DNA of 64,000 nt from Cephalotus follicularis (taxonomy: Eukaryota > Streptophyta > Magnoliopsida > Oxalidales > Cephalotaceae), in contig BDDD01000570.1 of assembly GCA_001972305.1 (NCBI GenBank), positions 62,001-126,000 of the forward strand. Direction: 5' to 3'. Positions 1 to 64,000 of this stretch are shown one piece after another; the first letter of the stretch is position 1, and each line of letters begins with the position of its first letter. A model generated the notes under the pieces. It saw nothing but the letters and a program-made list of their open reading frames with translations, was not told where the DNA came from and did no database searches. The translations under genes were made by a program, and so were the position numbers.

Positions 1-240
1 ATCTTTGTTTACCTTTTATTTCACAGAAAGTAACAATGTTAAATGCAATTTTGTAATCATTAAAACTCAGGATTAAGACTAAAAGTCAGCAGATCTAATG
101 GTCGGTTGTGGCGGCGAGATGTCATGGAAGGATCTGTGTTGGCCAGGTCAGTCTACTAGGTGAGTTTGACAAGCCATTGGCTATGACCGCCCTTTCTCTG
201 GCGAGCCACAGTGATTCTCAGCCACCAGCATGAAGATCGG
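1..240. other. Unassigned flank
   Basis: No coding frame, RNA gene or LTR boundary is recognisable here. The stretch from about 95 is GC-richer and runs into the R1 repeat, so it probably belongs to the same old LTR-derived repeat. Confidence 0.4.
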
Positions 241-407
241 GAGTTTTGGTGACCAGTGATGGCGCGGCTGGTCCATGGCGCATTGAAAGGAATCGCTGAG
301 TTTAACTCAGTGAGTTACCATAGTTGCCGGCTGTGCCTGTGGGTTCCGTGGTACTTTCCTTCGTGTCTCCGCCATAAATGGGTAGATCAGTGCTTTTGGA
401 GACCGAA
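241..407 (+). repeat. R1 dispersed repeat, copy 1
   Basis: About 165 bp closely matching 5876-6040, with the shared run TGGTCCATGGCGCATTGAA and the same ending (GACCGA). This copy stops exactly where the TE1 5' LTR begins. In the second copy the sequence continues directly into TGTCATGGTTGGATGTCG. TE1 therefore inserted at the boundary between R1 and the LTR-end repeat now found from 5672. The short open frames inside it are not supported as genes. Confidence 0.7.
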
Positions 408-805
408 TGTAATGACCAGAATTTTCATTAGAGATATTATTTATTGAAATATGGTTGCTATTTTGAGGTTGGCAAATGTTTCAAGAGACCCATACTATGA
501 CCCTAACGCTTGGGGGGTTCCGGGGTTCCGGGGTCCCGCTACCCGAACAGTGGGCAGGGGCTCGGGAGCAGCACCCCCTGAATAAAATCGAAACTGGCTA
601 TTTTTTTTGGATGAATGTCATGTTGAAAGCATCGATTGCAAAGGTTAAGAGTTGACGAAGATGTCTAAAGCGCTAACGGTTTTACTGAGAGCAGCGACGC
701 TTTGAAGGTAACCATGACGCCTCCTAGAGCCCTCATGGTGCTGGTTAAAAACAGAGAGTTTCGAACTTGGAAAAATTCCTCAAATCGAGGAGACGCTTGT
801 TGATA
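408..805 (+). repeat. TE1 5' LTR, truncated
   Basis: Collinear with 3790 to about 4180 of the 3' LTR (shared start, the GGGGTCCCG block, and the run of GACGCTT-like words). Similarity stops near 805 in the middle of the LTR. The LTR end and PBS that should follow are missing, so a deletion joined mid-LTR to the leader. I see nothing identifiable at 806-1094. Confidence 0.75.
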
Positions 806-1099
806 TGAATGTTCTTTTGAGGTGTATATGGGAAATGAATGGAATAGTTATATGAGAAGTTAGAGAAAAAGTGAGAGGAGATACCTGATGATGATGAGTC
901 TAGAGATGTAGACTAGAATATTTGTGAAGAAGCTTTATGTATGAAATGTATAGTGCATGTAAGATACATGTAACGGAAGTGTAAGATAAATAGAATTGTT
1001 AATTCTTTGTAAGATCTTGAGTATTAGAATTATTTTCCTCAGATAGAACTGTCTAAGGTTAAGGGTTAACTCGTAAGTTAAAGGGATGGCTGACTTAAG

Positions 1100-1800
1100 A
1101 CGAGGTCACTGTCAAAGAAGGAATGTACCTGTAAACGAAGAAGAACAGTCTACGAAGCAATATCTGAAAACCTTTTTCGGAGTGACAGATCCTATTTAAG
1201 CGGAAGCATGAATTCAAGGAATGAAAAAGATCTTTAGAGCCTTGAATTGCACAGATTGTCAGAAGGTAGAGTTCTCGATCTACAAGTTGGAGGGAGAAGT
1301 GGATCAGTGGTAGAGCATGATCAAGAGGATAAAGACACGTTGGGAGATAGAAACAATGATGTGGGAATAGTTTAAGGAAATATTTATGGACCAATATTTT
1401 CTTTAGACAATGAAGGACAAGATGGAAGAGGATTTTCTTTGATTGGAACAAGGTAGGTCCGAATCGGTAGCCAATACGAGTCAAGTTTGCGAGGTTGTCT
1501 CGATACGCAGCTCACATGGTATCAATGGAACAAAGAAGAGTGAATAAGTTTTGTAAGGGTTTAAAATGCAATGTTTGAAGGTTGTTGATAGTGCAGGATC
1601 CGCAAACCTATGAAGTAGTGTTGAAAGATGTGATAACCAGAAGTACCAGAAAAAAAAACGAACGGACCAAGAACAAGGAAAGATGAAGGTAGACGAATCC
1701 TCTAGCTACAGCAGTAAGAAAGGAAAGTCTGATGGACAAAGAAAGGATATAACTCAATGACCTAGAGCATCGGTTAGGACTTACGCTATGATAGCTAAAG
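1100..1800 (+). pseudogene. TE1 gag remnant
   Basis: Reading across stops and frame changes gives gag landmarks of Tekay-type elements: a (V)EFAAYKLEGEA-like segment near 1260-1300, DQW and a W(E)xFKEIFMDQYF block at 1300-1400, then the conserved LEQG motif near 1445. Several in-frame TAG/TAA codons replace Trp or Gln. No zinc knuckle could be read downstream. Gag forms the particle shell in the family; this copy cannot. Confidence 0.65.
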
Positions 1801-1819
1801 ATGTGGAAGATTCTAATGA

Positions 1820-3110
1820 CAGACATGGATTGGCTTTCGGCGAATCATGCTAATGTTGATTGGTATAAGAAGAATGTTAAGTTTTCTATAACCAATCAAC
1901 TGGAGTTGTTTACCGGAGCGCAGAGGTCAGTAAACCCCTAAGTATCATATCAATAATTCAAGCTAGACGATTGTTGAAACGGCTGAGAAGGTTACCTCAC
2001 ATATGTGGCGAACACCAATGAAGAAAAGATGAAGATTGAAGATGTTCACGTTGTTAAGGATTTTACGGATGTGTTTCCCGAAGATCTATCGGGCATACCA
2101 CTTGATTGAGAGATAGAGATTTACAATGGACTTAGTGATCGGAATGACTCCAATTTCAAAGATTCCCTATCAAGTGGTGCCGACCGAGTTAAAAGGAGCG
2201 AAGAATGCAGTTGCAAAAGCTTTTGGATAGAGGATTTGTCCGATCGAGAGTATCACCATGGGATGCACCGATGTTACTTGTGAAAGAAGAAAGACGGGAC
2301 AATGAGACTCTGTATCGATTTCCAAGGATCGGCGATTTGTTTGATCAGCTTAAGAATACTCGAGGATCGACCTTCGATCAGGTTATCATCAAGTAAAGGT
2401 CAAGAAGGAGAATGTACCGAAAACTGCTTTCCAGACAGGATATGGACATTATGAGTTTTGGTAAAGTCGTTTGGGTTGACAAGTTATCCAACTGTATTTA
2501 TGGATTTGATGAAGAAAGTATTCAGTAACTTTTGGACCAGTTCATGATAGTTTTCATCCATGACATACTAGTGTACTCAAAGAGTCAAGCGAAGCATGAA
2601 GTTCATTTGACCAGTGAGGAAGGAACGACTTTACGCTAAGTTTAGTAAGTGCCAATTTTGGGATGAAGAAGGTATATTTCTTGGGACATGTGATTTTCAA
2701 GAGAAGGTATTTTAGTGGACACTGCTAAGACTATGACTGTAAAATAATGGTAAAAACCAATGTTGGAAGCATAAATACAAAGTTTTCTTGGATTGGCAGT
2801 CTACTACCAAAGGTTCGTCGAATGTTTCTCTCGCATTGCGAACCCTTTCACAAGGTTGACGCAGAAGGATGTTAAGTTCGAATGGTCTGATCAATACGAA
2901 GAGAGTTTCTTGGGGTTTTAAGGAGTACGATTTTACTTTTCAGTACTATCCGAAGAAGAGTGAACGAATTGGCCGATGCTTTAAGTCTCAAGAGTATGGA
3001 AAATTTGGCAGTAATGCTTATCACACAAGAAGAGGTATTAAGGGATTTCCAAAGATTGAACTTGGAAACTAGAAAACAAGAGAAGGAGCATACTTATCTC
3101 AAGTTATAGT
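1820..3110 (+). pseudogene. TE1 pol remnant: protease end, RT, RNase H
   Basis: A protease-to-RT linker is readable at 1825-1890 (MDWLSANHANVD). It is followed by a DFTDVFPEDLSGIP-like RT start near 2050 and LLDRGFVRSRVSPWDAPMLL at 2220-2280. The finger region is shortened: the YRxLNKxTxKNxYPLPR block is missing after LYRF. The catalytic block survives as FIHDILVYS near 2550, with H in place of the second-to-last conserved residue before DD-like DI. FLGHVIF, then FLGLAVYYQRFVECFSRIA near 2790-2840 (RT/RNase H connection), follow. RNase H is mostly deleted; the DYDFTFQYYPKKS segment lies at 2930-2965. Clearly inactive. Confidence 0.75.
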
Positions 3111-3115
3111 TCGAC

Positions 3116-3750
3116 CATCTTTAGTTGAACAGATTAAGCAGTGTCAATTTGATGATCCGGAACTTAAAAAGATAGCGGACGGAAGTGGGAGAGAGCAAAG
3201 GGAAAGGAAATTGTTGGGAACAGAATTGGTACAAACTGAGAAAGTAAGGAAGCGTCCACTAGCAGCCCAAAGTGAATAAAAGAGTTATGCAGATAAGAGA
3301 TGAAAGGAGTTACAATTGGTAGTGAGAGATCATGTTTTTCTTAAAGGCATCGTCTTGGAAAGAAGTAAAGAGATTTGGAAAAAGGGGAAAGTTTAGTCCG
3401 TGATATATTGCACCATAGGATATTTTGGAAAAGTTGCGTATAAGTTTGTGTTGCCACCAAATCTCTCTCACATTCACAATGTGTTTCTTGTATTTCATCT
3501 TCGAAAATATATGGCCAACCCCTATCATGTTATGAGAGCTGAAACGATACAAGTGCATGAAGAGTTGTCATACAACAAGCAACCGGTGGAAATTTTGGAT
3601 TATAAAAAACAAGTTTTGAGGACCAAGACAATTCCATTAGTAAAAGTGTTGTGAAGGTTATTTGGAGGAATCATGAAGCTTATGAAACAACTTGGGAGTT
3701 GGAAGACACCATGAGACAAGGATACCCTCATCTTTTAAAGTCTGCTGTGT
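3116..3750 (+). pseudogene. TE1 integrase C-terminus remnant
   Basis: Only the DNA-binding end of integrase is recognisable. A GDHVFLK motif lies near 3325 and KRFGKRGKLSP near 3370. FGKVAYKFVLPPNLSHIHNV, HLRKYMANPYHV, then EEQPVEILD- and KTIPLVKVL-like blocks end near 3650. The family's WELEEDMRxxYPHLF ending is visible at about 3700-3745. The catalytic DDE core is missing, so a deletion removed the middle of pol. Confidence 0.75.
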
Positions 3751-3776
3751 AACAAATTTTGAGCACAAAATTTTGT

Positions 3777-3789
3777 AAGGAGGGTAGAA
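3777..3789 (+). other. TE1 polypurine tract
   Basis: AAGGAGGGTAGAA sits immediately 5' of the 3' LTR start TGTAATG, the expected position for plus-strand priming in gypsy elements. Confidence 0.8.
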
Positions 3790-5666
3790 TGTAATGACCA
3801 GAATTTTCATTAGAGATATTATTTATGGAAATATGATTGCTATTTTGAGGTTGGAAAATGTTTCAAGGGACCCATACTATGACCCTAACCCTCGGGGGGT
3901 TCGGGGTTTCTGGGGTCCCGTTGTCTGGACAGGGGGTAAGGGCTCGGGGGCAGCGCCCCCGGAAGAAAATCAAAATTGGCTATTTGTTTTGGATGAATGT
4001 CATGTTGAAAGCGTCGATTGCAAAGGTTAAGAGTTGACGAAGATGTCTAAAGCACCGGCGGTTTTACTGAAATCGGCGACGCGTTGAAGATAACCATCGA
4101 TGCCTAAAGCCCTTGTGGCGCCGCTTAAAAACAGAGAGTTTTGAACTTGGACAAATTCCTCAAACCGACGACGCTTGGATGAAAGCGGTGATGCTTGGGG
4201 CAACCGATGACGCTCCAAATGTGAGCTTCGATGCTTTGAAGTCAAAGTATGCCATGTTGACTTGGACAAGACCCGAAAGCGGCGACGCTTAAAAGAGAAG
4301 CTTAGTGTTTTGTCGAGAAGGAACTTGAAGAACTCAGAACAAGCCCGTAAGCGGCGATGCTTAGAAGAAAAGCCCTGACGCTTTGAGCTGCAGACTAGTT
4401 GCCAAAGTCTGACTTTTTATCATTTTGTGAGTTAATTTCATTAAATATGGGACAAGTGTCAAGCCATGGAGAGATGAGGCTAGACATTTCAGATTGTAAT
4501 GCCAAGCGTCACAATTGGATTGGATTAAATTAAGCACATGGGCAACTATGAAGAGTGACTCATGAGAGAGAGGGAGAAACTTGCCTCCCAAGTAACCAAT
4601 CTATTTAAGGACATTGAGGGCTGAATTTAGTCATTTTGGCTGAGGAAGAAAGATCTTTCTGCTGGGAATAAGTGGAGAATTCAGTAAAGACAAAGAGGAA
4701 GAGGAAATCCAAAGTAAAGTAAGGAAAATCAAACTCTTTCATGACAAGTTATTCCTCTGTTTTATTTCCAAATTATGTAGCAGATTGTTTTATTCATATC
4801 TTGCTCATTTCTTAATGGATTTGAGAATGGTTGAATGTTTTGGAAACTTTGGGATGTCGTATTTAACTTTTATGTTTTGAATGTTTCCGAATTCTATCGA
4901 TTTCTAGACGAGAATCCATGGTTTAAAATATTGCTCGGGTACTGTTTTCTTATGTTTTAATTCTGGATTATGCAATAGCTTCTTTTATTCATAACTTATT
5001 CGTTTCTTGACAAAATTTCAAATGGTTGAATCTTTTGGAAACTTCAAGCTGTCATCTTTAACTGTTATGTTTTATGTATCTCGAAATTCTGCTGAATTCT
5101 TGATGAAAATTTATGTTTAAGATTACTGTTCCTGTACTGTTTTCATATGGGACCTGCAGCTTTGAAAATTCACTGCAGCCTTGTTTCTCAACCAAAAATT
5201 ATGAACCTTACCTTTCTGGAATTGTTGAAATGTGTACTTTAACTTTTATGTATTATGTTTTCTCTGTAAATAACTACGTGCATACGAAAAATCAGTTTTA
5301 GAGATGTTGTACAAGGGTGTTTGATAAATGTTTTATGAAATGATTTTATAAATGCATTTGAGTTAATTACTCAAATGAAGAGAAATGTTTATGAATTGTG
5401 AAAGAAATGTTATACGATGTTGTTTATGAATGCTTTCAGTTGATCACTCAAAGTATTAAGAAATATTTATGAAATGAATTTATGAGAATGGACCACTCTT
5501 GAAATTATGAGGTTATCGAATACGATATAACATAGAGATGATTAAATGGTTAATAGATCGTTAAATGATTAAACGATTTGATGGTTAATGTTTCACCCCC
5601 ACGTAATGCACCGGATTCTCCAGGCTCGCTTTGAGCATAAAGTGGACTCGGATCATGGGCGTTACA
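3790..5666 (+). repeat. TE1 3' LTR
   Basis: 1877 bp from TGTAATGACC to GGGCGTTACA (TG...CA ends). It contains a run of degenerate GCGTCGACGC-like words at about 4010-4360, then AT-rich sequence with an approximate internal duplication (about 4750-4960 and 4960-5130, shared phrases such as TTGAATGTTTTGGAAACTT). The open frames inside it have no family match. Confidence 0.75.
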
Positions 5667-6240
5667 CTGATCATGTCATGATAGGATGTCGTCCCCCGAA
5701 CCGTGAGGAAACCCCCACGACTCGACACATGAGATACCTTCGTTCAATCCATTCATATCATACATAAATCATACTCCAATATGCTATAAATTTAAAACTT
5801 TAAATCAAAGTCATGCAAGCAGAATAATAAATTCAAATAAAAACTAACTCTTAGAATTTCCTGAAGATCAGGAGTTTTGGTAATCGGTGATGGCGCGGCC
5901 GGTCCATGGCGCATTGAACGGAATCGCTGAGTCCAACTCAGCAAGTTACCGTCGTTGTCGGCTGTGGCTATGCGTCCCGTGGCTCTTCCCTTCGAGTCTC
6001 CACCAGCAATGGGTAGATCGGCGATTTTGCAGACCGATGGTGTCATGGTTGGATGTCGCACCCCAAACCTTGAGGAAGCCGCCACGACTCGACACGTGAG
6101 ATACCTTCCTTCAATCCATTCATATCATATATAAATCATACTCTAAAAGTGCTACAAATTTAAAACTTTAAATCAAAGTCATGCAAGCGGGATAATCAAT
6201 TCAAATAAAAAGAAACTCTTAGAATTTCCCAAAAATCAGG
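5667..6240 (-). repeat. Tandemly duplicated LTR end with R1
   Basis: Two LTR-end copies (5675-5875 and 6042-6240) flank a second R1 copy (5876-6040). Both share GGATGTCG, the phrase AAATTTAAAACTTTAAATC and AGAATTTCC. They match the minus-strand LTR end at 46294-46440. With R1 at 241-407, the pre-TE1 arrangement was R1, LTR end, R1, LTR end, LTR body. That is a tandem duplication of about 370 bp. Confidence 0.7.
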
Positions 6241-7821
6241 CATGATGTATTCGTTTATTGGACTATGACCCCTGTCAAGAAAATCACATTTTATATATTG
6301 GGCTCAGCCCTCAGCAAACCACACTCTCGTAGGAGGAATCAACCGTTTATAAATGGTCTCATCCCTTAGCAACTACAATTAACTCAGAACTATATTATTC
6401 CAATATCTCAATGATGAACCCATGCATATCCAATACATCGACACACATATCTTAAGCAATGCCACATGTTGGCAGGTCGATAGCTGAAATAAAACATGTT
6501 TCTAAATTGTCAACTCATACAAGCAAAACCATATAAAAGATAGGTAACAATATCTAATTATTAAACCACAATATACATTAGACATCCCATCCATTTCGGT
6601 CAACCTCATTGCAATCCTTCACCTAAGCCTGACCCATTCCATTACAATGTAATGGGTCAGCAACATATAGTCGGGTAGGTATACTATATGTTATGCATGC
6701 AACAGTATAATAGTATGCATCAGTGTGACAGTGTATAGTATAATCGTATGCCATGTGATGCAACAGTATAACAATATGTATGCATGGAATGTCATATATA
6801 TATGAATGATAACTGGGTACAGCTTCGGTATACCAACCGTCCCTAAGCGATGGTATACTTAGCTAGTCCTAATCACACCAAAGGCCATAGGCCTGCAGAC
6901 ACTCCGTACAAACAATCCTTAATCATCCATGGGGACAAACAATCCATAAAGTCAAGTACTCCTCCGACTCTCTGACCCGAGATAATACTCCCCACCGTCC
7001 ATGCACCCTCCGTGCCATAGCCGTGTGGAGCATAGGATAACACCGGCCACAATAATTCGTACTGTACTGTAAAGATAGACCCGAAGATACTAGCCCGTAA
7101 TAGAGATCTCTGTGAGCTATGTCATGCATGACATACTGTGTCCGTAGACACACCGTATCCGTATCCCTCCACAATGCGGTGATTTCTCAAATCACCCAAA
7201 AAGGGAGGAAACCGTAACCATAAAATATGTGGCCTGCATCCATAATTCTCCATGACGAAAATGAAGAATTATGAGCGGGTTATCCCGTAAGGTCTCAAAC
7301 AACCATAACCATACCATACCCATAACGGTATTTCCTTGAAACTGACAGGGACCTAATTGAAAGGATCGCATAGGATCCACATCCGTCAAAACAGTTTATA
7401 AAACCATCTTCCGTAACCATTTATGAAACCGTTTCCGTATCCATATTTTCGTAACCGTAAAACCGTTTGTTGGTCACCATCAGAGTTAAACCTATGGAGA
7501 CGTAGTTCAATTAGGATATCCACGTCCACACATCCCAATCAAACTATCATAACCACCCGTTGAAAACCATTTTTAAAGCTATACAAAACCATTTCAAAAT
7601 CCATTGAAAACTATGTCGAAAACTATTTGTATAAAATCTCATTTTACGAAACTTTCTTTAAAGATTCATTTGAAAATTGATCCGTAGTTTAAAAGGGTTA
7701 CAAGAGGATTTCCATAGTCTACGAGGCTTTAGGGAAGCATCCTATGGAATCCATTGAAAATAAAACCGTTTGGGATTGAAAATCATGTAAAACCGTAAAA
7801 TTTGGCTAAACATAGCCTTAA

Positions 7822-7977
7822 GCGTCGATGCATTTGAACTAGTCATCGACGGTTAAGGCACTATGCCTTAAGCGTCAATGCATAGTCATTTGCAATGCAT
7901 AAGCATCGATCAATTATGCATGAGTGTTGACTGATCAACACAGAGAGTCGACTGATCAACCCCAAGGCATCGATGGT
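7822..7977 (-). promoter_or_regulatory. GTCGAC-core array in TE2 LTR
   Basis: Cores start near 7822, 7843 and 7872. A phased group of four starts near 7903, 7924, 7945 and 7967 (21, 21 and 22 bp apart), with changing spacers. Words include AGCGTCGATG, GTGTTGACTG and GAGTCGACTG. On the minus strand this lies far downstream of the TATA box at 17481, in the leader/U5 part of the LTR. Confidence 0.55.
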
Positions 7978-9110
7978 TTGTCAACAAATGGGTAGTTCAT
8001 CAACAGTTCAAGAAAACCATATGAAAATCCGTTTCAAGTCAGTTGTATTTCAGTTCAAAAGAAGTTATATCTCCAAACATAAACTGAAACTCAAAACCAG
8101 TTTAAAAAACCATTAAAATCCATTTTCATAACCCTAGAATTGAGAGACGGCAGAATTCAACTTCTCTCAATTCTCTGTCCCGTCCATATACCCGTACACA
8201 GTTCCTTAAGCCATGAAATCGTAAATCATGCGTAACCGTAACCTTCCATTTAGCACACAAACAACAATTAACAGTCATATCAATCCATACAATGCATGAA
8301 TGCAAACAAATAGTATAACCCACCTCAACAGTGACAATTGAGCTTGGAAACCTCATATCCTTGGCCAATCTATTCACACTGCATACAAAAAACATTTCCA
8401 TTACACTCTCCACATAGGAATCAAACACGGTCGCCACCGGAGCTCCGGCTAGATTCTGGCCAACACACCGGGGATTCGGCCGCGCCACCAGCAGGCTCCA
8501 AATTGGCCTATCTACATAATGTTCTCAGAGACTCGCCGTGACTCACAAAAGAAAGTGATGTCAAGGCCGACAGTGAGTCTGACTCACTGAGTCAACTAGC
8601 CAGTAATCAACAACTCTGGCCACTTCATTAAAATGCCATAAAACCTTCGGTTCTATGCGTTTCGGCCCAAAACTCGTCGAGAATCAGCACTGACGCACCT
8701 CGCCAGAGCTCTGGCCAGGTCGCTCGAGCTCGGGTCACTTCACCGTTCACCTCCAAATCTTGCGATCAACCCACTGGGTGTCGAGACTCGACGTGACTCG
8801 GCGTCAAACGTCGTGTCACAGGTTATAGTGAGCCAAGGTGACTGAGTTGACTCAGTTGTCTAAATCCGGCTGATTTCGATAAAAAAAATCGCCAGAATCG
8901 TCATCACAATGGGTAGAGCTTGACTTCTAGGTGAAAACCCACTCCAACTGTGATGATTTTCGACGGTGGAAGGCATGGTAGTGCGTGGCAGAGGCGGTCG
9001 GGCGGAAAAGAAGAGAAGAGAAGAACAGAGAAAGAAGAGGAAGAAGCTTACCGTGCAATGGAGCTCGTCGTCTCGCTCTTCCCGTCGCCGGCGCCTTCAT
9101 CTTCTCCAGC

Positions 9111-9115
9111 GTCTC
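9111..9115. repeat. TE3 target-site duplication, left
   Basis: GTCTC directly before the TG of the left LTR, matched by GTCTC at 17385-17389. Confidence 0.9.
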
Positions 9116-9519
9116 TGTTCACTTAAAAAGAATGTTTTAAATTTATAACCGCAAGTGCATGGATTGTGCAGTAACGGATCGAACATTAGGAAACAAGTTA
9201 AACGAATTATAATCTATTCAACCTAGGTGAAGTATACCAAATTTGAGATAAACAATCAAAAACTATTCCTAATTATGCAAAAATAAAAAAACAATTGAAA
9301 ACAGGCAGGAAATAAATAAAATAAAATAACAGAATAAAATAAAATAATTAAAAATAACAGAAAATAACACGTGCAAATTAAAACTAATCAAAACAATAAA
9401 GAAAACTAAAGAAAATATATAATGGAAAATCGGTTTTAGGGTATAGAAACTCACCATATATTGTATTGAACAATTCACTTTAATTAAACAATAATACCTT
9501 GATAACCAACGGCATGTAG

Positions 9520-9720
9520 GTCGATACGGAGTGCGACTGTGATGACAAATCGTATGAGTAGTCATGCTAGGTCTATACGGAGTGTGGATTTTAATCAGAC
9601 AAACCGTATGAGTAGTCATGCTAGGTCTATACGGAGTGTGGATTTTAATCAGACAAACCGTATGAGTAGTCATGCTTTGTCTATACTGCGTGTGTTCGAC
9701 GTGACAAACCGTAAGAGTAG
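9520..9720 (-). repeat. 54-bp tandem repeats in TE3 3' LTR
   Basis: Units such as TCTATACGGAGTGTGGATTT followed by AATCAGACAAACCGTATGAG and GTAGTCATGCTAGG. Two perfect central copies are flanked by two diverged ones. The other TE3 LTR (16145-16300) and the TE15 LTR (59790-59940) carry about three units. Confidence 0.85.
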
Positions 9721-10026
9721 ACTCCATTGATCGCATTAAAAACCATCCATTCAAAAACTTCCATATTCACTGAGAAGATGTTTGTGGATTTTAATCAGAC
9801 AGACAAAGTGTGTGTGAAGGCAGAAATTGAAGAACAAATAAAATATTCAAGGATTTTTATTGATGGGATTGAAACAACGACAATCTAGGCTTTATTCTAA
9901 CCCAAAAACCTTAAGAAACTAACTACAAAACATTAAGAAAACTAAACTAAAAATTAGAGAGAAAATAAAGAAAAAAAAGGCTTCGGCTGTGTGCTGCTAT
10001 GCCACTCTCTACTATACTGCCTCTTT

Positions 10027-10028
<2 letters not shown>

Positions 10029-10060
<32 letters not shown>
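10029..10060 (-). promoter_or_regulatory. (TA)n tract at TATA position of TE3 3' LTR
   Basis: A run of about 16 TA units. The partner LTR has CATATATATTG-type sequence at 16605-16616 in the equivalent place, consistent with a TATA box expanded by slippage. Confidence 0.55.
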
Positions 10061-10061
<1 letters not shown>

Positions 10062-10139
10062 CCCTCTAAAAACCTAAAGCTAATGCAATCAAAGCCGGAA
10101 AATTTGTTTTTTTTCTCTTTCTTTGGCACACGTGGAAAA

Positions 10140-10440
10140 TTGCTTCATTGCATGCGCTAATTGCTGACTTGAGGAATCGTGGCGCATGATTGCGTGTTGC
10201 ATGCATGAAATGGGAGGATGATTATTCAATGTTGGACACTGGACATGACTTGGGCGTGTATGCATGGGCTTCTGGTGCATGGATTGCTGCATGTCGAATT
10301 GCAGCTTGAAGACGTGGGCTGAAGAATGCTGCATGTATGGGCTTGGGCTTTGGCATTGAAGATGTTATGGATGCATGTGGGGCGCTTAATGGTGCGCATG
10401 GACATTAAATTGAAGACTGCATGTGGCGAAGAATTGTGCA
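10140..10440 (-). promoter_or_regulatory. Cluster of TGCATG/CATGCA (RY) words in TE3 U3
   Basis: About eight TGCATG or CATGCA hexamers in 300 bp, just upstream of the TATA region on the minus strand. The other LTR has a similar cluster at about 16690-16985. RY words are known binding sites of plant B3 factors (ABI3/FUS3/LEC2 class). A functional role here is inference. Confidence 0.45.
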
Positions 10441-10459
10441 TAATGAGATGATGTCATGA

Positions 10460-10600
10460 TGACATCAACGCTCCAAATGATTCAATGTTGGTTTTCTTAC
10501 AATATCTCTTCATCGGATCTTCAGAAGACGTCATGCTGACATCAACGCTCCAAATGATTCAATGTTGGTTTTCTTACAATATCTCTTCATCGGAGCTTCA
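10460..10600 (-). repeat. Tandem duplication in TE3 3' LTR
   Basis: The phrase CATCAACGCTCCAAATGATT through CTCTTCATCGGA occurs twice in succession. It is single in the partner LTR at 17020-17080, so it arose after or during the last replication of this element. Confidence 0.8.
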
Positions 10601-10902
10601 AAATAAATCGGCCCAAGAACTAAAAGTGCTCCAAATAATTTTATGAACAAAATGAGCCCAATATTCAATATCTTATGAGTCTTAAATTTTGACTTCTCTC
10701 GTTTAAGTGGGTGCACTCTTTAACCGATCGTTGACTTCAAACCACTTTAACTAAAAAAATAGCTTTTTAGCTTCATTTTCTCTTATTCCGCAACAATAAA
10801 CATAATACCTGAAAATCAAATAAACACAACCACAGTAGTCTATTCCAAGCATAAAAATATCATAAATAGATCATTAAAAATAACACATTTTTATGCTAAA
10901 CA

Positions 10903-10918
10903 AATGCCCTCATACTTA
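10903..10918 (-). other. TE3 polypurine tract
   Basis: On the minus strand, a CTAAGTATGAGGGCATT-like tract lies immediately upstream of the 3' LTR start TGTTTAGC. It matches 60875-60890 in TE15. Confidence 0.65.
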
Positions 10919-11975
10919 GACTTGGCTTGTCCTCAAGCAAACAAAACAGAAAGCTAAAACAAAACATAAAAGCAAAAGCTAAAACAAAAACAAAAAAACA
11001 GAAAGAGAAACCTAACTCACTTTCGTAGGAATCACGATTGCATTTAGCATATGCAACAAGCCGTTAAACCACTAGGTGACCCTAATGGAAGAGTTTTGTC
11101 TCGTGAGTGTTTTCCAAGCGAATAAACACACAAAATTCAGTTCATCAAAACTTTGAAAACAGGTAAAATGTATCTATACTCAAAAATTCATAGCCACCCC
11201 CATACTTGAATTTTATTATGTCGTTCCAAGTTCTAGAATCAAAACACATCTCAATTAAGGAGCTTTTAGTGAATTATTTTATTATTTTACCATTAACGAC
11301 CAATCAAGATATGCATTCAAAACAACATAAAATCCTACTTCGGAGTCAAACAAAAGAACTTTAGCACTTACATATATACATATATATTTTTTTTTTCTTT
11401 CTTTTTGCTTTCTTTTCATTGAACATATTATTCCACTCTTTTCCATCTGAAATGTCATGGATGGAGCAAACACCAGACACTCAAAGTACTAAGTAGCTTT
11501 AGATTTAACAATTTTCACATGAAAATTTTACCAACTTAAATTCGTGCAATATCTTAGCCTCCTAAGCTTTCTATAAGACCCATGTAGTGAGCTTTCGACC
11601 ACTTACTCTCAAACCAGTTGGCTTTAAGAAACTAGGTGTACTAAGGTTTAATTAATCAAATCAAATAGGCTACACACTAAGACTGAATTCAAAGAGGTAA
11701 AATAACTTCTTTTCTTTTTTTTTCTTTTTTTAATTATATATATATACATATATTCAAGAACATCAATTCCTTATCCTCCTACTCACTAAGATTTATAAAA
11801 CTTTTGAAAAACACACAATATTTGTTTATTTTTCTTTCATTTTTCTTTTTCATTATTGCACAAACTCCTACCTTGAGATGCATTCCTTTTCTTTTCCTTG
11901 AAAACAAAATTTTTATTATCTCCTATGGGGTTTTCTATTATTTCTTTTTAATGGGGTCGGGTTTACTAGATATGA
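10919..11975 (-). other. TE3 3' non-coding region
   Basis: About 1 kb between the end of the fused ORF and the LTR. It matches the corresponding regions of TE4 (+, 26160-27002 and 30832-30945) and TE15 (60890-62050), with shared phrases such as CTCTCAAACCAGTTGGCTTT and GAGATGTGTTTTGATTCTA. No coding frame is supported. It contains T-rich tracts at 11382-11412 and 11704-11736. Conservation of such a long non-coding 3' region is typical of Athila-like elements. Confidence 0.7.
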
Positions 11976-12917
11976 TCATGGAGGCTCAAAATACCGAGGC
12001 TCATGAAAGTCCATGGCCTCCTCCATCGATGCAGCTTGAAAATGTAAAAACTTTAGTGCTCGCTTCCTGTTTACTTCAAACGCGTCTCCAATACCTGTCT
12101 TAGCAAACTCAAAAATACCACGTGAATTCATATTTTGAAAAATATAAACATCATCCCAATAAGATTGCCACCAACAAAAACCACCAAGAGAACCATAAAA
12201 GTTAGAAAAATTTTCAACAGTAAAACAATCAAACCAATAGGATTTCGACCAGTAAAAACAATGAAGAGAACACGAATAATCACGGCCAACCAACCAATCA
12301 CACACATGGTCCATACGAATGCACACCCTCCATCCTATTTGATCTTTAGTAAAGGAAAAGTTATTTTCGAGGATGGTGTGAGGGTGGGATGGCGTGCTAA
12401 GTTTGTGAGTGAAATGAGATAAATTATCCCATTGAACATCCAATGTGGAATCAATGTCCCCATCGTCCAACCAACTTAGAATTTCTTTTTGCGTGACCTC
12501 CAATTCTTCAAACTCCCTCAAGCATTCCATGAAGTTGCTATCAAAATCAACGTAAAAGTATGTTTGGTCAGGCGTGACAATTTTGCGAGTGCAATGGGAT
12601 AGATGGCCCCATTCACAATCCAAAGTGGGCTCATTAATCTTATTTTCAAGCCACACTAACGCTTCCTCATTTTTCAGCCATGTTAACATATCCTTTTGGG
12701 TAGCTTCTGTTTTCTTGAATTCGCTCATGATGTCGCGATCAAAGTTTATGTTAAAATATGAGTCCATAGTATCAGGAATCGAGCGTATTACATAGACGTC
12801 ATCAGAGTCACTTTGATGCTTTCCCAGACGGAAAATGTTAAAGTCCATTGACGACTTTCCAAAACTCAACTTCATGAGACCATTTCGGAAATTTATTAAA
12901 GCATTACTCGTGGCCAA
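11976..12917 (-). CDS. TE3 fused ORF: protease end, linker, filler, integrase tail
   Basis: A 313-codon open frame. Residues 1-29 are the protease C-terminus (ATSNALINFRNGLMKLSFG). Residues about 30-195 are the acidic linker, with two related ~60-residue halves containing TQKxxLxWL and LSHxTxKLxTP. GWRVCI near 195 is the first conserved RT motif, but RT stops there. About 50 residues rich in Trp, Phe, Tyr and Cys follow. The frame then enters the integrase tail matching TE15 (GIFEF, EEAMD, ending YFEPP). RT, RNase H and the integrase core are therefore missing while the frame stays open. No enzyme activity is expected. It starts at an internal Met because the upstream protease frame is broken. 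Confidence 0.6.
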   Translation of the reverse strand: MATSNALINFRNGLMKLSFGKSSMDFNIFRLGKHQSDSDDVYVIRSIPDTMDSYFNINFDRDIMSEFKKTEATQKDMLTWLKNEEALVWLENKINEPTLDCEWGHLSHCTRKIVTPDQTYFYVDFDSNFMECLREFEELEVTQKEILSWLDDGDIDSTLDVQWDNLSHFTHKLSTPSHPHTILENNFSFTKDQIGWRVCIRMDHVCDWLVGRDYSCSLHCFYWSKSYWFDCFTVENFSNFYGSLGGFCWWQSYWDDVYIFQNMNSRGIFEFAKTGIGDAFEVNRKRALKFLHFQAASMEEAMDFHEPRYFEPP

Positions 12918-13392
12918 AAATGGTCTACTGAGGATGACTGGGATTTGATCGTTTATATTTGCAACAGGTTGGGTATCTAATACGACAAAGTCGATAGGTT
13001 AGAAAAATTCGCCAATCTTAATTAACACATCCTCAATTTTCTCCCTTGGTACTTTCACCGACCTATCAGCTAATTGCAAAGTCGTGTTGGTCGTGCGCAA
13101 CTCTCCTAAACTTAGTTGCTCAAAAATAGAAGAGCAACAAATTCACACTTGCTCCTAAATCAAGCAAAGCATGTTCGATTTTGGTGTTACCACTCAAACA
13201 AGAGATTTTCGGGCAGCCAGGATCTTTGTACTTTGGAATCTTTGGTTGCGAAATGATTGCAGTGATATTGGCTGCCAAGAAAGCCTTTTTAGGAGTCTGA
13301 AGGATCCTGTTTTTCGTGCATAAGTCTTTTAAGACTTTTGCTTAAGAGGGCACCTGCTCAATAGCTTCTATCAATGGAATATTGACTTGAAC
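12918..13392 (-). pseudogene. TE3 protease remnant
   Basis: The active-site segment HALLDLGASVNLL is readable near 13160-13200. It is followed by a frameshift and stops, and then frame-shifted pieces of the flap and ILG(R)PF region. The intact counterpart is in TE13 at 54845-55639. The DLG (rather than DSG/DTG) active-site triad is shared by TE3, TE4 and TE13, so it is a family trait. Confidence 0.7.
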
Positions 13393-15125
13393 TTATTTAA
13401 ATGTATTGATGATCTTTTCCATCACTGGGGCTTTCGCATTTTGCAATCTCTTCAGAAAAGGAACTGGGGGATCAAATGAACGCTTGGGTATTTCCATTAA
13501 TTGTTCCTTTTTCTCTTTTTCTTTCTCTTCCCTAACTTTTTCTTGCGCATTTAAATTTGTTGGTTGCGCAAAGGAGTCAACCAACTGTTCTTTTGATTTG
13601 TCATGCGCGGAGGACTCAACCAATTGCTCGCTCAAATTTTCTGTTTGATCCCCTGGTTGGTACCTACTTCCACTCCGTAGGGCAAATGCTTTATCGGATG
13701 GTCCAGAAGAAGAGGAGCATTGCGGATTAGATATTGGTTGGATGCGAGCGGGCTGAATCATATTCATCATAGGATTTGGTTCAGGTTGGGAAGGCATCTT
13801 CCCTTTTTCTCTTGCATGCACCGTAGATGCTAGCTGAGAGATTTGCTTTTCTATGTTGTGCTGACTAGTCATCATAGTGCTCAGGAGAATCTCCAAGCTC
13901 TTTTCTAAAGAGGAAATCCTAGATGTATCTTCCCTTTGGTTCAACAATCGGGGTGATTGCTGATTTTGGAATTGGTTTTGTGGGAAGGAAGGGCGAATTT
14001 CGTTTTGCGGGAACCTTTGAAATGTTTGCTATGGTGCAGACTGGCTAGAAAAGTTTGAAGGTTGTCCCGAAAAGTGTGAAGGTGGGGCACCAACGCTAGA
14101 AGGCTGCCCAGAAAAGGTGGACGGTCGACCATGAAAATTTGGTGGTCCTCTTTGATTGTACTCTTGACTCCACTAGAAATTTGGATAATTTCTCCAACCT
14201 GGGTTGTAAGTGTTACTATACGGATTGTATTGGTTTATTGCGAACACATTTTCATGAGTATATTGATTTTCAACGTAGCTTTGGCATTCTTCGATCACAT
14301 GACTTGGTGACTGGTATCAAGACAGCATAGGGACGCTTTGATTTACGTGATTAGCTTGCTCGGTTCCCCTAAGCAACAACTCTATTCTCTTGAAGCGGCT
14401 ATCTAACTGTGCCTCGAGTGCAACTGCTCCTTCTACAAAATACCCTTTATTTGGCAATGCTATTTCAGAAACTTGAGTGGACTCCCACTACCTAGTTCGC
14501 TCACCCAATTCTAAAAGGAAATTCCAAGCCTCGTTTTCATCCGTGTATGAGGTGAACCCATCAGGACACATGATTCGACCAATTGCTTGGTCTGGAAGTC
14601 GATCCCTTCGTAGATGATTTGGCATAAATGCCACCTGTTTAAACCATGATGAGGACACTCTAAGATGAGGTCTTTGAAATGTTCTATACATCTAGAGAAT
14701 GATTCATTGGGTCTTTGGCGAAACTGAAAAATGTCGTTCCTAAGCTTATTGGTTTTATGAAGAGGATAGAATTTCTTAAGGAACGAGACAGTGAACTGTT
14801 CCCAAGTGGAGATGGAATTAGTTTGGAGCCTGTAGAGCCACTTCTTAGCACTATCTTTAAGAGCAAAATTGATGGATCGCAACTTGATATCATCGTCAGA
14901 TAGTTGCTGAAGTTTCATGAGGGCACATACCTCCTTGAACTCGCGAAGGAAGAGATATGCATCCTCATTGGGTACACCATGAAAGTGCGGGAGCATGCTA
15001 ATGAACTGTGATTTTAACGCAGAATTGTTCCCGTTAGGTGCAGGAAACAGGATGCTGGATGGTTGCGTTGTCCTAGCGGGGTAGAATCTATCGCGAAGAG
15101 CTTGAATTGGGCGTGCGTCCGCCAT
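13393..15125 (-). pseudogene. TE3 gag, broken
   Basis: Begins at MADARPIQAL (15125), followed by the Athila-type capsid with AKKWLYRL, FLKKFYP and FSRCIEHFKDLI. A frame change near 14520-14690 is followed by YTDENEAWNFLLELGERTR, stops, then NPYSNTYNPGWRN. The last part (13947-13393) is a Gln/Ser/Glu-rich tail ending in EKIINTFK. The zinc-knuckle site has lost its first Cys pair: the TE13 version reads CSWCQSPNHVFEEC, but here there is a stop in that place. Gag normally packages RNA; this copy is damaged in at least three places. Confidence 0.8.
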
Positions 15126-15730
15126 TGGTGTTATTGGGTGGTTAATTATTTTTAACGATTATTGTGACCACGCACCCAATCAGGCATACAGTAAATGAAA
15201 CACTAACGAATGCAAGAACACAAACTTAAAGCACAGAAGAAAACCTAAGGTTAGCTAACGGAAAATGTTAATGAACACTGAACACAAAGCAAAGCAGAAA
15301 ATTAAAACTAATTAAACTAAGTTAGAAATTGTTAAAGATTATGAAATGAAGTTAGAATTTTGTTTAAGGTTATGATGCATCCTAATTAAACTAAGTTAGA
15401 ATTGTTAGAAAAATCATAAAAAATAAAAAAATAAACATAAAAAAATTAATAATAATAATAAATAAACAGATAAATAATAATAATAAAATAAATACTACTA
15501 TTTCAAAACAAAACGGAAAACAGACAAAACACTAACAAAACGCACAAACGGGGAATTAATAACTAACGCAAAACACATATTAAAACAGAAAATACTAAAT
15601 TAAGTTAACTAACATAAATTAAAGCAGAACACACAACGTTAAAGCAAACCAGTTTTTGTTTTTTGTGAATTAAATCTAAAATAAATACTACGAATCAGTT
15701 AAATAAATTAAAATTAATTTAAAACTTATT
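15126..15730 (-). other. TE3 leader region
   Basis: About 600 bp of A-rich DNA between the PBS and the gag start, with AATAATAATAA-like runs near 15450-15485. No open frame or RNA gene is supported. Confidence 0.6.
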
Positions 15731-15743
15731 TCCAACGGCGCCA
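15731..15743 (-). other. TE3 primer binding site (tRNA-Asp type)
   Basis: On the minus strand, TGGCGCCGTTGGA follows the end of the 5' LTR after a six-base spacer. Athila-class elements use tRNA-Asp with TGGCGCCGTTGCC; the last positions differ here. Confidence 0.8.
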
Positions 15744-15749
15744 AAAACT

Positions 15750-17384
15750 TGTTCACTTAAAAAGAATGTTTTAAATTTATAGCGACAAGTGCACGGATCG
15801 TGCAGTAATGGGTCGAACACTAGGAAACAAGTTAAACTAATTATAATCTATTCAACCTAGGCGAAGTATACCAAATTTGAGATAAACTATCAAAAATTAC
15901 TCCTAATAATGTAAAAAAAAATAAAACAATTGAAAATACGCAGGAAATAAATAAAATAAAATAACAGACTAAAATAATTGAAAATAACAGAAAATAACAT
16001 GTACAAATTAAAACTAATCAAAACAATAAATAAAACCAAAGAAAATATATAATGAAAAATCAGTTTTAGGGTATAGAAACACACCATAGATTGTATTGAA
16101 CAATTCACTTTAATTAAACGATCATACCTTGATAACCAACGGTAGCTAGGTCGATACGGAGTGCGACTGTGATGACAAATCGTATTAGTAGTCATGCTAG
16201 GTCTATACGGAGTGTGGATTTTAATCAGACAAACCGTATGAGTAGTCATGATAGGTTTATACGGAGTGTGTTCGACGTGATAAACCGTATGAGTAAACTC
16301 CATTGATCGCGTTAAAAACCATCCATTTAGCAACTTTCATATTCACCGAGAAGATGTTTGTGGATTTTAATCAGACAGACAAAGTGTGTGTGAAGATAGA
16401 AAATTGAAGAACAAATAAAATAGTCAAGGATTTTTATTGATGGAATTGAAACAATGACAATTTAGGCTTTATTCTAACCCAAAAACCTTAGGAAACTAGC
16501 TACAAAATATTAAGAAAACTAAACTAAAAATTGGAGAGAAAATAAAGAAGAAAAGACTTCAGCAGCGTGCTACTGTGCCGCTCTCTACTCTACTGCCTCT
16601 TTACAATATATATGTACTGCCCACTAAAAACCTATAGCTAATGCAATCAAAGCCGACAAATCTATTTTTTTTTCTCTTTCTTTGGTGCATGTGGAAAATT
16701 GCTTCATTACATGGGATGAGTGCTGACTTGAGGAATCATGGCGCATGTTGACGTGTTGCATGCATGAAATGGGAGGCAAATTATTCAATGTCGGACATGG
16801 GACACGGCTTGGGCTTGTATGCATGGCCTTCTGGTGCATGTATTGTTGCATCTCGAATTGCGGCTTGATGACGTGGGCTGAAGAATGCTGCTTGTATGAG
16901 CATGGGCTTTGGCATTGCAGATGTCATGGATGCATGCGGGGCGCTTGATGGTGCGCATGGACACTGAATTGAAGACTGCGTGCGACGAAGAATAGTGCAT
17001 ATGGAGATGACGTCATGATGACATCAACACTTCAAATGATTCAATGTTGGTTTTCTTACAATATCTCTTTATCAGAGTTTCAGAATAAATCGGCCCAAGA
17101 ACTAAAAGTACTCTAAATAATTTTATGAACAAAATGAGCCCAATATTTAATATTTTCTGTGCCTTATATTTTGACTTCTCTTGCTTAAGTGTGTGCACTC
17201 TTTAAGCGATCATTGACTTCAAACCACAGTAACTCGAAAATTAGCGTTTTAGCTTCATTTTCTCTTATTCCTCAACAATAAACATAATACCTGAAAATCA
17301 AATAAACACAACCACAGTAGTCTATTCCAAGCATAAAAATATCTTTAATATATCATTAAAAATAACACATTTTTATGCTAAACA
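15750..17384 (-). repeat. TE3 5' LTR
   Basis: 1635 bp, the same ends as the left LTR. It carries about three 54-bp units at 16145-16300, TATA-like CATATATATT near 16605-16616, and RY words at 16690-16985. Differences from the partner are visible every few tens of bases. Confidence 0.9.
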
Positions 17385-17389
17385 GTCTC
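17385..17389. repeat. TE3 target-site duplication, right
   Basis: GTCTC directly after the LTR end GCTAAACA, matching 9111-9115. Confidence 0.9.
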
Positions 17390-17531
17390 TCTCTCTCTCC
17401 CTCTCTTTCGTTATTCCTGGGCGCTAAGAATGCGCCTAAAACGCGCCTGGCGCTTTCTAGCGCCTTGCATGCATTTTCTCCCTTTTTATATTATTATTAT
17501 TATCATCATCATCATTATTCGGGGCAATACA
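17390..17531 (-). repeat. TE2 LTR, promoter end
   Basis: Right-hand continuation of the LTR split by TE3. On the minus strand it contains TATAAAAAGGG at 17481-17490, followed by a GA-rich leader that continues across the TE3 site into 9115. The proposed start TGTATTGCCCCG (17531) resembles TGTAAGCCCCGAG of TE8. A short ATT/ATC microsatellite lies at 17487-17518. Confidence 0.5.
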
Positions 17532-17871
17532 TCAGAGATCTGGCGAGTTGGCCGGAATCCGGCAGTGGCTCCGGTGATAGGCAGCTGCTATTGTAAGCTC
17601 GTAGCGGCAAAGTGGTGGAGCCTTCAACGTTGGTATGGTTCCTATTCATTTCTATTTAATGTTACCGAAATAGTTTTGGTTTAGTGGATGTATGTTTGAC
17701 TATATTACCAGTTCGATTGAATATTAAACGGAGATCCTTCGCATATTGATTATGGTAGTAAGATGTCAGTGTGAACCTTGATTTGCAGTCTTGGTGTTTT
17801 GAAAAATTTAAATTATACACACTAGCATCCTAGACCCAAAATCGACCCGGAACCTTCCAGGTTTCCCAGCA
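17532..17871 (+). repeat. LTR 3' end on + strand
   Basis: Assigned only because it ends in CCCAGCA directly before a perfect tRNA-Met PBS. Its own TG start is not identified, and it does not match the TE4 3' LTR. It may be a fragment of an independent gypsy or copia element. Confidence 0.4.
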
Positions 17872-17872
17872 G

Positions 17873-17884
17873 TGGTATCAGAGC
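17873..17884 (+). other. Primer binding site, initiator tRNA-Met type
   Basis: TGGTATCAGAGC, complementary to the 3' end of plant initiator tRNA-Met, one base after the LTR end CA. Athila-like elements normally use tRNA-Asp, so it probably does not belong to TE4. Confidence 0.75.
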
Positions 17885-18558
17885 GATCCGTTTTAATTTC
17901 AATTGGACTTTAATTTCGGTTTTGGTGGCTATTTTGGAATGATTAAAGTACTTGAAATTCTAGTTTAATTCCCCTCCTTTGGTTGTTTTATAAAATTAAA
18001 TTTTTTTTCTTAATCCAAGGGAAAAATAGGTTTTAATTAATCTAGAGGAAGGTTTACTGGAATATCAGCGGACTTGTTGGAATTATTTCGATTGGTCAAT
18101 GGAAATGTAAATTGCTTGTGTTTATTTAAAGTCTGTAGTGGATGTAGATTTTAAATGTCTTATGCATGATGGTAAGCTATGGCATTGGACCTAGATTCTG
18201 ATTTCTTTTGTGGATGGTTTAATTTTCTTTACTATCTTGTGCTTTATTTGGTCTGTAATAAGGTTTCCTCTGTGCACCATTATTCCTTATTTCTTTAATT
18301 CTCTCTCCCTCTAATTTGTATTCTATTCTTTATTTTTTAAATGTATTTGGAAATTTCATTTTGTAAAGAAAGAAGAAAGGAATGACAAAGGAGCTTGAAG
18401 CGGAAGATCAAGGACATTGCAAGACCAAGTGAAGCCATGTATGCATGGTGCATTTTGTAATACAGTAGTTTTGAATAGTTCACCTAGGAGACCGAGTGAT
18501 CACATTGGCTCGTGTGATCTCTCATAGATTTAATCCCTAACCAGCCATTTTTATTTCT
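17885..18558 (+). other. Leader-like non-coding stretch
   Basis: T-rich sequence without a supported reading frame. It is an untranslated leader of the element with the tRNA-Met PBS and/or of TE4. The junction between them was not located. Confidence 0.4.
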
Positions 18559-18696
18559 ATGTGGAACATAGGTTGCATGAGATGGATGTTTTCTTTTTGC
18601 AAACAATCCAAACATGTCAAGCATAATAAGCTGTTTCAAATGGATTGGAAGATAAAATCAATAAGAACTCTGGCTGGCATTAGAGCGAATAACAGA

Positions 18697-20136
18697 ATGG
18701 GTCATAATAATGATACGCCTCCAAGACGACCCTTAAGTGAACACTTTACGCCAGGTGCATATACAACTGCTTCATATATTAGGGTGCATGCTATCCAAGC
18801 AGCTCAATATGAGATCAAGTCTAGTATTATACAGATGTTACCATCCTTTTATGGACTTGCCGCAGAGGAATCGTGTAAGAATTTGGATGAATTCATTGAG
18901 ATCTGTTCCACGTTTAAAATTCAGAACTTGTCGGAGGATACCCCCAAGCTGATTTTATTTCCATTCTCATTAAAGGATAGAGCTAAACAATGGCTCCATT
19001 CCTTAGACTCTGTGACAATCACCACATGGGCACAATTACAGCATGAGTTCCTTAAGAAACATTTTCCCATAGGTCGGACCAACCAAATTCGGTGAGCTCT
19101 CACTAGCTTCTCACAGCAAGATGGTGAGCAGTTCCATGAGTCATGGGAAATATTAATGGACCTCATAAGAAAATGCCCCCATCTTGCCGTACCTAAATGG
19201 CAGTTAGTCCAATGCTTCTATGATGGACTGACTGCACAAAATAGACAGATGGTGGATGCTTCTTGTGGAGGCACATTTATGCACAAAAGTGAATACAAGA
19301 CCTGGAAATTGTTTGACTCCCTCAGTGAGAACTCGTTGCATCATTTATCATCCAGAGTAGAGTCCTCTGCAATGAGTACTCAGAAGAAAGGAGGTATATA
19401 TGTGGTTAGACAATTTGAGACTATCAAAGCCAAAGTGGACATTCTATCCCAGAAGTTAGATTAAGTGATAACTATAGGGATGCTTCCTACAAAATCTACT
19501 CAGAATTCTATTGCACAAAAGGCTTGCGCCTTATGCGATAGCCCAACACATTATATGAGTGATTGCCCGCTTGTTGTGGAATATCCAGAATTTATTCAAG
19601 AACAAGCACAAGTAGTGCGAGGATTCCCTAGACCGGGGAATGATCCGTTCTCCAACACGTATAACCCGGGATGGAGGAATCACCCCAATTTTGGATGGAA
19701 GTAGCCCAATACCTGTCACAATCCCCCTTATAGGAAAAATAATTCCCTTCCTTATCAGAATGCCTATAGGGATGTGCACCAATCTAATCTTCCACCTCAA
19801 GTTCCTATGGTAACTGAAGATAAAATGGATAAGGTACTATTAGCTTTGGACGGGATCAACAAGAATGGCCAGAAATATGATCAGATCCTTCACTCCCATA
19901 CCCAATCCATCTCTAAGTTTGAAACTCAAATAAGACAGCTAGCTGATATCATTAGGAAGAGAGAAGAAGGCCACCTACCTAGTCAAGTGTTAGGCAATCC
20001 TAAAAATCAGTCTGGACATCGCTCCCGCTTAGAACAAGCCCAAGAAATTATGACTTTGAGAAGTGGGAGGGTAATCAGAGAACCACACGTAACTGTTTCA
20101 AATCATGATCTGATTCACGATACGAGTCTTGCATAG
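18697..20136 (+). pseudogene. TE4 gag
   Basis: The likely start is the Met at 18697 (MGHNNDTPPRRPLSEHF), although the frame is open from 18559. The capsid region has IIQMLPSFYGL, LKDRAKQWLHSL and FLKKHFPIGRTNQIR. A TGA at 19093 breaks the frame. It resumes with DLIRKCPHLAVPKWQLVQCF and, after a TAA at about 19462, the zinc knuckle CALCDSPTHYMSDC and the family tail FSNTYNPGWRNHPNFGWK. A Gln-rich region with ITTLRSGR-like EIMTLRSGR follows to 20136. Gag would form particles and bind RNA. Confidence 0.8.
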
Positions 20137-20493
20137 AGAATGTCCTCGAAGAGTGGTGAGAAAGAGGCCATTAGCAAATCTAACTCGGAAGTCACTATAG
20201 CCTCTATGCATAAAGAGAGTGAACACAAGGGGAAGGAAAAGGGCATTACTCTTGTTTCACGTAAAGCACATTTTCCTGAGTGTTTTAGATGTCCGTCTTT
20301 TGTTCCTCTGTTTGATAAAAAGGTGGGAAGGATGGAAGAGATCATGGAACTGTTTTAGCATGTCCAAATCAACCTTCCCCTCCTAGATGCGATACAACAA
20401 GTGCCAACGTATGCCAAGTTCCTAAAGGACTTATGAACCATGAAGCCTAAGTTGAAAACTAATATTCTAAAAACTGTCCATCTAATAGGGTAG

Positions 20494-21117
20494 GTGAATG
20501 CAGTGCTTTCAAACAAGCTGCCACCTAAACTAAAAGACCCCAGGGCTCCTCTAATATCTTGTAAGATTGGAAATTTACAAATAGAGAGAGCACTCCTAGA
20601 TTTAGGGGCCATCGTTAACATCCTCCCCAGCTTAGTTTATGACCATTTTGAGTTTGGAGAATTGAAACCCACTGAGGTGACTCTTCAACTTGCTAATAGA
20701 TCTCTAAAAATTCCAAAGGGATTCATTGAAGATGTTTTAGCGAAAGTAGACGAGCTCTATTTTCTAGTGTATTTCCTTGTGCTCGATTTGGAAACCCCTT
20801 TGAATGGGAAGCCACAATCGATTATCTTAGGTCATCCTTTCTTAGCCACAGCAAATGCTTGCATAAACTATCGATCTGGAGCCATGGACATATCCTTTGG
20901 TAAAAAGAAGTTGAGACTAAACATCTTCAATGCAGCCCTACGACCTCAGGGTGAGGAGGATTGTTTTGCCATAGATATGATAGATGAGGTGGTATCCGAG
21001 TGTGCACCCAAGACACTTGCAAATAACTCCTTACAGCAATATTTGAGCATCTTTGGTGACAATTGTGATATAGACACTGTTGAGATTAATTCCCTATTGG
21101 ATTTTCCCATCTATTAA
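20494..21117 (+). pseudogene. TE4 protease domain
   Basis: 207 open codons: PPKLKDPRAPLISCKIGNLQ leads to the active site ALLDLGAIVNILPS. The LQLANRSLKIPKG strand, VLDLETPLNGKPQSIILGHP (flap and ILGxPF region) and CINYRSGAMDISFG follow. In the family the enzyme cleaves gag-pol. Ala/Ile at the ASV position is a drift from the sister copies (DLGASVN). The frame is open here but separated from gag by stops at 20134 and 20357. Confidence 0.75.
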
Positions 21118-21141
21118 AATCTCCCTTCATGGACATATAAA

Positions 21142-22860
21142 TTGGAGCCATTACCTCCTCTGGCAAAGTCACCGATGCTGAATTCCATAGAATCTCCCCC
21201 TGTTTTAGACAGAAAGTCCTTACCCGACTCTTTGAAGTATGCTTACTTGGGGCCGAATGAAACACTCCCTATCATTATTGCCTTGAGTTTGACTATTGAT
21301 CAGGAAGACAAGGTATTGGCAGTTCTAAATGATCACAAAGTAGCTATTGGGTGGTCAGTGGCAGATCAGAAAGGCATAAGCCCATCTATCTGTATGGATC
21401 AGTTTTTCTGTGAATATGGTGCTAAACCTTTCAGGGATGCACAACAAAAATTGAATCCAAACATGTGCGAAGTTGTCAATAATGAGATTGTGAAGTGGTT
21501 AGATGCTGGCATTATTTACCCCATCTCTGACAGCAAATGGCTTAGTACCACTCAGGTAGAACCAAAGAAGTCAGGCATTACTGTAGTGGAGAATGAGCAG
21601 GGTGACAAGATCCCTACTCATACACTGACTTGTTGGCGAGTATGTATCGATTATAGAAAACTTAATTTTTTCACTCACAAGGATCACTTTCCACTTCCAT
21701 TCATTGCTCAGATCCTTGAGAAGTTGTCCGGCAATAGCTACTTTAGCTTTTTAGATGGCTACTCAGGATATAACAAAGTAAGTGTATGCCCAGAGGACCA
21801 AGAGAAAACAAAATTTACATGCCCTCATGTCACATTCGCTTTCTGACGAATGCCCTTTGGATTATGTAACGACCCTGACACTTTCCAGCGTTGCATGCTC
21901 GCTATATTCTCTGTTATGGTAGGGGAGTTCCTCGAGATTTCTATGGATGATTTCTCTATCTTCGGAGCATCCTTTGATGATGTCCTCCTTAAGCTGGAAA
22001 AGGTTCTAAAGTGTTGTAAGGAGACAAATCTGGTTTTGAGTTAGGAGAAGAACCATTTTATGGTTAAAGAAGGCATTGTTCTTGGACACACTCTCTCCTC
22101 CCGTGGGATTGAGGTTGATAAAGCAAAAGTTGAATTAATCAAGAAACTCCCTCCTCCCTCTTCTGCTCGGCAATTCAGATCCTTTCTTGGCCATGCCGGA
22201 TTCTACAGGCGATTAATTAAGGACTTTAGTACCATTTCTAGACCCCTATGCAACCTACTTGTCAAGAATGTACCATTTGTCTTTGATGATGCCTGCCTCC
22301 ATTCTTTTCAGGCCTTGAAAGATTCATTGTCTACTGCACCTATTATCCAGCCCCCGAATTGGTCGTTGCCTTTTTAAATTATGCGCGATGGATCAGATTA
22401 TGCAGTCGGGGCTATTTTAGGATAGAAGGTAGACAAGAAACTAGTTGTCATTTACTATGATAGTAAGACTTTTTCAGAGCCTTAATCTAAATACACCATG
22501 GCTGAAAAAGAATTGTTAGCAGTAGTGTTTGCTCTAGAAAAGTTTCGCTCATATCTCCTAGGATCCAAGGTTGTGGTCTATACGGATCATTATGCCCTCA
22601 AGCACGTCCTTTCCAAAAAGGACACAAAACCTAGACTTATTCGATGGATTATGCTATTGCAGGAATTTGACTTAGATATCCATGATAGGAAATGTTCTGA
22701 GAATGTCATAGCTGATCATCCGTCCAGAATCCTAGTTGAGTCGCCCCCATCCACAAAATTAGTTAGAGATTCATTCCCTGATGAAATCTTTTTGCAGTTT
22801 CCCATAAGCCCTCTCCGTGGTATGCGCATATAGTGAATTACTTGGATATTGGGAAACTTC
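21142..22860 (+). pseudogene. TE4 reverse transcriptase and RNase H
   Basis: The RT start is GISPSICMDQFFCEYGAKPF. It continues to CWRVCIDYRKLNFFTHKDHF (near 21630-21690), FSFLDGYSGYNKV, then MPFGLCNDPDTFQRCM after a TGA at 21844. The catalytic motif is ISMDDFSIFG (Asp pair near 21946). FRSFLGHAGFYRRLIKDFS marks the connection. RNase H follows: MRDGSDYAVGAILG, MAEKELLAVVFALEKF, VVYTDHYALKHVL, and IADHPSRI (usually ADHLSR). Stops at 22042, 22375 and 22422 interrupt it. Known role: cDNA synthesis and RNA removal; not functional as read. Confidence 0.85.
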
Positions 22861-23169
22861 CCGATGGTTGGACTAAGCAGGAAAAAGACAGGTTTTTCAC
22901 TCAGCTTAAGTTCTACATATGGGAGGATCCTGAATTATTTTGGTACTGTCCAGATCAGATTATCAGTCATTGTCTTCTGGAGAGCGAGTTCCATAATATT
23001 CTTATGTTTTTCCACTCTCTTACATGTGGAGGACATTTCAGTGGAAAGAAAACAACTACCAAAGTCTTGCAAAGCGGTTTCTATTGGCCTACATTGTTTA
23101 AAGACGCCCCTGATTTCTGCCGCACCTGTGTTAACAGCCAAAAAGTATGAAATATGTCATGTAGAGATA

Positions 23170-23174
23170 TGATG
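23170..23174. repeat. TE5 target-site duplication, left
   Basis: TGATG, repeated at 24826-24830. Confidence 0.9.
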
Positions 23175-24825
23175 TGTAATATCCCGTTTTTCGTATAGAT
23201 TTATGGGCTTTTCGATACGTTTTGTATGAGCTTTCCGATTTGTTTCGTGTGGGTTGCCGATTGTTTTTCGGTTTGTGAACTGCCCATTTTTCGGTTTGTT
23301 TTGCTTTTGGCTTGGCTAAGCGGGTTTTAGTCTTAGCCAGTGGGTTTTGATATTATGTCCATGATTTCATAAAATAATTTTTTCGGCTTTTTATTTTTGT
23401 GTTAAAACCCATTTTGAGCATTTTTACAAAAAGAAAACATATTGTGTGTTAAAACATGTATTTCTCTCCCACACTCTCTCTCTCTCCCTCTCTCTCCCGA
23501 CCATCTCTCTCTCTCTCTCCCATTCTCTCTCCTCCTCTCACCTGCTGTCGTCACCGTCAGTGACGATATGGCACCGACAAAGGCACCGGCCGAACCCCCG
23601 CAGCGTCCTGAGTCCACCGGTACAAACCTCTGCACCGGCCGACATCCCTATCGGCGTGCGCGACGACTTCTCTCTCTCGGACCTGTTCGGCGTTGTTTCT
23701 CCCTCTCCGGTGATCGGCTCGACAATCCAGCCACAGATTCGGCATCCTGGAGATGAGAGGAAGCGAACCCGACCGACCTCGACCCCTGACGACGTCGGAA
23801 AAGCAGATCGGCGACGTGACAACCCGCTATCAAAGGCGCTCGTTCTGACCAAACGCGGCCGTTTCACGGCAAACGCGCCCCAGATATGGAATCAGCGGCC
23901 TCAAAACGTCCAGATCGGTCACTTTTGGCGTCTGACCGACGATTTCGTGTATGTTTTGAAAGTTATGAATTTGGTTTTTATGAAAGTTCCTATGTGACCT
24001 CAAGGAATGTTTAAACTGATTTATTGCTTAAGATTTCTGTTTTGAGTTAACTTTGAAATCTTACCGCTTTTATCGTTATCGTTATCGTTTACTGTTTACT
24101 TTGTTTTGTTCCGAAATCTGTTTGTTTCGTAATGTTCAGAGACTGTTTTCTTTTGCTCCGTAAATTGTTCTATTCGGTTTCGTAGAGTGTTTCGTTTCGT
24201 AAAATGTTTTGTAACGTATCGTGTTTGTTTCAGATACTGTATTGAGTATGATATTGTTCTGTTTCGGATACTGTTTCGTTTTGGTAAACAGCTTTGTTTC
24301 TGATACAGTTTTGTTTCGTTCTGTTTTGATTCGTAACTGTTCTGTTTTGATTCGTATACGTTTTGATTCGTATTTATGTTGTTTCGTAATTGATTTGTTT
24401 CATAAACTGTTTTATGATTCTATATCTGTACTGAGGTTTGCTCAGCCGCGTTTTTTTTGTTTTCCATGCGGCATGTTTTCAGGGACAGCATGGGCAAGTG
24501 TGATGAGAGAGTTACCCTATGTCAGATGATCATCTAGGAGTTTGATCTGGATATGTTTTTCGCAGTGTTATGGTCGTTTATAGGCCAGTTATCTAAACAG
24601 TATTGTGGTTTTTGGATTATGATATTTTGGTTTATGATAAAGTTTTCAGATTATGTTTTTGATTCAGATTATGTTTCATGATGATACATGTTTTCAGACT
24701 TTTAGAACCACCACGTATTGATGATGATAAAGATTAAGATCTTTGATATGTTTTAGTTCAGTTTTGTGTGACGCACCGACTCGGAATCGGGGGTGATCCC
24801 TCGATCCCGAACCGGGGGTGTTACA
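23175..24825 (+). mobile_element. TE5: solo LTR, probably Tekay-like
   Basis: 1651 bp with TGTAATATCCCGTTTTT at the start and GAACCGGGGGTGTTACA at the end, flanked by TGATG. No internal domain is present, so this is a solo LTR left by LTR-LTR recombination. It contains a CT-rich tract (23471-23535) and a run of TTTCGTT-like words at 24060-24430. The open frames at 23442-23997 on both strands lie in the GC-rich leader and have no family match. Confidence 0.85.
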
Positions 24826-24830
24826 TGATG
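24826..24830. repeat. TE5 target-site duplication, right
   Basis: TGATG directly after GTTACA; also codes the MM of the integrase segment MMPLSP. Confidence 0.9.
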
Positions 24831-25775
24831 CCCCTTAGCCCTATTTTTATTGCAGAGGTATTCAATGTTTGGGGTATGGACTTTGTGGGACCTTTTCCGT
24901 TGTCTTTTGGTTATGAGTATATTTTAGTTGTTGTGGACTATGTGTCCAAATGGGTAGAAGCTCAGGCCACTAGAACCAATGATCATAAGGTAGTGATTAA
25001 ATTCGTGAAGAGTCATATTTTCAGCCATTTTGGTTTTCCAAGAGCCATTATCAGTGATGGTGGTTCGCATTTTAAACACTGGAATATAGGTGCGTTCTTA
25101 AAGAAATACTCGATAACGCATAAGATTGCCACTCCATATCATCCACAGACTAGTGGGCAAGTAGAGGTATCCAATAGGGAGCTTAAGAGAATATTGGAAA
25201 AAACTGTTAGGCCATATAGGAAAGATTGGTCGTTAAGATTAGATGACGCTTTGTGGGCCTATCGAACAGCATATAAGACTCCCATTGGCATGTCAGCATA
25301 CCGCCTTGTTTTTGGAAAAGCTTGCCACTTGCCTATTGAGTTGGAACACCGTGCGCTATGGTCTATAAGGCAATTCAATTTTGACATGAAGACAGCAGGT
25401 TATGACCATGCTATTCAGCTTTTAGAGCTTGACGAGTGGCGTAACAGCGCTTATGAGAGTGCACGGACTTACAAGGCTATGACTAAGGACTTTCATGATA
25501 AGTATATTGTTAGGAAATCTTTTGAACCTAAGCAGAAGGTCTGGCTTTTTAACTCTAAGTTATGCTTGTTTCCAGGTAAACTTCGATCCTGTTGGGATGG
25601 ACCATTCGTAGTTACTGAAGTATTCCCTCATGGTGCTATGACAATCAAGAACCAGACCAGTGGATCCACATTTAAAGGCAATGGCCAGCGTCTGAAACCA
25701 TATGTGGATGGAATTACTGATCGACAGATCATTGAGTTTGTTGACTTGATTGACCCTGTCTGCACTCATCTGTGA

Positions 25776-27002
25776 TATCCACATCAGTTGTGTCTAGCTA
25801 AACATGTTAAAGCCTATTGCTTAGTGGGAGGCAACCCACTGTTTTACTTATGTACCTCGTTTCCTTTATGTTTTTGTAGGTAAAATACGTGCAGATCGAT
25901 AGTTGTTACAGTTTCTGGCTGCACCAGTAAAAGAGGCCATGGACCTTGATGATCATATCCGGTAAACCCTACCCCATTGTTCATTTATTTATTTGCATTG
26001 TTTCGTCTATTTTTGCCCATTTATTGTTAAATTGTTACTTGTGTTTCATTGCATTGAGGACAATGCAAAGTTTAAGTATGGGGGGTTTAGTACCAAAGTT
26101 CATCTTAATTTTGAAAATAGGAGTAAATGAAGATATGCTTGATGATAATAGAAAAACCCCAAAGGAGAAATAATAAAAATCGTGTTTTCTAGGAAAAAGA
26201 AAAGGAATACATCTCAAGGTAGGAGAGTGTATGCAAAATGAAAAAAAGAATGAATAAAAAAAAAGACTAATCTTGTGTGTTTTCAAGCTTTCATAAATTT
26301 TAGTAAGGAGATGGACAAGGAATTAACGTTCTTGCATATTAAAAAAAGAGAGAGAGAGTGAGAGAAGAAAAAGAATATGTATATTTTACCTCTTTGAATT
26401 CAGTCTTGGTTTGTAGCCTATTTGATTCGACTAATTAAGCCTTAGGGTGTTTTACACTTAGTTCCTTAAAGCCAACTGGTTTGAGAGTAACTGGTCGAAA
26501 GCTCGCTACATGGGTCTTATAGAAAGCTTAAGAGATCAAGACATTGCACGAATTTAATATGGTAAAATCTGAAGCTACTTAGTAACTTGGTTGTCTGGTG
26601 TTTGCTCCATCCATGTCATTCAAACCAACGGTAGTGGAGGAATGAGTTCAATAATGATTAAAAAAACAGAAAAGAAAAAGATGTGTGTAAGTGCTAAAGT
26701 TCTTTGTTGACTCCGAATTAAGATTTTATGTTACTAAGAATGCATATCTTGATTAGTTTATATGTGTGAAAAATAAAAATTTTTGGTAAAGCTCCTTAAT
26801 TGAGATGTGCTTTTATTCTATAACTTGGAACGAGATAGTAAAATTCAAGTATGTGGGTGTTCTATGATTTTTTAAGCAGAGATACATTTTGCCCATTGTC
26901 AAAGTTTTGACGAACTGAATTTTGTGCGTATATTCGCTGGAAAACACTCACGAGATAAAACTCGACCACTAATGACACCTAGGGGTATAAAGGCTTGTTG
27001 CA
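25776..27002 (+). other. TE4 3' non-coding region
   Basis: Starts with GGGAGGCAACCCAC, a phrase typical of the end of pol in this lineage. A PPT-like motif TTTAAGTATGGGGGGTTTAG lies near 26069 after GAGGACAATGC. The rest matches TE3 10919-11940 and TE15 60890-61850 in reverse orientation. No coding frame is supported. Confidence 0.7.
26998..27002. repeat. TE6 target-site duplication, left
   Basis: TTGCA before TGTCACACC. The partner is at 30827-30831. Confidence 0.9.
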
Positions 27003-27432
27003 TGTCACACCCCTTTATTTCAATACCATCTTCGACCAGCATATATGGTGATATCAGTATTTAAACATACATTTCAGCATTTCATTCAAAAGAATATCAC
27101 AATGTGCGGAAGCAGTCAATAAGCCGGAATATAAAATACAACCCATTCGCACGCATCCCACACTACGTGCGGTACAAGATAATTATTATCCTTAACCTAA
27201 GGAATACTACCAGAAAACGAGGTATGATTCGTTCGTTCATTACAAAAATATAATTCCATCATAAAGAAATATAACAACCTTAAAACGATAAAAGAAGCTT
27301 TCCAAAGCTTCAGCAGCAAGTTCCCAACGTCCTCGCTCAATCTGTAATTGTAGGGGTTAGCCGTTGTCCTCACTTGGCTAAATAGGAAGATAATGTATGC
27401 TGAGGAATATATGAATGCAACATGTATGACAG
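27003..27432 (-). repeat. TE6 3' LTR, last 430 bp only
   Basis: Matches 28871-29300 base for base in length. Similarity ends at ATGTATGACAG, after which this copy enters protease coding sequence and the other continues as LTR. Confidence 0.9.
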
Positions 27433-28227
27433 AGGAGTACTCACTTCCAAAACATATGATAGTCTAGAAGTAATGCCATGCAATTTGCGAGCAAACTCAG
27501 ATGCAATGAATGAATGCGTAGCACCAGGGTCAATCAATACATGAGTTAAGATGCCAGATATATGAATAGTACCTCCTACAACAGTAGTAGATTCTGGCAC
27601 ATCATCTTTAGATAAGGTATAGACTCTACCTTTCATGATCCCCTTTCCGGTGTCTCTTCGCGGTTGAGCCGCCGCAATGCTACCACTAGCACCAGCACTC
27701 CCCTGTTGGCTGCGTGCCTGTTCCCTCATCATCGAACATTTACTCAGCATATGATCTCGTGAACCACATCTCAAACACTTCCCCATCTTCTTCCAGCATT
27801 CTGATTCATCATGGTTTTGACGGTCGCAAAAGGTACATCCACTTGCATTCTGCTGACTGTTTCGGCCAGGTGTCCTTGATCGATTGTGTCGAGAACCACC
27901 TTGCCCTCTGTTTTCAGACTTGTTTGACCTAGCAGGATTACTTCTTCCCTGCCCATGCGACTGTACGGCCCTCGATTGAGTAGCTCGAGACCGTTCTGTC
28001 CTTCGCTCATTAGCATATTCTTCAAGAATCATCGCCCTCTCAGCCACTTCAACAAAAGAAGTTAGCTGTAACATCAACAACTTGGATCTGATATCTGGTC
28101 GAAGGCCTTTTAGGAACCTCCGGATCATCCGTGACTCTCCCTCTACAAGATATGGCGTGTGTCTGGCCAGCTCTACAAATCTGGTCTGGTATTGAGCTAC
28201 CGTCATGTCACCTTGACGTAACCCCAT
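27433..28227 (-). pseudogene. TE6 gag C-terminus and protease start
   Basis: Capsid end: MGLRQGDMTVAQYQTRFVEL and LPYLVE-like HTPYLVEGESRMIRRFLKGL. An Arg/Ser-rich region and two consecutive knuckles follow, CTFCDRQNHDESEC and CLRCGSRDHMLSKC. The protease opening is VLIDPGATHSFIAS: Pro replaces the Ser of the DSG active site. Translation ends at residue 285 in LTR sequence beyond the junction. RT, RNase H and integrase are absent. An in-frame TAG (28289) separates this frame from the upstream gag half. Confidence 0.8.
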
Positions 28228-28767
28228 TAGCTCTGTCTCCCATCTGTCACGCTCTATCTGCAGTACATAAGCATCCAGGAATTCGGACTAAAATCTGTCC
28301 CAAGTCCTGTTTAGTCCACGGGCTTCCCATTTCGCTTCTGTTCTCTCCCACCAGTAAGTCGCTTCGCCCCATAGGCCGTACACAGTAAAACTGAGCTTCT
28401 ACTCATCTCTATAGTCTAGAGCAGTAAATATCTTCTCCAGATCTCTAATCCATCGTTCAGCAGGAGTGGCATTCAGCTCGCCATTAAAGGTCGGAGGATT
28501 CTGTCGCATGAACCGCTCCAGATCTCGGCCAAATCCACCTGCATGACAAGCATCCGGTGCTGGCTGGTATGCCCGGTTAGCCTCATACATTTGTCGGGTC
28601 TGTTCCATGTTGGCCGCATTTGACTGCATCTGCTGTCGAAAGAGATCAACCAGGTTGTCAAAATTACTTCTCTCGTCATGGACTGGGGGAACATTTTCAG
28701 GCACCGGCGGAGCATTGATTCCCTCATCGGCTCTACGCCTTCCCCTTCGTCCTCTTCTTGGATCCAT
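28228..28767 (-). pseudogene. TE6 gag N-terminal half
   Basis: Starts MDPRRGRRGRRRADE at 28767, adjacent to the PBS. It continues with FMRQNPPTFNGELNATPAER and WIRDLEKIF, the hallmark of Tekay/CRM-type gag. A TAG at 28399 (after ALDYRDE) and another near 28289 interrupt it. Translated across them, the YGLWGEATYWWERTEAKWE block follows. Two stops only, in keeping with a young copy. Confidence 0.8.
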
Positions 28768-28854
28768 TTAGTTTCCTATATGAATGACAAAATCATTAAG
28801 AAACATTTCATTAATTTCTGAGAAACTTATCCCAGCTTAGCATATATGGACTAT

Positions 28855-28866
28855 GCTCTGATACCA
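28855..28866 (-). other. TE6 primer binding site (tRNA-Met)
   Basis: TGGTATCAGAGC on the minus strand, four bases after the LTR end GTGTGACA. Confidence 0.9.
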
Positions 28867-28870
28867 TGCT

Positions 28871-30826
28871 TGTCACACCCCGTTATTTCAATGCCATCTT
28901 TGACCAGCATATATGGTGATATCAGTATTTAAACATACATTCCAGCATTTCATTCAAAAGAATATCACAATGTGCGGAAGCAGTCAATAAGCCGGAATAT
29001 AAAATACAACCCATTCGCACGCATCCCATACTACGTGTGGTACAAGATAATTATTATCCTTAACATAAGGAATACTACCAGAAAACGAGGTATGATTCGT
29101 TCGTTCATTACAAAAATATAATTCCATCATAAAGAAATATAACAACCTTAAAACGATAAAAGAAGCTTTCCAAAGCTTCAGCAGCAAGTTCCCAACGTCC
29201 TCGCTCAATCTGTAATTGTAGGGGTTAGCCGTTGTCCTCACTTGGCTAAATAGGAAGATAATGTATGCTGAGGAATATATGAATGCAACATGTATGACAG
29301 TTTATATCAAAATAACATTTTAATGGACCAATATATACGCAATCACGCGAAATGGCCATAAACAATTCATATGCAAAAATACCGCACAAGGGTACAATCA
29401 ATTCATTCAGCCGTTTGGGTGTCACATGTCGCTAACTCCTAGCACCAACTGTGCACCACCTAACTATCACCCTATACACCGAGGACGATAGAACAGGTAA
29501 CAATTACTACCGGCGTTGGCGGGTAGTTTAACAGCAATTACTGCAATTGCAGACAGTGGGGTGATACTCTGGTCAACTCCTGGCACCCAGGATCACATCC
29601 ATAATCAGTGATATCCTCCATCACTAACTACGGCAGTAACATAGACAATCAATTCAATCAGTACAATCAGTAATAATATTACATATATAATCAATATGCA
29701 ATATTAATGTGTTTTCTTTAGAAACATATAACATTTCAGTAATCGTACATCTCATGTGAGGAAACGATATCAGTACAGTAGTGGTTTCCAATTCGAAAAC
29801 AAACAGTAGGTACCTCTCATGTAGGAGGAAAATCAGTAATTCCTTTAACAATAAGTATTCATTTTGATAATGATAGTAATATCATAATTTTGAGTTCAAG
29901 TCCCATAATTGGTTTCAATCTTTAAACGATCAGTGGTAGTGGTGTTAATAGCACCAAACAGTAGGTATATACTAACATAAGTAGTATATGCAGTAACTTT
30001 AAACAAAGCAGTAGTTTTTATAAATCATAGTTTTTCACTTGAAATGGTATTTAAGCCATAAATTGTGCATATAGCACATAATTCGTTCGATCAGTGAAAT
30101 ATCAGTATTAATGATGTTAAATAACATCAAACAGTATGTACCATATAATGGTAACATATACAAATCAATAACAATGCAAAACAGTAGCAATTCAATTGAT
30201 GTTGTGCAATTTTCTGCCCAGAACAGTCGACTGCCCTCAAGAACCAGTCGACTGTTGGGTTTAGTAGTCGACTGCTTTCATTGGCAGTCGACTGTTTTTG
30301 CCCAGAAATGCAGGCAGAACAGTTTATGTGTAGTGCAATTCAATGCCAAATCAGTCCAATGCAAGTAGAATTTAACATACAGGTAATGCATGATCATATC
30401 TTCCAAAACATAACACTACCCCTACCTCAATCTCCAATTGGTGGTTGGTGGTCTGCAGAGAACATGCAAACATTCACTTTTGCATGTTCTGGCAGATGGT
30501 GAGACATAAGTGCCATTATCCCATCTGTCCTTCATGTCCCTGCACATGCCAGGAATCTGTCCTGGAGCACACCAGTCGACTGGAATTAGTGGGCAGTCGA
30601 CTGCATTCTTCACGTGGTAAACCGTCGACTGTTGCCCTGTGATAGTCAGCTGTTTGGGTTAAATTAGGGTTTCCTAGTCTTTGATACTTCTCCAATTTCA
30701 CATCCACTCAACCCAAGCAACTACCAATCATAAAAATTAGTATAATTGGACAAATGACTCAATTAAAATGCATATTTTATTTCGAAATTAGATCAATATA
30801 CATTAATTGAAGTTGCGGTTACTACA
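28871..30826 (-). repeat. TE6 5' LTR
   Basis: 1956 bp; on the minus strand it begins TGTAGTAACCGCAACTTC and ends GTGTGACA. It has two four-unit GTCGAC arrays (30224-30294, 30573-30652). A weak TATA-like TGTATATGTT lies near 30153-30162. Confidence 0.9.
30224..30652 (-). promoter_or_regulatory. Two four-unit CAGTCGACTG arrays in TE6 LTR
   Basis: Cores begin at 30224, 30245, 30265 and 30285 (21, 20, 20 bp), then at 30573, 30594, 30622 and 30643 (21, 28, 21 bp). Six of the eight keep GTCGACTG exactly. Spacers are not conserved. Confidence 0.7.
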
Positions 30827-30831
30827 TTGCA
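30827..30831. repeat. TE6 target-site duplication, right
   Basis: TTGCA directly after ACTACA. Confidence 0.9.
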
Positions 30832-31146
30832 TCCGCTAAATGCAATCATGATTCCTATGAAAGTGAGTTAGGTTTTTGTTTGTGTTTGCTATTTTTTTTT
30901 TTGTGTTTGTTTTTGTGTTTAGCTTTTACATTTTGTTTGCTTGAGAGCATAAAAATGTATTCTTTTTAATGTGTTAATTATTGTATTTTTATACTTGGAA
31001 CATATTACTTTGGTTGTGTTTGATTGACTTTTAGGTAAGAGGCCAACAAAATCAAAATGCAGAAACATGAGTCAAATTGGCGCAAATCGAGAGCAAGGAG
31101 ATTAAAGATTGAAGAATTAATAAAGTTCTGTACAAAACAGAGCAGG

Positions 31147-31570
31147 GCATCAACGCCTAACTTTATGCGTCGACGCCTAACTCTTAAGCGCTGACAGTTT
31201 TAAGTTAAGCATCGATGCTTTACACTTGATGATGAACAAGTCTGCAGAATTATGATTTTTGTCAGCACCAATCCATTTGGCGTCAATGTGCTGGGAAATC
31301 AATATTTAGGCATCAACACCATGATCAAGAGGTCAACGCCAAAAGTGCACAAATTGGACAGTAGCTTAAACTTTAACGTGAAACAAGAAGAGCGTCAACG
31401 CCTCCTCCATTCACAACTTAAGCGTCGACGCCTTTATTTTAAACGTCGACGCTTAACACTCAAGTATGTCCCATACACAAGAGTCATGGGGACACCTAGC
31501 ACATTCAACATATCAAAGCATCAACATAAAACACCAAAGAGTCGACGCCCAAGACTTAAGCGTCGACGCT
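31147..31570 (+). promoter_or_regulatory. GCGTCGACGC-type array in TE4 U3
   Basis: Cores start near 31147, 31167, 31188, 31209 (20, 21, 21 bp), then 31280, 31310, 31330, 31392, 31422, 31443, 31539 and 31560. Most gaps are about 20-21, 30 or 62 bp, near multiples of one helical turn. The array ends about 95 bp before the TATA box. Confidence 0.6.
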
Positions 31571-31664
31571 TACGACGTATCAGGAACCAGAATTGGAAAG
31601 TTTTTACAGTTTGGTTCAGATTACAATAGGTTAGATTTTTTTCCGTTTTTGTGGGGAATTGGAG

Positions 31665-31672
31665 TATAAAAA
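31665..31672 (+). promoter_or_regulatory. TATA box of TE4 3' LTR
   Basis: GAGTATAAAAAGAAAATG, placed between the GTCGAC array and the presumed R region. Confidence 0.6.
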
Positions 31673-32483
31673 GAAAATGAGAAAGGGTGAATAAGAGAGG
31701 ATGGTTTGGTGAAGTTTTTGAAGAGAAGTCGGCTATTGGATGAAAAACGAATTGAAGAAGATTGCTGCCAACACCATCATGATCGGCTAAGTATCTTAAT
31801 CCCAGGATGTAGATGAACCCATGTGCTATATATATCTTAATTTCTGGTTTTCTGGTTTAATGGCATGTATGTAAGACACTCTTTTCTAGTTAATGTTTGT
31901 GGAACATTGATGAGAAGGAATTTTAATGATATAAAACCTGTTTTGATGTTTTTAGTGCTTGTAGCCCTAATTCATTTACATCATGCAATGATTCCTAATT
32001 TTTCTATGTGATTGCACCAAAGACATTCTTTAACCAGTAAATCTTTCGAGAGTATCAATGTTTGATAGGATAAGGTGTACCTAAGCTAGATCATTATTTT
32101 CTGTGATGGTACATTAAACCAGAATTTATGCCATGAACTTGAGAATATATATATAGACATGGGGAATTCTCACATCCAAGGGACTGTTTTCTCATATCAA
32201 TTTCTTGTTTAGATTGTCTTATTGCATTCGATATTTAATTTGAATTGTTCAGTTTCTTTCTCATTAAAGTAGTTTAATTCAAATCAATTCTTTTTTTAAA
32301 GTTTCTCTATTTGTATTGTTCGCTTAGGTAAAATTATTTTAGTATTAGTTATTTCTGTTTAAGTGCATGCTAAGTTCATTTATATTGCATATCATTACTA
32401 CTCTTCATGGGAACGATCCCTACTTTCCATTGTGCTAATTATTAGATTAGGGTAATTTTGAATCGGTTCAACGACATTGAACA

Positions 32484-34375
32484 ATGACACAAAGAAAATG
32501 GGAGGCCATTCGTTGGTCATACAACCCATACTTGTGTCATATGTTGCCCATACTTTGTGTCATTGTTTCAGTGTTTCATACTCAACCATTTGGCTTTGTT
32601 TAAAATTAAAATAGAGGGCTACACACATGAGGGGGCCGACTGAACTCATGCCATTTAAATGGCCAGGGTTCGACCCAAATAAGGTTAGGGCTTTCCAAGC
32701 CCTAGCCGCCCCAAGATGATCTCTCCTCAGTAATCACTTGTTCAGCACACTATCCTTTGACTAGAATATTTTATTATGGTGATGCATGGACTCGCCATTA
32801 TGAGGTGACATGTATCCAGAAAATACACTCATGAAAAGTAACATCTCCCCGATGCTAACCTCTCACTAAATGACATATGTCCCCCACATGTCAACCTATT
32901 CCAAAAATCAGGTGGGAGCCAAAATTCCGGTTGGAAATCAGGTACGACGATAAATTTCTCAGAACATCCCAAGATTCTTGTACGACCATCCTAATAGTCT
33001 CCGACTATTAAAATAGCCCTGGTATGATATCCCCTATCTATCCGGATTCGTGGAATTAACTTCCATGTCTATCAGCCGATATCTAGTTAAACGGTACTTT
33101 ATCCTGTCATCAGCTTACGTGCAGTGTATCCCTTGTCATACTTGGCTCCGACCGTGGCCTAGGGTAAGGATAAGTTCCAACCCTTGATATATCCACGATA
33201 ACTATAAATCTATGAACACATTGCGACTACCAGCAGACCTCCCCGGAAACTCCGTTTCTAGTCCGCCGACACCTGTCCAGGTTCTTGCAAGTCTGCAATG
33301 GACACAGATATTATAGAGCCGTTCACCTTCATTACAGGTATGACGATTCCATGTTGTGCACTCGCCCATACATCAATGTAGCTCCCACAAGGCCCAAAGA
33401 CAACTCATTTTCAAGCTCGTTCCTAGAGCTGGGGAAGTCGAAAATCAAAGTCAGGCGGTTACTACACAATGCATGCCAGCCTGTCAAGTCTAAGGAACAG
33501 TGCAGGTCACGTATGGCCTACTAGTCACCCATTACTATACGCTACTGAGACAAATAGGAATCCTATGACATAGGTAATGACCATCCAAATAGGATTCCTA
33601 TGGTGGGTCAGTTCAGTGAACATGCTTCCCAGCATGCACCCGCATTAGTTTTAGGGTAAACCCAAGTGGCAATGAGATGATCCACCCTCCACTGAACCTG
33701 GGAGCAAGCATAACACGGAAAGTCTATCTGGTTCATCAATTGTCCTAAGAAAGTGAACCTATAACTTGGAACATTTTATCAAAAGGGAGTAAGGAAGTCA
33801 TTCTCATTGCATCCCCGGCACGAGATCTGACCCTTTGAGTGACAGGGTGCTATATGTGTATTTATTTAATGTATAAAGTAAGCTGATCAATAATAATTGT
33901 ATTGGGATATACATATAGCTATGCCATAACTACGGGAATTTAGACAATTAAACATAAATGGAATTAAGAATATATTAATAAGGAGTGTAATACATATACA
34001 TGCAGGCACCTCGTGGCTTGCAGGGTCGCCCATAATCTCAAAATATAGTCACTACATGATGAGTTGTGAGAACAGTCAACCTCTCCAACGAGATGGAATA
34101 CGACATGCTAGTCTATCCGGATAACATATCTCCAAGTATGTTATCCTACAACTAGGAAGGTTCTAGAATAAATCTTACCGATATGCTAAATCTCATAGCA
34201 TGATCTCATCATGGTCTTAGTCATGAAACCTTTTTTCCATGGACATTCTTTCATTATACATATATTGATAAGCATATATTAATGAAGAGTTGTCATTGAT
34301 TATAAATATGAACACCCATTATTGAACTATAATGTTTATTACAAACTATTTTTATTATAATATAACCTGGCTTGC
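32484..34375. other. Unassigned 1.9-kb region
   Basis: No retrotransposon domain, RNA gene or long reading frame. Visible items: a CCCATACTT-TGTGTCAT repeat near 32530-32570, a near-repeat AATAGGAATCCTATG / AATAGGATTCCTATGG at 33552 and 33587, and the phrase TGGCTTGCAGG at 34013 and again at 34370 where TE7 coding traces begin. It may be LTR sequence of an element whose partner lies outside the window. Confidence 0.3.
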
Positions 34376-35085
34376 AGGACTTATCCATAACACCTCTTGT
34401 TCTGGCCAGGAAAAAATGTCTTGGTTCTAATCTTGGAACATTATCAATCGATCCCAGATGTTAGTTTTAAGATGGGTATCTTGACTGACTTCCCACGTCT
34501 TTCTCCACCGAGTAATACTTCCTCTAACTGATCCACCGTTCTCCCTCGGTACTTTGAATCCTTCTTGGAAGCTTGAGTTTCTATTGGGAGGACCTTCTTT
34601 ACGATCTTTAAATATGTGAAGTAACACTCCATGGCCGCTGATTGGTCTCCTTGGGCCTCACATACTCCTCCTGGAATAAAAAAAATTAATCTTTAGACGT
34701 GGGATCGAGACTATAGCTTTTAGTGCCGCTAGGATGACCAACCAAGAATTACATTGTAAGTAGGTGTCCTCTTAACGACAAGAAAACTAATGAAAATGGT
34801 CAACTAGAATGAGTCCCTTCCTATCATCATCAGCAAAATGATCACCCCTTTTGGATGCAATGTGTCCATGGTGAAGCTGACCAGAGGAGATTGGACCTGC
34901 TTTATATCATCTTGGTTGAGTTTCATGCAGGTGAAGGCATCGAATGACAGGACATCTGTCGAACTCCCGCTGTCTACTAACACTCGTTTCACAGTATGGT
35001 TGGCGATTTGCACACTTATCACTAATGGGTCTTCATGCGAAGTTCTTATCCCACCTAGATCAATATTCGAGAACGAGATGATCAA
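34376..35085 (-). pseudogene. TE7 protease and protease-RT linker
   Basis: Protease with DLGGIRTSHEDPLVISVQIA, active site VLVDSGSSTDVLSFDAF (DSG intact) and FTMDTLHPKGVI. A frameshift near 34800 is followed by the linker TYNVILG, then GGVCEAQGDQ.AAMECYF (family: GVGEVRGDQKxARECY) to about 34560. DIFSWPEQE near 34400 corresponds to the D(V/I)FAW motif that opens RT in Tat elements. Nothing of RT follows. Confidence 0.75.
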
Positions 35086-35117
35086 CTTGGATTTTGATCA
35101 CTTTGGGAGTTGCTCCA

Positions 35118-36548
35118 TCACCAAATTTTCTCTGGCATATCTCCTTCGTGATGAACTGCTTTCTCCCCAGAGGCCAATTCTCCTGCTATCACATGTATAG
35201 TTCCCCCAATAATTTTTGTTCTCATTAATCTGAGATGGCTCCCGGTTTTCTTCTTCCAACTTCTTCTCCTCTGAATGATTATGATTAACTGGGGTTCTAA
35301 GATCTCAGTCGTCGACATACCTACCGAGGTTTCCCTGTTGTATCAGCTTTTTTAACTCATCTTTGAGGGGTCGGCATTCGTTGGGGGAGTGCCCATGATC
35401 ATGGTGGAATTCACACCAGTGGAATGATACAGCTTATCGTTTAGCCTAACCTTTTCTATCATCCTGAGTGCTACAATAGTCCCGACCTCCTCTTTGGTCT
35501 CGACAACCTTTATCAACTCGTCCTCTTCCTCTTTCCCTTTGTTGGCTATTATTCCCTTAGGCATTTATATTGTTATATCATCTGGATGAGATGGTATCTT
35601 TCAAGTTTATGTACCCCTCTGCTCTAGCTAAGAATTCAGACAGAGTTTTGGTCTTCCTCTTCATTAAAGATACAAAGAACCTTTTTGGTTTCAAGCCATT
35701 TACGATTGCCATTATTATTAGGGCCTCATCAAGATATTAGATCTGAACAGCCTCTGACCGAATCCCGAAGGGATTTTCCCCTCCTCTGCTTCGTCATGAA
35801 TAGATTTATGGTGGTTTTATCTGCCTCCTACTGTTGATGAAGTAAGTGAAGAATTGTCTACTCAACTCCTTGAAGGATGAGATGGACTAGGGTGGCAGAG
35901 TCCCAAACCATGACCTAGTGGGTCCTTTAAGGGATGCCAAAACAACCGACATTTAATTGCATCTCTCATGCTGTGTATGATCATGAGCCCATCAAAATTG
36001 ACTTTGTAGTCTCTAGGAACCCCCCTCCATCATATCTTTCAAACTGGGGATTTTCAATCCTCTCAATATGGGCTCCTCGGTAAAGGGGTAGTACTATACC
36101 GGAGCAGCTCCTCAGTGTTGAGGTTGTGTTTGTCCTCCTTTCCACTGGGACCCAATCTCTAGAGTGCACTCTTTCTCTTCCTCATTTTAGTGACTTCGCT
36201 TGTGTTCGAGAAATCTTGCCCCTTCATCCCCTTTTTAACGGGATCTTTCTTGTTTTTACAATTCCATTTGCTAGGTGAGGAGCTCCCTTCCTCAGAGTTT
36301 TCCCTCTGAGAAAATATCTCGATTCCAGCTTTTTTCTCCTCTCTATTATTCGCAGATGCCGGGGCTATTCCGGGTATGCCTTCTCCCACCTTCTTCTTCT
36401 CTTTCTCCTTGGGAGGTCGACTTGGACCTCCCAGTTTCAACGGTCGCCTAGGTTGTCCAACGTCATTTTGTATTGGGCTTTGCCTTTGCCCAGGTAGGTC
36501 TAGACCAAACGCTTGGGTGGGCAAGAGCATTTTCTGAGCATTGGTCAC
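35118..36548 (-). pseudogene. TE7 gag remnant
   Basis: An N-terminal Lys/Pro/Glu-rich segment starts at MTNAQKMLLPTQAF (36548-36159). Degraded capsid traces with several stops follow (36158-35580), then an acidic segment MPKGIIANKGKEEEDELIKV (35564-35352). The region is frame-shifted at least three times and has no readable zinc knuckle. Assignment rests mainly on position between the PBS and a clear Tat-type protease. Confidence 0.55.
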
Positions 36549-36824
36549 TGGATGATCTTCTGCCTCTTTCCTTTGTATAGGTCGGTCAAGGTTTGGGCGT
36601 TTCTTGGCTTCTTAACTGGACAAAAAAACTCCTGTTGTGCTGTTGCTAGGTACTGGAAGGATGACCCTGTGGGTCAGCACTCGGATGATTGCTTGTGTTT
36701 GGTTAGTGTGAGGTTCCAGTGGCTGACAGAGTTTTTGAGGTTTTCTTTCTTGGACCTTTTAGTTATTTAACCATAGGGTTAGGTTGGGATGGACAAGGAT
36801 GAGATTGGCCAGCTTCTTATTCTC

Positions 36825-36842
36825 TTCCCACAGACAGCGCCA
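36825..36842 (-). other. TE7 primer binding site (tRNA-Arg type)
   Basis: Minus strand TGGCGCTGTCTGTGGGAA, two bases from the LTR end. Tat/Ogre elements use TGGCGCCGTCTGTGGGAA; one base differs. Confidence 0.85.
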
Positions 36843-36844
36843 AT

Positions 36845-37389
36845 TGTTGATGATGAAATTCGCTAACAATGAATTTGTAAGTTCCTTTCCTTGATGTTGA
36901 ATTGAGATTTGTTGTCGGGTGGTCTACTAGGATTGAAAGTAACCTGAAACCAAAGAAATGTGGTTAGAAGGCAGTATCAAAGTGGTCTCTGGGACTGCCC
37001 TCAGATGGTTGAATCGGAGTTCATCTTTGTGCAAACATTTAGGTGTTTTAGAGGTGTTAGCAGAGATGATATTATCTTGGCCGAGGTGGTTTGTGGTGTG
37101 TGTGCCAGGGTGTTTAAATGATGTGTTGAGAGAGAAAATGTCTAACCGTATTAAATGCTCTAGTTGGGGGTATTTATAGGCGTAGTAATAGCGTTTGAAT
37201 GTCGATTCTGCCCCCACCAGCTATCACTGGATGAGGGCATCTTGATAACTTCCCTGGAATTTAATGTTTATCTCCAAACCTTGATACTTCTACCAAAATC
37301 CGGTGCTGGACCGACCTATCAAATATTCATTTAAGCACTGTCAGGTCTCATTTACGGTGGGCAGTTTGGGAAGATTGTTCAACGAGCTT
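36845..37389 (-). repeat. TE7 5' LTR, part 1
   Basis: From the TG next to the PBS to the AGCTT duplication at the TE8 insertion. The LTR resumes at 39821. Small open frames here are not supported. Confidence 0.65.
37385..37389. repeat. TE8 target-site duplication, left
   Basis: AGCTT before TGTAAGCCCCGAG; partner at 39816-39820. Confidence 0.85.
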
Positions 37390-37561
37390 TGTAAGCCCCG
37401 AGTTTTGTATGTAACTGTTTGTATTATACAATATTGTACAGTATTGTATGATGACGTGGCATGTATATGATATTATCATATTTTCCTTTTGAGGCTATTT
37501 TTGGCTAGTGTGGGTTTAAGCGAACCTAGGGCAAGTTTTTAGGTTTTTCACCTAAGGAAGT

Positions 37562-37570
37562 CTATATATA
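37562..37570 (+). promoter_or_regulatory. TATA-like box of TE8 LTR
   Basis: TCTATATATAGATGG about 170 bp from the LTR start. A GA-rich leader follows at 37615-37670, as in the related LTRs. Confidence 0.5.
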
Positions 37571-38148
37571 GATGGTTCGACTGTTTCATTGTCATTCCAT
37601 TTCTCATTTCACTTTCTAGAAAGATAGTGAGAGAAGGAGTTAGAGAGATAGAGGTCAGAATCAAGTAAGGAAGGAGTCTTTGGATTCGTGGAAGAGTGTA
37701 GAACTTGACGGGAGGATCAGATCAAGGATTCAACAGCCAATCCTTCCAAATCTGCATCTCGACAGTTTTGAGGTAGGTTATACATATATGCTTTGAATTC
37801 ATGCATATTGCTGAATTGAATGACTTATAAGGTTATGGATTTGTAGATCTATGTTAGATAAATGAGTTAGGGTGATTGATATGCTCAATAATAGATTAAA
37901 AAGGAATCTAGAGAGACAATAGAGAGTTTAAGGTTATTGGCCTAATCTCTTCTCTCCATTGTTTATGGATCCACAGGTATGGATCTGAGGATTTAAAGTT
38001 GTTTTGAGTTATAATCGACCACCGGGGCTTACAACTCCCTTGGATTGAGTGTTAAATTGATTTAAATGGATTTGGGTTGAATTAAGAGCTGTTAACAGCA
38101 ATAATTGTCATCCTGCTAAGTCCGAAACCATGGGCGCTTTAACAAAAA

Positions 38149-38340
38149 GCGCAGACGATGTTCTTTGTGCTTGGCTGTCGACACCCGCTCAAACCGTCGA
38201 CGCTTTGCCTAGCGCATGAACTGACGACGCTTTGCTCTATCATCAACGCTTTAGCTTCAGTGCATAAACCGATGATGCTTGGCGTCAAACTGACGGGGCC
38301 TAGCCCTTAATAGTCAACGCTTTCGATGGGACAGTCGGCA
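38149..38340 (+). promoter_or_regulatory. GTCGAC-type words in TE8 LTR leader
   Basis: GCGCAGACGA, TGTCGACACC, CCGTCGACGC, TGACGACGC and CATCAACGC occur at 19-27 bp steps. They lie downstream of the TATA box, as in the TE11 LTR. Confidence 0.45.
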
Positions 38341-38631
38341 CTTATTGCCCTGTTTTCATACAAAATTCAATGTTTTCAATCCCAAACTCTTTTATCCTCA
38401 AATGGGTTCTATGGGAAGCCTCCCTAAGGCTGTGTAGCCTATGGAATCCTTATTTAACACGATTTATCTTCCAAATGGATTTTAAAAAGGGATTCTCTAT
38501 AAATATTTTGATAGTTTATAAACCGTAAGGTCATGGATTATGTTTGAGACTTGACGAGATAACCCATTCCTAATCTCCATCCTGCCATGGAGGTTAGGGA
38601 TGTTTGCCCACATAGTTTGATAGATGTTTGA

Positions 38632-38930
38632 ACTTATGGCACCCACTTTAGGAGTGAACATACAGGTAGACACCCATTGTGATTGGGCCTACGGAGACAC
38701 TATCTTATAAGAGACTAGCATTACCAAAGGATAGAACCTATGGGACCCACTCTATGAGTGAACCTATGGGTAGATACCCATTGTGATTCGACATATGAAG
38801 ATCCAGTAAGCATTACCAGAGGATAGAACCTATGGGATCCACTTTATGGGTGAACCTATGAGTAGACACCGCATTGTGATTGGACCTATGAGGACCCCGT
38901 ATAACCCCGTATGCCCAGTATGACCTTGAC
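38632..38930 (+). repeat. Three ~100-bp tandem repeats in TE8 LTR
   Basis: Units start at 38632, 38736 and 38828, each with AC(C/T)TATGG..., GTGAAC, GTAGA(C/T)ACC and CATTGTGATT. Related but more decayed repeats appear in the TE2 and TE11 LTRs. Confidence 0.75.
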
Positions 38931-39815
38931 TTAAAAAGACTAGCATTAAGGGGGGTTAATTTGGCTAGTGTTATCTTGGCTCTATCGACTACAACACAGA
39001 GAGCATGTAGATAGTGGAGGTACTACATCGTGCTGAAGAGGCAAAGCAGTACTTATACTTGGTGGATTACATATTCCCTTGGATGATTATAGACTGGCTT
39101 TTGGAATGTCTGTAGATCTAGAGTGTATGGATGGTGATTGTTATGATTATGACTTGTTAAGTATGCCACCGCTTAGGGACGGTCAACATACTAAGGTTTT
39201 CCACAATTGGCATTCATGCATTTCACATGCCATGCATATATCTGCTATATCTATACACTTCGTTGCATATAGTATTGCCTACATAGCTGTGTTTTGCACC
39301 CATTCTCAAAATGGGCAGAACATCTAGGGCCGAGGGCAAAGGATGCTTCAAAGTGAGAAGGATCGGACCTCCAAGACAGATCTTGGATAGCAGTTCAGTA
39401 TTGTTCTATCTACCTTACATGAGACTTGGAATGTATAAGAATTAATGTATTACAGGTGTATTGACTTGCCAGCTTGTGGCAGCGCTACACTCATATATGG
39501 AATGTGATGTATTATTTGGGTTTATCCAAGTAAGATTTCAAATGGTTATTTTCGCATGCTTATTGGAGTATTAACTTTTAATTTATAGTATATTTTTGGA
39601 TGTATGCTATGATGTCATGAATGAATTGTATGGATGGTTGCCATGTGTCAGACCGTGGGGTCCTCCCATGGTTTGGTGGGTGGCAGTTTACCCACACTAG
39701 CCAAAAATAGTCACAAAAGGAACATATGATAATATCATATACGTGCCATGCCATCATACAATACTGTACAATATTTCATTATACAAACAGTTACATACAA
39801 AACTCGGGGCTTACA

Positions 39816-39820
39816 AGCTT
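39816..39820. repeat. TE8 target-site duplication, right
   Basis: AGCTT directly after GGGGCTTACA. Confidence 0.85.
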
Positions 39821-40270
39821 CCTAGGCTGGTCTATTGGGGGTGAACATCCGACTGAAGATCTATTCTCGGAAGAGTAACCTCATGTCGGCTAATAGGGAT
39901 GATCTTATCTCGGCTAAAATGAAAGACCTTGTCTTGGTCCAGATGAAATAATCTCAGTCAAGACAACCGGATCAGACATACATGGCTTTAACTTTGGGGA
40001 AGCAAACTGATAATCCTCAACAAGTCCCTCGCTTCCTGAGATTGTAGTCTTTAGATGCAACTTGTGGAGTAGATTAATTTATTGAACACCTAGGTCACTT
40101 TGTTTGGGGACTTCTGTTGATAGGATTTGGGGACTGTGAAGGCAAGAAGTCAACTCTAATTTGTGCCGAGATGGTTGGAGTCGGTCCATTCGAGATGTGC
40201 CATATTAGTAAGGGAACTCGGTAATGTCCGAGATGTTTTGTTAGTCTTCTGACTGAGATGCGCTAAACTA
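39821..40270 (-). repeat. TE7 5' LTR, part 2
   Basis: Continues the LTR after TE8, with repeated CTCGG/CCGAGATG and GTCGGC words. The outer end is not defined; 40270 is an estimate. Confidence 0.45.
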
Positions 40271-42055
40271 GCAAGGGAGCTCGGGTAAAATCAAGATGTT
40301 TTGGGGGTTTTTGACTTAAAATTAACTGATTGATTGGTTAAAACTAAACTAGAAACTAGTTTTATGTTATTTTGGGCATTTTTGACTTAAAACTAGATCT
40401 AAGGATTCTAGGACTGGATAACTAGTTTAGAAGGGTTTAAATATGTTTTTGGACTTACCAAAACCTTTTAAATGACCGGATTTGTAAAATGGAATGGATT
40501 TGAGTAGGATTAAGCAAGAACTACTGGGTTTATTTCCCAACACGTCCATGGCTTCTACCAAGACAATGACATGTTCTTGATTGGGACAAACACTCCCTTG
40601 TCTCGTTTCTTACCACGTCGACTTCTTCCCGCATAAGATTTCGAGTGATTCCTCTCATATTATTACCTCTAATCCCAACTCGACACATCGGCGCATTCCT
40701 TTGTGCGTTGACGTGATACAGGATTGACGTCGACATCTTTCACTTGAAACATCGACGTATTACATTTGAGCCATTGCGAGATTCTTTCACATAAGAGTCA
40801 ACATCCTTACCCAAAGGCATCGACGCTCATGAAACTATTTCAGTAGCTAGAAGGAGTATTGAAAGAAGTCGACTACTTTCTTACTTCTTCTTGTTGGAGT
40901 TCGTCTATGGCTTTCATTGAATGTTTTTCAACTAGTTTTCTTCTAGATGCTTCTCTAGACTCGCAAACATTGTTTTAATACTATTTTAATACAAATTGAT
41001 CATGGATCGATCTTCACTTAAAACTGAACTACTTTACACACCGATAACACCAACTGAATGACTAATTGATTGCTTGATTGAATCTATTAGAACGACCTTA
41101 GTAACGTCTAGTAAGGCATACAAGGCATTGAACTATGTTCAACTGTTCCCTCTGATTAGATAGTTATCCTCCTTATGGCTTTCACTGACTGGTTAACTCT
41201 GGTACATAGTTGCATTTCAATTGCGCTGATCGATAGACAACTATACTTAACTATGTTTCTATTGGGCTAATCCATAAACAGTAAGGACACTTAGTTGTGT
41301 TTTCCTTGGCCTAATCTAGGACAGCTAAGTCAGATCTAACTACGTATTCCTTGGGCTGATCTAGGACATTTAGATCATTATCAAGTCGCGTATCTATTGG
41401 ACTGATCCATAGATGACTAGATCATCTAGCCTACCTTTTCTCAAGGACTTCCTTCCTTGGGTTAGGTGCACTGTACTAATGCTGAAGGTGATAGAGCCCT
41501 ATAGACTGTTTAAGTGTCTTCATCAATCTGTACTGGATTTTCTAATGGATTATTGGGTAGGAATGATTGATTAGATCCTATTCCTATACACTGGTATGGG
41601 ACGGACGTATGAATAGTCACATCCCAATTGGAATTCATGCATTCACCATGACATGCATTCCCACTGTATAAACTGTTCATTCATGAAGCATGGGGACTTT
41701 GCTGCTTGGCCTTTTGGCTTAACCCATCCTTCGCAATTGCGAATTGATATTTTGGTACAGGTCAGACAGACAAAGGTATTGAAGCTATGAGTTTGAAGGA
41801 CTATGAAGGTTTCCTAGCTTGAAGGGCATGAACTGTTATTGTATTTAAAATATATTATCACATTTGGGATTGTAATAACTATGTTGCGGCAGTTTGAACT
41901 GTTAAAGCCTTCTTAATGAATTGTCTATGTTTACTTCAAAAGTTTTTAATTTTCCATAGTTTTTAGACTTAACTAGTACCCAGCCATTGGATTAAGAGAC
42001 TGAATTGGATATAGAATGATATCACGGTCTCGCCCTCCGGGATCGGGGTGTTACA
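40271..42055 (+). repeat. TE9: LTR-type sequence ending at 42055
   Basis: Ends GGGATCGGGGTGTTACA like the TE5 and TE1 LTRs, immediately followed by TE10 coding sequence (CTCTC at 42056-42060). It carries degenerate GTCGAC words (40725-40825) and about four ~60-bp degenerate repeats of TTGG(G)CTGATC(C/T) at 41215-41425. The left end and matching duplication were not found, so it may be a solo LTR or one end of a larger insertion. Confidence 0.5.
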
Positions 42056-42982
42056 CTCTCTATGGCTGAAGCATAGGGAATATGCAACATGCGTTCTCGC
42101 TCATCAAGTGTCTTAAGGAACATTGATTTTGAGAGTCTAATCCCATGGCAGAGAGGTAAGTAACCGCTTTTAGAATTATCCATGATAAATCTCTTTAGTA
42201 CTTTATCTATGTATAAGGATTGGGACAATCCAAGCATCCTACTAGGTCTATGTCCATAGATTGTAATCCCCAAGATGTAGGATCTTTCTCCCAAATCCTT
42301 CATGGAGAAACTGTGGATAACCAACTGTTGATTGTTGTTAGCATACCTACATCATTCTTGATGAATAGTATGTCATCAACATACAGTATCAAGGACGTGA
42401 TTAAACTCCCACTTAACTTTTGGTACAGACACGGTTCATCTTCACTTTTTATGAAATCAAACTCTTTGATCTTTTCATCAAAATAGATGTTCCAACTTCT
42501 TGAAGTTTTGTTCAATCCATAATGGATTTATTGAGCTTGCACACCTTGTTGTCCTCTCCACTGGATATGAAACCCTTAGGTTGGGTCATATAGCTGTCTT
42601 CTTCAATGTGTCCATTGAGGAAGGCATTATTCACATCCATTTACCATATCTCATAGTTATGATGTGTAGCAATATCAAGCAAAATCTGAATGGATTTAAG
42701 TATGGAAAGAGGGGAGAAAGTTTCTTCATAGTCAATCCCTTCTCTTTGTCTGTAGCCTTTGGCTACTAGCCTTGCTTTGAAGATGTTGACCTTCCTATCC
42801 TCTCCAATCTTTCTCTTAAAGAGCCACTTGAACCTTACAGGAACACTTCCATCGAGTGCATCTACCAAGTCCCAGACTTTGTTAGAGTACATGGAGTCCA
42901 TTTCGGATTTCATGGCTTTTAGCAATTCCTCTGAGTCTATATATAATATAGCTCCTTGGTAACTAGTTAGATCTTCATCCAT
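42056..42982 (-). pseudogene. TE10 reverse transcriptase, truncated
   Basis: RT start at 42982: LLKAMKSEMDSMYSNKVWDL, FKWLFKRKIGEDRKV, ARLVAKGYRQREGIDYEETF. After a degraded stretch, SWNIYFDEKIKEFDFIKSED, the catalytic LYVDDILFI (intact YVDD, near 42370), YILGI and HIPYASAIES. It stops at the TE9 junction, where family members continue toward RNase H. RNase H is absent from the window. Confidence 0.85.
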
Positions 42983-43358
42983 AAGTTTTACCTCTTGGGT
43001 TCCCCCAACGGAAAATTCCCATAATATATTTTGGGATCCCTAGGTACTTCACTAGACCTTCTTGGACGTTGTGTGTAAATGGGTTTTACTGTTGCCACAG
43101 GTTCAACTGGTTGGTCATTAACCTGTTGAGTAGATGACATCTTATCTAGTTAACAGTACTCCCTCTATTTCCTTCTGAGAGTAACTCTCTCTAGGAAAAT
43201 AGCGTGTTTTGAGACAAACACTTTGTTCTCATCTGAGTGGTAGAAGTTGTATCCCATAGATTTTCTTGGATAACCTAAAAACTTGCAATTAATCGACCCC
43301 ACCTCCAACTTAGCTACCTTAGCTAGCTTTACATAATCTAAGCATCCTAGATCTTAAA

Positions 43359-44000
43359 CTATTTAAGACAAGGTCTCTTCCTAGTCCATATCTCATATGC
43401 AGTGTTGAGTGTAGATTTTGTTGATGTCCTATTCAACAAGTGGACATTGGTTTTGAGGGCATGTCCCCATGATGACAGTGGTAGATCTGAATGGCTTATC
43501 ATGCTCTGTACTATATAAAATAGGGTATGGTTTCTCTTTTTGCATACACCATTATGTTGTGGTGTACCTAGAGGAGTCCACTGAGAAAGAATCTCATTCT
43601 CCCTAAGATAACCTAGAAATTCATTGGAAAGATATTCGCCTCCACGATCGGATCGTAGAGTTTTAATATACTTTCCAGTTTGTTTCTCTACTTCAAGTTT
43701 GAATTCTTTGAGCCTTTCAAAGGAATCAGAGTTGTGCTTCATCGAGTAGAAGTACCCGTACATTGAAATATCATCAGTACAGGTTATGAAGTAGGAATAA
43801 CCACCTCTTGCCTAAATAGGCACTAGTTCACTCACATCCATGTGTACAATGCCTAGAATTTCTGTAGACCTCTCCCTTTGTCCCATAAAGGGAGATTTGG
43901 TTATTTTTCCTTTGAGACAAGATTAATAGGTTGGTAGCGTTTCACTGTGAGAGATATCAAGATATACCCTCACTAACCAACTTATAGACTCATTTCTCAC
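43359..44000 (-). pseudogene. TE10 integrase
   Basis: The HxxLGH block WHCSLGHTGEK lies at 44000-44030 and KSPFMGQRERSTEILGIVHMD near 43900-43850. The core YIKTLRSDRGGEYLSNEFL carries the second Asp. The third catalytic position reads TPQHNGVCKKRN, where the family has a Glu (NGVAERRN), so it is lost. AYEIWTRKRP near 43380 is the usual end of the core. Several stops are present. Confidence 0.8.
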
Positions 44001-44440
44001 CGGTGTGACCAAGACTACAATGCCAAAGGAATGACTGATTGATGTCATCTCTATTTCTTTTTATTCCCTTTTCAATATCTAATAAATTAACTTGTCTGTC
44101 TAAAATGTACAACCAATTGTTAACAAAACATTCCACATATAAAATATCATTCATATAAAAAGAACAACACATGTCTTCAACAATGCACACAAATTCGTCT
44201 ACCATTAAGGCATAAATAGAAATGATATTCTTCCATAAGAAAGGTACGTGTAAAGTTTTTTCGAGCTCTAGGCTTTTGCTAGTGGGCAACAAAATAAAAC
44301 CAGATACTATAGCTAATGCTTCAACACTTGTTCCATCAGCTATTTTCAGGTCCACTTCACCCTTCTCAAGGGTTCTACTTCCTTGCAGATCCTACACATT
44401 AACACAAATGTGTGAGGAACATCCAGTGTCTATTATCCAA
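43990..44440 (-). pseudogene. TE10 protease
   Basis: The active site WIIDTGCSSHIC near 44440-44405 (DTG intact) is followed after a stop by VDLKIADGTSVEALAIVSGF and LHVPFLWKNIISIYALM. These are the standard copia protease and the start of the integrase leader. Role in family: cleaving the gag-pol polyprotein. Confidence 0.8.
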
Positions 44441-45399
44441 GAAGTAGGATAACTCTTATTAATAGACATATTTACTTGAATCATAAATATTGATGGCTCA
44501 CCTTTTCCTGAGGTTTCCCAATTGAAATCAATAAACTTCTTCTAGTTCCTCTTCTAATGCCCTGCTATGCCGCAGTAAAAACATGAGCCCTTGGGTAACG
44601 GCTCAGTTTGAAAAGTAAAGCCTATATTAGATGCCATAGGTTGAGCCTTGGTATTAGGACTCTATGGCCGCGCATAAGCCTGCACTGCCTTATGCTTTAT
44701 TTGTTTTCCCTTCCCCTAGCCCTTGCCCTTGCCTTTCTCAAAGGCAATCTTTCCCTTTCCCTTATTATGGGAAGTTTGGGATAAGTGCTTAACATATTTG
44801 AACTTGGGGAGATGTATCTCAGTGTCCCTCCACATTTTAAGGAGTTCAACCAAGGTGACTTCCATATCATTCATGTTGAAGTTGATGATAAATTTAGAGT
44901 ATGAGGGAGGAAATGATAAAAGGATAACATCTATGCTGAATTCTGCATCTTGGACAATTTCAAGAGATGCTAGCTACTCGATGCAATTGATCATTTTCAG
45001 ACAATGATCATTAACAAATGCTCTTTCTAGTATCTTTGTGCAGAAAAGCTTTTTGGAGAGCTGATGCCGAGCAGTTCTGATTTTCTCACCATACCACTCT
45101 TGTAGGTGAAGAAAGATAGATCTAGCATCAGTCATATTCTCATGCTGATGTTGCAGATCATAAATCATTGTTGCTATCATGCAGCTTCTGACAATCTCAT
45201 TGTCTTCATTCCATATACGAATGGTCTCGCATTCCTCCTCACTAGCACCCTCCCCAACACTTGTGGGGGTGTTAGCCTCAAGTACATAGTCTTTCATATT
45301 AAGAGTGAGTACCAATCACAGCTTAAGAAGCCAATCCACAAAGTTTTGACTAGTAAGTTTTTTAGTATCCAGTATACCAAAAAGTGGGTTTGGTGCCAT
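44441..45399 (-). pseudogene. TE10 gag
   Basis: Starts at Met 45399 (MAPNPLFGILDTKKLTSQNF). It has one early stop and continues with the gag domain: YVLEANTPTSVG, NEIVRSCMIATMIYDLQHQH, LHLQEWYGEKIRTARHQLSK. A zinc knuckle CFYCGIAGH follows near 44570, with a stop where Trp is expected and C four residues on, so the knuckle is broken. Confidence 0.8.
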
Positions 45400-46288
45400 T
45401 GCAATATCTATTGATATAAAAAAAATAGGAAAAACAGTTAGAATGTTGTTTAATTTATGTTCTTTAAAACATTAAAGATTTGATCTTTAAATTTTTAAGT
45501 ATATACTCCCACTAATTTGAGCAGATTTTAAAACACTCAACTATGGAAGACGGGAAACATATGTTGGCTTCATTATAAAGAGGTTAGATTCACACTTAAC
45601 CTAATCCAAACTAGCAAACCCTAAAACGGAATGAATTTAGTACAAATAAAACCTATTGGCAAGATCACTTTGATCAACACTTTAACATACCATAACAAAA
45701 GCAAAGTTGATAAGACAAAGATAAAAATAAGACTTACTTCAACTTTTCTTTACTCCACCAAGTATTTTCAAACCCTATTTCACTTCAAGGCACTTTCAAT
45801 AGCAAAGGACATGCTATCTTCAAGATGATCCACACCAAGAGAAAAGAAAGAGTGAGTGTATGGGAGAGAGATAAATTTTTGGCCCAATGAGAAAAAGAAC
45901 CAAGGAACATATGCTAGTCTCTAATGCCTTAGCTTCCTTTTTTCGTATGGTGAAACGAACTCTTAAGTCTTAACTCACAATACACTTCCTTAATATATTA
46001 AGTGATGGTCAAAGCTTACTACCTTATGACTCGACCAAGTCAAAGGTAAATAAGTCATGAGAATAGACAATATGATTAATCTCATTAATCATGTAGCTTA
46101 TCTCATAAGCTAATTCAATTAAACAAATCGCATTACTATAATTAATTAATTCTTTAATTAATTATCTCTCTTCAATTCTCTTTCATTCTCACACTTGTAT
46201 TGTGCTTGACTCTATGGGTTCATAATTACAGTGGACATATGATTAATCATAACACTTATGATTGCCCAATAAGTCATTCCTAATTACA
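45400..46288 (-). repeat. Putative TE10 leader and 5' LTR
   Basis: Non-coding sequence upstream of gag. A possible LTR start on the minus strand is TGTAATTAGGAATGAC at 46288, next to the TE11 LTR end. No PBS was found, so the LTR/leader boundary is undefined. Confidence 0.35.
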
Positions 46289-47658
46289 TTAGATGCCATG
46301 CCTCGAACCGCGGAGGAACCTCCGTGACCTAATGCGTGATAACCTTCCATACAATCCATTTTCATATCATATAAACCATACTCCAAAAGAGTTATAAATT
46401 TAAAACTTTAAATATCACATGCAAGCGGAAGATAAACATCAATACATATATCTTAAGCATTGTCACAAGCCGGCAGGTCCAAAGCTGAAATACAAATGTC
46501 TCTTATACATCCAATCATATACACAAGGTAGATAACAAAATCAAAACCGCTGACCAAGATCTGTCTGGAAAGCCCAGTCCTCCTCGAGCTGCTTCACTGC
46601 GATGCGCCACCTGGACCTGAACTTGACCCATTATGAGAATGGGTCAGCAACCCATGGCTGTGTAGGCTATACTATATGCTATGCATGCAACAGATATAAC
46701 AGATAAATATGCATGACATGTTATATGCATGAATCCCAATTGTTGACAGCGTCCATATATCAAACGTCCCTAAGCGGTGGTATAATTTGCTAGTCCTAAT
46801 CGCAACAAAGTCCATAGGCCTACTGACACTCCATGACCATTCTTGGGGACAATCAATCCATAGGGTCAAGTACTTCTCAGCTGCTCCAGCCCGAAATAGT
46901 ACCTCCATCATCTATACACTCTCCGTGCCATACCCATATGGAGCATAGGGTAACACCGGCTGCAAAATCCATACCATACATAATGCAAGTCACGAGGGTG
47001 CTAGCCCATACCATAATCGACATCTCTTTGAGCTAAGACATGTCTGTAAGAATACCATACCATATCCATCCACGATGCGGTGATTTCTCAAGTCACCCAA
47101 AAAGGGAGGATTCCATAACCATAATTTGTGGCCTGCATCCATAATTCTTCATGACGGAAATGAAGATTATGAATGGGTTACCCAGTAAAGTTTCAACCAT
47201 AACAATCCATCAATCATAGTCGTACCGTACCCATAGCCCATAAACATGATTCCATTGAAAGGATAAGGACCTACCATAAAGGATCATATAGGATCCATCC
47301 ATCAAAACCATTTAAAACCATTTTCCATAACCATTTTTCCAAAACAATTTTCCATTTGTTGGTCTCTATCCGAACTGTAAAACAATGAAGATGAGGTCCA
47401 ACTAGGATATCCGTGTCCAGACATCCATATTGAGCTATCCAAACCATTATTGAAAACCATTTGTATAAAACTCTTTTTTTGAAACTTTTCTTTAAAGATC
47501 ACTTGAAAATTGATTTGGATATTAAAAAGTATTAAAAGAAGATTTCCATAGGCTAGAAGGCCTCAGGAAAGCTTCCTATGGAATCCATTTGAAGAGAAAA
47601 CCATTTGAGATTGAAAAACAGGTTAAACCAATGCAGTTTAGCTGAAATAGGGCGCTAA

Positions 47659-47912
47659 GCATCAACTGCTTCATCCAAAGTATCGACGGTTAGGGCCTAA
47701 GCGTCCACGTCTTCGTGCTAGGAGTCGACGGTTAAGGCGTTTTGCCTAAAGCATCGCCGCGTGCACTAAGCGTCAACCATTTTGTAACAAATAAAGCGCC
47801 GACGCTTTAACCAAAAGTGTCAACAGTTTACGCGTAAGCATCGACCATTACATGCAAGAGTTGATGGTTAGCGCGGGCAAAGCAACGATGCCTCTAGTCG
47901 AAGCGTCAACGG
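47659..47912 (-). promoter_or_regulatory. Three GTCGAC-type quartets in TE11 LTR
   Basis: Cores begin near 47659, 47680, 47701, 47722 (exactly 21 bp apart). The next are 47751, 47770, 47795, 47817, then 47838, 47858, 47882 and 47903. Cores are degenerate (GCATCAAC, AGTCGACGG, GCGTCAACC) but the spacing is kept. They lie downstream of the TATA box on this strand. Confidence 0.55.
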
Positions 47913-48385
47913 TTTGACAACAGCGGTAGTTCGTCAAATCCACCATAAAGTTCATGTTTATATCCGTTCAAAATCCGATCCAAAGGTAGCTATAAGCCCC
48001 TACGGTCGGTAGCAAGTTAAAAACAGCTTTAACCCTTCAGATCCATACCCATAACCCACAAATCTAGAGAAAAAAGGAATTAGGCCTACAAACCTAAACT
48101 CTCAATTCTATCTTTGATTTCCATTTCAATCCATTTTAAACCATAACAGATACCCTAGTCCATCCATCTAGCATGCATAGAGCTATCCATAACCATAATA
48201 TCATGTAAATCCATCAAAATATACGGATCAAAGCATATGTAGGACCTACCTCAAATTAGCTGAGAACGGAGAATATGTTGCTTGGATCCTCAAACTGTTT
48301 CTCCCTTCAGGTTCTACACGCTACCACGATCCCAAAGACACCTCCCTTGTTCAATTTCGCCCACTTTCTCTTTCTAGCTCACTCT

Positions 48386-48394
48386 CACACACAC

Positions 48395-48472
<78 letters not shown>
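48386..48472. repeat. (CA)n and (CT)n microsatellites
   Basis: ACACAC run followed by a long TCTCTC run, inside the TE11 LTR leader. Confidence 0.9.
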
Positions 48473-48474
<2 letters not shown>

Positions 48475-48710
48475 AATTGGAATGAGAAATGAAAGAGCTA
48501 AGCCGCCTATATACAGAAATAGGCTCCCTTTAGGCAAAAATCATATAAGCTACGATCAGGTTCTACTGAACCTCCACTACCCATAAACAGACATAGAAAT
48601 GGAAAATAGTATATATGATATACAATCCATGCCATGCATCAATAAAATATTGTACAATACCATATATAAACACATACAATTCAGTACATATAAAAGATCT
48701 GGGGCTTACA

Positions 48711-48725
48711 TCCTCCCCTCCTTAG
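48711..48725 (-). other. TE11 polypurine tract
   Basis: Minus strand CTAAGGAGGGGAGGA immediately before the LTR start TGTAAGCC. Confidence 0.85.
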
Positions 48726-49906
48726 AGAAATCACATCCCGAGATTCTTGAGGATCAAAAAAATGAGGATAGAAAGCTCTCATGTCATCCTCACGCTCCCA
48801 TGTTTCCTCCTCGAGCCCGTGATGCTGCCATAATTCCTTAACCAAAGTAATCTCTTTGTTCCATAGCTGCTTGACTCGGCGGTCAAGAATCTTAACTGGA
48901 GTCTCCTCATAACTCATATCCATCCTCAGATCCAACGACTCATACTGCAATACCTGTGAAGGGTCTGGGTGGTACTTCCTCAGCATCAACACATGAAACA
49001 CATTATGAACCTCTGATAGGCTGGGAGGTAAGGCAAGTCTGTAGGTGACAACACCTACCTCTGAAGGATCTCAAAAGGTCCGATAAACCATGGAGCTAAC
49101 TTCCCTTTCTTGTCGAACCTCATAATTCCTTTAGTCGGAGAGACTTCAAGGAAAACATGATCACCCACTGGGAACTCTAGATCCCGTCGATGATGATCAG
49201 CATAACTCTTCTGCGACTCTGAGCTATAAGGAGCCTTTCCCTGATGACCTTATCCTTCTCTGTCGATTCATGCACAAACTTTGGCCCTTGGAGACTTTGC
49301 TCACCTACCTCAAACCAACATAATGAAGTTCTGCACTTCCATTCATAAAGAACTTCAAATGGAGCCATACCGATACTAGCACGAAAACTGTTATTATAAG
49401 AGAACTCCACCAAAGGCATATGTTGATCCCAACTTCCATCCTAATCCATCGCACATGCTCGAAGCATATCCTCCAGAGTTTGAATCGTCCTCTCAGACTA
49501 GCCATCTATCTGGAGGTGAAAAGCTGGACTAAAACTCAGCTGAGCACCAAGAGCTGTCTGCAATTTCCTCCAAAATCGTGAGGTAAACCGTGGGTCTCTG
49601 TCATAAACAATGCTAACTGGTACTCCATGGAGTCTCACAATCTCCGCAACATATAGAAATGCTAACCGCTCCAAAGAATAAGTTGCCTTGATTACTAGAA
49701 AATGTGCAGATTTGGTGAAGTGATCAACAATAACCAATATGGCATCATGGTTAGCTCTCGACCGTGGCAATCCTGATACAAAATCTATTATGATATGCTC
49801 CCATTTCCATTGTGCCATTGACAACGGCTGTGGCAATCCAGCTGGCCTCTAATGTTCGGCCTTGACTTGTTGACATACCAAGCAAGAAGCAACATATTCT
49901 GCTATA
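48726..49906 (-). pseudogene. TE11 integrase core and C-terminus
   Basis: Reading leftward: IAEYVASCLVCQQVKAE (end of zinc domain), then WKWEHIIIDFVSGLPRSRAN and VYDRDPRFTSRFW (normally VSDRDPRF). QIDG-stop-SERTIQTLEDMLRACAMD follows, with the third catalytic Glu present but a TAG just before it. Then MPLVEFSYNNSFRASIGMAPFEVLY, SEVHNVFHVLMLRKYHPDP, SYEETPVKILDRRVK and the ending HGLEEETWEREDDMRAFYPH. A few frame changes (49020-49180). Collinear with TE1's integrase tail. Confidence 0.85.
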
Positions 49907-49911
49907 TCCCT
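49907..49911. repeat. TE12 target-site duplication, left
   Basis: TCCCT; partner at 57721-57725. Confidence 0.9.
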
Positions 49912-50436
49912 TGAAAGTAATGTATGGCAACCTTTAACTAATAACTTTGTATGCGGAAAATACGAATTAAGCAATGAAACTAAACAAGCACACAACACAC
50001 AAGCAAATAATCACAAGTAATAAAGAGAGAGAGAGTTAGAGAGTGTACAAACGAATTTATAGTGGTTAGGCAAATCCGTGCCTACGTCCACTTTCTCAAG
50101 AGCCCCTTGAGTTTCCACTAGAATCCACTAGCAACCTTTGATTTTCGGCTTACGGGTGCAAATCAAAGCAAACCACGTTACAATTGATTTGAGTTCCGGG
50201 TGTAAATCAATGAAACACCTTACAAGGGTTCACTCCCCTCTATTACAAAGAATGATAAAATTGAATTGTGTTGTGTTTAAAATAACCTCCCAAAGGTTGG
50301 ATATGAAAGTGATAGCTTAGTGTAAGCTTCGGATATTGATTTGAAAGATGTAGAATAGCTCTAGTGTTGCTTGGAAGTAATGTGTATTTGCTTGTTATCT
50401 CTTGATATGTATATCTTGTACAAATACCACATTCTT

Positions 50437-50447
50437 CCTTTTATAGG
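50437..50447 (-). promoter_or_regulatory. TATA box of TE12 3' LTR
   Basis: CCTATAAAAGGAAG on the minus strand, about 40 bp downstream of the nearest GTCGAC unit. The same box is at 57107-57119 in the 5' LTR. Confidence 0.7.
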
Positions 50448-50488
50448 GATCCTCCAACGGATCTATTTTTAGGCATTCAGACCAAATC

Positions 50489-50853
50489 CAGTCGGCTGGT
50501 AAAATGTTGTGCATTTGTAATTATAGCCGTTGGGAGGAGGCAGTTGGCTGGATAGACTAGGCAGTCGACTGGAAGCCTGGGCAGTCGACTGATGCTCTGT
50601 TCCAGTCGGCTGTTTGGGCTAGAAATTCGATTTCCAAAGCTACTGGTTGAATTGTGCATTTCTTGGAAGTCGGCTAGAAAGCCTTGGCAGTCGACTGGAT
50701 TGTCACGGCAGTCGACTGATGCTCTGTTCCAGTCGACTGGCTGGAGTGCATTTGCAGATTCTGGGTTTGTTTGAAGGTCCAGTCGGCTAGTCATACTTGT
50801 GCAGTCGACTGTATGCCTTGGCAATCGGCTGGTTTGTCATGGCAGTCGGCTGG
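50489..50853 (-). promoter_or_regulatory. Phased CAGTCGACTG array, TE12 3' LTR
   Basis: One core at 50489, then three groups of four: 50541, 50562, 50582, 50603; 50667, 50688, 50709, 50730; 50780, 50802, 50822, 50843. Steps within groups are 20-22 bp. Cores alternate CAGTCGACTG and CAGTCGGCTG. Spacers differ within a group, although groups one and two share GATGCTCTGTTC. Confidence 0.8.
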
Positions 50854-51028
50854 ATTGCCTGTTTCTGTAATTTAATACCTTTGCAACACTTTCAACATTA
50901 CAACCAAGTGAGCATATGAATTTGTAACATATCAAAACATGCATACAAGTATTTCTTGATTGTCACTTGTTTGTTAATCATCGAAACATAATCGTTAACA
51001 CAATTAAAGGGGTGGCAAAAGGCCAACA

Positions 51029-51042
51029 ATCTCCCCCTTTTT
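51029..51042 (-). other. TE12 polypurine tract
   Basis: Minus strand AAAAAGGGGGAGAT next to TGTTGGCC. Two related tracts with GGGGAGA lie upstream near 51155-51170 and 51290-51302. Confidence 0.85.
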
Positions 51043-51614
51043 GATGATTGACAAAACAAGCCTAATATTGCATGATTTTGACATTTAACATACTGAAATT
51101 AACTCATCTATCATTTATCAAGTCTTAAGCATTTGTCCAAGTAATTTAGCAACAATTCTCCCCATTTTTGTATGCCTAGTTTCAAAAAGACAATATAAAA
51201 GCAATGTATACTTAAGCAATTTTGCAAATGCAATACTCAAATTTACCAATCTATCAACATCAATCTTATCTATGCAATACCAATAAAACATCTCCCCCTT
51301 TTTGTCAAGCAACAAAAAGTTCAAAGGGACTCCCTCTTAATCATAGCATATGTGTAAGCCTTTTAACAATGGGCTTGAGTAAAAGCAAATTTTTCTTTAA
51401 CTAAGTCATACTCAAATAATAACAAGCATAATCAATATATATATTCAACTCCATCAACATAATATAAAATCATAACAATGCAAGTTCATTACATAAACTT
51501 CAAAGTCATCTTACAATAAAAACACCAAATTTCTCAAACACAAATTACAAAAAAAATCATAACAAGTTCATCACACAATACAAAATGAAAACGTCATATG
51601 CATAAGATGTTTGC
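51043..51614 (-). other. Non-coding 3' part of TE12
   Basis: AT-rich, without a supported frame. It holds the two extra polypurine-like tracts; otherwise nothing is recognised. Confidence 0.6.
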
Positions 51615-52712
51615 TCAAGAAGATCCGGGAGGTGGTGGTTGAGGGTAAGCATGTTGGAGCATTTGGATCACTTGGGCCATTTGTGCGTCTTGGGAGTCTA
51701 AGCGATCATAAATTTGATCTACCCTTCCTTGAATATATTCCATCTTTGCTTGTAGAGACTCCATGGTTGGCCGACTACTACCACTTCCACTTGGCCTCAC
51801 TTCGAATCTATCTCCGTCATCATCATCTTCTTCTTCTTCTCCAACATCTCCACCAACATCTACATCCAGTGCCCTCACCGGTGCTCTTCCCGCAGCTGGT
51901 ATCTTTACCCATAGGCCATCCTCAAACTTGATATTACAACTCCTTAAACCGGCTTTATTGATCAATTGTTTGGATTTTGGTTTGACATTGTGTTCATCAT
52001 TTAGGTCAAAGTCTAGGGTAGCTAAAATTCTACTTAGGAGCATGGGGTATGGGAGGTGATTTGGTCTTGACAAAATATGGTTGACAATAAGGTATGGGAG
52101 ATTGACAAGAGTTCCATTCTTTATGCAAGCTATTAACTTTAGGCCTCGCTCGGATGGGAGTGTATGCGAGCCTTCTCTTGGCAACAAAGTGTTGGTAACT
52201 AGCAATAAAAGAATACGAGTAGCTATGGGCAAATGGCTACTAGTGACGGTCATAATGAGATTGACATTAGGCCGTTCTAAGCAAATTTCCAATGCATCTG
52301 ATTTTTCGATATCATTGAAGTGTGTGATACCGGTGCATGGAATTCCTAGGGTTTCTCCTATGAATTCAGGGGTTATTTCAACAGCAACACCGAGAACAAA
52401 AGATTTGGCAACACAATTGGAGGTTTTCTCTAGGTTAGCATAAAAAAGTTTCACTATCCTAGGGTAAATGGGGTGTGATGAACACAAATAATCAAACCAT
52501 CCTAATTCTTCAAGCCATGGTCTAATAGAAGCAATATTGCAAGTTAAAACAGCCCTATCTAACCATTTCTCATTATGTAATTTGACAGAATTCAAAGTGA
52601 AGGTATAACTATCCTCATTTTCCTTTGAGAGGAATAAGTCACCATCATAATCCATCCTTGCACTTGCGCTTGCTTGCTTGGTTCCCGCACTTTTCCTCTT
52701 CCTTGATGCCAT
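51615..52712 (-). CDS. Passenger ORF, putative plant transposon protein family
   Basis: An intact 365-codon frame starting MASRKRKSAGTKQASASARM, with a basic, nuclear-signal-like start. Residues about 45-240 resemble the domain often annotated as putative plant transposon protein (Transposase_32-like): FYANL, VLGVAVEITPEFIGETLGIP and SSHLPIATRILLLLVTNTLL. An acidic stretch at about 285-300 (EEEEDDDD) follows, then a region from about 315 with heptad-like hydrophobic spacing (MEYIQGRVDQIYDRL) suggesting a coiled coil, and a Pro-rich end. Its biochemical role is not established. It has its own TATA box and array 90-190 bp upstream, is in the same orientation as TE12, and is the only long undamaged gene in the window. 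Family assignment is from memory of motifs. Confidence 0.7.
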   Translation of the reverse strand: MASRKRKSAGTKQASASARMDYDGDLFLSKENEDSYTFTLNSVKLHNEKWLDRAVLTCNIASIRPWLEELGWFDYLCSSHPIYPRIVKLFYANLEKTSNCVAKSFVLGVAVEITPEFIGETLGIPCTGITHFNDIEKSDALEICLERPNVNLIMTVTSSHLPIATRILLLLVTNTLLPREGSHTLPSERGLKLIACIKNGTLVNLPYLIVNHILSRPNHLPYPMLLSRILATLDFDLNDEHNVKPKSKQLINKAGLRSCNIKFEDGLWVKIPAAGRAPVRALDVDVGGDVGEEEEDDDDGDRFEVRPSGSGSSRPTMESLQAKMEYIQGRVDQIYDRLDSQDAQMAQVIQMLQHAYPQPPPPGSS

Positions 52713-52801
52713 TGATGATAGAGGGACGATTTTTGGGCGATTTTTAGGGTTTGGCAGTGTTTTTGGGAGAGAAGGTTGTGAGAGGGAAGGAGAAAATCGC
52801 G

Positions 52802-52813
52802 TTTTATAAAAAC
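52802..52813 (-). promoter_or_regulatory. TATA box of passenger ORF
   Basis: GTTTTTATAAAAC on the minus strand, 90 bp before the ATG at 52712. A CT-rich stretch (TTCTCCTTCCCTCTC) follows, as in plant 5' leaders. Confidence 0.6.
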
Positions 52814-52828
52814 TGTTCTGTGTGAAAA

Positions 52829-52899
52829 CAGTCGACTGGTGTCATTGGACAGTCGACTGGATCACAGACAGTCGACTGGACCAGGACACCAGTCGACTG
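52829..52899 (-). promoter_or_regulatory. Four-unit CAGTCGACTG array upstream of passenger ORF
   Basis: Four perfect cores begin at 52829, 52850, 52869 and 52890 (21, 19, 21 bp). They lie 16 bp upstream of the TATA box, the same core and spacing as in the TE12 LTRs. Spacers do not match those of the LTR. Confidence 0.8.
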
Positions 52900-53234
52900 G
52901 AATCTGCAGAAATAGAAATTGGCAGATTCGAGTCTTTTCTTTTATCCGAAGAAATCATGGTCAGCTATTATTAATTAATAGTGACTTAGATAAATGAGCA
53001 TTTTGATATGATTGAGTTGAAAACTCAATGTTTGATGCAAGACATTTTTTAAAAACATATATACAATCAATCATGTAATTGCATTCAAGAATAATAGCAC
53101 ATACAAACATACCAATTATTATGACATGTACAAAACAACAAAAAGAACTTACTACACATGTGCTCACTGGTCATATATATAACTTGATGTTCCATAGTAC
53201 CATTTCTTTTGAGCACACCTACAAAGTAAGAGAT

Positions 53235-53458
53235 TTAAACTTTTGGTACCCAAATAAATTTGGGTCCTTGAGTGTTAGTCACGAAAGTTCCTTTCGGAAC
53301 CCAAATTTTCCTTGTTTTACCATAATAACGATTATTTCTATATATGCAAGAAGCAGACACATGTCCGAGTCTACCACAATAATTACAAGACATTTTAGGC
53401 TCACTTTTCTTGATAAAGAAATTTTGAAAATGCTTGACATTTTTCATTTCTTCGTAGA
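53235..53458 (-). pseudogene. TE12 gag, zinc-knuckle part
   Basis: NIYEEMKNVKHFQNFF leads to the knuckle CNYCGRLGHVSASC and the SIRE-type phrase KIWVPKGTFVTNTQGPKF. The frame ends at IWVPKV. Protease should follow but does not. The right end is cut by TE13. Confidence 0.8.
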
Positions 53459-53935
53459 TGTTTAGCATAAAAATGTGTGGTTTTTAATGATATATTTGTT
53501 ATATTTTTATGCTTGGAATAGGCTACTGTGGTTGTGTTTATTTGATTTTCAGGTATTATGTCAATTATCGCTGAATAAGAGAAAATGGAGATAAAATGCT
53601 ACTTTTCGAGTTAAAGTGGTTTGAAGTCTAAAATCGGTTCAAAAGTACACCCACTTAAGCGAGAGAAGTCAAAATTTAAGGCTCAGAAAATATTGAATAT
53701 TGGACTCATTTTGTTCATAAAATTATTCGGAGCACTTTTAGTTCTTGGGCCGACCTATTCCGGAGTCCAGATGAAGAGATACAGTTGAAAACTAATTTTG
53801 GTTACAATTATGCCTTCATTGTTTATTACCATAATGCCATCAATTCTTAAACTCAAATTTTTTACGCATGAAGTCTTCAACGCCAGCATCTCCATGCGCA
53901 TCAAGCCCAGCATCTCATCCATGCATGCAACATGC
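53459..53935 (+). repeat. TE13 5' LTR, first ~480 bp
   Basis: Matches the minus strand of TE3 LTR at 10900-10450, including GGCTTGGAATAG-like text and AACCCACTTAAGCGAGAG-type words (53660). Confidence 0.75.
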
Positions 53936-54840
53936 CAATAAGTACACTGATGAAAACGATGCATGGAATTTCCTTTTAGATTTGGGTGAGCGAACTAGAG
54001 AGTGGGAGTCAGCTCAAGTTTCTGAGAGAGCTTTACCAAATAAAGGGTACGTTATAGAAGGAGTAGTTGCGCTCGAGGCACAATTAGATAGCCGCCTCAA
54101 AAGAATAGAGTCGTTGCTTAGGGGTTCAACACAAGTCAATCAAATCAATCAAAACACCCCTATGTGTTCTTGGTGCCAGTCCCCAAACCATGTTTTTGAA
54201 GAATGCCAAATCTATATTGACAGCCAATATGCTCCTGAGAATGTGTCCGCTATGAACCAACACAACCCGTATAGTAACACTTACAATCCGGGTTGGCGAA
54301 ATCACCCAAACTTCTCATGGAGCAAGGGCAAAACATGCGAGGACAATCAAATTTTTCGGGGCAGCCTTCCAGCGTTGGTGCCCCACCTTCACATTTTTTG
54401 AGACAACCTTCGAACTTTTCTAGCCAGTTTGCAGCACAACAAACATTTCAAAGGTTCCCACAAAATGAAATTCGTCCTTCCTTCCCATAAAATCAATTCC
54501 AAAAACAACAATCACCTGGATTGTTGAACCAAAGGGAAGATACGTCTAGGATTTCGTCACTAGAAAAGGGCATGAAACTTCTTATGAGCACTGTGATGAC
54601 TAGTCCGCATAACATGGAAAAACAAATTTCACAACTAGCATCCGCGCTACATACAAGAGAAAAAGGGAAGATGCCTTCCCAACCCGAACTGAATCGTAGG
54701 ACGAATATGATTCAGCACGATCGTATCCAACCGCAATCTAATCCGCAATGCTCCTCTTCTTCCGGCCCATCAGACCAAGCATTTGCCTTGCGAAGTGGAA
54801 GTTAGTACCAACCAGCGGATAAAATAGAAAATTCAAGCGA
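53936..54840 (+). pseudogene. TE13 gag C-terminal half
   Basis: Frame from YTDENDAWNFLLDLGERTRE through the knuckle CSWCQSPNHVFEEC (intact, unlike TE3) and NPYSNTYNPGWRNHPNFSW. A frame change near 54360-54400 and a stop at 54488 precede MLNQREDTSRISSLEKGMKL and the Gln/Ser-rich tail. The capsid is missing because of the deletion at 53935. Confidence 0.8.
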
Positions 54841-54844
54841 GCAG

Positions 54845-55639
54845 TTGGTTGAGTCATTTGCGCATGAAAAATCAAAAGATCAGTTGGTTGACTCCTTTGT
54901 GCAACCAACAATTTTAAATGTGCAAGAAGAAGTTATGGAAGAGAAAGAAAAAGAGAGAAAGGAACAATTAATGGAAATACCCAAGCGTTCATTTGATCCC
55001 CCAGTTCCTTTTCCAAAGAGATTAGATAAGAAAGCCCCCGCAATGGAAAAGATCATCAATACATTTAAACAAGTTCAAATCAATATCCCATTACTTGAAG
55101 CCATAGAACAGGTGCCCTCTTACGCAAAAGTCCTTAAAGACTTATGCACTAAAAAGAGGATCCTTCAGACTCCGAAAAAGGCTTTCTTGGCAGCCAACAT
55201 TAGTGCATTGTTTTCGCAACCCACGATGCGAAAGTATAAAGATCCTGGCTGCCCGACAATCTCTTGTGTTATTGGTAACACCAAAATCGATCATGCCTTG
55301 CTCGATTTAGGAGCAAGTGTGAATTTGTTACCTTCGGAAGTTTTTGAGCAACTAGGTTTAGGAGAGTTGCTCCCGACCACCACGACTTTGCAATTAGCTG
55401 ATAGGTCGGTAAAAGTACCAAGAGGAAAAATTGAGGATGTTTTAATAAAGGTTGGTGAGTTTTTCTTTCCTGTCGACTTTGTCGTATTAGATACCCAGCC
55501 TGTTGTGAATATAAAAGATCAAATCCCAGTTATCCTTGGTAGACCATTCTTGGCCACGAGTAATGCATTGATTAATTGCCGAAATGGTCTCATGAAGTTG
55601 AGTTTTGGAAAGTCATCGATGGACTTTAACATTTTTTGA
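54845..55639 (+). CDS. TE13 gag tail and aspartic protease
   Basis: 264 open codons. An acidic/Lys-rich region (EEVMEEKEKERKEQLMEIPK), FDPPVPFPKRL, then AFLAANISALFSQPTMRKYK. The protease follows: HALLDLGASVNLLPSEVFEQ (active site DLG), LQLADRSVKVPRGKIEDVLI and IPVILGRPFLATSNALINCR. It ends at a TGA after FNIF where TE3 reads FNIFR. It is the best-preserved protease of this subfamily here. The Met start is internal to gag. Confidence 0.75.
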   Translation: MVESFAHEKSKDQLVDSFVQPTILNVQEEVMEEKEKERKEQLMEIPKRSFDPPVPFPKRLDKKAPAMEKIINTFKQVQINIPLLEAIEQVPSYAKVLKDLCTKKRILQTPKKAFLAANISALFSQPTMRKYKDPGCPTISCVIGNTKIDHALLDLGASVNLLPSEVFEQLGLGELLPTTTTLQLADRSVKVPRGKIEDVLIKVGEFFFPVDFVVLDTQPVVNIKDQIPVILGRPFLATSNALINCRNGLMKLSFGKSSMDFNIF

Positions 55640-56143
55640 TTGGGAAAGCATCAATCTGACTTTGATGATGTCTACGTGATTCGCTCGATTCCTGATACCA
55701 TTGATTTGTATTTTAATATCGACTTTGATCGCAATTTCAGGAGAGAATTCGAGGTAGAGGAAGCTAAGCAAAAGGATAGATTGATGTGGCTAGAAAATGA
55801 GGAAGCGTTAGCATGGTTAGAAAGTAAGCTTAATGAGCCAACGTCGGATAGTGAATGGGATCATCTATCCCATTACACACACAAACTCGCTACGCCTGAC
55901 CAAACGTACTTTGACAAAGATTTCGATAACAACTTCATGGAATGCTTGAGAGAGTTCGAAGAATTGGAGGCCACACAAAAAGAGATTCTAAGTTGGTTGG
56001 ACGATGGGGACGTTGATTCGATTTTTGATGTTCAATGGGATGATCTATCCCATTTCACTCACAAACTTAGCACGTCATCCCACCCTCACACCATCCTCGA
56101 AAATAACTTTTTCTTTACTAAAGATCAATTAGGATGGAGGGTG
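55640..56143 (+). pseudogene. TE13 protease-RT linker
   Basis: Acidic, Trp-rich linker with two related halves, each with (D)FDxNFxxE(F/L), a QK(D/E)xLxWL block and LSHxTHKL. It reaches DQLGWRV, the entry to RT, and is cut there by the N at 56144. Confidence 0.75.
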
Positions 56144-56144
56144 N
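56144..56144. other. Single N, probable assembly join
   Basis: The only ambiguous base in the window. TE13 runs up to it and TE12 gag resumes directly after it. The expected end of TE13 and a stretch of TE12 gag are missing, so this is a sequence gap of unknown size. Confidence 0.8.
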
Positions 56145-56548
56145 GATTCTTTTACTTGATTCGTGCCTTCATATGTGACTTCTAATAAATCCCACATCTC
56201 TTTAGCCGAATCACACGAGGATATCCGATTAAATTCATTAGGGCCCACGGCACAAAATAAAACATGTTTTGCTTTAGAATTTAATTGGAGCATCCTAAAG
56301 TCATTGTCATTATATTCATTTTCCGGTTTGGGAGAGACTACTCCTTCTATAGTTCTAGTGGGCATTCTAGGACCATTAACAATTATATGCCACAATTGAT
56401 AGTCAAGGGATTGTAGAAATATGGTCATTCTAGTCTTCCAAAAACTATAGTTGTTTCCATCAAAAAATGGAGGTCTAGTAATGGATGATCCTTCTAATCC
56501 TATGTTTAGGTTCATTTGGTTTGCCATGGATCTTTGTATCTCTAACAA
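56145..56548 (-). pseudogene. TE12 gag, N-terminal part
   Basis: Starts MLEIQRSMANQMNLNIGLEG or at the internal Met of MANQMN. Copia gag landmarks follow: RPPFFDGNNYSFWKTRMTIF, LDYQLWHIIVNGP, QLNSKAKHVLFCAVGPNEFN, AKEMWDLLEVTYEGTNQVKE. The frame is open to the N. It belongs with 53235-53458; the middle portion is lost at the TE13/N junction. Confidence 0.85.
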
Positions 56549-56566
56549 TTAAGAATAATGAGATAA

Positions 56567-56580
56567 CCTCTCTGATACCA
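56567..56580 (-). other. TE12 primer binding site (tRNA-Met)
   Basis: Minus strand TGGTATCAGAGAGG, two bases after the 5' LTR end. Confidence 0.85.
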
Positions 56581-56582
56581 AT

Positions 56583-57720
56583 TGAAAGTAATGTATGGCA
56601 ACCTTTAACTAATAACTTTGTATGCAGAAAATACGAATTAAGCAATGAAACTAAACAAGCACACAACACACAACCAAATAATCACAAGTAATAAAGAGAT
56701 AGAGAGTTAGAGAGTGTGCAAACGAATTTATAGTGGTTCGGCAAATCCGTGCCTACGTCCACTTTCTCAAGAGCCCCTTGAGTTTCTGCTAGAATCCACT
56801 AGCAACCTTTGATTTTCGGCTTACGGGTGCAAATAAAAGCAAACCACCTTACAATTGATTTGAGTTCCGGGTGTAAATCAATGAAACACCTTACAAGGGT
56901 TCACTCCCCTCTATTACAAAGAATGATAAAATTGAATTGTGTTGTGTTTACAATAACCTCTCAAAGGTTGGATATGAAAGTGATAGCTTAGTGTAAGCTT
57001 TGGATATTGATTTGAAAGATGTAGAATAGCTCTAGTGTTGGTTGGAAGTAATGTGTATTTGCTTGTTATCTCTTGATATGTATATCTTGTACAAATACCA
57101 CATTCTTCCTTTTATAGGGATCCTCCAACGGATCTATTTTTAGGCATTCAGACCAAATCCAGTCGGCTAGATTTTCCTTGCAGTCGGCTGGTAAAATGTT
57201 GTGCATTTGTAATTATAGCCGTTGGGAGGAGGCAGTCGGTTGGATAGAGAAGGCAGTCGACTGGATGCCTGGGCAGTCGACTGATGCTCTGTTCCAGTCG
57301 GCTGTTTGGGCTAGAAATTCGATTTCCAAAGCTACTGGTTGAATTGTGCATTTCTTGGCAGTCGGCTGGAAAGCCTTGGCAGTCGACTGGATTGTCACGG
57401 CAGTCGACTGATGCTCTGTTCCAGTCGACTGGCTGGAGTGCATTTGTAGATTCTGGGTTTGTTTGAAGGTCCAGTTGGCTAGTCATACTTGTGCAGTCGA
57501 CTGTATGCCTTGGCAGTCGGCTGGTTTGTCATGGCAGTCGGCTGGATTGCTTGTTTCTGCAATTTAATACCTTTGCAACACTTTCAACATTACAACCAAG
57601 TGAGCATATGAATTTTTAACATAGCAAAACATGCATACAAGTATTTCTTGATTGTCACTTGTTTGTTAATCATCGAAACATAATCGTTAACACAATTAAA
57701 GGGGTGGCAAAAAGCCAACA
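56583..57720 (-). repeat. TE12 5' LTR
   Basis: 1138 bp, 21 bp longer than its partner. The excess equals one array unit (CAGTCGGCTAGATTTTCCTT plus G at 57160-57180). TATA at 57107-57119, array 57160-57543. Confidence 0.9.
57160..57543 (-). promoter_or_regulatory. Phased CAGTCGACTG array, TE12 5' LTR
   Basis: Same layout as 50489-50853 plus one additional unit at its TATA-proximal end. Confidence 0.8.
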
Positions 57721-57725
57721 TCCCT
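57721..57725. repeat. TE12 target-site duplication, right
   Basis: TCCCT directly after GCCAACA. Confidence 0.9.
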
Positions 57726-58325
57726 CTTCATATTGTTCCACCAATCGATAAGCTTCAGGTCTTGGTACATTTTGGTACTCCCAGGATACATAGAGAAACT
57801 ATAGCGATGAGCTTGTGACAACAACTTATCCTTCCGTTCCTTACTGTCAGGAATTAAAACCCTGCCCTAAAATCTGATCAAACCATCACCATGAACTGAT
57901 AATTCGGGCTTCAATCCATCTTGACCGTCAAAGGTAGCCTTAAGCAAACCTCTATCCATCTGTTGAGCCTCTCTAATCCTTTCCATCAACCACGGTCAGG
58001 TCTGAATCTGGGAAACCATCAAGCAAACTAATCGGTGACTCAAAGCATCTGCCACCATATTAGCCTTGCATGGATGGTACTGTATCTCATAGTTGTAATC
58101 ATTGAGTAGCTCTATCCACCTTTTCTTCCTCATATTTAGGTCATTCTAAGAGAAAAGATACTTCAAGCACTTATGATATGTGTACACCTCAAACTCTATG
58201 TTGTATTGATAATGTCTCCATTTGTGTGATGCGAAGATTATCGCTGCTAGCTCCAGATCACGAGTTCGATAATTCTCATCATGAGGCTTGAATTTCCTTG
58301 AAGCATAAGCAATTACCATTCCAAA
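57726..58325 (-). pseudogene. TE11 RNase H end and integrase zinc domain
   Basis: On the minus strand: MVIAYASRKFKPHDENYRTR, DLELAAIIFASHKWRHY (RNase H), [18 protein letters not shown], the spacer, then YPGSTKMYQDLK and WWNNMKRD, which continues into IAEYV across the TE12 insertion. Two stops are visible (in FS-stop-NDLN and RF-stop-GRV). Confidence 0.8.
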
Positions 58326-59038
58326 TGCAAAAATAAGACTTTTGATTGAGCTCTTTGATTTGAATGCTTTGAGTGTGATTTTCTTGAATGATGTTTGTAT
58401 GCTTGATTTGCTTGTGTTGTTCTCTTATCTGCACTTCAAAACATTCGTCCATTTATAGCTTAATGCCTCATAGATCCGTTGGGATTAGTTTAGGATTAAT
58501 TCCTTAATGGAATGTCCACTGAAATCTGTCAGAAATTGCTGCAGACGATAAAAGCGTCGACGGACCCCTCCAAAGCGTCGACGGTCATGTGACCGTTGGG
58601 GCTCCCAAATTTGAATTCTCTGCTTCAAGCGTAGACGTTCACTTGATGATGTCGACCGCCAGATAAAGCGCGGACGCTTAGGCTTTAACGTCGACGCTTA
58701 GGCACATTTTAATTGCCATTTCTTCTCTGTACCAGAAGGTAGACGCTTTGCACTAAGCGCATCCGCTTTGAGGCTCAAAGCGCAGACGCCTGAATCTGAG
58801 CGTCGACGCTTGGAGTGTTATTTCAAATTCCCCAAGTGCTTCACTGGTAGACGGTTGGTTCTTGTCTCGACCGTCTGGTAAAGCGCAGACGCTTTAATTG
58901 CAAGCGTCGGCGGTCTGGGCAGTTTCTGCATAATTCTTGCTGATTTGTTTATCTTTTATCTTTCTTGCACATAAAGAAACTTTGTCAAATACAAATATAT
59001 TATCATCAAAACATAGGATTGAGACATAAATGTCAACA
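58326..59038 (-). mobile_element. TE14: 713-bp solo LTR-like insert
   Basis: On the minus strand, TGTTGACATTTATGTCTCAA to TTATTTTTGCA splits the TE11 RNase H between GNGLG and MVIAYAS. It has a TATA box (CTATAAATGG, 58451-58458) with GTCGAC-type groups just upstream. The target-site duplication is not clean, so the ends may be off by a few bases. The LTR start TGTTGACA suggests copia. Confidence 0.6.
58554..58915 (-). promoter_or_regulatory. GTCGAC-type groups in TE14 U3
   Basis: Cores near 58554 and 58575. Then fours at 58629, 58649, 58668, 58688; at 58739, 58757, 58780, 58800; and near 58848, 58866, 58885, 58906. Words include AAGCGTCGACGG, ACGTCGACGCT, GAGCGTCGACGC. All lie upstream of the TATA box on the minus strand. 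Confidence 0.6.
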
Positions 59039-59353
59039 AACCCAAACCATTCCCTGACACATCACTGTATACCATGAAACCTTCATTACCCTCTGGCAAG
59101 GCCAAGATCGGAGCAAAAATCAAGCTATGCTTCAACTCTTGGAAGCTCTGTTCACACCTGTCATCCCAAACAAACGTTGTCTTCTTCTGTGTCAATCTGG
59201 TCAATGGTGTAGCAATCTGCGAGAATCCTTTGACAAAGCGGCAGTAATAGCCCGCTAAGCCTAAGAAACTACGAACCTCGGACACGTTTGTTGGCCATTT
59301 CCAGTCCTTAACTGCTTCTATCTTCGTGGGATCCACTGACAATCCAGCACTGG
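59039..59353 (-). pseudogene. TE11 RT/RNase H connection
   Basis: SAGLSVDPTKIEAVKDWKWP, SEVRSFLGLAGYYCRFVKGF, LTRLTQKKTTFVWDDRCEQS, and the RNase H start FMVYSDVSGNGLG. It ends at TE14. The right end is cut by the TE15 LTR. Confidence 0.85.
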
Positions 59354-59684
59354 TGTTCACGAATTTTGAATGTTTTAAATTTATACCGCAAGTGCACGAT
59401 TGTGCAGTAACGGGTCGAACTCTAGGAAACAAGCTAAATCAATTTTAATCTATTGAACCTAGGCGAAGCATGTAAAATTGAGGTGAATTATTAATTCCTA
59501 CCCCTAAATATGCAAAATAAATAAATTAACTAAACTACTGAAATAGGAAGCAAAAGCGTCGACGCTATGTCAAGGCGTCGACGATTATACGCAATGGAAT
59601 GAAAACTAACAGATTTTAAGGCATGCAAACCATGAATTATCAAAGCAGTAAATAAAGCTGAATGAAATATGCAAATTAAAGTTG

Positions 59685-59717
59685 GTTTTAGGGTTTAGGG
59701 TTTTAGGGTTTAGGGTA
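59685..59717 (+). repeat. Telomere-like (TTTAGGG) units in TE15 LTR
   Basis: TTTTAGGGTTTAGGG occurs twice in a row. The TE3 LTRs have a single GTTTTAGGG at the same place. Confidence 0.85.
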
Positions 59718-60231
59718 TAGAAACTCACCATAGATTGTATTGAAAAACTCACTTACTTGAATGATCAAACCTTGGTAACCAATGGTAGCTAAGTCGATAC
59801 GGAGTGCGACTGTGATGACAAATCATATGAGTAGTCATGCTATGTCTATACGGAGTGTGGCAGCGGCGACAAATCGTATGAGTAGTCATGATATGTCTAT
59901 ATGGAGTGTGTTTGGCATGACAAACCATATGAGTAGATTTCCATTGATTTTATTAAAAGCACCATTTATCCAGCCACATTCTTCTTCACTGACTAACTGT
60001 ATGTGCATTTTAATCAGACATACAAAGTCTGGGAGAAGTTAGAAAATTTAAGAACGAATCAACAATTCAAGGGTCTTATTAATGGAGTTGTATCAATACA
60101 TCCAATGGTTTTGTTCTAACCCTAAAAACCTTGAAAGTTCAGCTACAAAACATTTCAATAAAAACTGGTAAAGAGAAAAGAGAGGAGGCAGCTGGCAAAG
60201 CTTACACACTGAGTTTGTAACCTAGCCTCTT

Positions 60232-60240
60232 CCTTTTATC
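60232..60240 (-). promoter_or_regulatory. TATA box of TE15 3' LTR
   Basis: GATAAAAGGAAGAGG on the minus strand, with GTCGAC-type words upstream from 60351. Confidence 0.55.
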
Positions 60241-60350
60241 CTAACAATAATGCATAAAAACGAAAATAAATTTTTAAACTAATTACAATTTTTTTAAAAT
60301 CTAAAACTTTCCAATTTTCTGCTGCTTGATTTGTCTCGGTTTGTTGTTTG

Positions 60351-60668
60351 GCGTTGACGCTTTGATACATTGAAGGTGACCTTGTTCTGCGCTTTAGTTG
60401 TTGACAGTTGACGGTGATGAGCAAGGCATCGACGATTTAGTACAGAGTGTTGTGGGAATTGCTCTACGCGTCTAAGCGTCAATGGTAAAGTGTAAGGCAT
60501 TAGCGCTCTATAATGTTGATCTGAGCGTCGACGCTAACATGCAAGGCGTCGACGCTTGAAGTGTGTCAAACAATTATTATCTCCTCTATACCAAAGCGCT
60601 GCAATTTTGCTCTGAAGCATTGGTGGTTTGTATGTAAGCGTCAACGGTTTCTTTGAAGGCGTCGACGC
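60351..60668 (-). promoter_or_regulatory. GCGTCGACGC-type array in TE15 U3
   Basis: Cores near 60351, 60406, 60426, 60476, 60497, 60525, 60546, 60617, 60638 and 60659. Adjacent pairs and triplets are 20-21 bp apart. GCGTCGACGC is perfect at 60525, 60546 and 60659. Confidence 0.6.
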
Positions 60669-60874
60669 TTTTCCTTGTTTTCTGCAGAAAATTGTCAATT
60701 CTTCAAGTTTTGATCTTCTTCTCCTCAATTCGCGCCAATTTGACTAGTGTTAATGCATTTTGATATTTTTGGCCTTGCACCCGAATATCAAAAAAGAGCA
60801 ACCAGAGTAGTCTATTCCAAGCATAAAAACATCACGAATAGATCCTTAAAAATAGCACATTTTTATGCTAAACA

Positions 60875-60890
60875 AATACCCCATACTTAA
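60875..60890 (-). other. TE15 polypurine tract
   Basis: Minus strand TTTAAGTATGGGGTATT next to TGTTTAGC. Confidence 0.75.
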
Positions 60891-62050
60891 ACGTTGCTTG
60901 TCCTCAAGCAAACAAAATGGAAAGATAGAAAAAGAAAACATAAACATAAACATAAACCATAACTCACTTTCGTAGGAATCACGATTCCAGTTAGCATATG
61001 CAACAAGCCGTTAAACCCCTATGTGTCCTTAGTGGACGAGTTTTGTCTTGTGACTGTTTTCAGCGAATAAACACACAAAATTCAGTTCCTTTTAACTTTG
61101 CTAATGGGTCAAATATATCTCTACTTAAAAATTCATAGCCGCCCCATACTTGAATTTTATTATCTTGCTCCAAATTCTAGAATCAAAACACATCTCAATT
61201 AAGGAGTCTTACAAAATTTTATGTTATTCCACACCATTTACCAATCAAGATATGCATTCTCAGTAACATAAAATCCTACTTCAGAGTCAGACAAAGAACT
61301 TCAAAATTCACACATTTTTTTTATTGAACTCGTTCCTCCATTACTATTGGTTGGAATGACATGGATGGAGCATACACCAGACACCCAAATTACTAAGGAG
61401 ATTTAGATTTTACAATAATTTCCACATGAGATCAATAAAAATTTTACCAACTTAAATTCGTGCAATGTCTTAGTTTCTTAAGCTTTCTATAAGACCCATG
61501 TTGAGAGTTTTGGACCAATTACTCTCAAGCTAGTTGGCTTTATGGAACTAGGTGTAGAACACCCCTAAGGCTTACTTACTCTAATTAAATAGGCTACAGA
61601 CCAAGACTGGATTCAAAGAGGTAAAATAAACATTATTTTTCTTCTTTTCTTCTTTTTGTTTATTTTTTTATATGCAAGAACATCAATTCCTTGTCCTCAT
61701 CCTTACTAAGATTTATGAAACTTTGAAAACACACATGATCAGTCCCTTTATTCATTCATTTATTTATTTTTGCACAAACTCCTACCTTGAGCTGTATTCC
61801 TTTTCTTTTCCTTGAAAACAAAATTTTTATTATTTCTCCTATGGGTTTTCTATTATTTCTAAGTACATCAACATTTGTTCCTACTATCAAAATTAAAATG
61901 AACTTTTGTACTAAACCCACCCATAATTAAACTTTGCATTGTCCTCAATACAGTAAAAATCAACTATAAAAAAAACAATGAAGATCAAGAAATAGACGAG
62001 AAACAATGCGATAAATAATGAACAATAGGGGTAGGGTTTACCGAATATGA
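60891..62050 (-). other. TE15 3' non-coding region
   Basis: Conserved with TE3 and TE4. Contains a second polypurine-like motif (minus strand CAAAGTTTAATTATGGGTGG near 61915-61940). No coding frame. Confidence 0.7.
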
Positions 62051-62980
62051 TCATGGAGGCTCGAAATAAAGAGGCTCAGGCAGGTCCATGGCCTCTTCCA
62101 TCCGTGCAGCCGTAAACTTGAGAAATTTCTTCAACCTCTGCCCGTTCACTTTGAAAGCATCATCAGTACCTGGCTTGCAAATCTCAAAAACACCATTTGA
62201 GTAAACAGTTTTAACAATATAGAGACCGTCCCAACGGGATCTCAGTTTACCAAGAAACGTGTGTAAACGAGAGTTATACAAAAGCACTTTGTCTCCTGCT
62301 TCGAAATTTTCCCTTAAAATACGCGTATCATGAAAGGCGTTGGTCTTTTCTTTTGAGATCTTAGCGTTGTCATATACATCATTTCGGATCTCTTCCAACT
62401 CAGATAGTTTGATAGCACGATGACTTCCCGCAATGGAACGATCAAAATTAAATTACTTACCGGCCCAAAAGGCCCTATGTTCCAATTCCACCAGAAGATG
62501 ACAAGCTTTGCCGTACACAAGCCGGTAAGGAGATTGACCAAGGTCAGCCTTGAAGGCTATCTGATAAGCCCACAAAGCATCCAGTGGTCGAGTGGACCAA
62601 TCCTTTCTGCTGGGGTGGACTGTTTTTTCAAGTATTTGCTTAATTTGGCCATTGGATACCTCAACTTGCCCATTAGTTTCAGGATGGTATGGTGTAGCGA
62701 GTTTGTGAGTGATCCCATACCTTTTCACGAGGGCTTCAAAAGAACGATTGCAAAAATGAGTACCCCTATAACTAATGATGGCACGTGGGGTGCCAAACCG
62801 CGAAAAGATATGTTCCTTGAGGAACTTGACAACCACAGAGTTTTCATTAGTTCGACAAGGAATCGCCTCTATCCACTTCGGAACATAGTCAACAACCAAC
62901 AAGATGTATAAATTCCCAAACGAGCTGGGAAACGAACCCATGAAATCGATGACCCAAACATCAAAGATCTCCATTGCCAA
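62051..62980 (-). pseudogene. TE15 integrase core and tail
   Basis: Core start [19 protein letters not shown] (first Asp present). The second catalytic site reads IISYRGTHF where TE4 has IISDGGSHF, so Asp is replaced by Tyr. [20 protein letters not shown] (third acidic residue) is intact. [20 protein letters not shown] and [16 protein letters not shown] precede a stop at 62453. The tail EEIRNDVYDNAKISKEKTNA then reads to EEAMDLPEPLYFEPP. Family role: inserting cDNA into DNA; this copy is catalytically dead. Confidence 0.85.
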
Positions 62981-62989
62981 AATCGGAGT

Positions 62990-63995
62990 TCACGGCATCA
63001 TATTCCTCCTAATCACACGGCCTAACGATTGACAAGAAGCACAAGCCCGACAGTACTGAAAAGCATCTTTGAAAAGAGTTGGCCAATAAAATCCACACTG
63101 TAAAACCTTAGCCGCTGTCTTAGTTGGGCCAAAATGGCCACAACAAGCCTGATCATGACAAAAAGAAAGGATAAAATGACACTCCTGATCAGGAACACGC
63201 ATCCGCATAATTTGGTCAGGACATGCTTTAAAAAGGTAAGAATAATCCCAGAAAAAATGTTTGACTTGTGAGAGAAACCGACACATTTCGTGAGCTGGCC
63301 ATTTGGATGGTACGATCCCCGTAACTAGATAGTTACCTATATCCATATACCATGGTTCACTCTCGACACGCCTACGTTGCTCATCTGGAAAATTTTCATT
63401 AATCGGACCCTTCACCTCTAGCGTATTGGGGAGACGGGATAGGTGGTCGGGCAAAAGATTCTCAGTTCCTTTCTTGTCTCTTATTTCCACGTCAAACTCT
63501 TGAAGTAGCAAAACCCAACGGATGAGATGCGCTTTTGCATCCCTTTTGCCCACAAGACACCGAATCGTTGTATGATCAGTATAAAGAATGACGTGTGGTC
63601 CTAAAATATACTATCGAAATTTTCAAGTGCAAATACCACAGCTAAAAATTCCTTCTCAGTGGTCGTGTAATTTAATTGCGCATCGGAAAGGGTCCTACTT
63701 GCATAGTAAATGACGTGAGGCAATTTATTCATCCTTTGCCCGAGAACAACTCCTATTGCACTGTCTGACGCATCACACATAATCTCAAAAGGCTCAGTCC
63801 AAATGGGTGCGGAATGATAGGAGCCGAGGTGAGCTCCTTCTTTAAGCGGTTAAAAGCTTCGAGGGACTCGTCAGAGAAAACAAATTCTTGATCTTTCGCT
63901 AAGAGCGATGTCAAGGGTCGTGCCATCTTGTTAAAATCCTTGATGAACCTTCGATAAAAACCAGCTTGTCCGGGGAATGCTTGGATGTCTTTCAC
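62990..63995 (-). pseudogene. TE15 RT end, RNase H and integrase zinc domain
   Basis: From the edge: MKDIQAFPGQAGFYRRFIKD and LTSLLAKDQEFVFSDESLEA, a frame change near 63780, then YYASRTLSDAQLNY-like and EKEFLAVVFALENF (RNase H). Next come [31 protein letters not shown], and the zinc domain [20 protein letters not shown]...CRACASCQ. It ends MMP-stop before the integrase core. The shape matches TE4. Confidence 0.85.
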
Positions 63996-64000
63996 ATTTC

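Follow-up and report, generated by a model that had tools for sequence, protein, structure and literature searches.

The closest described parallel to the arrays reported here is the VANC/VANDAL system of Arabidopsis. According to the sections cited, VANC21 binds a nine-base motif, YAGTATTAY, that is dense in noncoding VANDAL21 DNA (PMC5735166), and VANC causes loss of methylation (PMC5735166; PMC10398659). The Cephalotus follicularis arrays resemble this system, as those sections present it, in several respects: an accessory protein encoded by transposable elements and a dense short motif in noncoding element DNA (PMC5735166); and a motif that varies between related elements, with transposase and accessory protein encoded, in Cephalotus putatively, by one element (PMC5735166; PMC10398659). 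They also differ from it. VANC motifs are asymmetric, and the sections cited describe no fixed step or quartets (PMC5735166), whereas the Cephalotus cores are palindromic. Unlike VANDAL motifs, the Cephalotus module is found in LTRs of both copia and gypsy type and in the DNA next to a hAT transposase gene.

Further parallels come from the extra open reading frames of plant retrotransposons. PF20167 is the domain of an Athila ORF1-like accessory protein, predicted to be nuclear in sunflower (PMC11728184); the maize Grande accessory gene23 has its own promoter and a nuclear protein product (PMC7264820); and Retand TRP28 comes with tandem arrays (PMC11963269). The sections cited give these and similar extra plant-transposon genes no established job, and describe no motif array common to an LTR and an accessory promoter (PMC11728184, PMC7264820, PMC11963269). 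Like them, the Cephalotus genes have a PF20167 domain, the organization of an accessory gene with its own promoter, and a proposed regulatory or DNA-binding role (PMC11728184, PMC7264820, PMC11963269). Unlike them, the Cephalotus PF20167 genes sit within copia-type elements and next to a gene for a hAT transposase.

Tnt1 BII and similar U3 boxes of LTR retrotransposons are repeated short elements that act as enhancers and, to our knowledge, are lineage-specific. The Cephalotus arrays, too, are repeated short elements in U3; boxes of the Tnt1 kind are not known to be common to superfamilies or to be built of four palindromes about two turns apart.

The window is a 64,000-nucleotide stretch (C570:62001-126000) of the 1.577-Gb Cephalotus follicularis genome. 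Two dialects of the core are distinguished: CA, CAGTCGACTG; and GC, GCGTCGACGC, with the relaxed form RCGTYRACGY. The distance peak and the core and spacer tests refer to a 314-kb sample (the window, C1:1-200000, C2:500001-530000, and two 10-kb pieces adjoining the window). Genome-wide counts refer to the excess of pairs at 18-24 bp steps, with the reversed pattern as control for CAGTCGACTG pairs. The module is real, its cores are under selection, and it is, judged from sequence, a regulatory one; the central claim of the preliminary description stands, and its wording by which a protein binds one face of the helix is conjectural. New here are the arrays upstream of PF20167 genes, the division of dialects by clade, and the GC sites beside a hAT transposase gene. 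The preliminary description, made from the letters of the window, knew of no account of the module, and none was found in the open-licence literature by title or start of abstract; the CAGTCGACTG string itself led, among the matches listed, to titles on unrelated subjects.

The element TE12 carries arrays both in its LTRs and upstream of an accessory gene. Its sense strand is the minus strand, because a primer binding site lies on that strand at the end of the 5' LTR.

56582..57720, minus strand: 5' LTR of TE12 (LTR pair 95.7% identical)
57472..57544, minus strand: quartet in the 5' LTR, steps 22-20-21, first site with 3 mismatches (core scan)
57359..57431, minus strand: quartet in the 5' LTR, steps 21-21-21 (core scan)
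57233..57304, minus strand: quartet in the 5' LTR, steps 21-20-21 (core scan)
57111..57116, minus strand: TATAAA in the 5' LTR, 43 bp downstream (sense) of the last site, sense LTR offset 604
56569..56580, minus strand: primer binding site TGGTATCAGAGA, one mismatch to the searched pattern
52829..52899, minus strand: quartet ahead of the PF20167 gene, all four CAGTCGACTG perfect, steps 21-19-21 (core scan)
52803..52812, minus strand: TATA-like box, TATAAA 20 bp past the quartet in sense (from the sequence)
51618..52712, minus strand: PF20167 (Transposase_32) accessory gene, 365 aa (Pfam E 5.9e-23; 4.6e-23 for the 365-aa form)
49911..51028, minus strand: 3' LTR of TE12, containing 50489..50853 (LTR pair identity)
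50780..50852, minus strand: quartet in the 3' LTR (50780, 50802, 50822, 50843), steps 22-20-21 (core scan)
50667..50739, minus strand: quartet in the 3' LTR (50667, 50688, 50709, 50730), steps 21-21-21, first site with 3 mismatches
50541..50612, minus strand: quartet in the 3' LTR (50541, 50562, 50582, 50603), steps 21-20-21 (core scan at up to 3 mismatches)

The three sets first seen in the TE12 LTRs are indeed three quartets in each. The U3 region of the 5' LTR contains 13 CA sites at up to two mismatches and 14 at up to three, arranged as three quartets and one pair. These arrays lie in U3 with TATAAA 43 bp past the last site, and those of another element, E1, are placed alike; further TATA matches in the TE12 5' LTR fall at sense offsets 503 and 988. 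The PF20167 open reading frame scores 82.1 bits with the Pfam profile, against a curated cut-off of 45.

Palindromic cores were first described as recurring at 19-22 bp steps, often in fours, and the counts bear this out. GTCGAC occurs 49 times in the window, against a mean of 5.24 and a maximum of 12 in 100 shuffles, and exact CAGTCGACTG occurs 21 times. At up to two mismatches to either core the window holds 93 sites, against a mean of 18.9 in 40 dinucleotide shuffles; 36 of these have the next site at 19-22 bp, and they form six quartets, both figures being zero in the shuffles. Genome-wide, exact CAGTCGACTG pairs with 8-14 bp between (18-24 bp steps) number 38,225, against 137 for the reversed control. 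For GCGTCGACGC, with 9-12 bp separating the cores, the count is 3,321 pairs, against 4.

Distances between cores tell a more complicated story. In the 200 kb of C1, which contain 141 copies, GTCGAC-to-GTCGAC distances peak at 19-22 bp with a mode of 21 (C1:1-200000), and the core-to-core peak near 20-21 bp foreseen in the preliminary description is present in the 314-kb sample. A second series of GTCGAC distances, at 27-28, 49, 70-71, 91-93, and 112 bp, accompanies the first, and the middle step of a quartet is sometimes 27-28 bp. That middle step and the second series are at odds with strict two-turn phasing. As a side observation, the distances in C1:1-200000 (L005-L024) fit 21k and 7+21k (28, 49, 70, 91, 112); 28 bp does not correspond to an integral number of turns of the helix.

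Group size is similarly distinctive for the CA dialect. The sample contains 67 CA-type runs with steps of 19-23 bp: 35 of exactly four sites, 18 of two, and 4 of one. Removal of similar copies leaves 41 runs of at least two sites, of which 17 comprise four and 15 comprise two. If steps of 27-29 bp are permitted as well, CA-type pairs in the sample drop from 18 to 7, which marks many of them as half-quartets divided by a long middle step. Among the GC-type runs of the sample, which are shorter, 37 of 62 are pairs and 3 reach four sites. The excess, the step, and the quartet size are thereby established in sequence.

Other elements of the window carry the following sets.

30224..30294, no strand assigned: CA-dialect quartet in TE6, steps 21-20-20 (core scan)
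30573..30652, no strand assigned: CA-dialect quartet in TE6, 28-bp middle step, last site with 3 mismatches (core scan)
31422..31569, no strand assigned: two GC-dialect pairs in TE4, step 21 each (core scan)
58554..58584, no strand assigned: GC-dialect pair in TE14, step 21 (core scan)
60525..60555, no strand assigned: GC-dialect pair in TE15, step 21 (core scan)

Both of the sets reported for TE6, at 30224 and 30573, are thus quartets, the second with the 28-bp step. Sites are present in TE4, TE2, TE14, and TE15 as described, in fewer or decayed copies, and the TE11 set at 47659-47722, described as exactly 21 bp apart, is weak: only 47680, 47701, and 47722 fall within three mismatches.

Element types were assigned from domains or from LTR similarity. 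E1 (C1:4376-10195) has a copia-type gag directly behind its primer binding site; TE12 and E2 are grouped with it because their LTRs resemble its own (82% and 66-76% in the longer stretches that match), so the copia label of the group rests on the one gag of E1. No gag-pol was seen for TE12 itself, part of which is occupied by a nested insertion. E4, E5, E6, and E7, which carry CA arrays, are typed as gypsy by their gag, RT, or integrase domains, and E10 (C1:155063-168028) is a gypsy element with the GC dialect. The typed LTRs represent about four backgrounds; copia-type and gypsy LTRs match one another only within arrays, in stretches of 29-81 bp. The claim that unrelated copia and gypsy lineages have the array in common therefore holds by domains and by the confinement of matches to the arrays, with the qualification that copia is represented by E1 alone. 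TATA positions do not support a proximal-promoter role for the gypsy E4-E7 arrays, since in E5-E7 the first 400 bp past the array contain no TATA match and the TATA matches of E4 precede its array.

One candidate, E8 (C1:106035-107480), had been taken for a copia LTR with CA sites and was withdrawn: the copia-type LTR pair C1:102703-103851 / 106035-107183 contains zero CA sites, and the sites lie in its flanks. The DNA flanking this gag-bearing element, C1:102356-107343 (L015), has 13 CA sites and is 66-67% like the E1 LTR. Between the LTR of the element itself and the opposite end of the E1 LTR, similarity is 82-83%.

The cores are under selection, as comparisons within and between elements indicate. 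Across 175 CA-type sites, each of the ten core positions carries 1.26-1.97 bits, against 0.02-0.07 for mid-spacer positions. For each pair, the first sequence supplied the sites (up to two mismatches). Cores are more alike than spacers in four of the five element pairs compared: TE12-E1 (cores 105/110, spacers 191/234, p 4e-4); TE12-E2 (115/129, 180/250, p 1e-4); E1-E2 (109/120, 166/219, p 7e-4); and E5-E6 (38/40, 27/39, p 3e-3). The fifth pair, E6-E7, gives no clear contrast (31/40 against 30/39; in the other direction, 21/25 against 18/26).

Repeats may favour core alignment in such comparisons, but a control with LTR pairs argues against this as the whole cause. The LTRs of a single element have had only the time since insertion in which to diverge, and in the pooled pairs of TE12, E2, and E4 the cores are less alike than the spacers (373/390 against 673/686, p.02, mostly via E4). 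Separately, the values are 115/120 and 239/244 for TE12, 166/170 and 329/336 for E2, and 92/100 and 105/106 for E4. Set beside the element pairs, these figures indicate that without selection cores change no more slowly than spacers, yet persist for as long as a lineage lasts. The statement that spacing is kept and spacers are not is thus sound for the cores, better kept in four of five pairs, and too strong for the spacers, which are partly alike: within-array spacer identity is.36, against.28 in shuffled arrays, and the TE12 quartets have a duplicated spacer in common.

To regard the arrays as a module of LTRs only, as the preliminary description did, proved too narrow. They also stand upstream of PF20167 genes and beside a hAT transposase gene; at the former their position is that of promoters, a function they may well serve there in addition to their place in LTRs. 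A CA array lies upstream of all 16 window-like PF20167 genes examined, 15 with four sites and one with three. A tblastn search with the window PF20167 protein against the 314-kb sample returned three genes, each with an upstream quartet and none inside the gypsy elements E4-E7. Eight more genes were hand-picked, promoters unseen, from 112 scored close paralogs; the array was present in 8/8, one with three units. In these eleven close relatives the array ends about 116 bp before the ATG. The remaining five were hand-picked from 105 scored members of the P0021 group, which is 59% identical to the window protein (P0021 itself has a 100% match in the genome); quartets were found in 5/5, their steps being 21-19-22 and their place about 150 bp ahead of where the match begins.

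In eight of the 16 window-like promoters, TATAA[A/C] follows about 20 bp past the array; C1a, C1b, L052, and the five P0021-group promoters have TTTAAA-like stretches or no TATA. Between the three window-like branches, cores agree at 37-39 of 40 positions and spacers at 15-22 of 32-33. L062 and L064, which belong to one branch, agree at 39/40 core and 27/32 spacer positions (p.08). The eight best-scoring relatives of the window protein are CFOL_v3 proteins of 83-91% identity. A first-look family search gave 13,073 candidate PF20167 loci in the genome (150 scored), and the domain is present in 215 of 216 Cephalotus protein clusters among those listed.

A second PF20167 clade uses the GC dialect. 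Its member L050 shares about 27% of residues with the window protein in an alignment of some 200; a second-clade open reading frame scores 97.1 bits with the PF20167 profile. The 660 bp upstream were taken for 20 of the first 21 scored genes, one near a contig start being left out. GC-dialect arrays, many of the relaxed form, lie upstream of 19/20. All 19 of these promoters contain TATATA, about 12 bp past the last main site in the printed ones and about 140 bp before the ATG, and many have one decayed site past it. The exception, L033 (C32:193912-194571), has a broken reading frame, and its CA sites apparently come from an inserted LTR. Across the 19 promoters, cores (.892) are only slightly more alike than spacers (.852), a contrast that ranks 9 among 222 shifts.

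Dialect thus follows PF20167 clade, CA in 16/16 and GC in 19/20: in the two clades compared, motif and protein have diverged together, as in a VANC-type system. A third clade, P0213-P0216, is 32-36% identical to the second. At L033, an apparent LTR end with a seven-site CA array sits directly upstream of the broken second-clade gene.

The neighbour of L050 is a convergent gene, tail to tail, in L059 (C244:456961-460460). Two of its three open reading frames match the hAT transposase domains PF14372 (E 1.1e-10) and PF05699 (E 5e-25); the third has no match. The tail between the PF20167 and hAT genes contains 16 relaxed sites in 640 bp, and the 200 bp upstream of the hAT gene's TATA-like box (read by eye) contain seven; the 2,660 bp in between, mostly the hAT transposase gene, contain none. 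The association was read at this one locus (L050/L059), and the tail recurs at a second, L060, with 12 sites and the neighbour, 91% identical over 1,600 bp. Coding DNA is likewise empty in three PF20167 open reading frames and one gag open reading frame, with zero sites against 12-17 per LTR. A dense short motif in noncoding parts was found in three LTR elements and at the one hAT-side locus. The upstream position covers copia-type LTRs and both PF20167 clades, and the genes examined are without sites. Selection on cores, position upstream of genes, and division of dialects by clade stand as results of the sequence comparisons.

These results suggest a model, on the analogy of VANC anti-silencing and with about even prospects, in which the quartets are binding-site clusters of a transposable-element control system and PF20167 is the leading candidate for their reader. 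Since the sites are palindromes, the sequence-specific factor would probably be a dimer, occupying sites about two helical turns apart. Neighbouring sites would help each other, so that four sites would give cooperative and therefore specific recruitment; the output would be promoters switched on or escape from silencing. The reader would be the PF20167 accessory protein made by the elements themselves, each clade reading its own dialect (CAGTCGACTG or RCGTYRACGY). PF20167 would be the simplest reader because dialect follows clade and because VANC provides a precedent. Gypsy carriers of CA arrays, in which no PF20167 gene was found, would ride on factor supplied in trans.

Several results weigh against this model. 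When 65 PF20167 members were compared with Pfam (E up to 10), 26 families matched; the 25 shown include no recognised DNA-binding domain and, unlike VANC, neither DUF1985 nor DUF287. Also unfavourable are the gypsy carriers in the sample with no such gene, the TATA positions in E4-E7, the window-like promoters that lack TATAA[A/C], the weak core excess in E6-E7 and in the second-clade promoters, and the copia-type LTR pair of C1 with zero CA sites. An AlphaFold model from the 65 paralogs is too poor to add to this (mean pLDDT 46.9), being fairly confident only in a C-terminal helix, 317-355. As a minor point, VANC21 YAGTATTAY and the oriented core variant YAGTCGRCTG both start with YAGT, possibly by chance.

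A broader form of the model is tentative, and we rate its prospects well short of even. In this form, transposable elements of different classes would recognise themselves: PF20167 proteins of copia-type and hAT-type elements would read quartets of about two-turn step in the promoters of their own genes and of their carriers, clade and dialect having diverged together, and gypsy elements would exploit the CA dialect with no gene of their own. This would be a second, independently built VANC-like system. If PF20167 products do read the arrays, two proteins and two probes would suffice for a direct test of their job. Such reading would also explain why unrelated elements have one regulatory word in common, and the tens of thousands of copies in the 1.58-Gb genome, with possible effects on neighbouring genes.

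The reader could alternatively be a host transcription factor (dimeric, or an AP2/ERF protein reading RYCGAC, a CBF/DREB core), so that the host would drive expression of the elements, with PF20167 promoters merely using the same sites. This is a serious contender, if somewhat below an even chance. Clusters of host-factor sites in U3 are a common means of driving LTRs; arrays occur in elements with no detected PF20167 gene; the common CA variants CAGCCGACTG and CAGTCGACTA both retain RYCGAC; and a promoter common to gene and LTR could equally be served by the host. However, a single host factor does not predict dialect by clade (16/16 and 19/20), and palindromes in fours exceed the need of one AP2 site.

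A chromatin or methylation signal is improbable. Here the symmetrical CHG-CG-CHG context (or three CG) would be read by methylation state and not by sequence. Indeed, CAGTCGACTG contains CAG, CG, and CTG, and the central CG is kept in 85 of 93 CAGTnnACTG in the sample despite CpG depletion (observed/expected.65), but sequence context by itself needs neither a step of about 21 bp nor sets of four.

A plain minisatellite, in which a 21-bp unit spreads by slippage and is carried along in LTRs, is very unlikely and already largely refuted. The duplicated TE12 spacer, the raised within-array spacer identity, and the slight contrast in E6-E7 are what it would leave behind. Against it, core and spacer conservation is unequal in the 314-kb sample: equal conservation was not found in four of five element pairs or in five of six promoter pairs, E6-E7 and L062-L064 being the exceptions with no clear contrast, and the core excess is absent between LTR pairs. 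Moreover, run length peaks at four, two dialects have about the same step, and the quartet is kept upstream of PF20167 genes while spacers change. Simple duplication or chance is similarly ruled out by the shuffles and controls, the quartet-size peak, and the core and spacer contrast.

The preferred reading, protein-bound site clusters, also has to be set against an element acting in RNA, in which neighbouring cores pair as 10-bp stems in the transcript for packaging or dimerisation: adjacent palindromes can pair, U3 sequence would sit at the 3' end of genomic RNA, and within-array variants, which for the most part share a strand (YAGTCGRCTG), would preserve G-U pairing in a single transcript sense, but this is highly improbable, as the sense strand of TE12, E1, and E2 has the non-wobble variant CAGCCGACTG, the TE12 and E1 arrays lie upstream of a TATA match and so outside the RNA 5' end, and sites also occur beside hAT and upstream of accessory genes. 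The G-U stem idea in particular was discarded on the mismatching form in TE12, E1, and E2 sense RNA, E4 having the other orientation.

Finally, the variant sites of an array tend to lie on one strand (CAGYCGACTR); E4 and the copia-type elements differ in its relation to sense, and several arrays are mixed.
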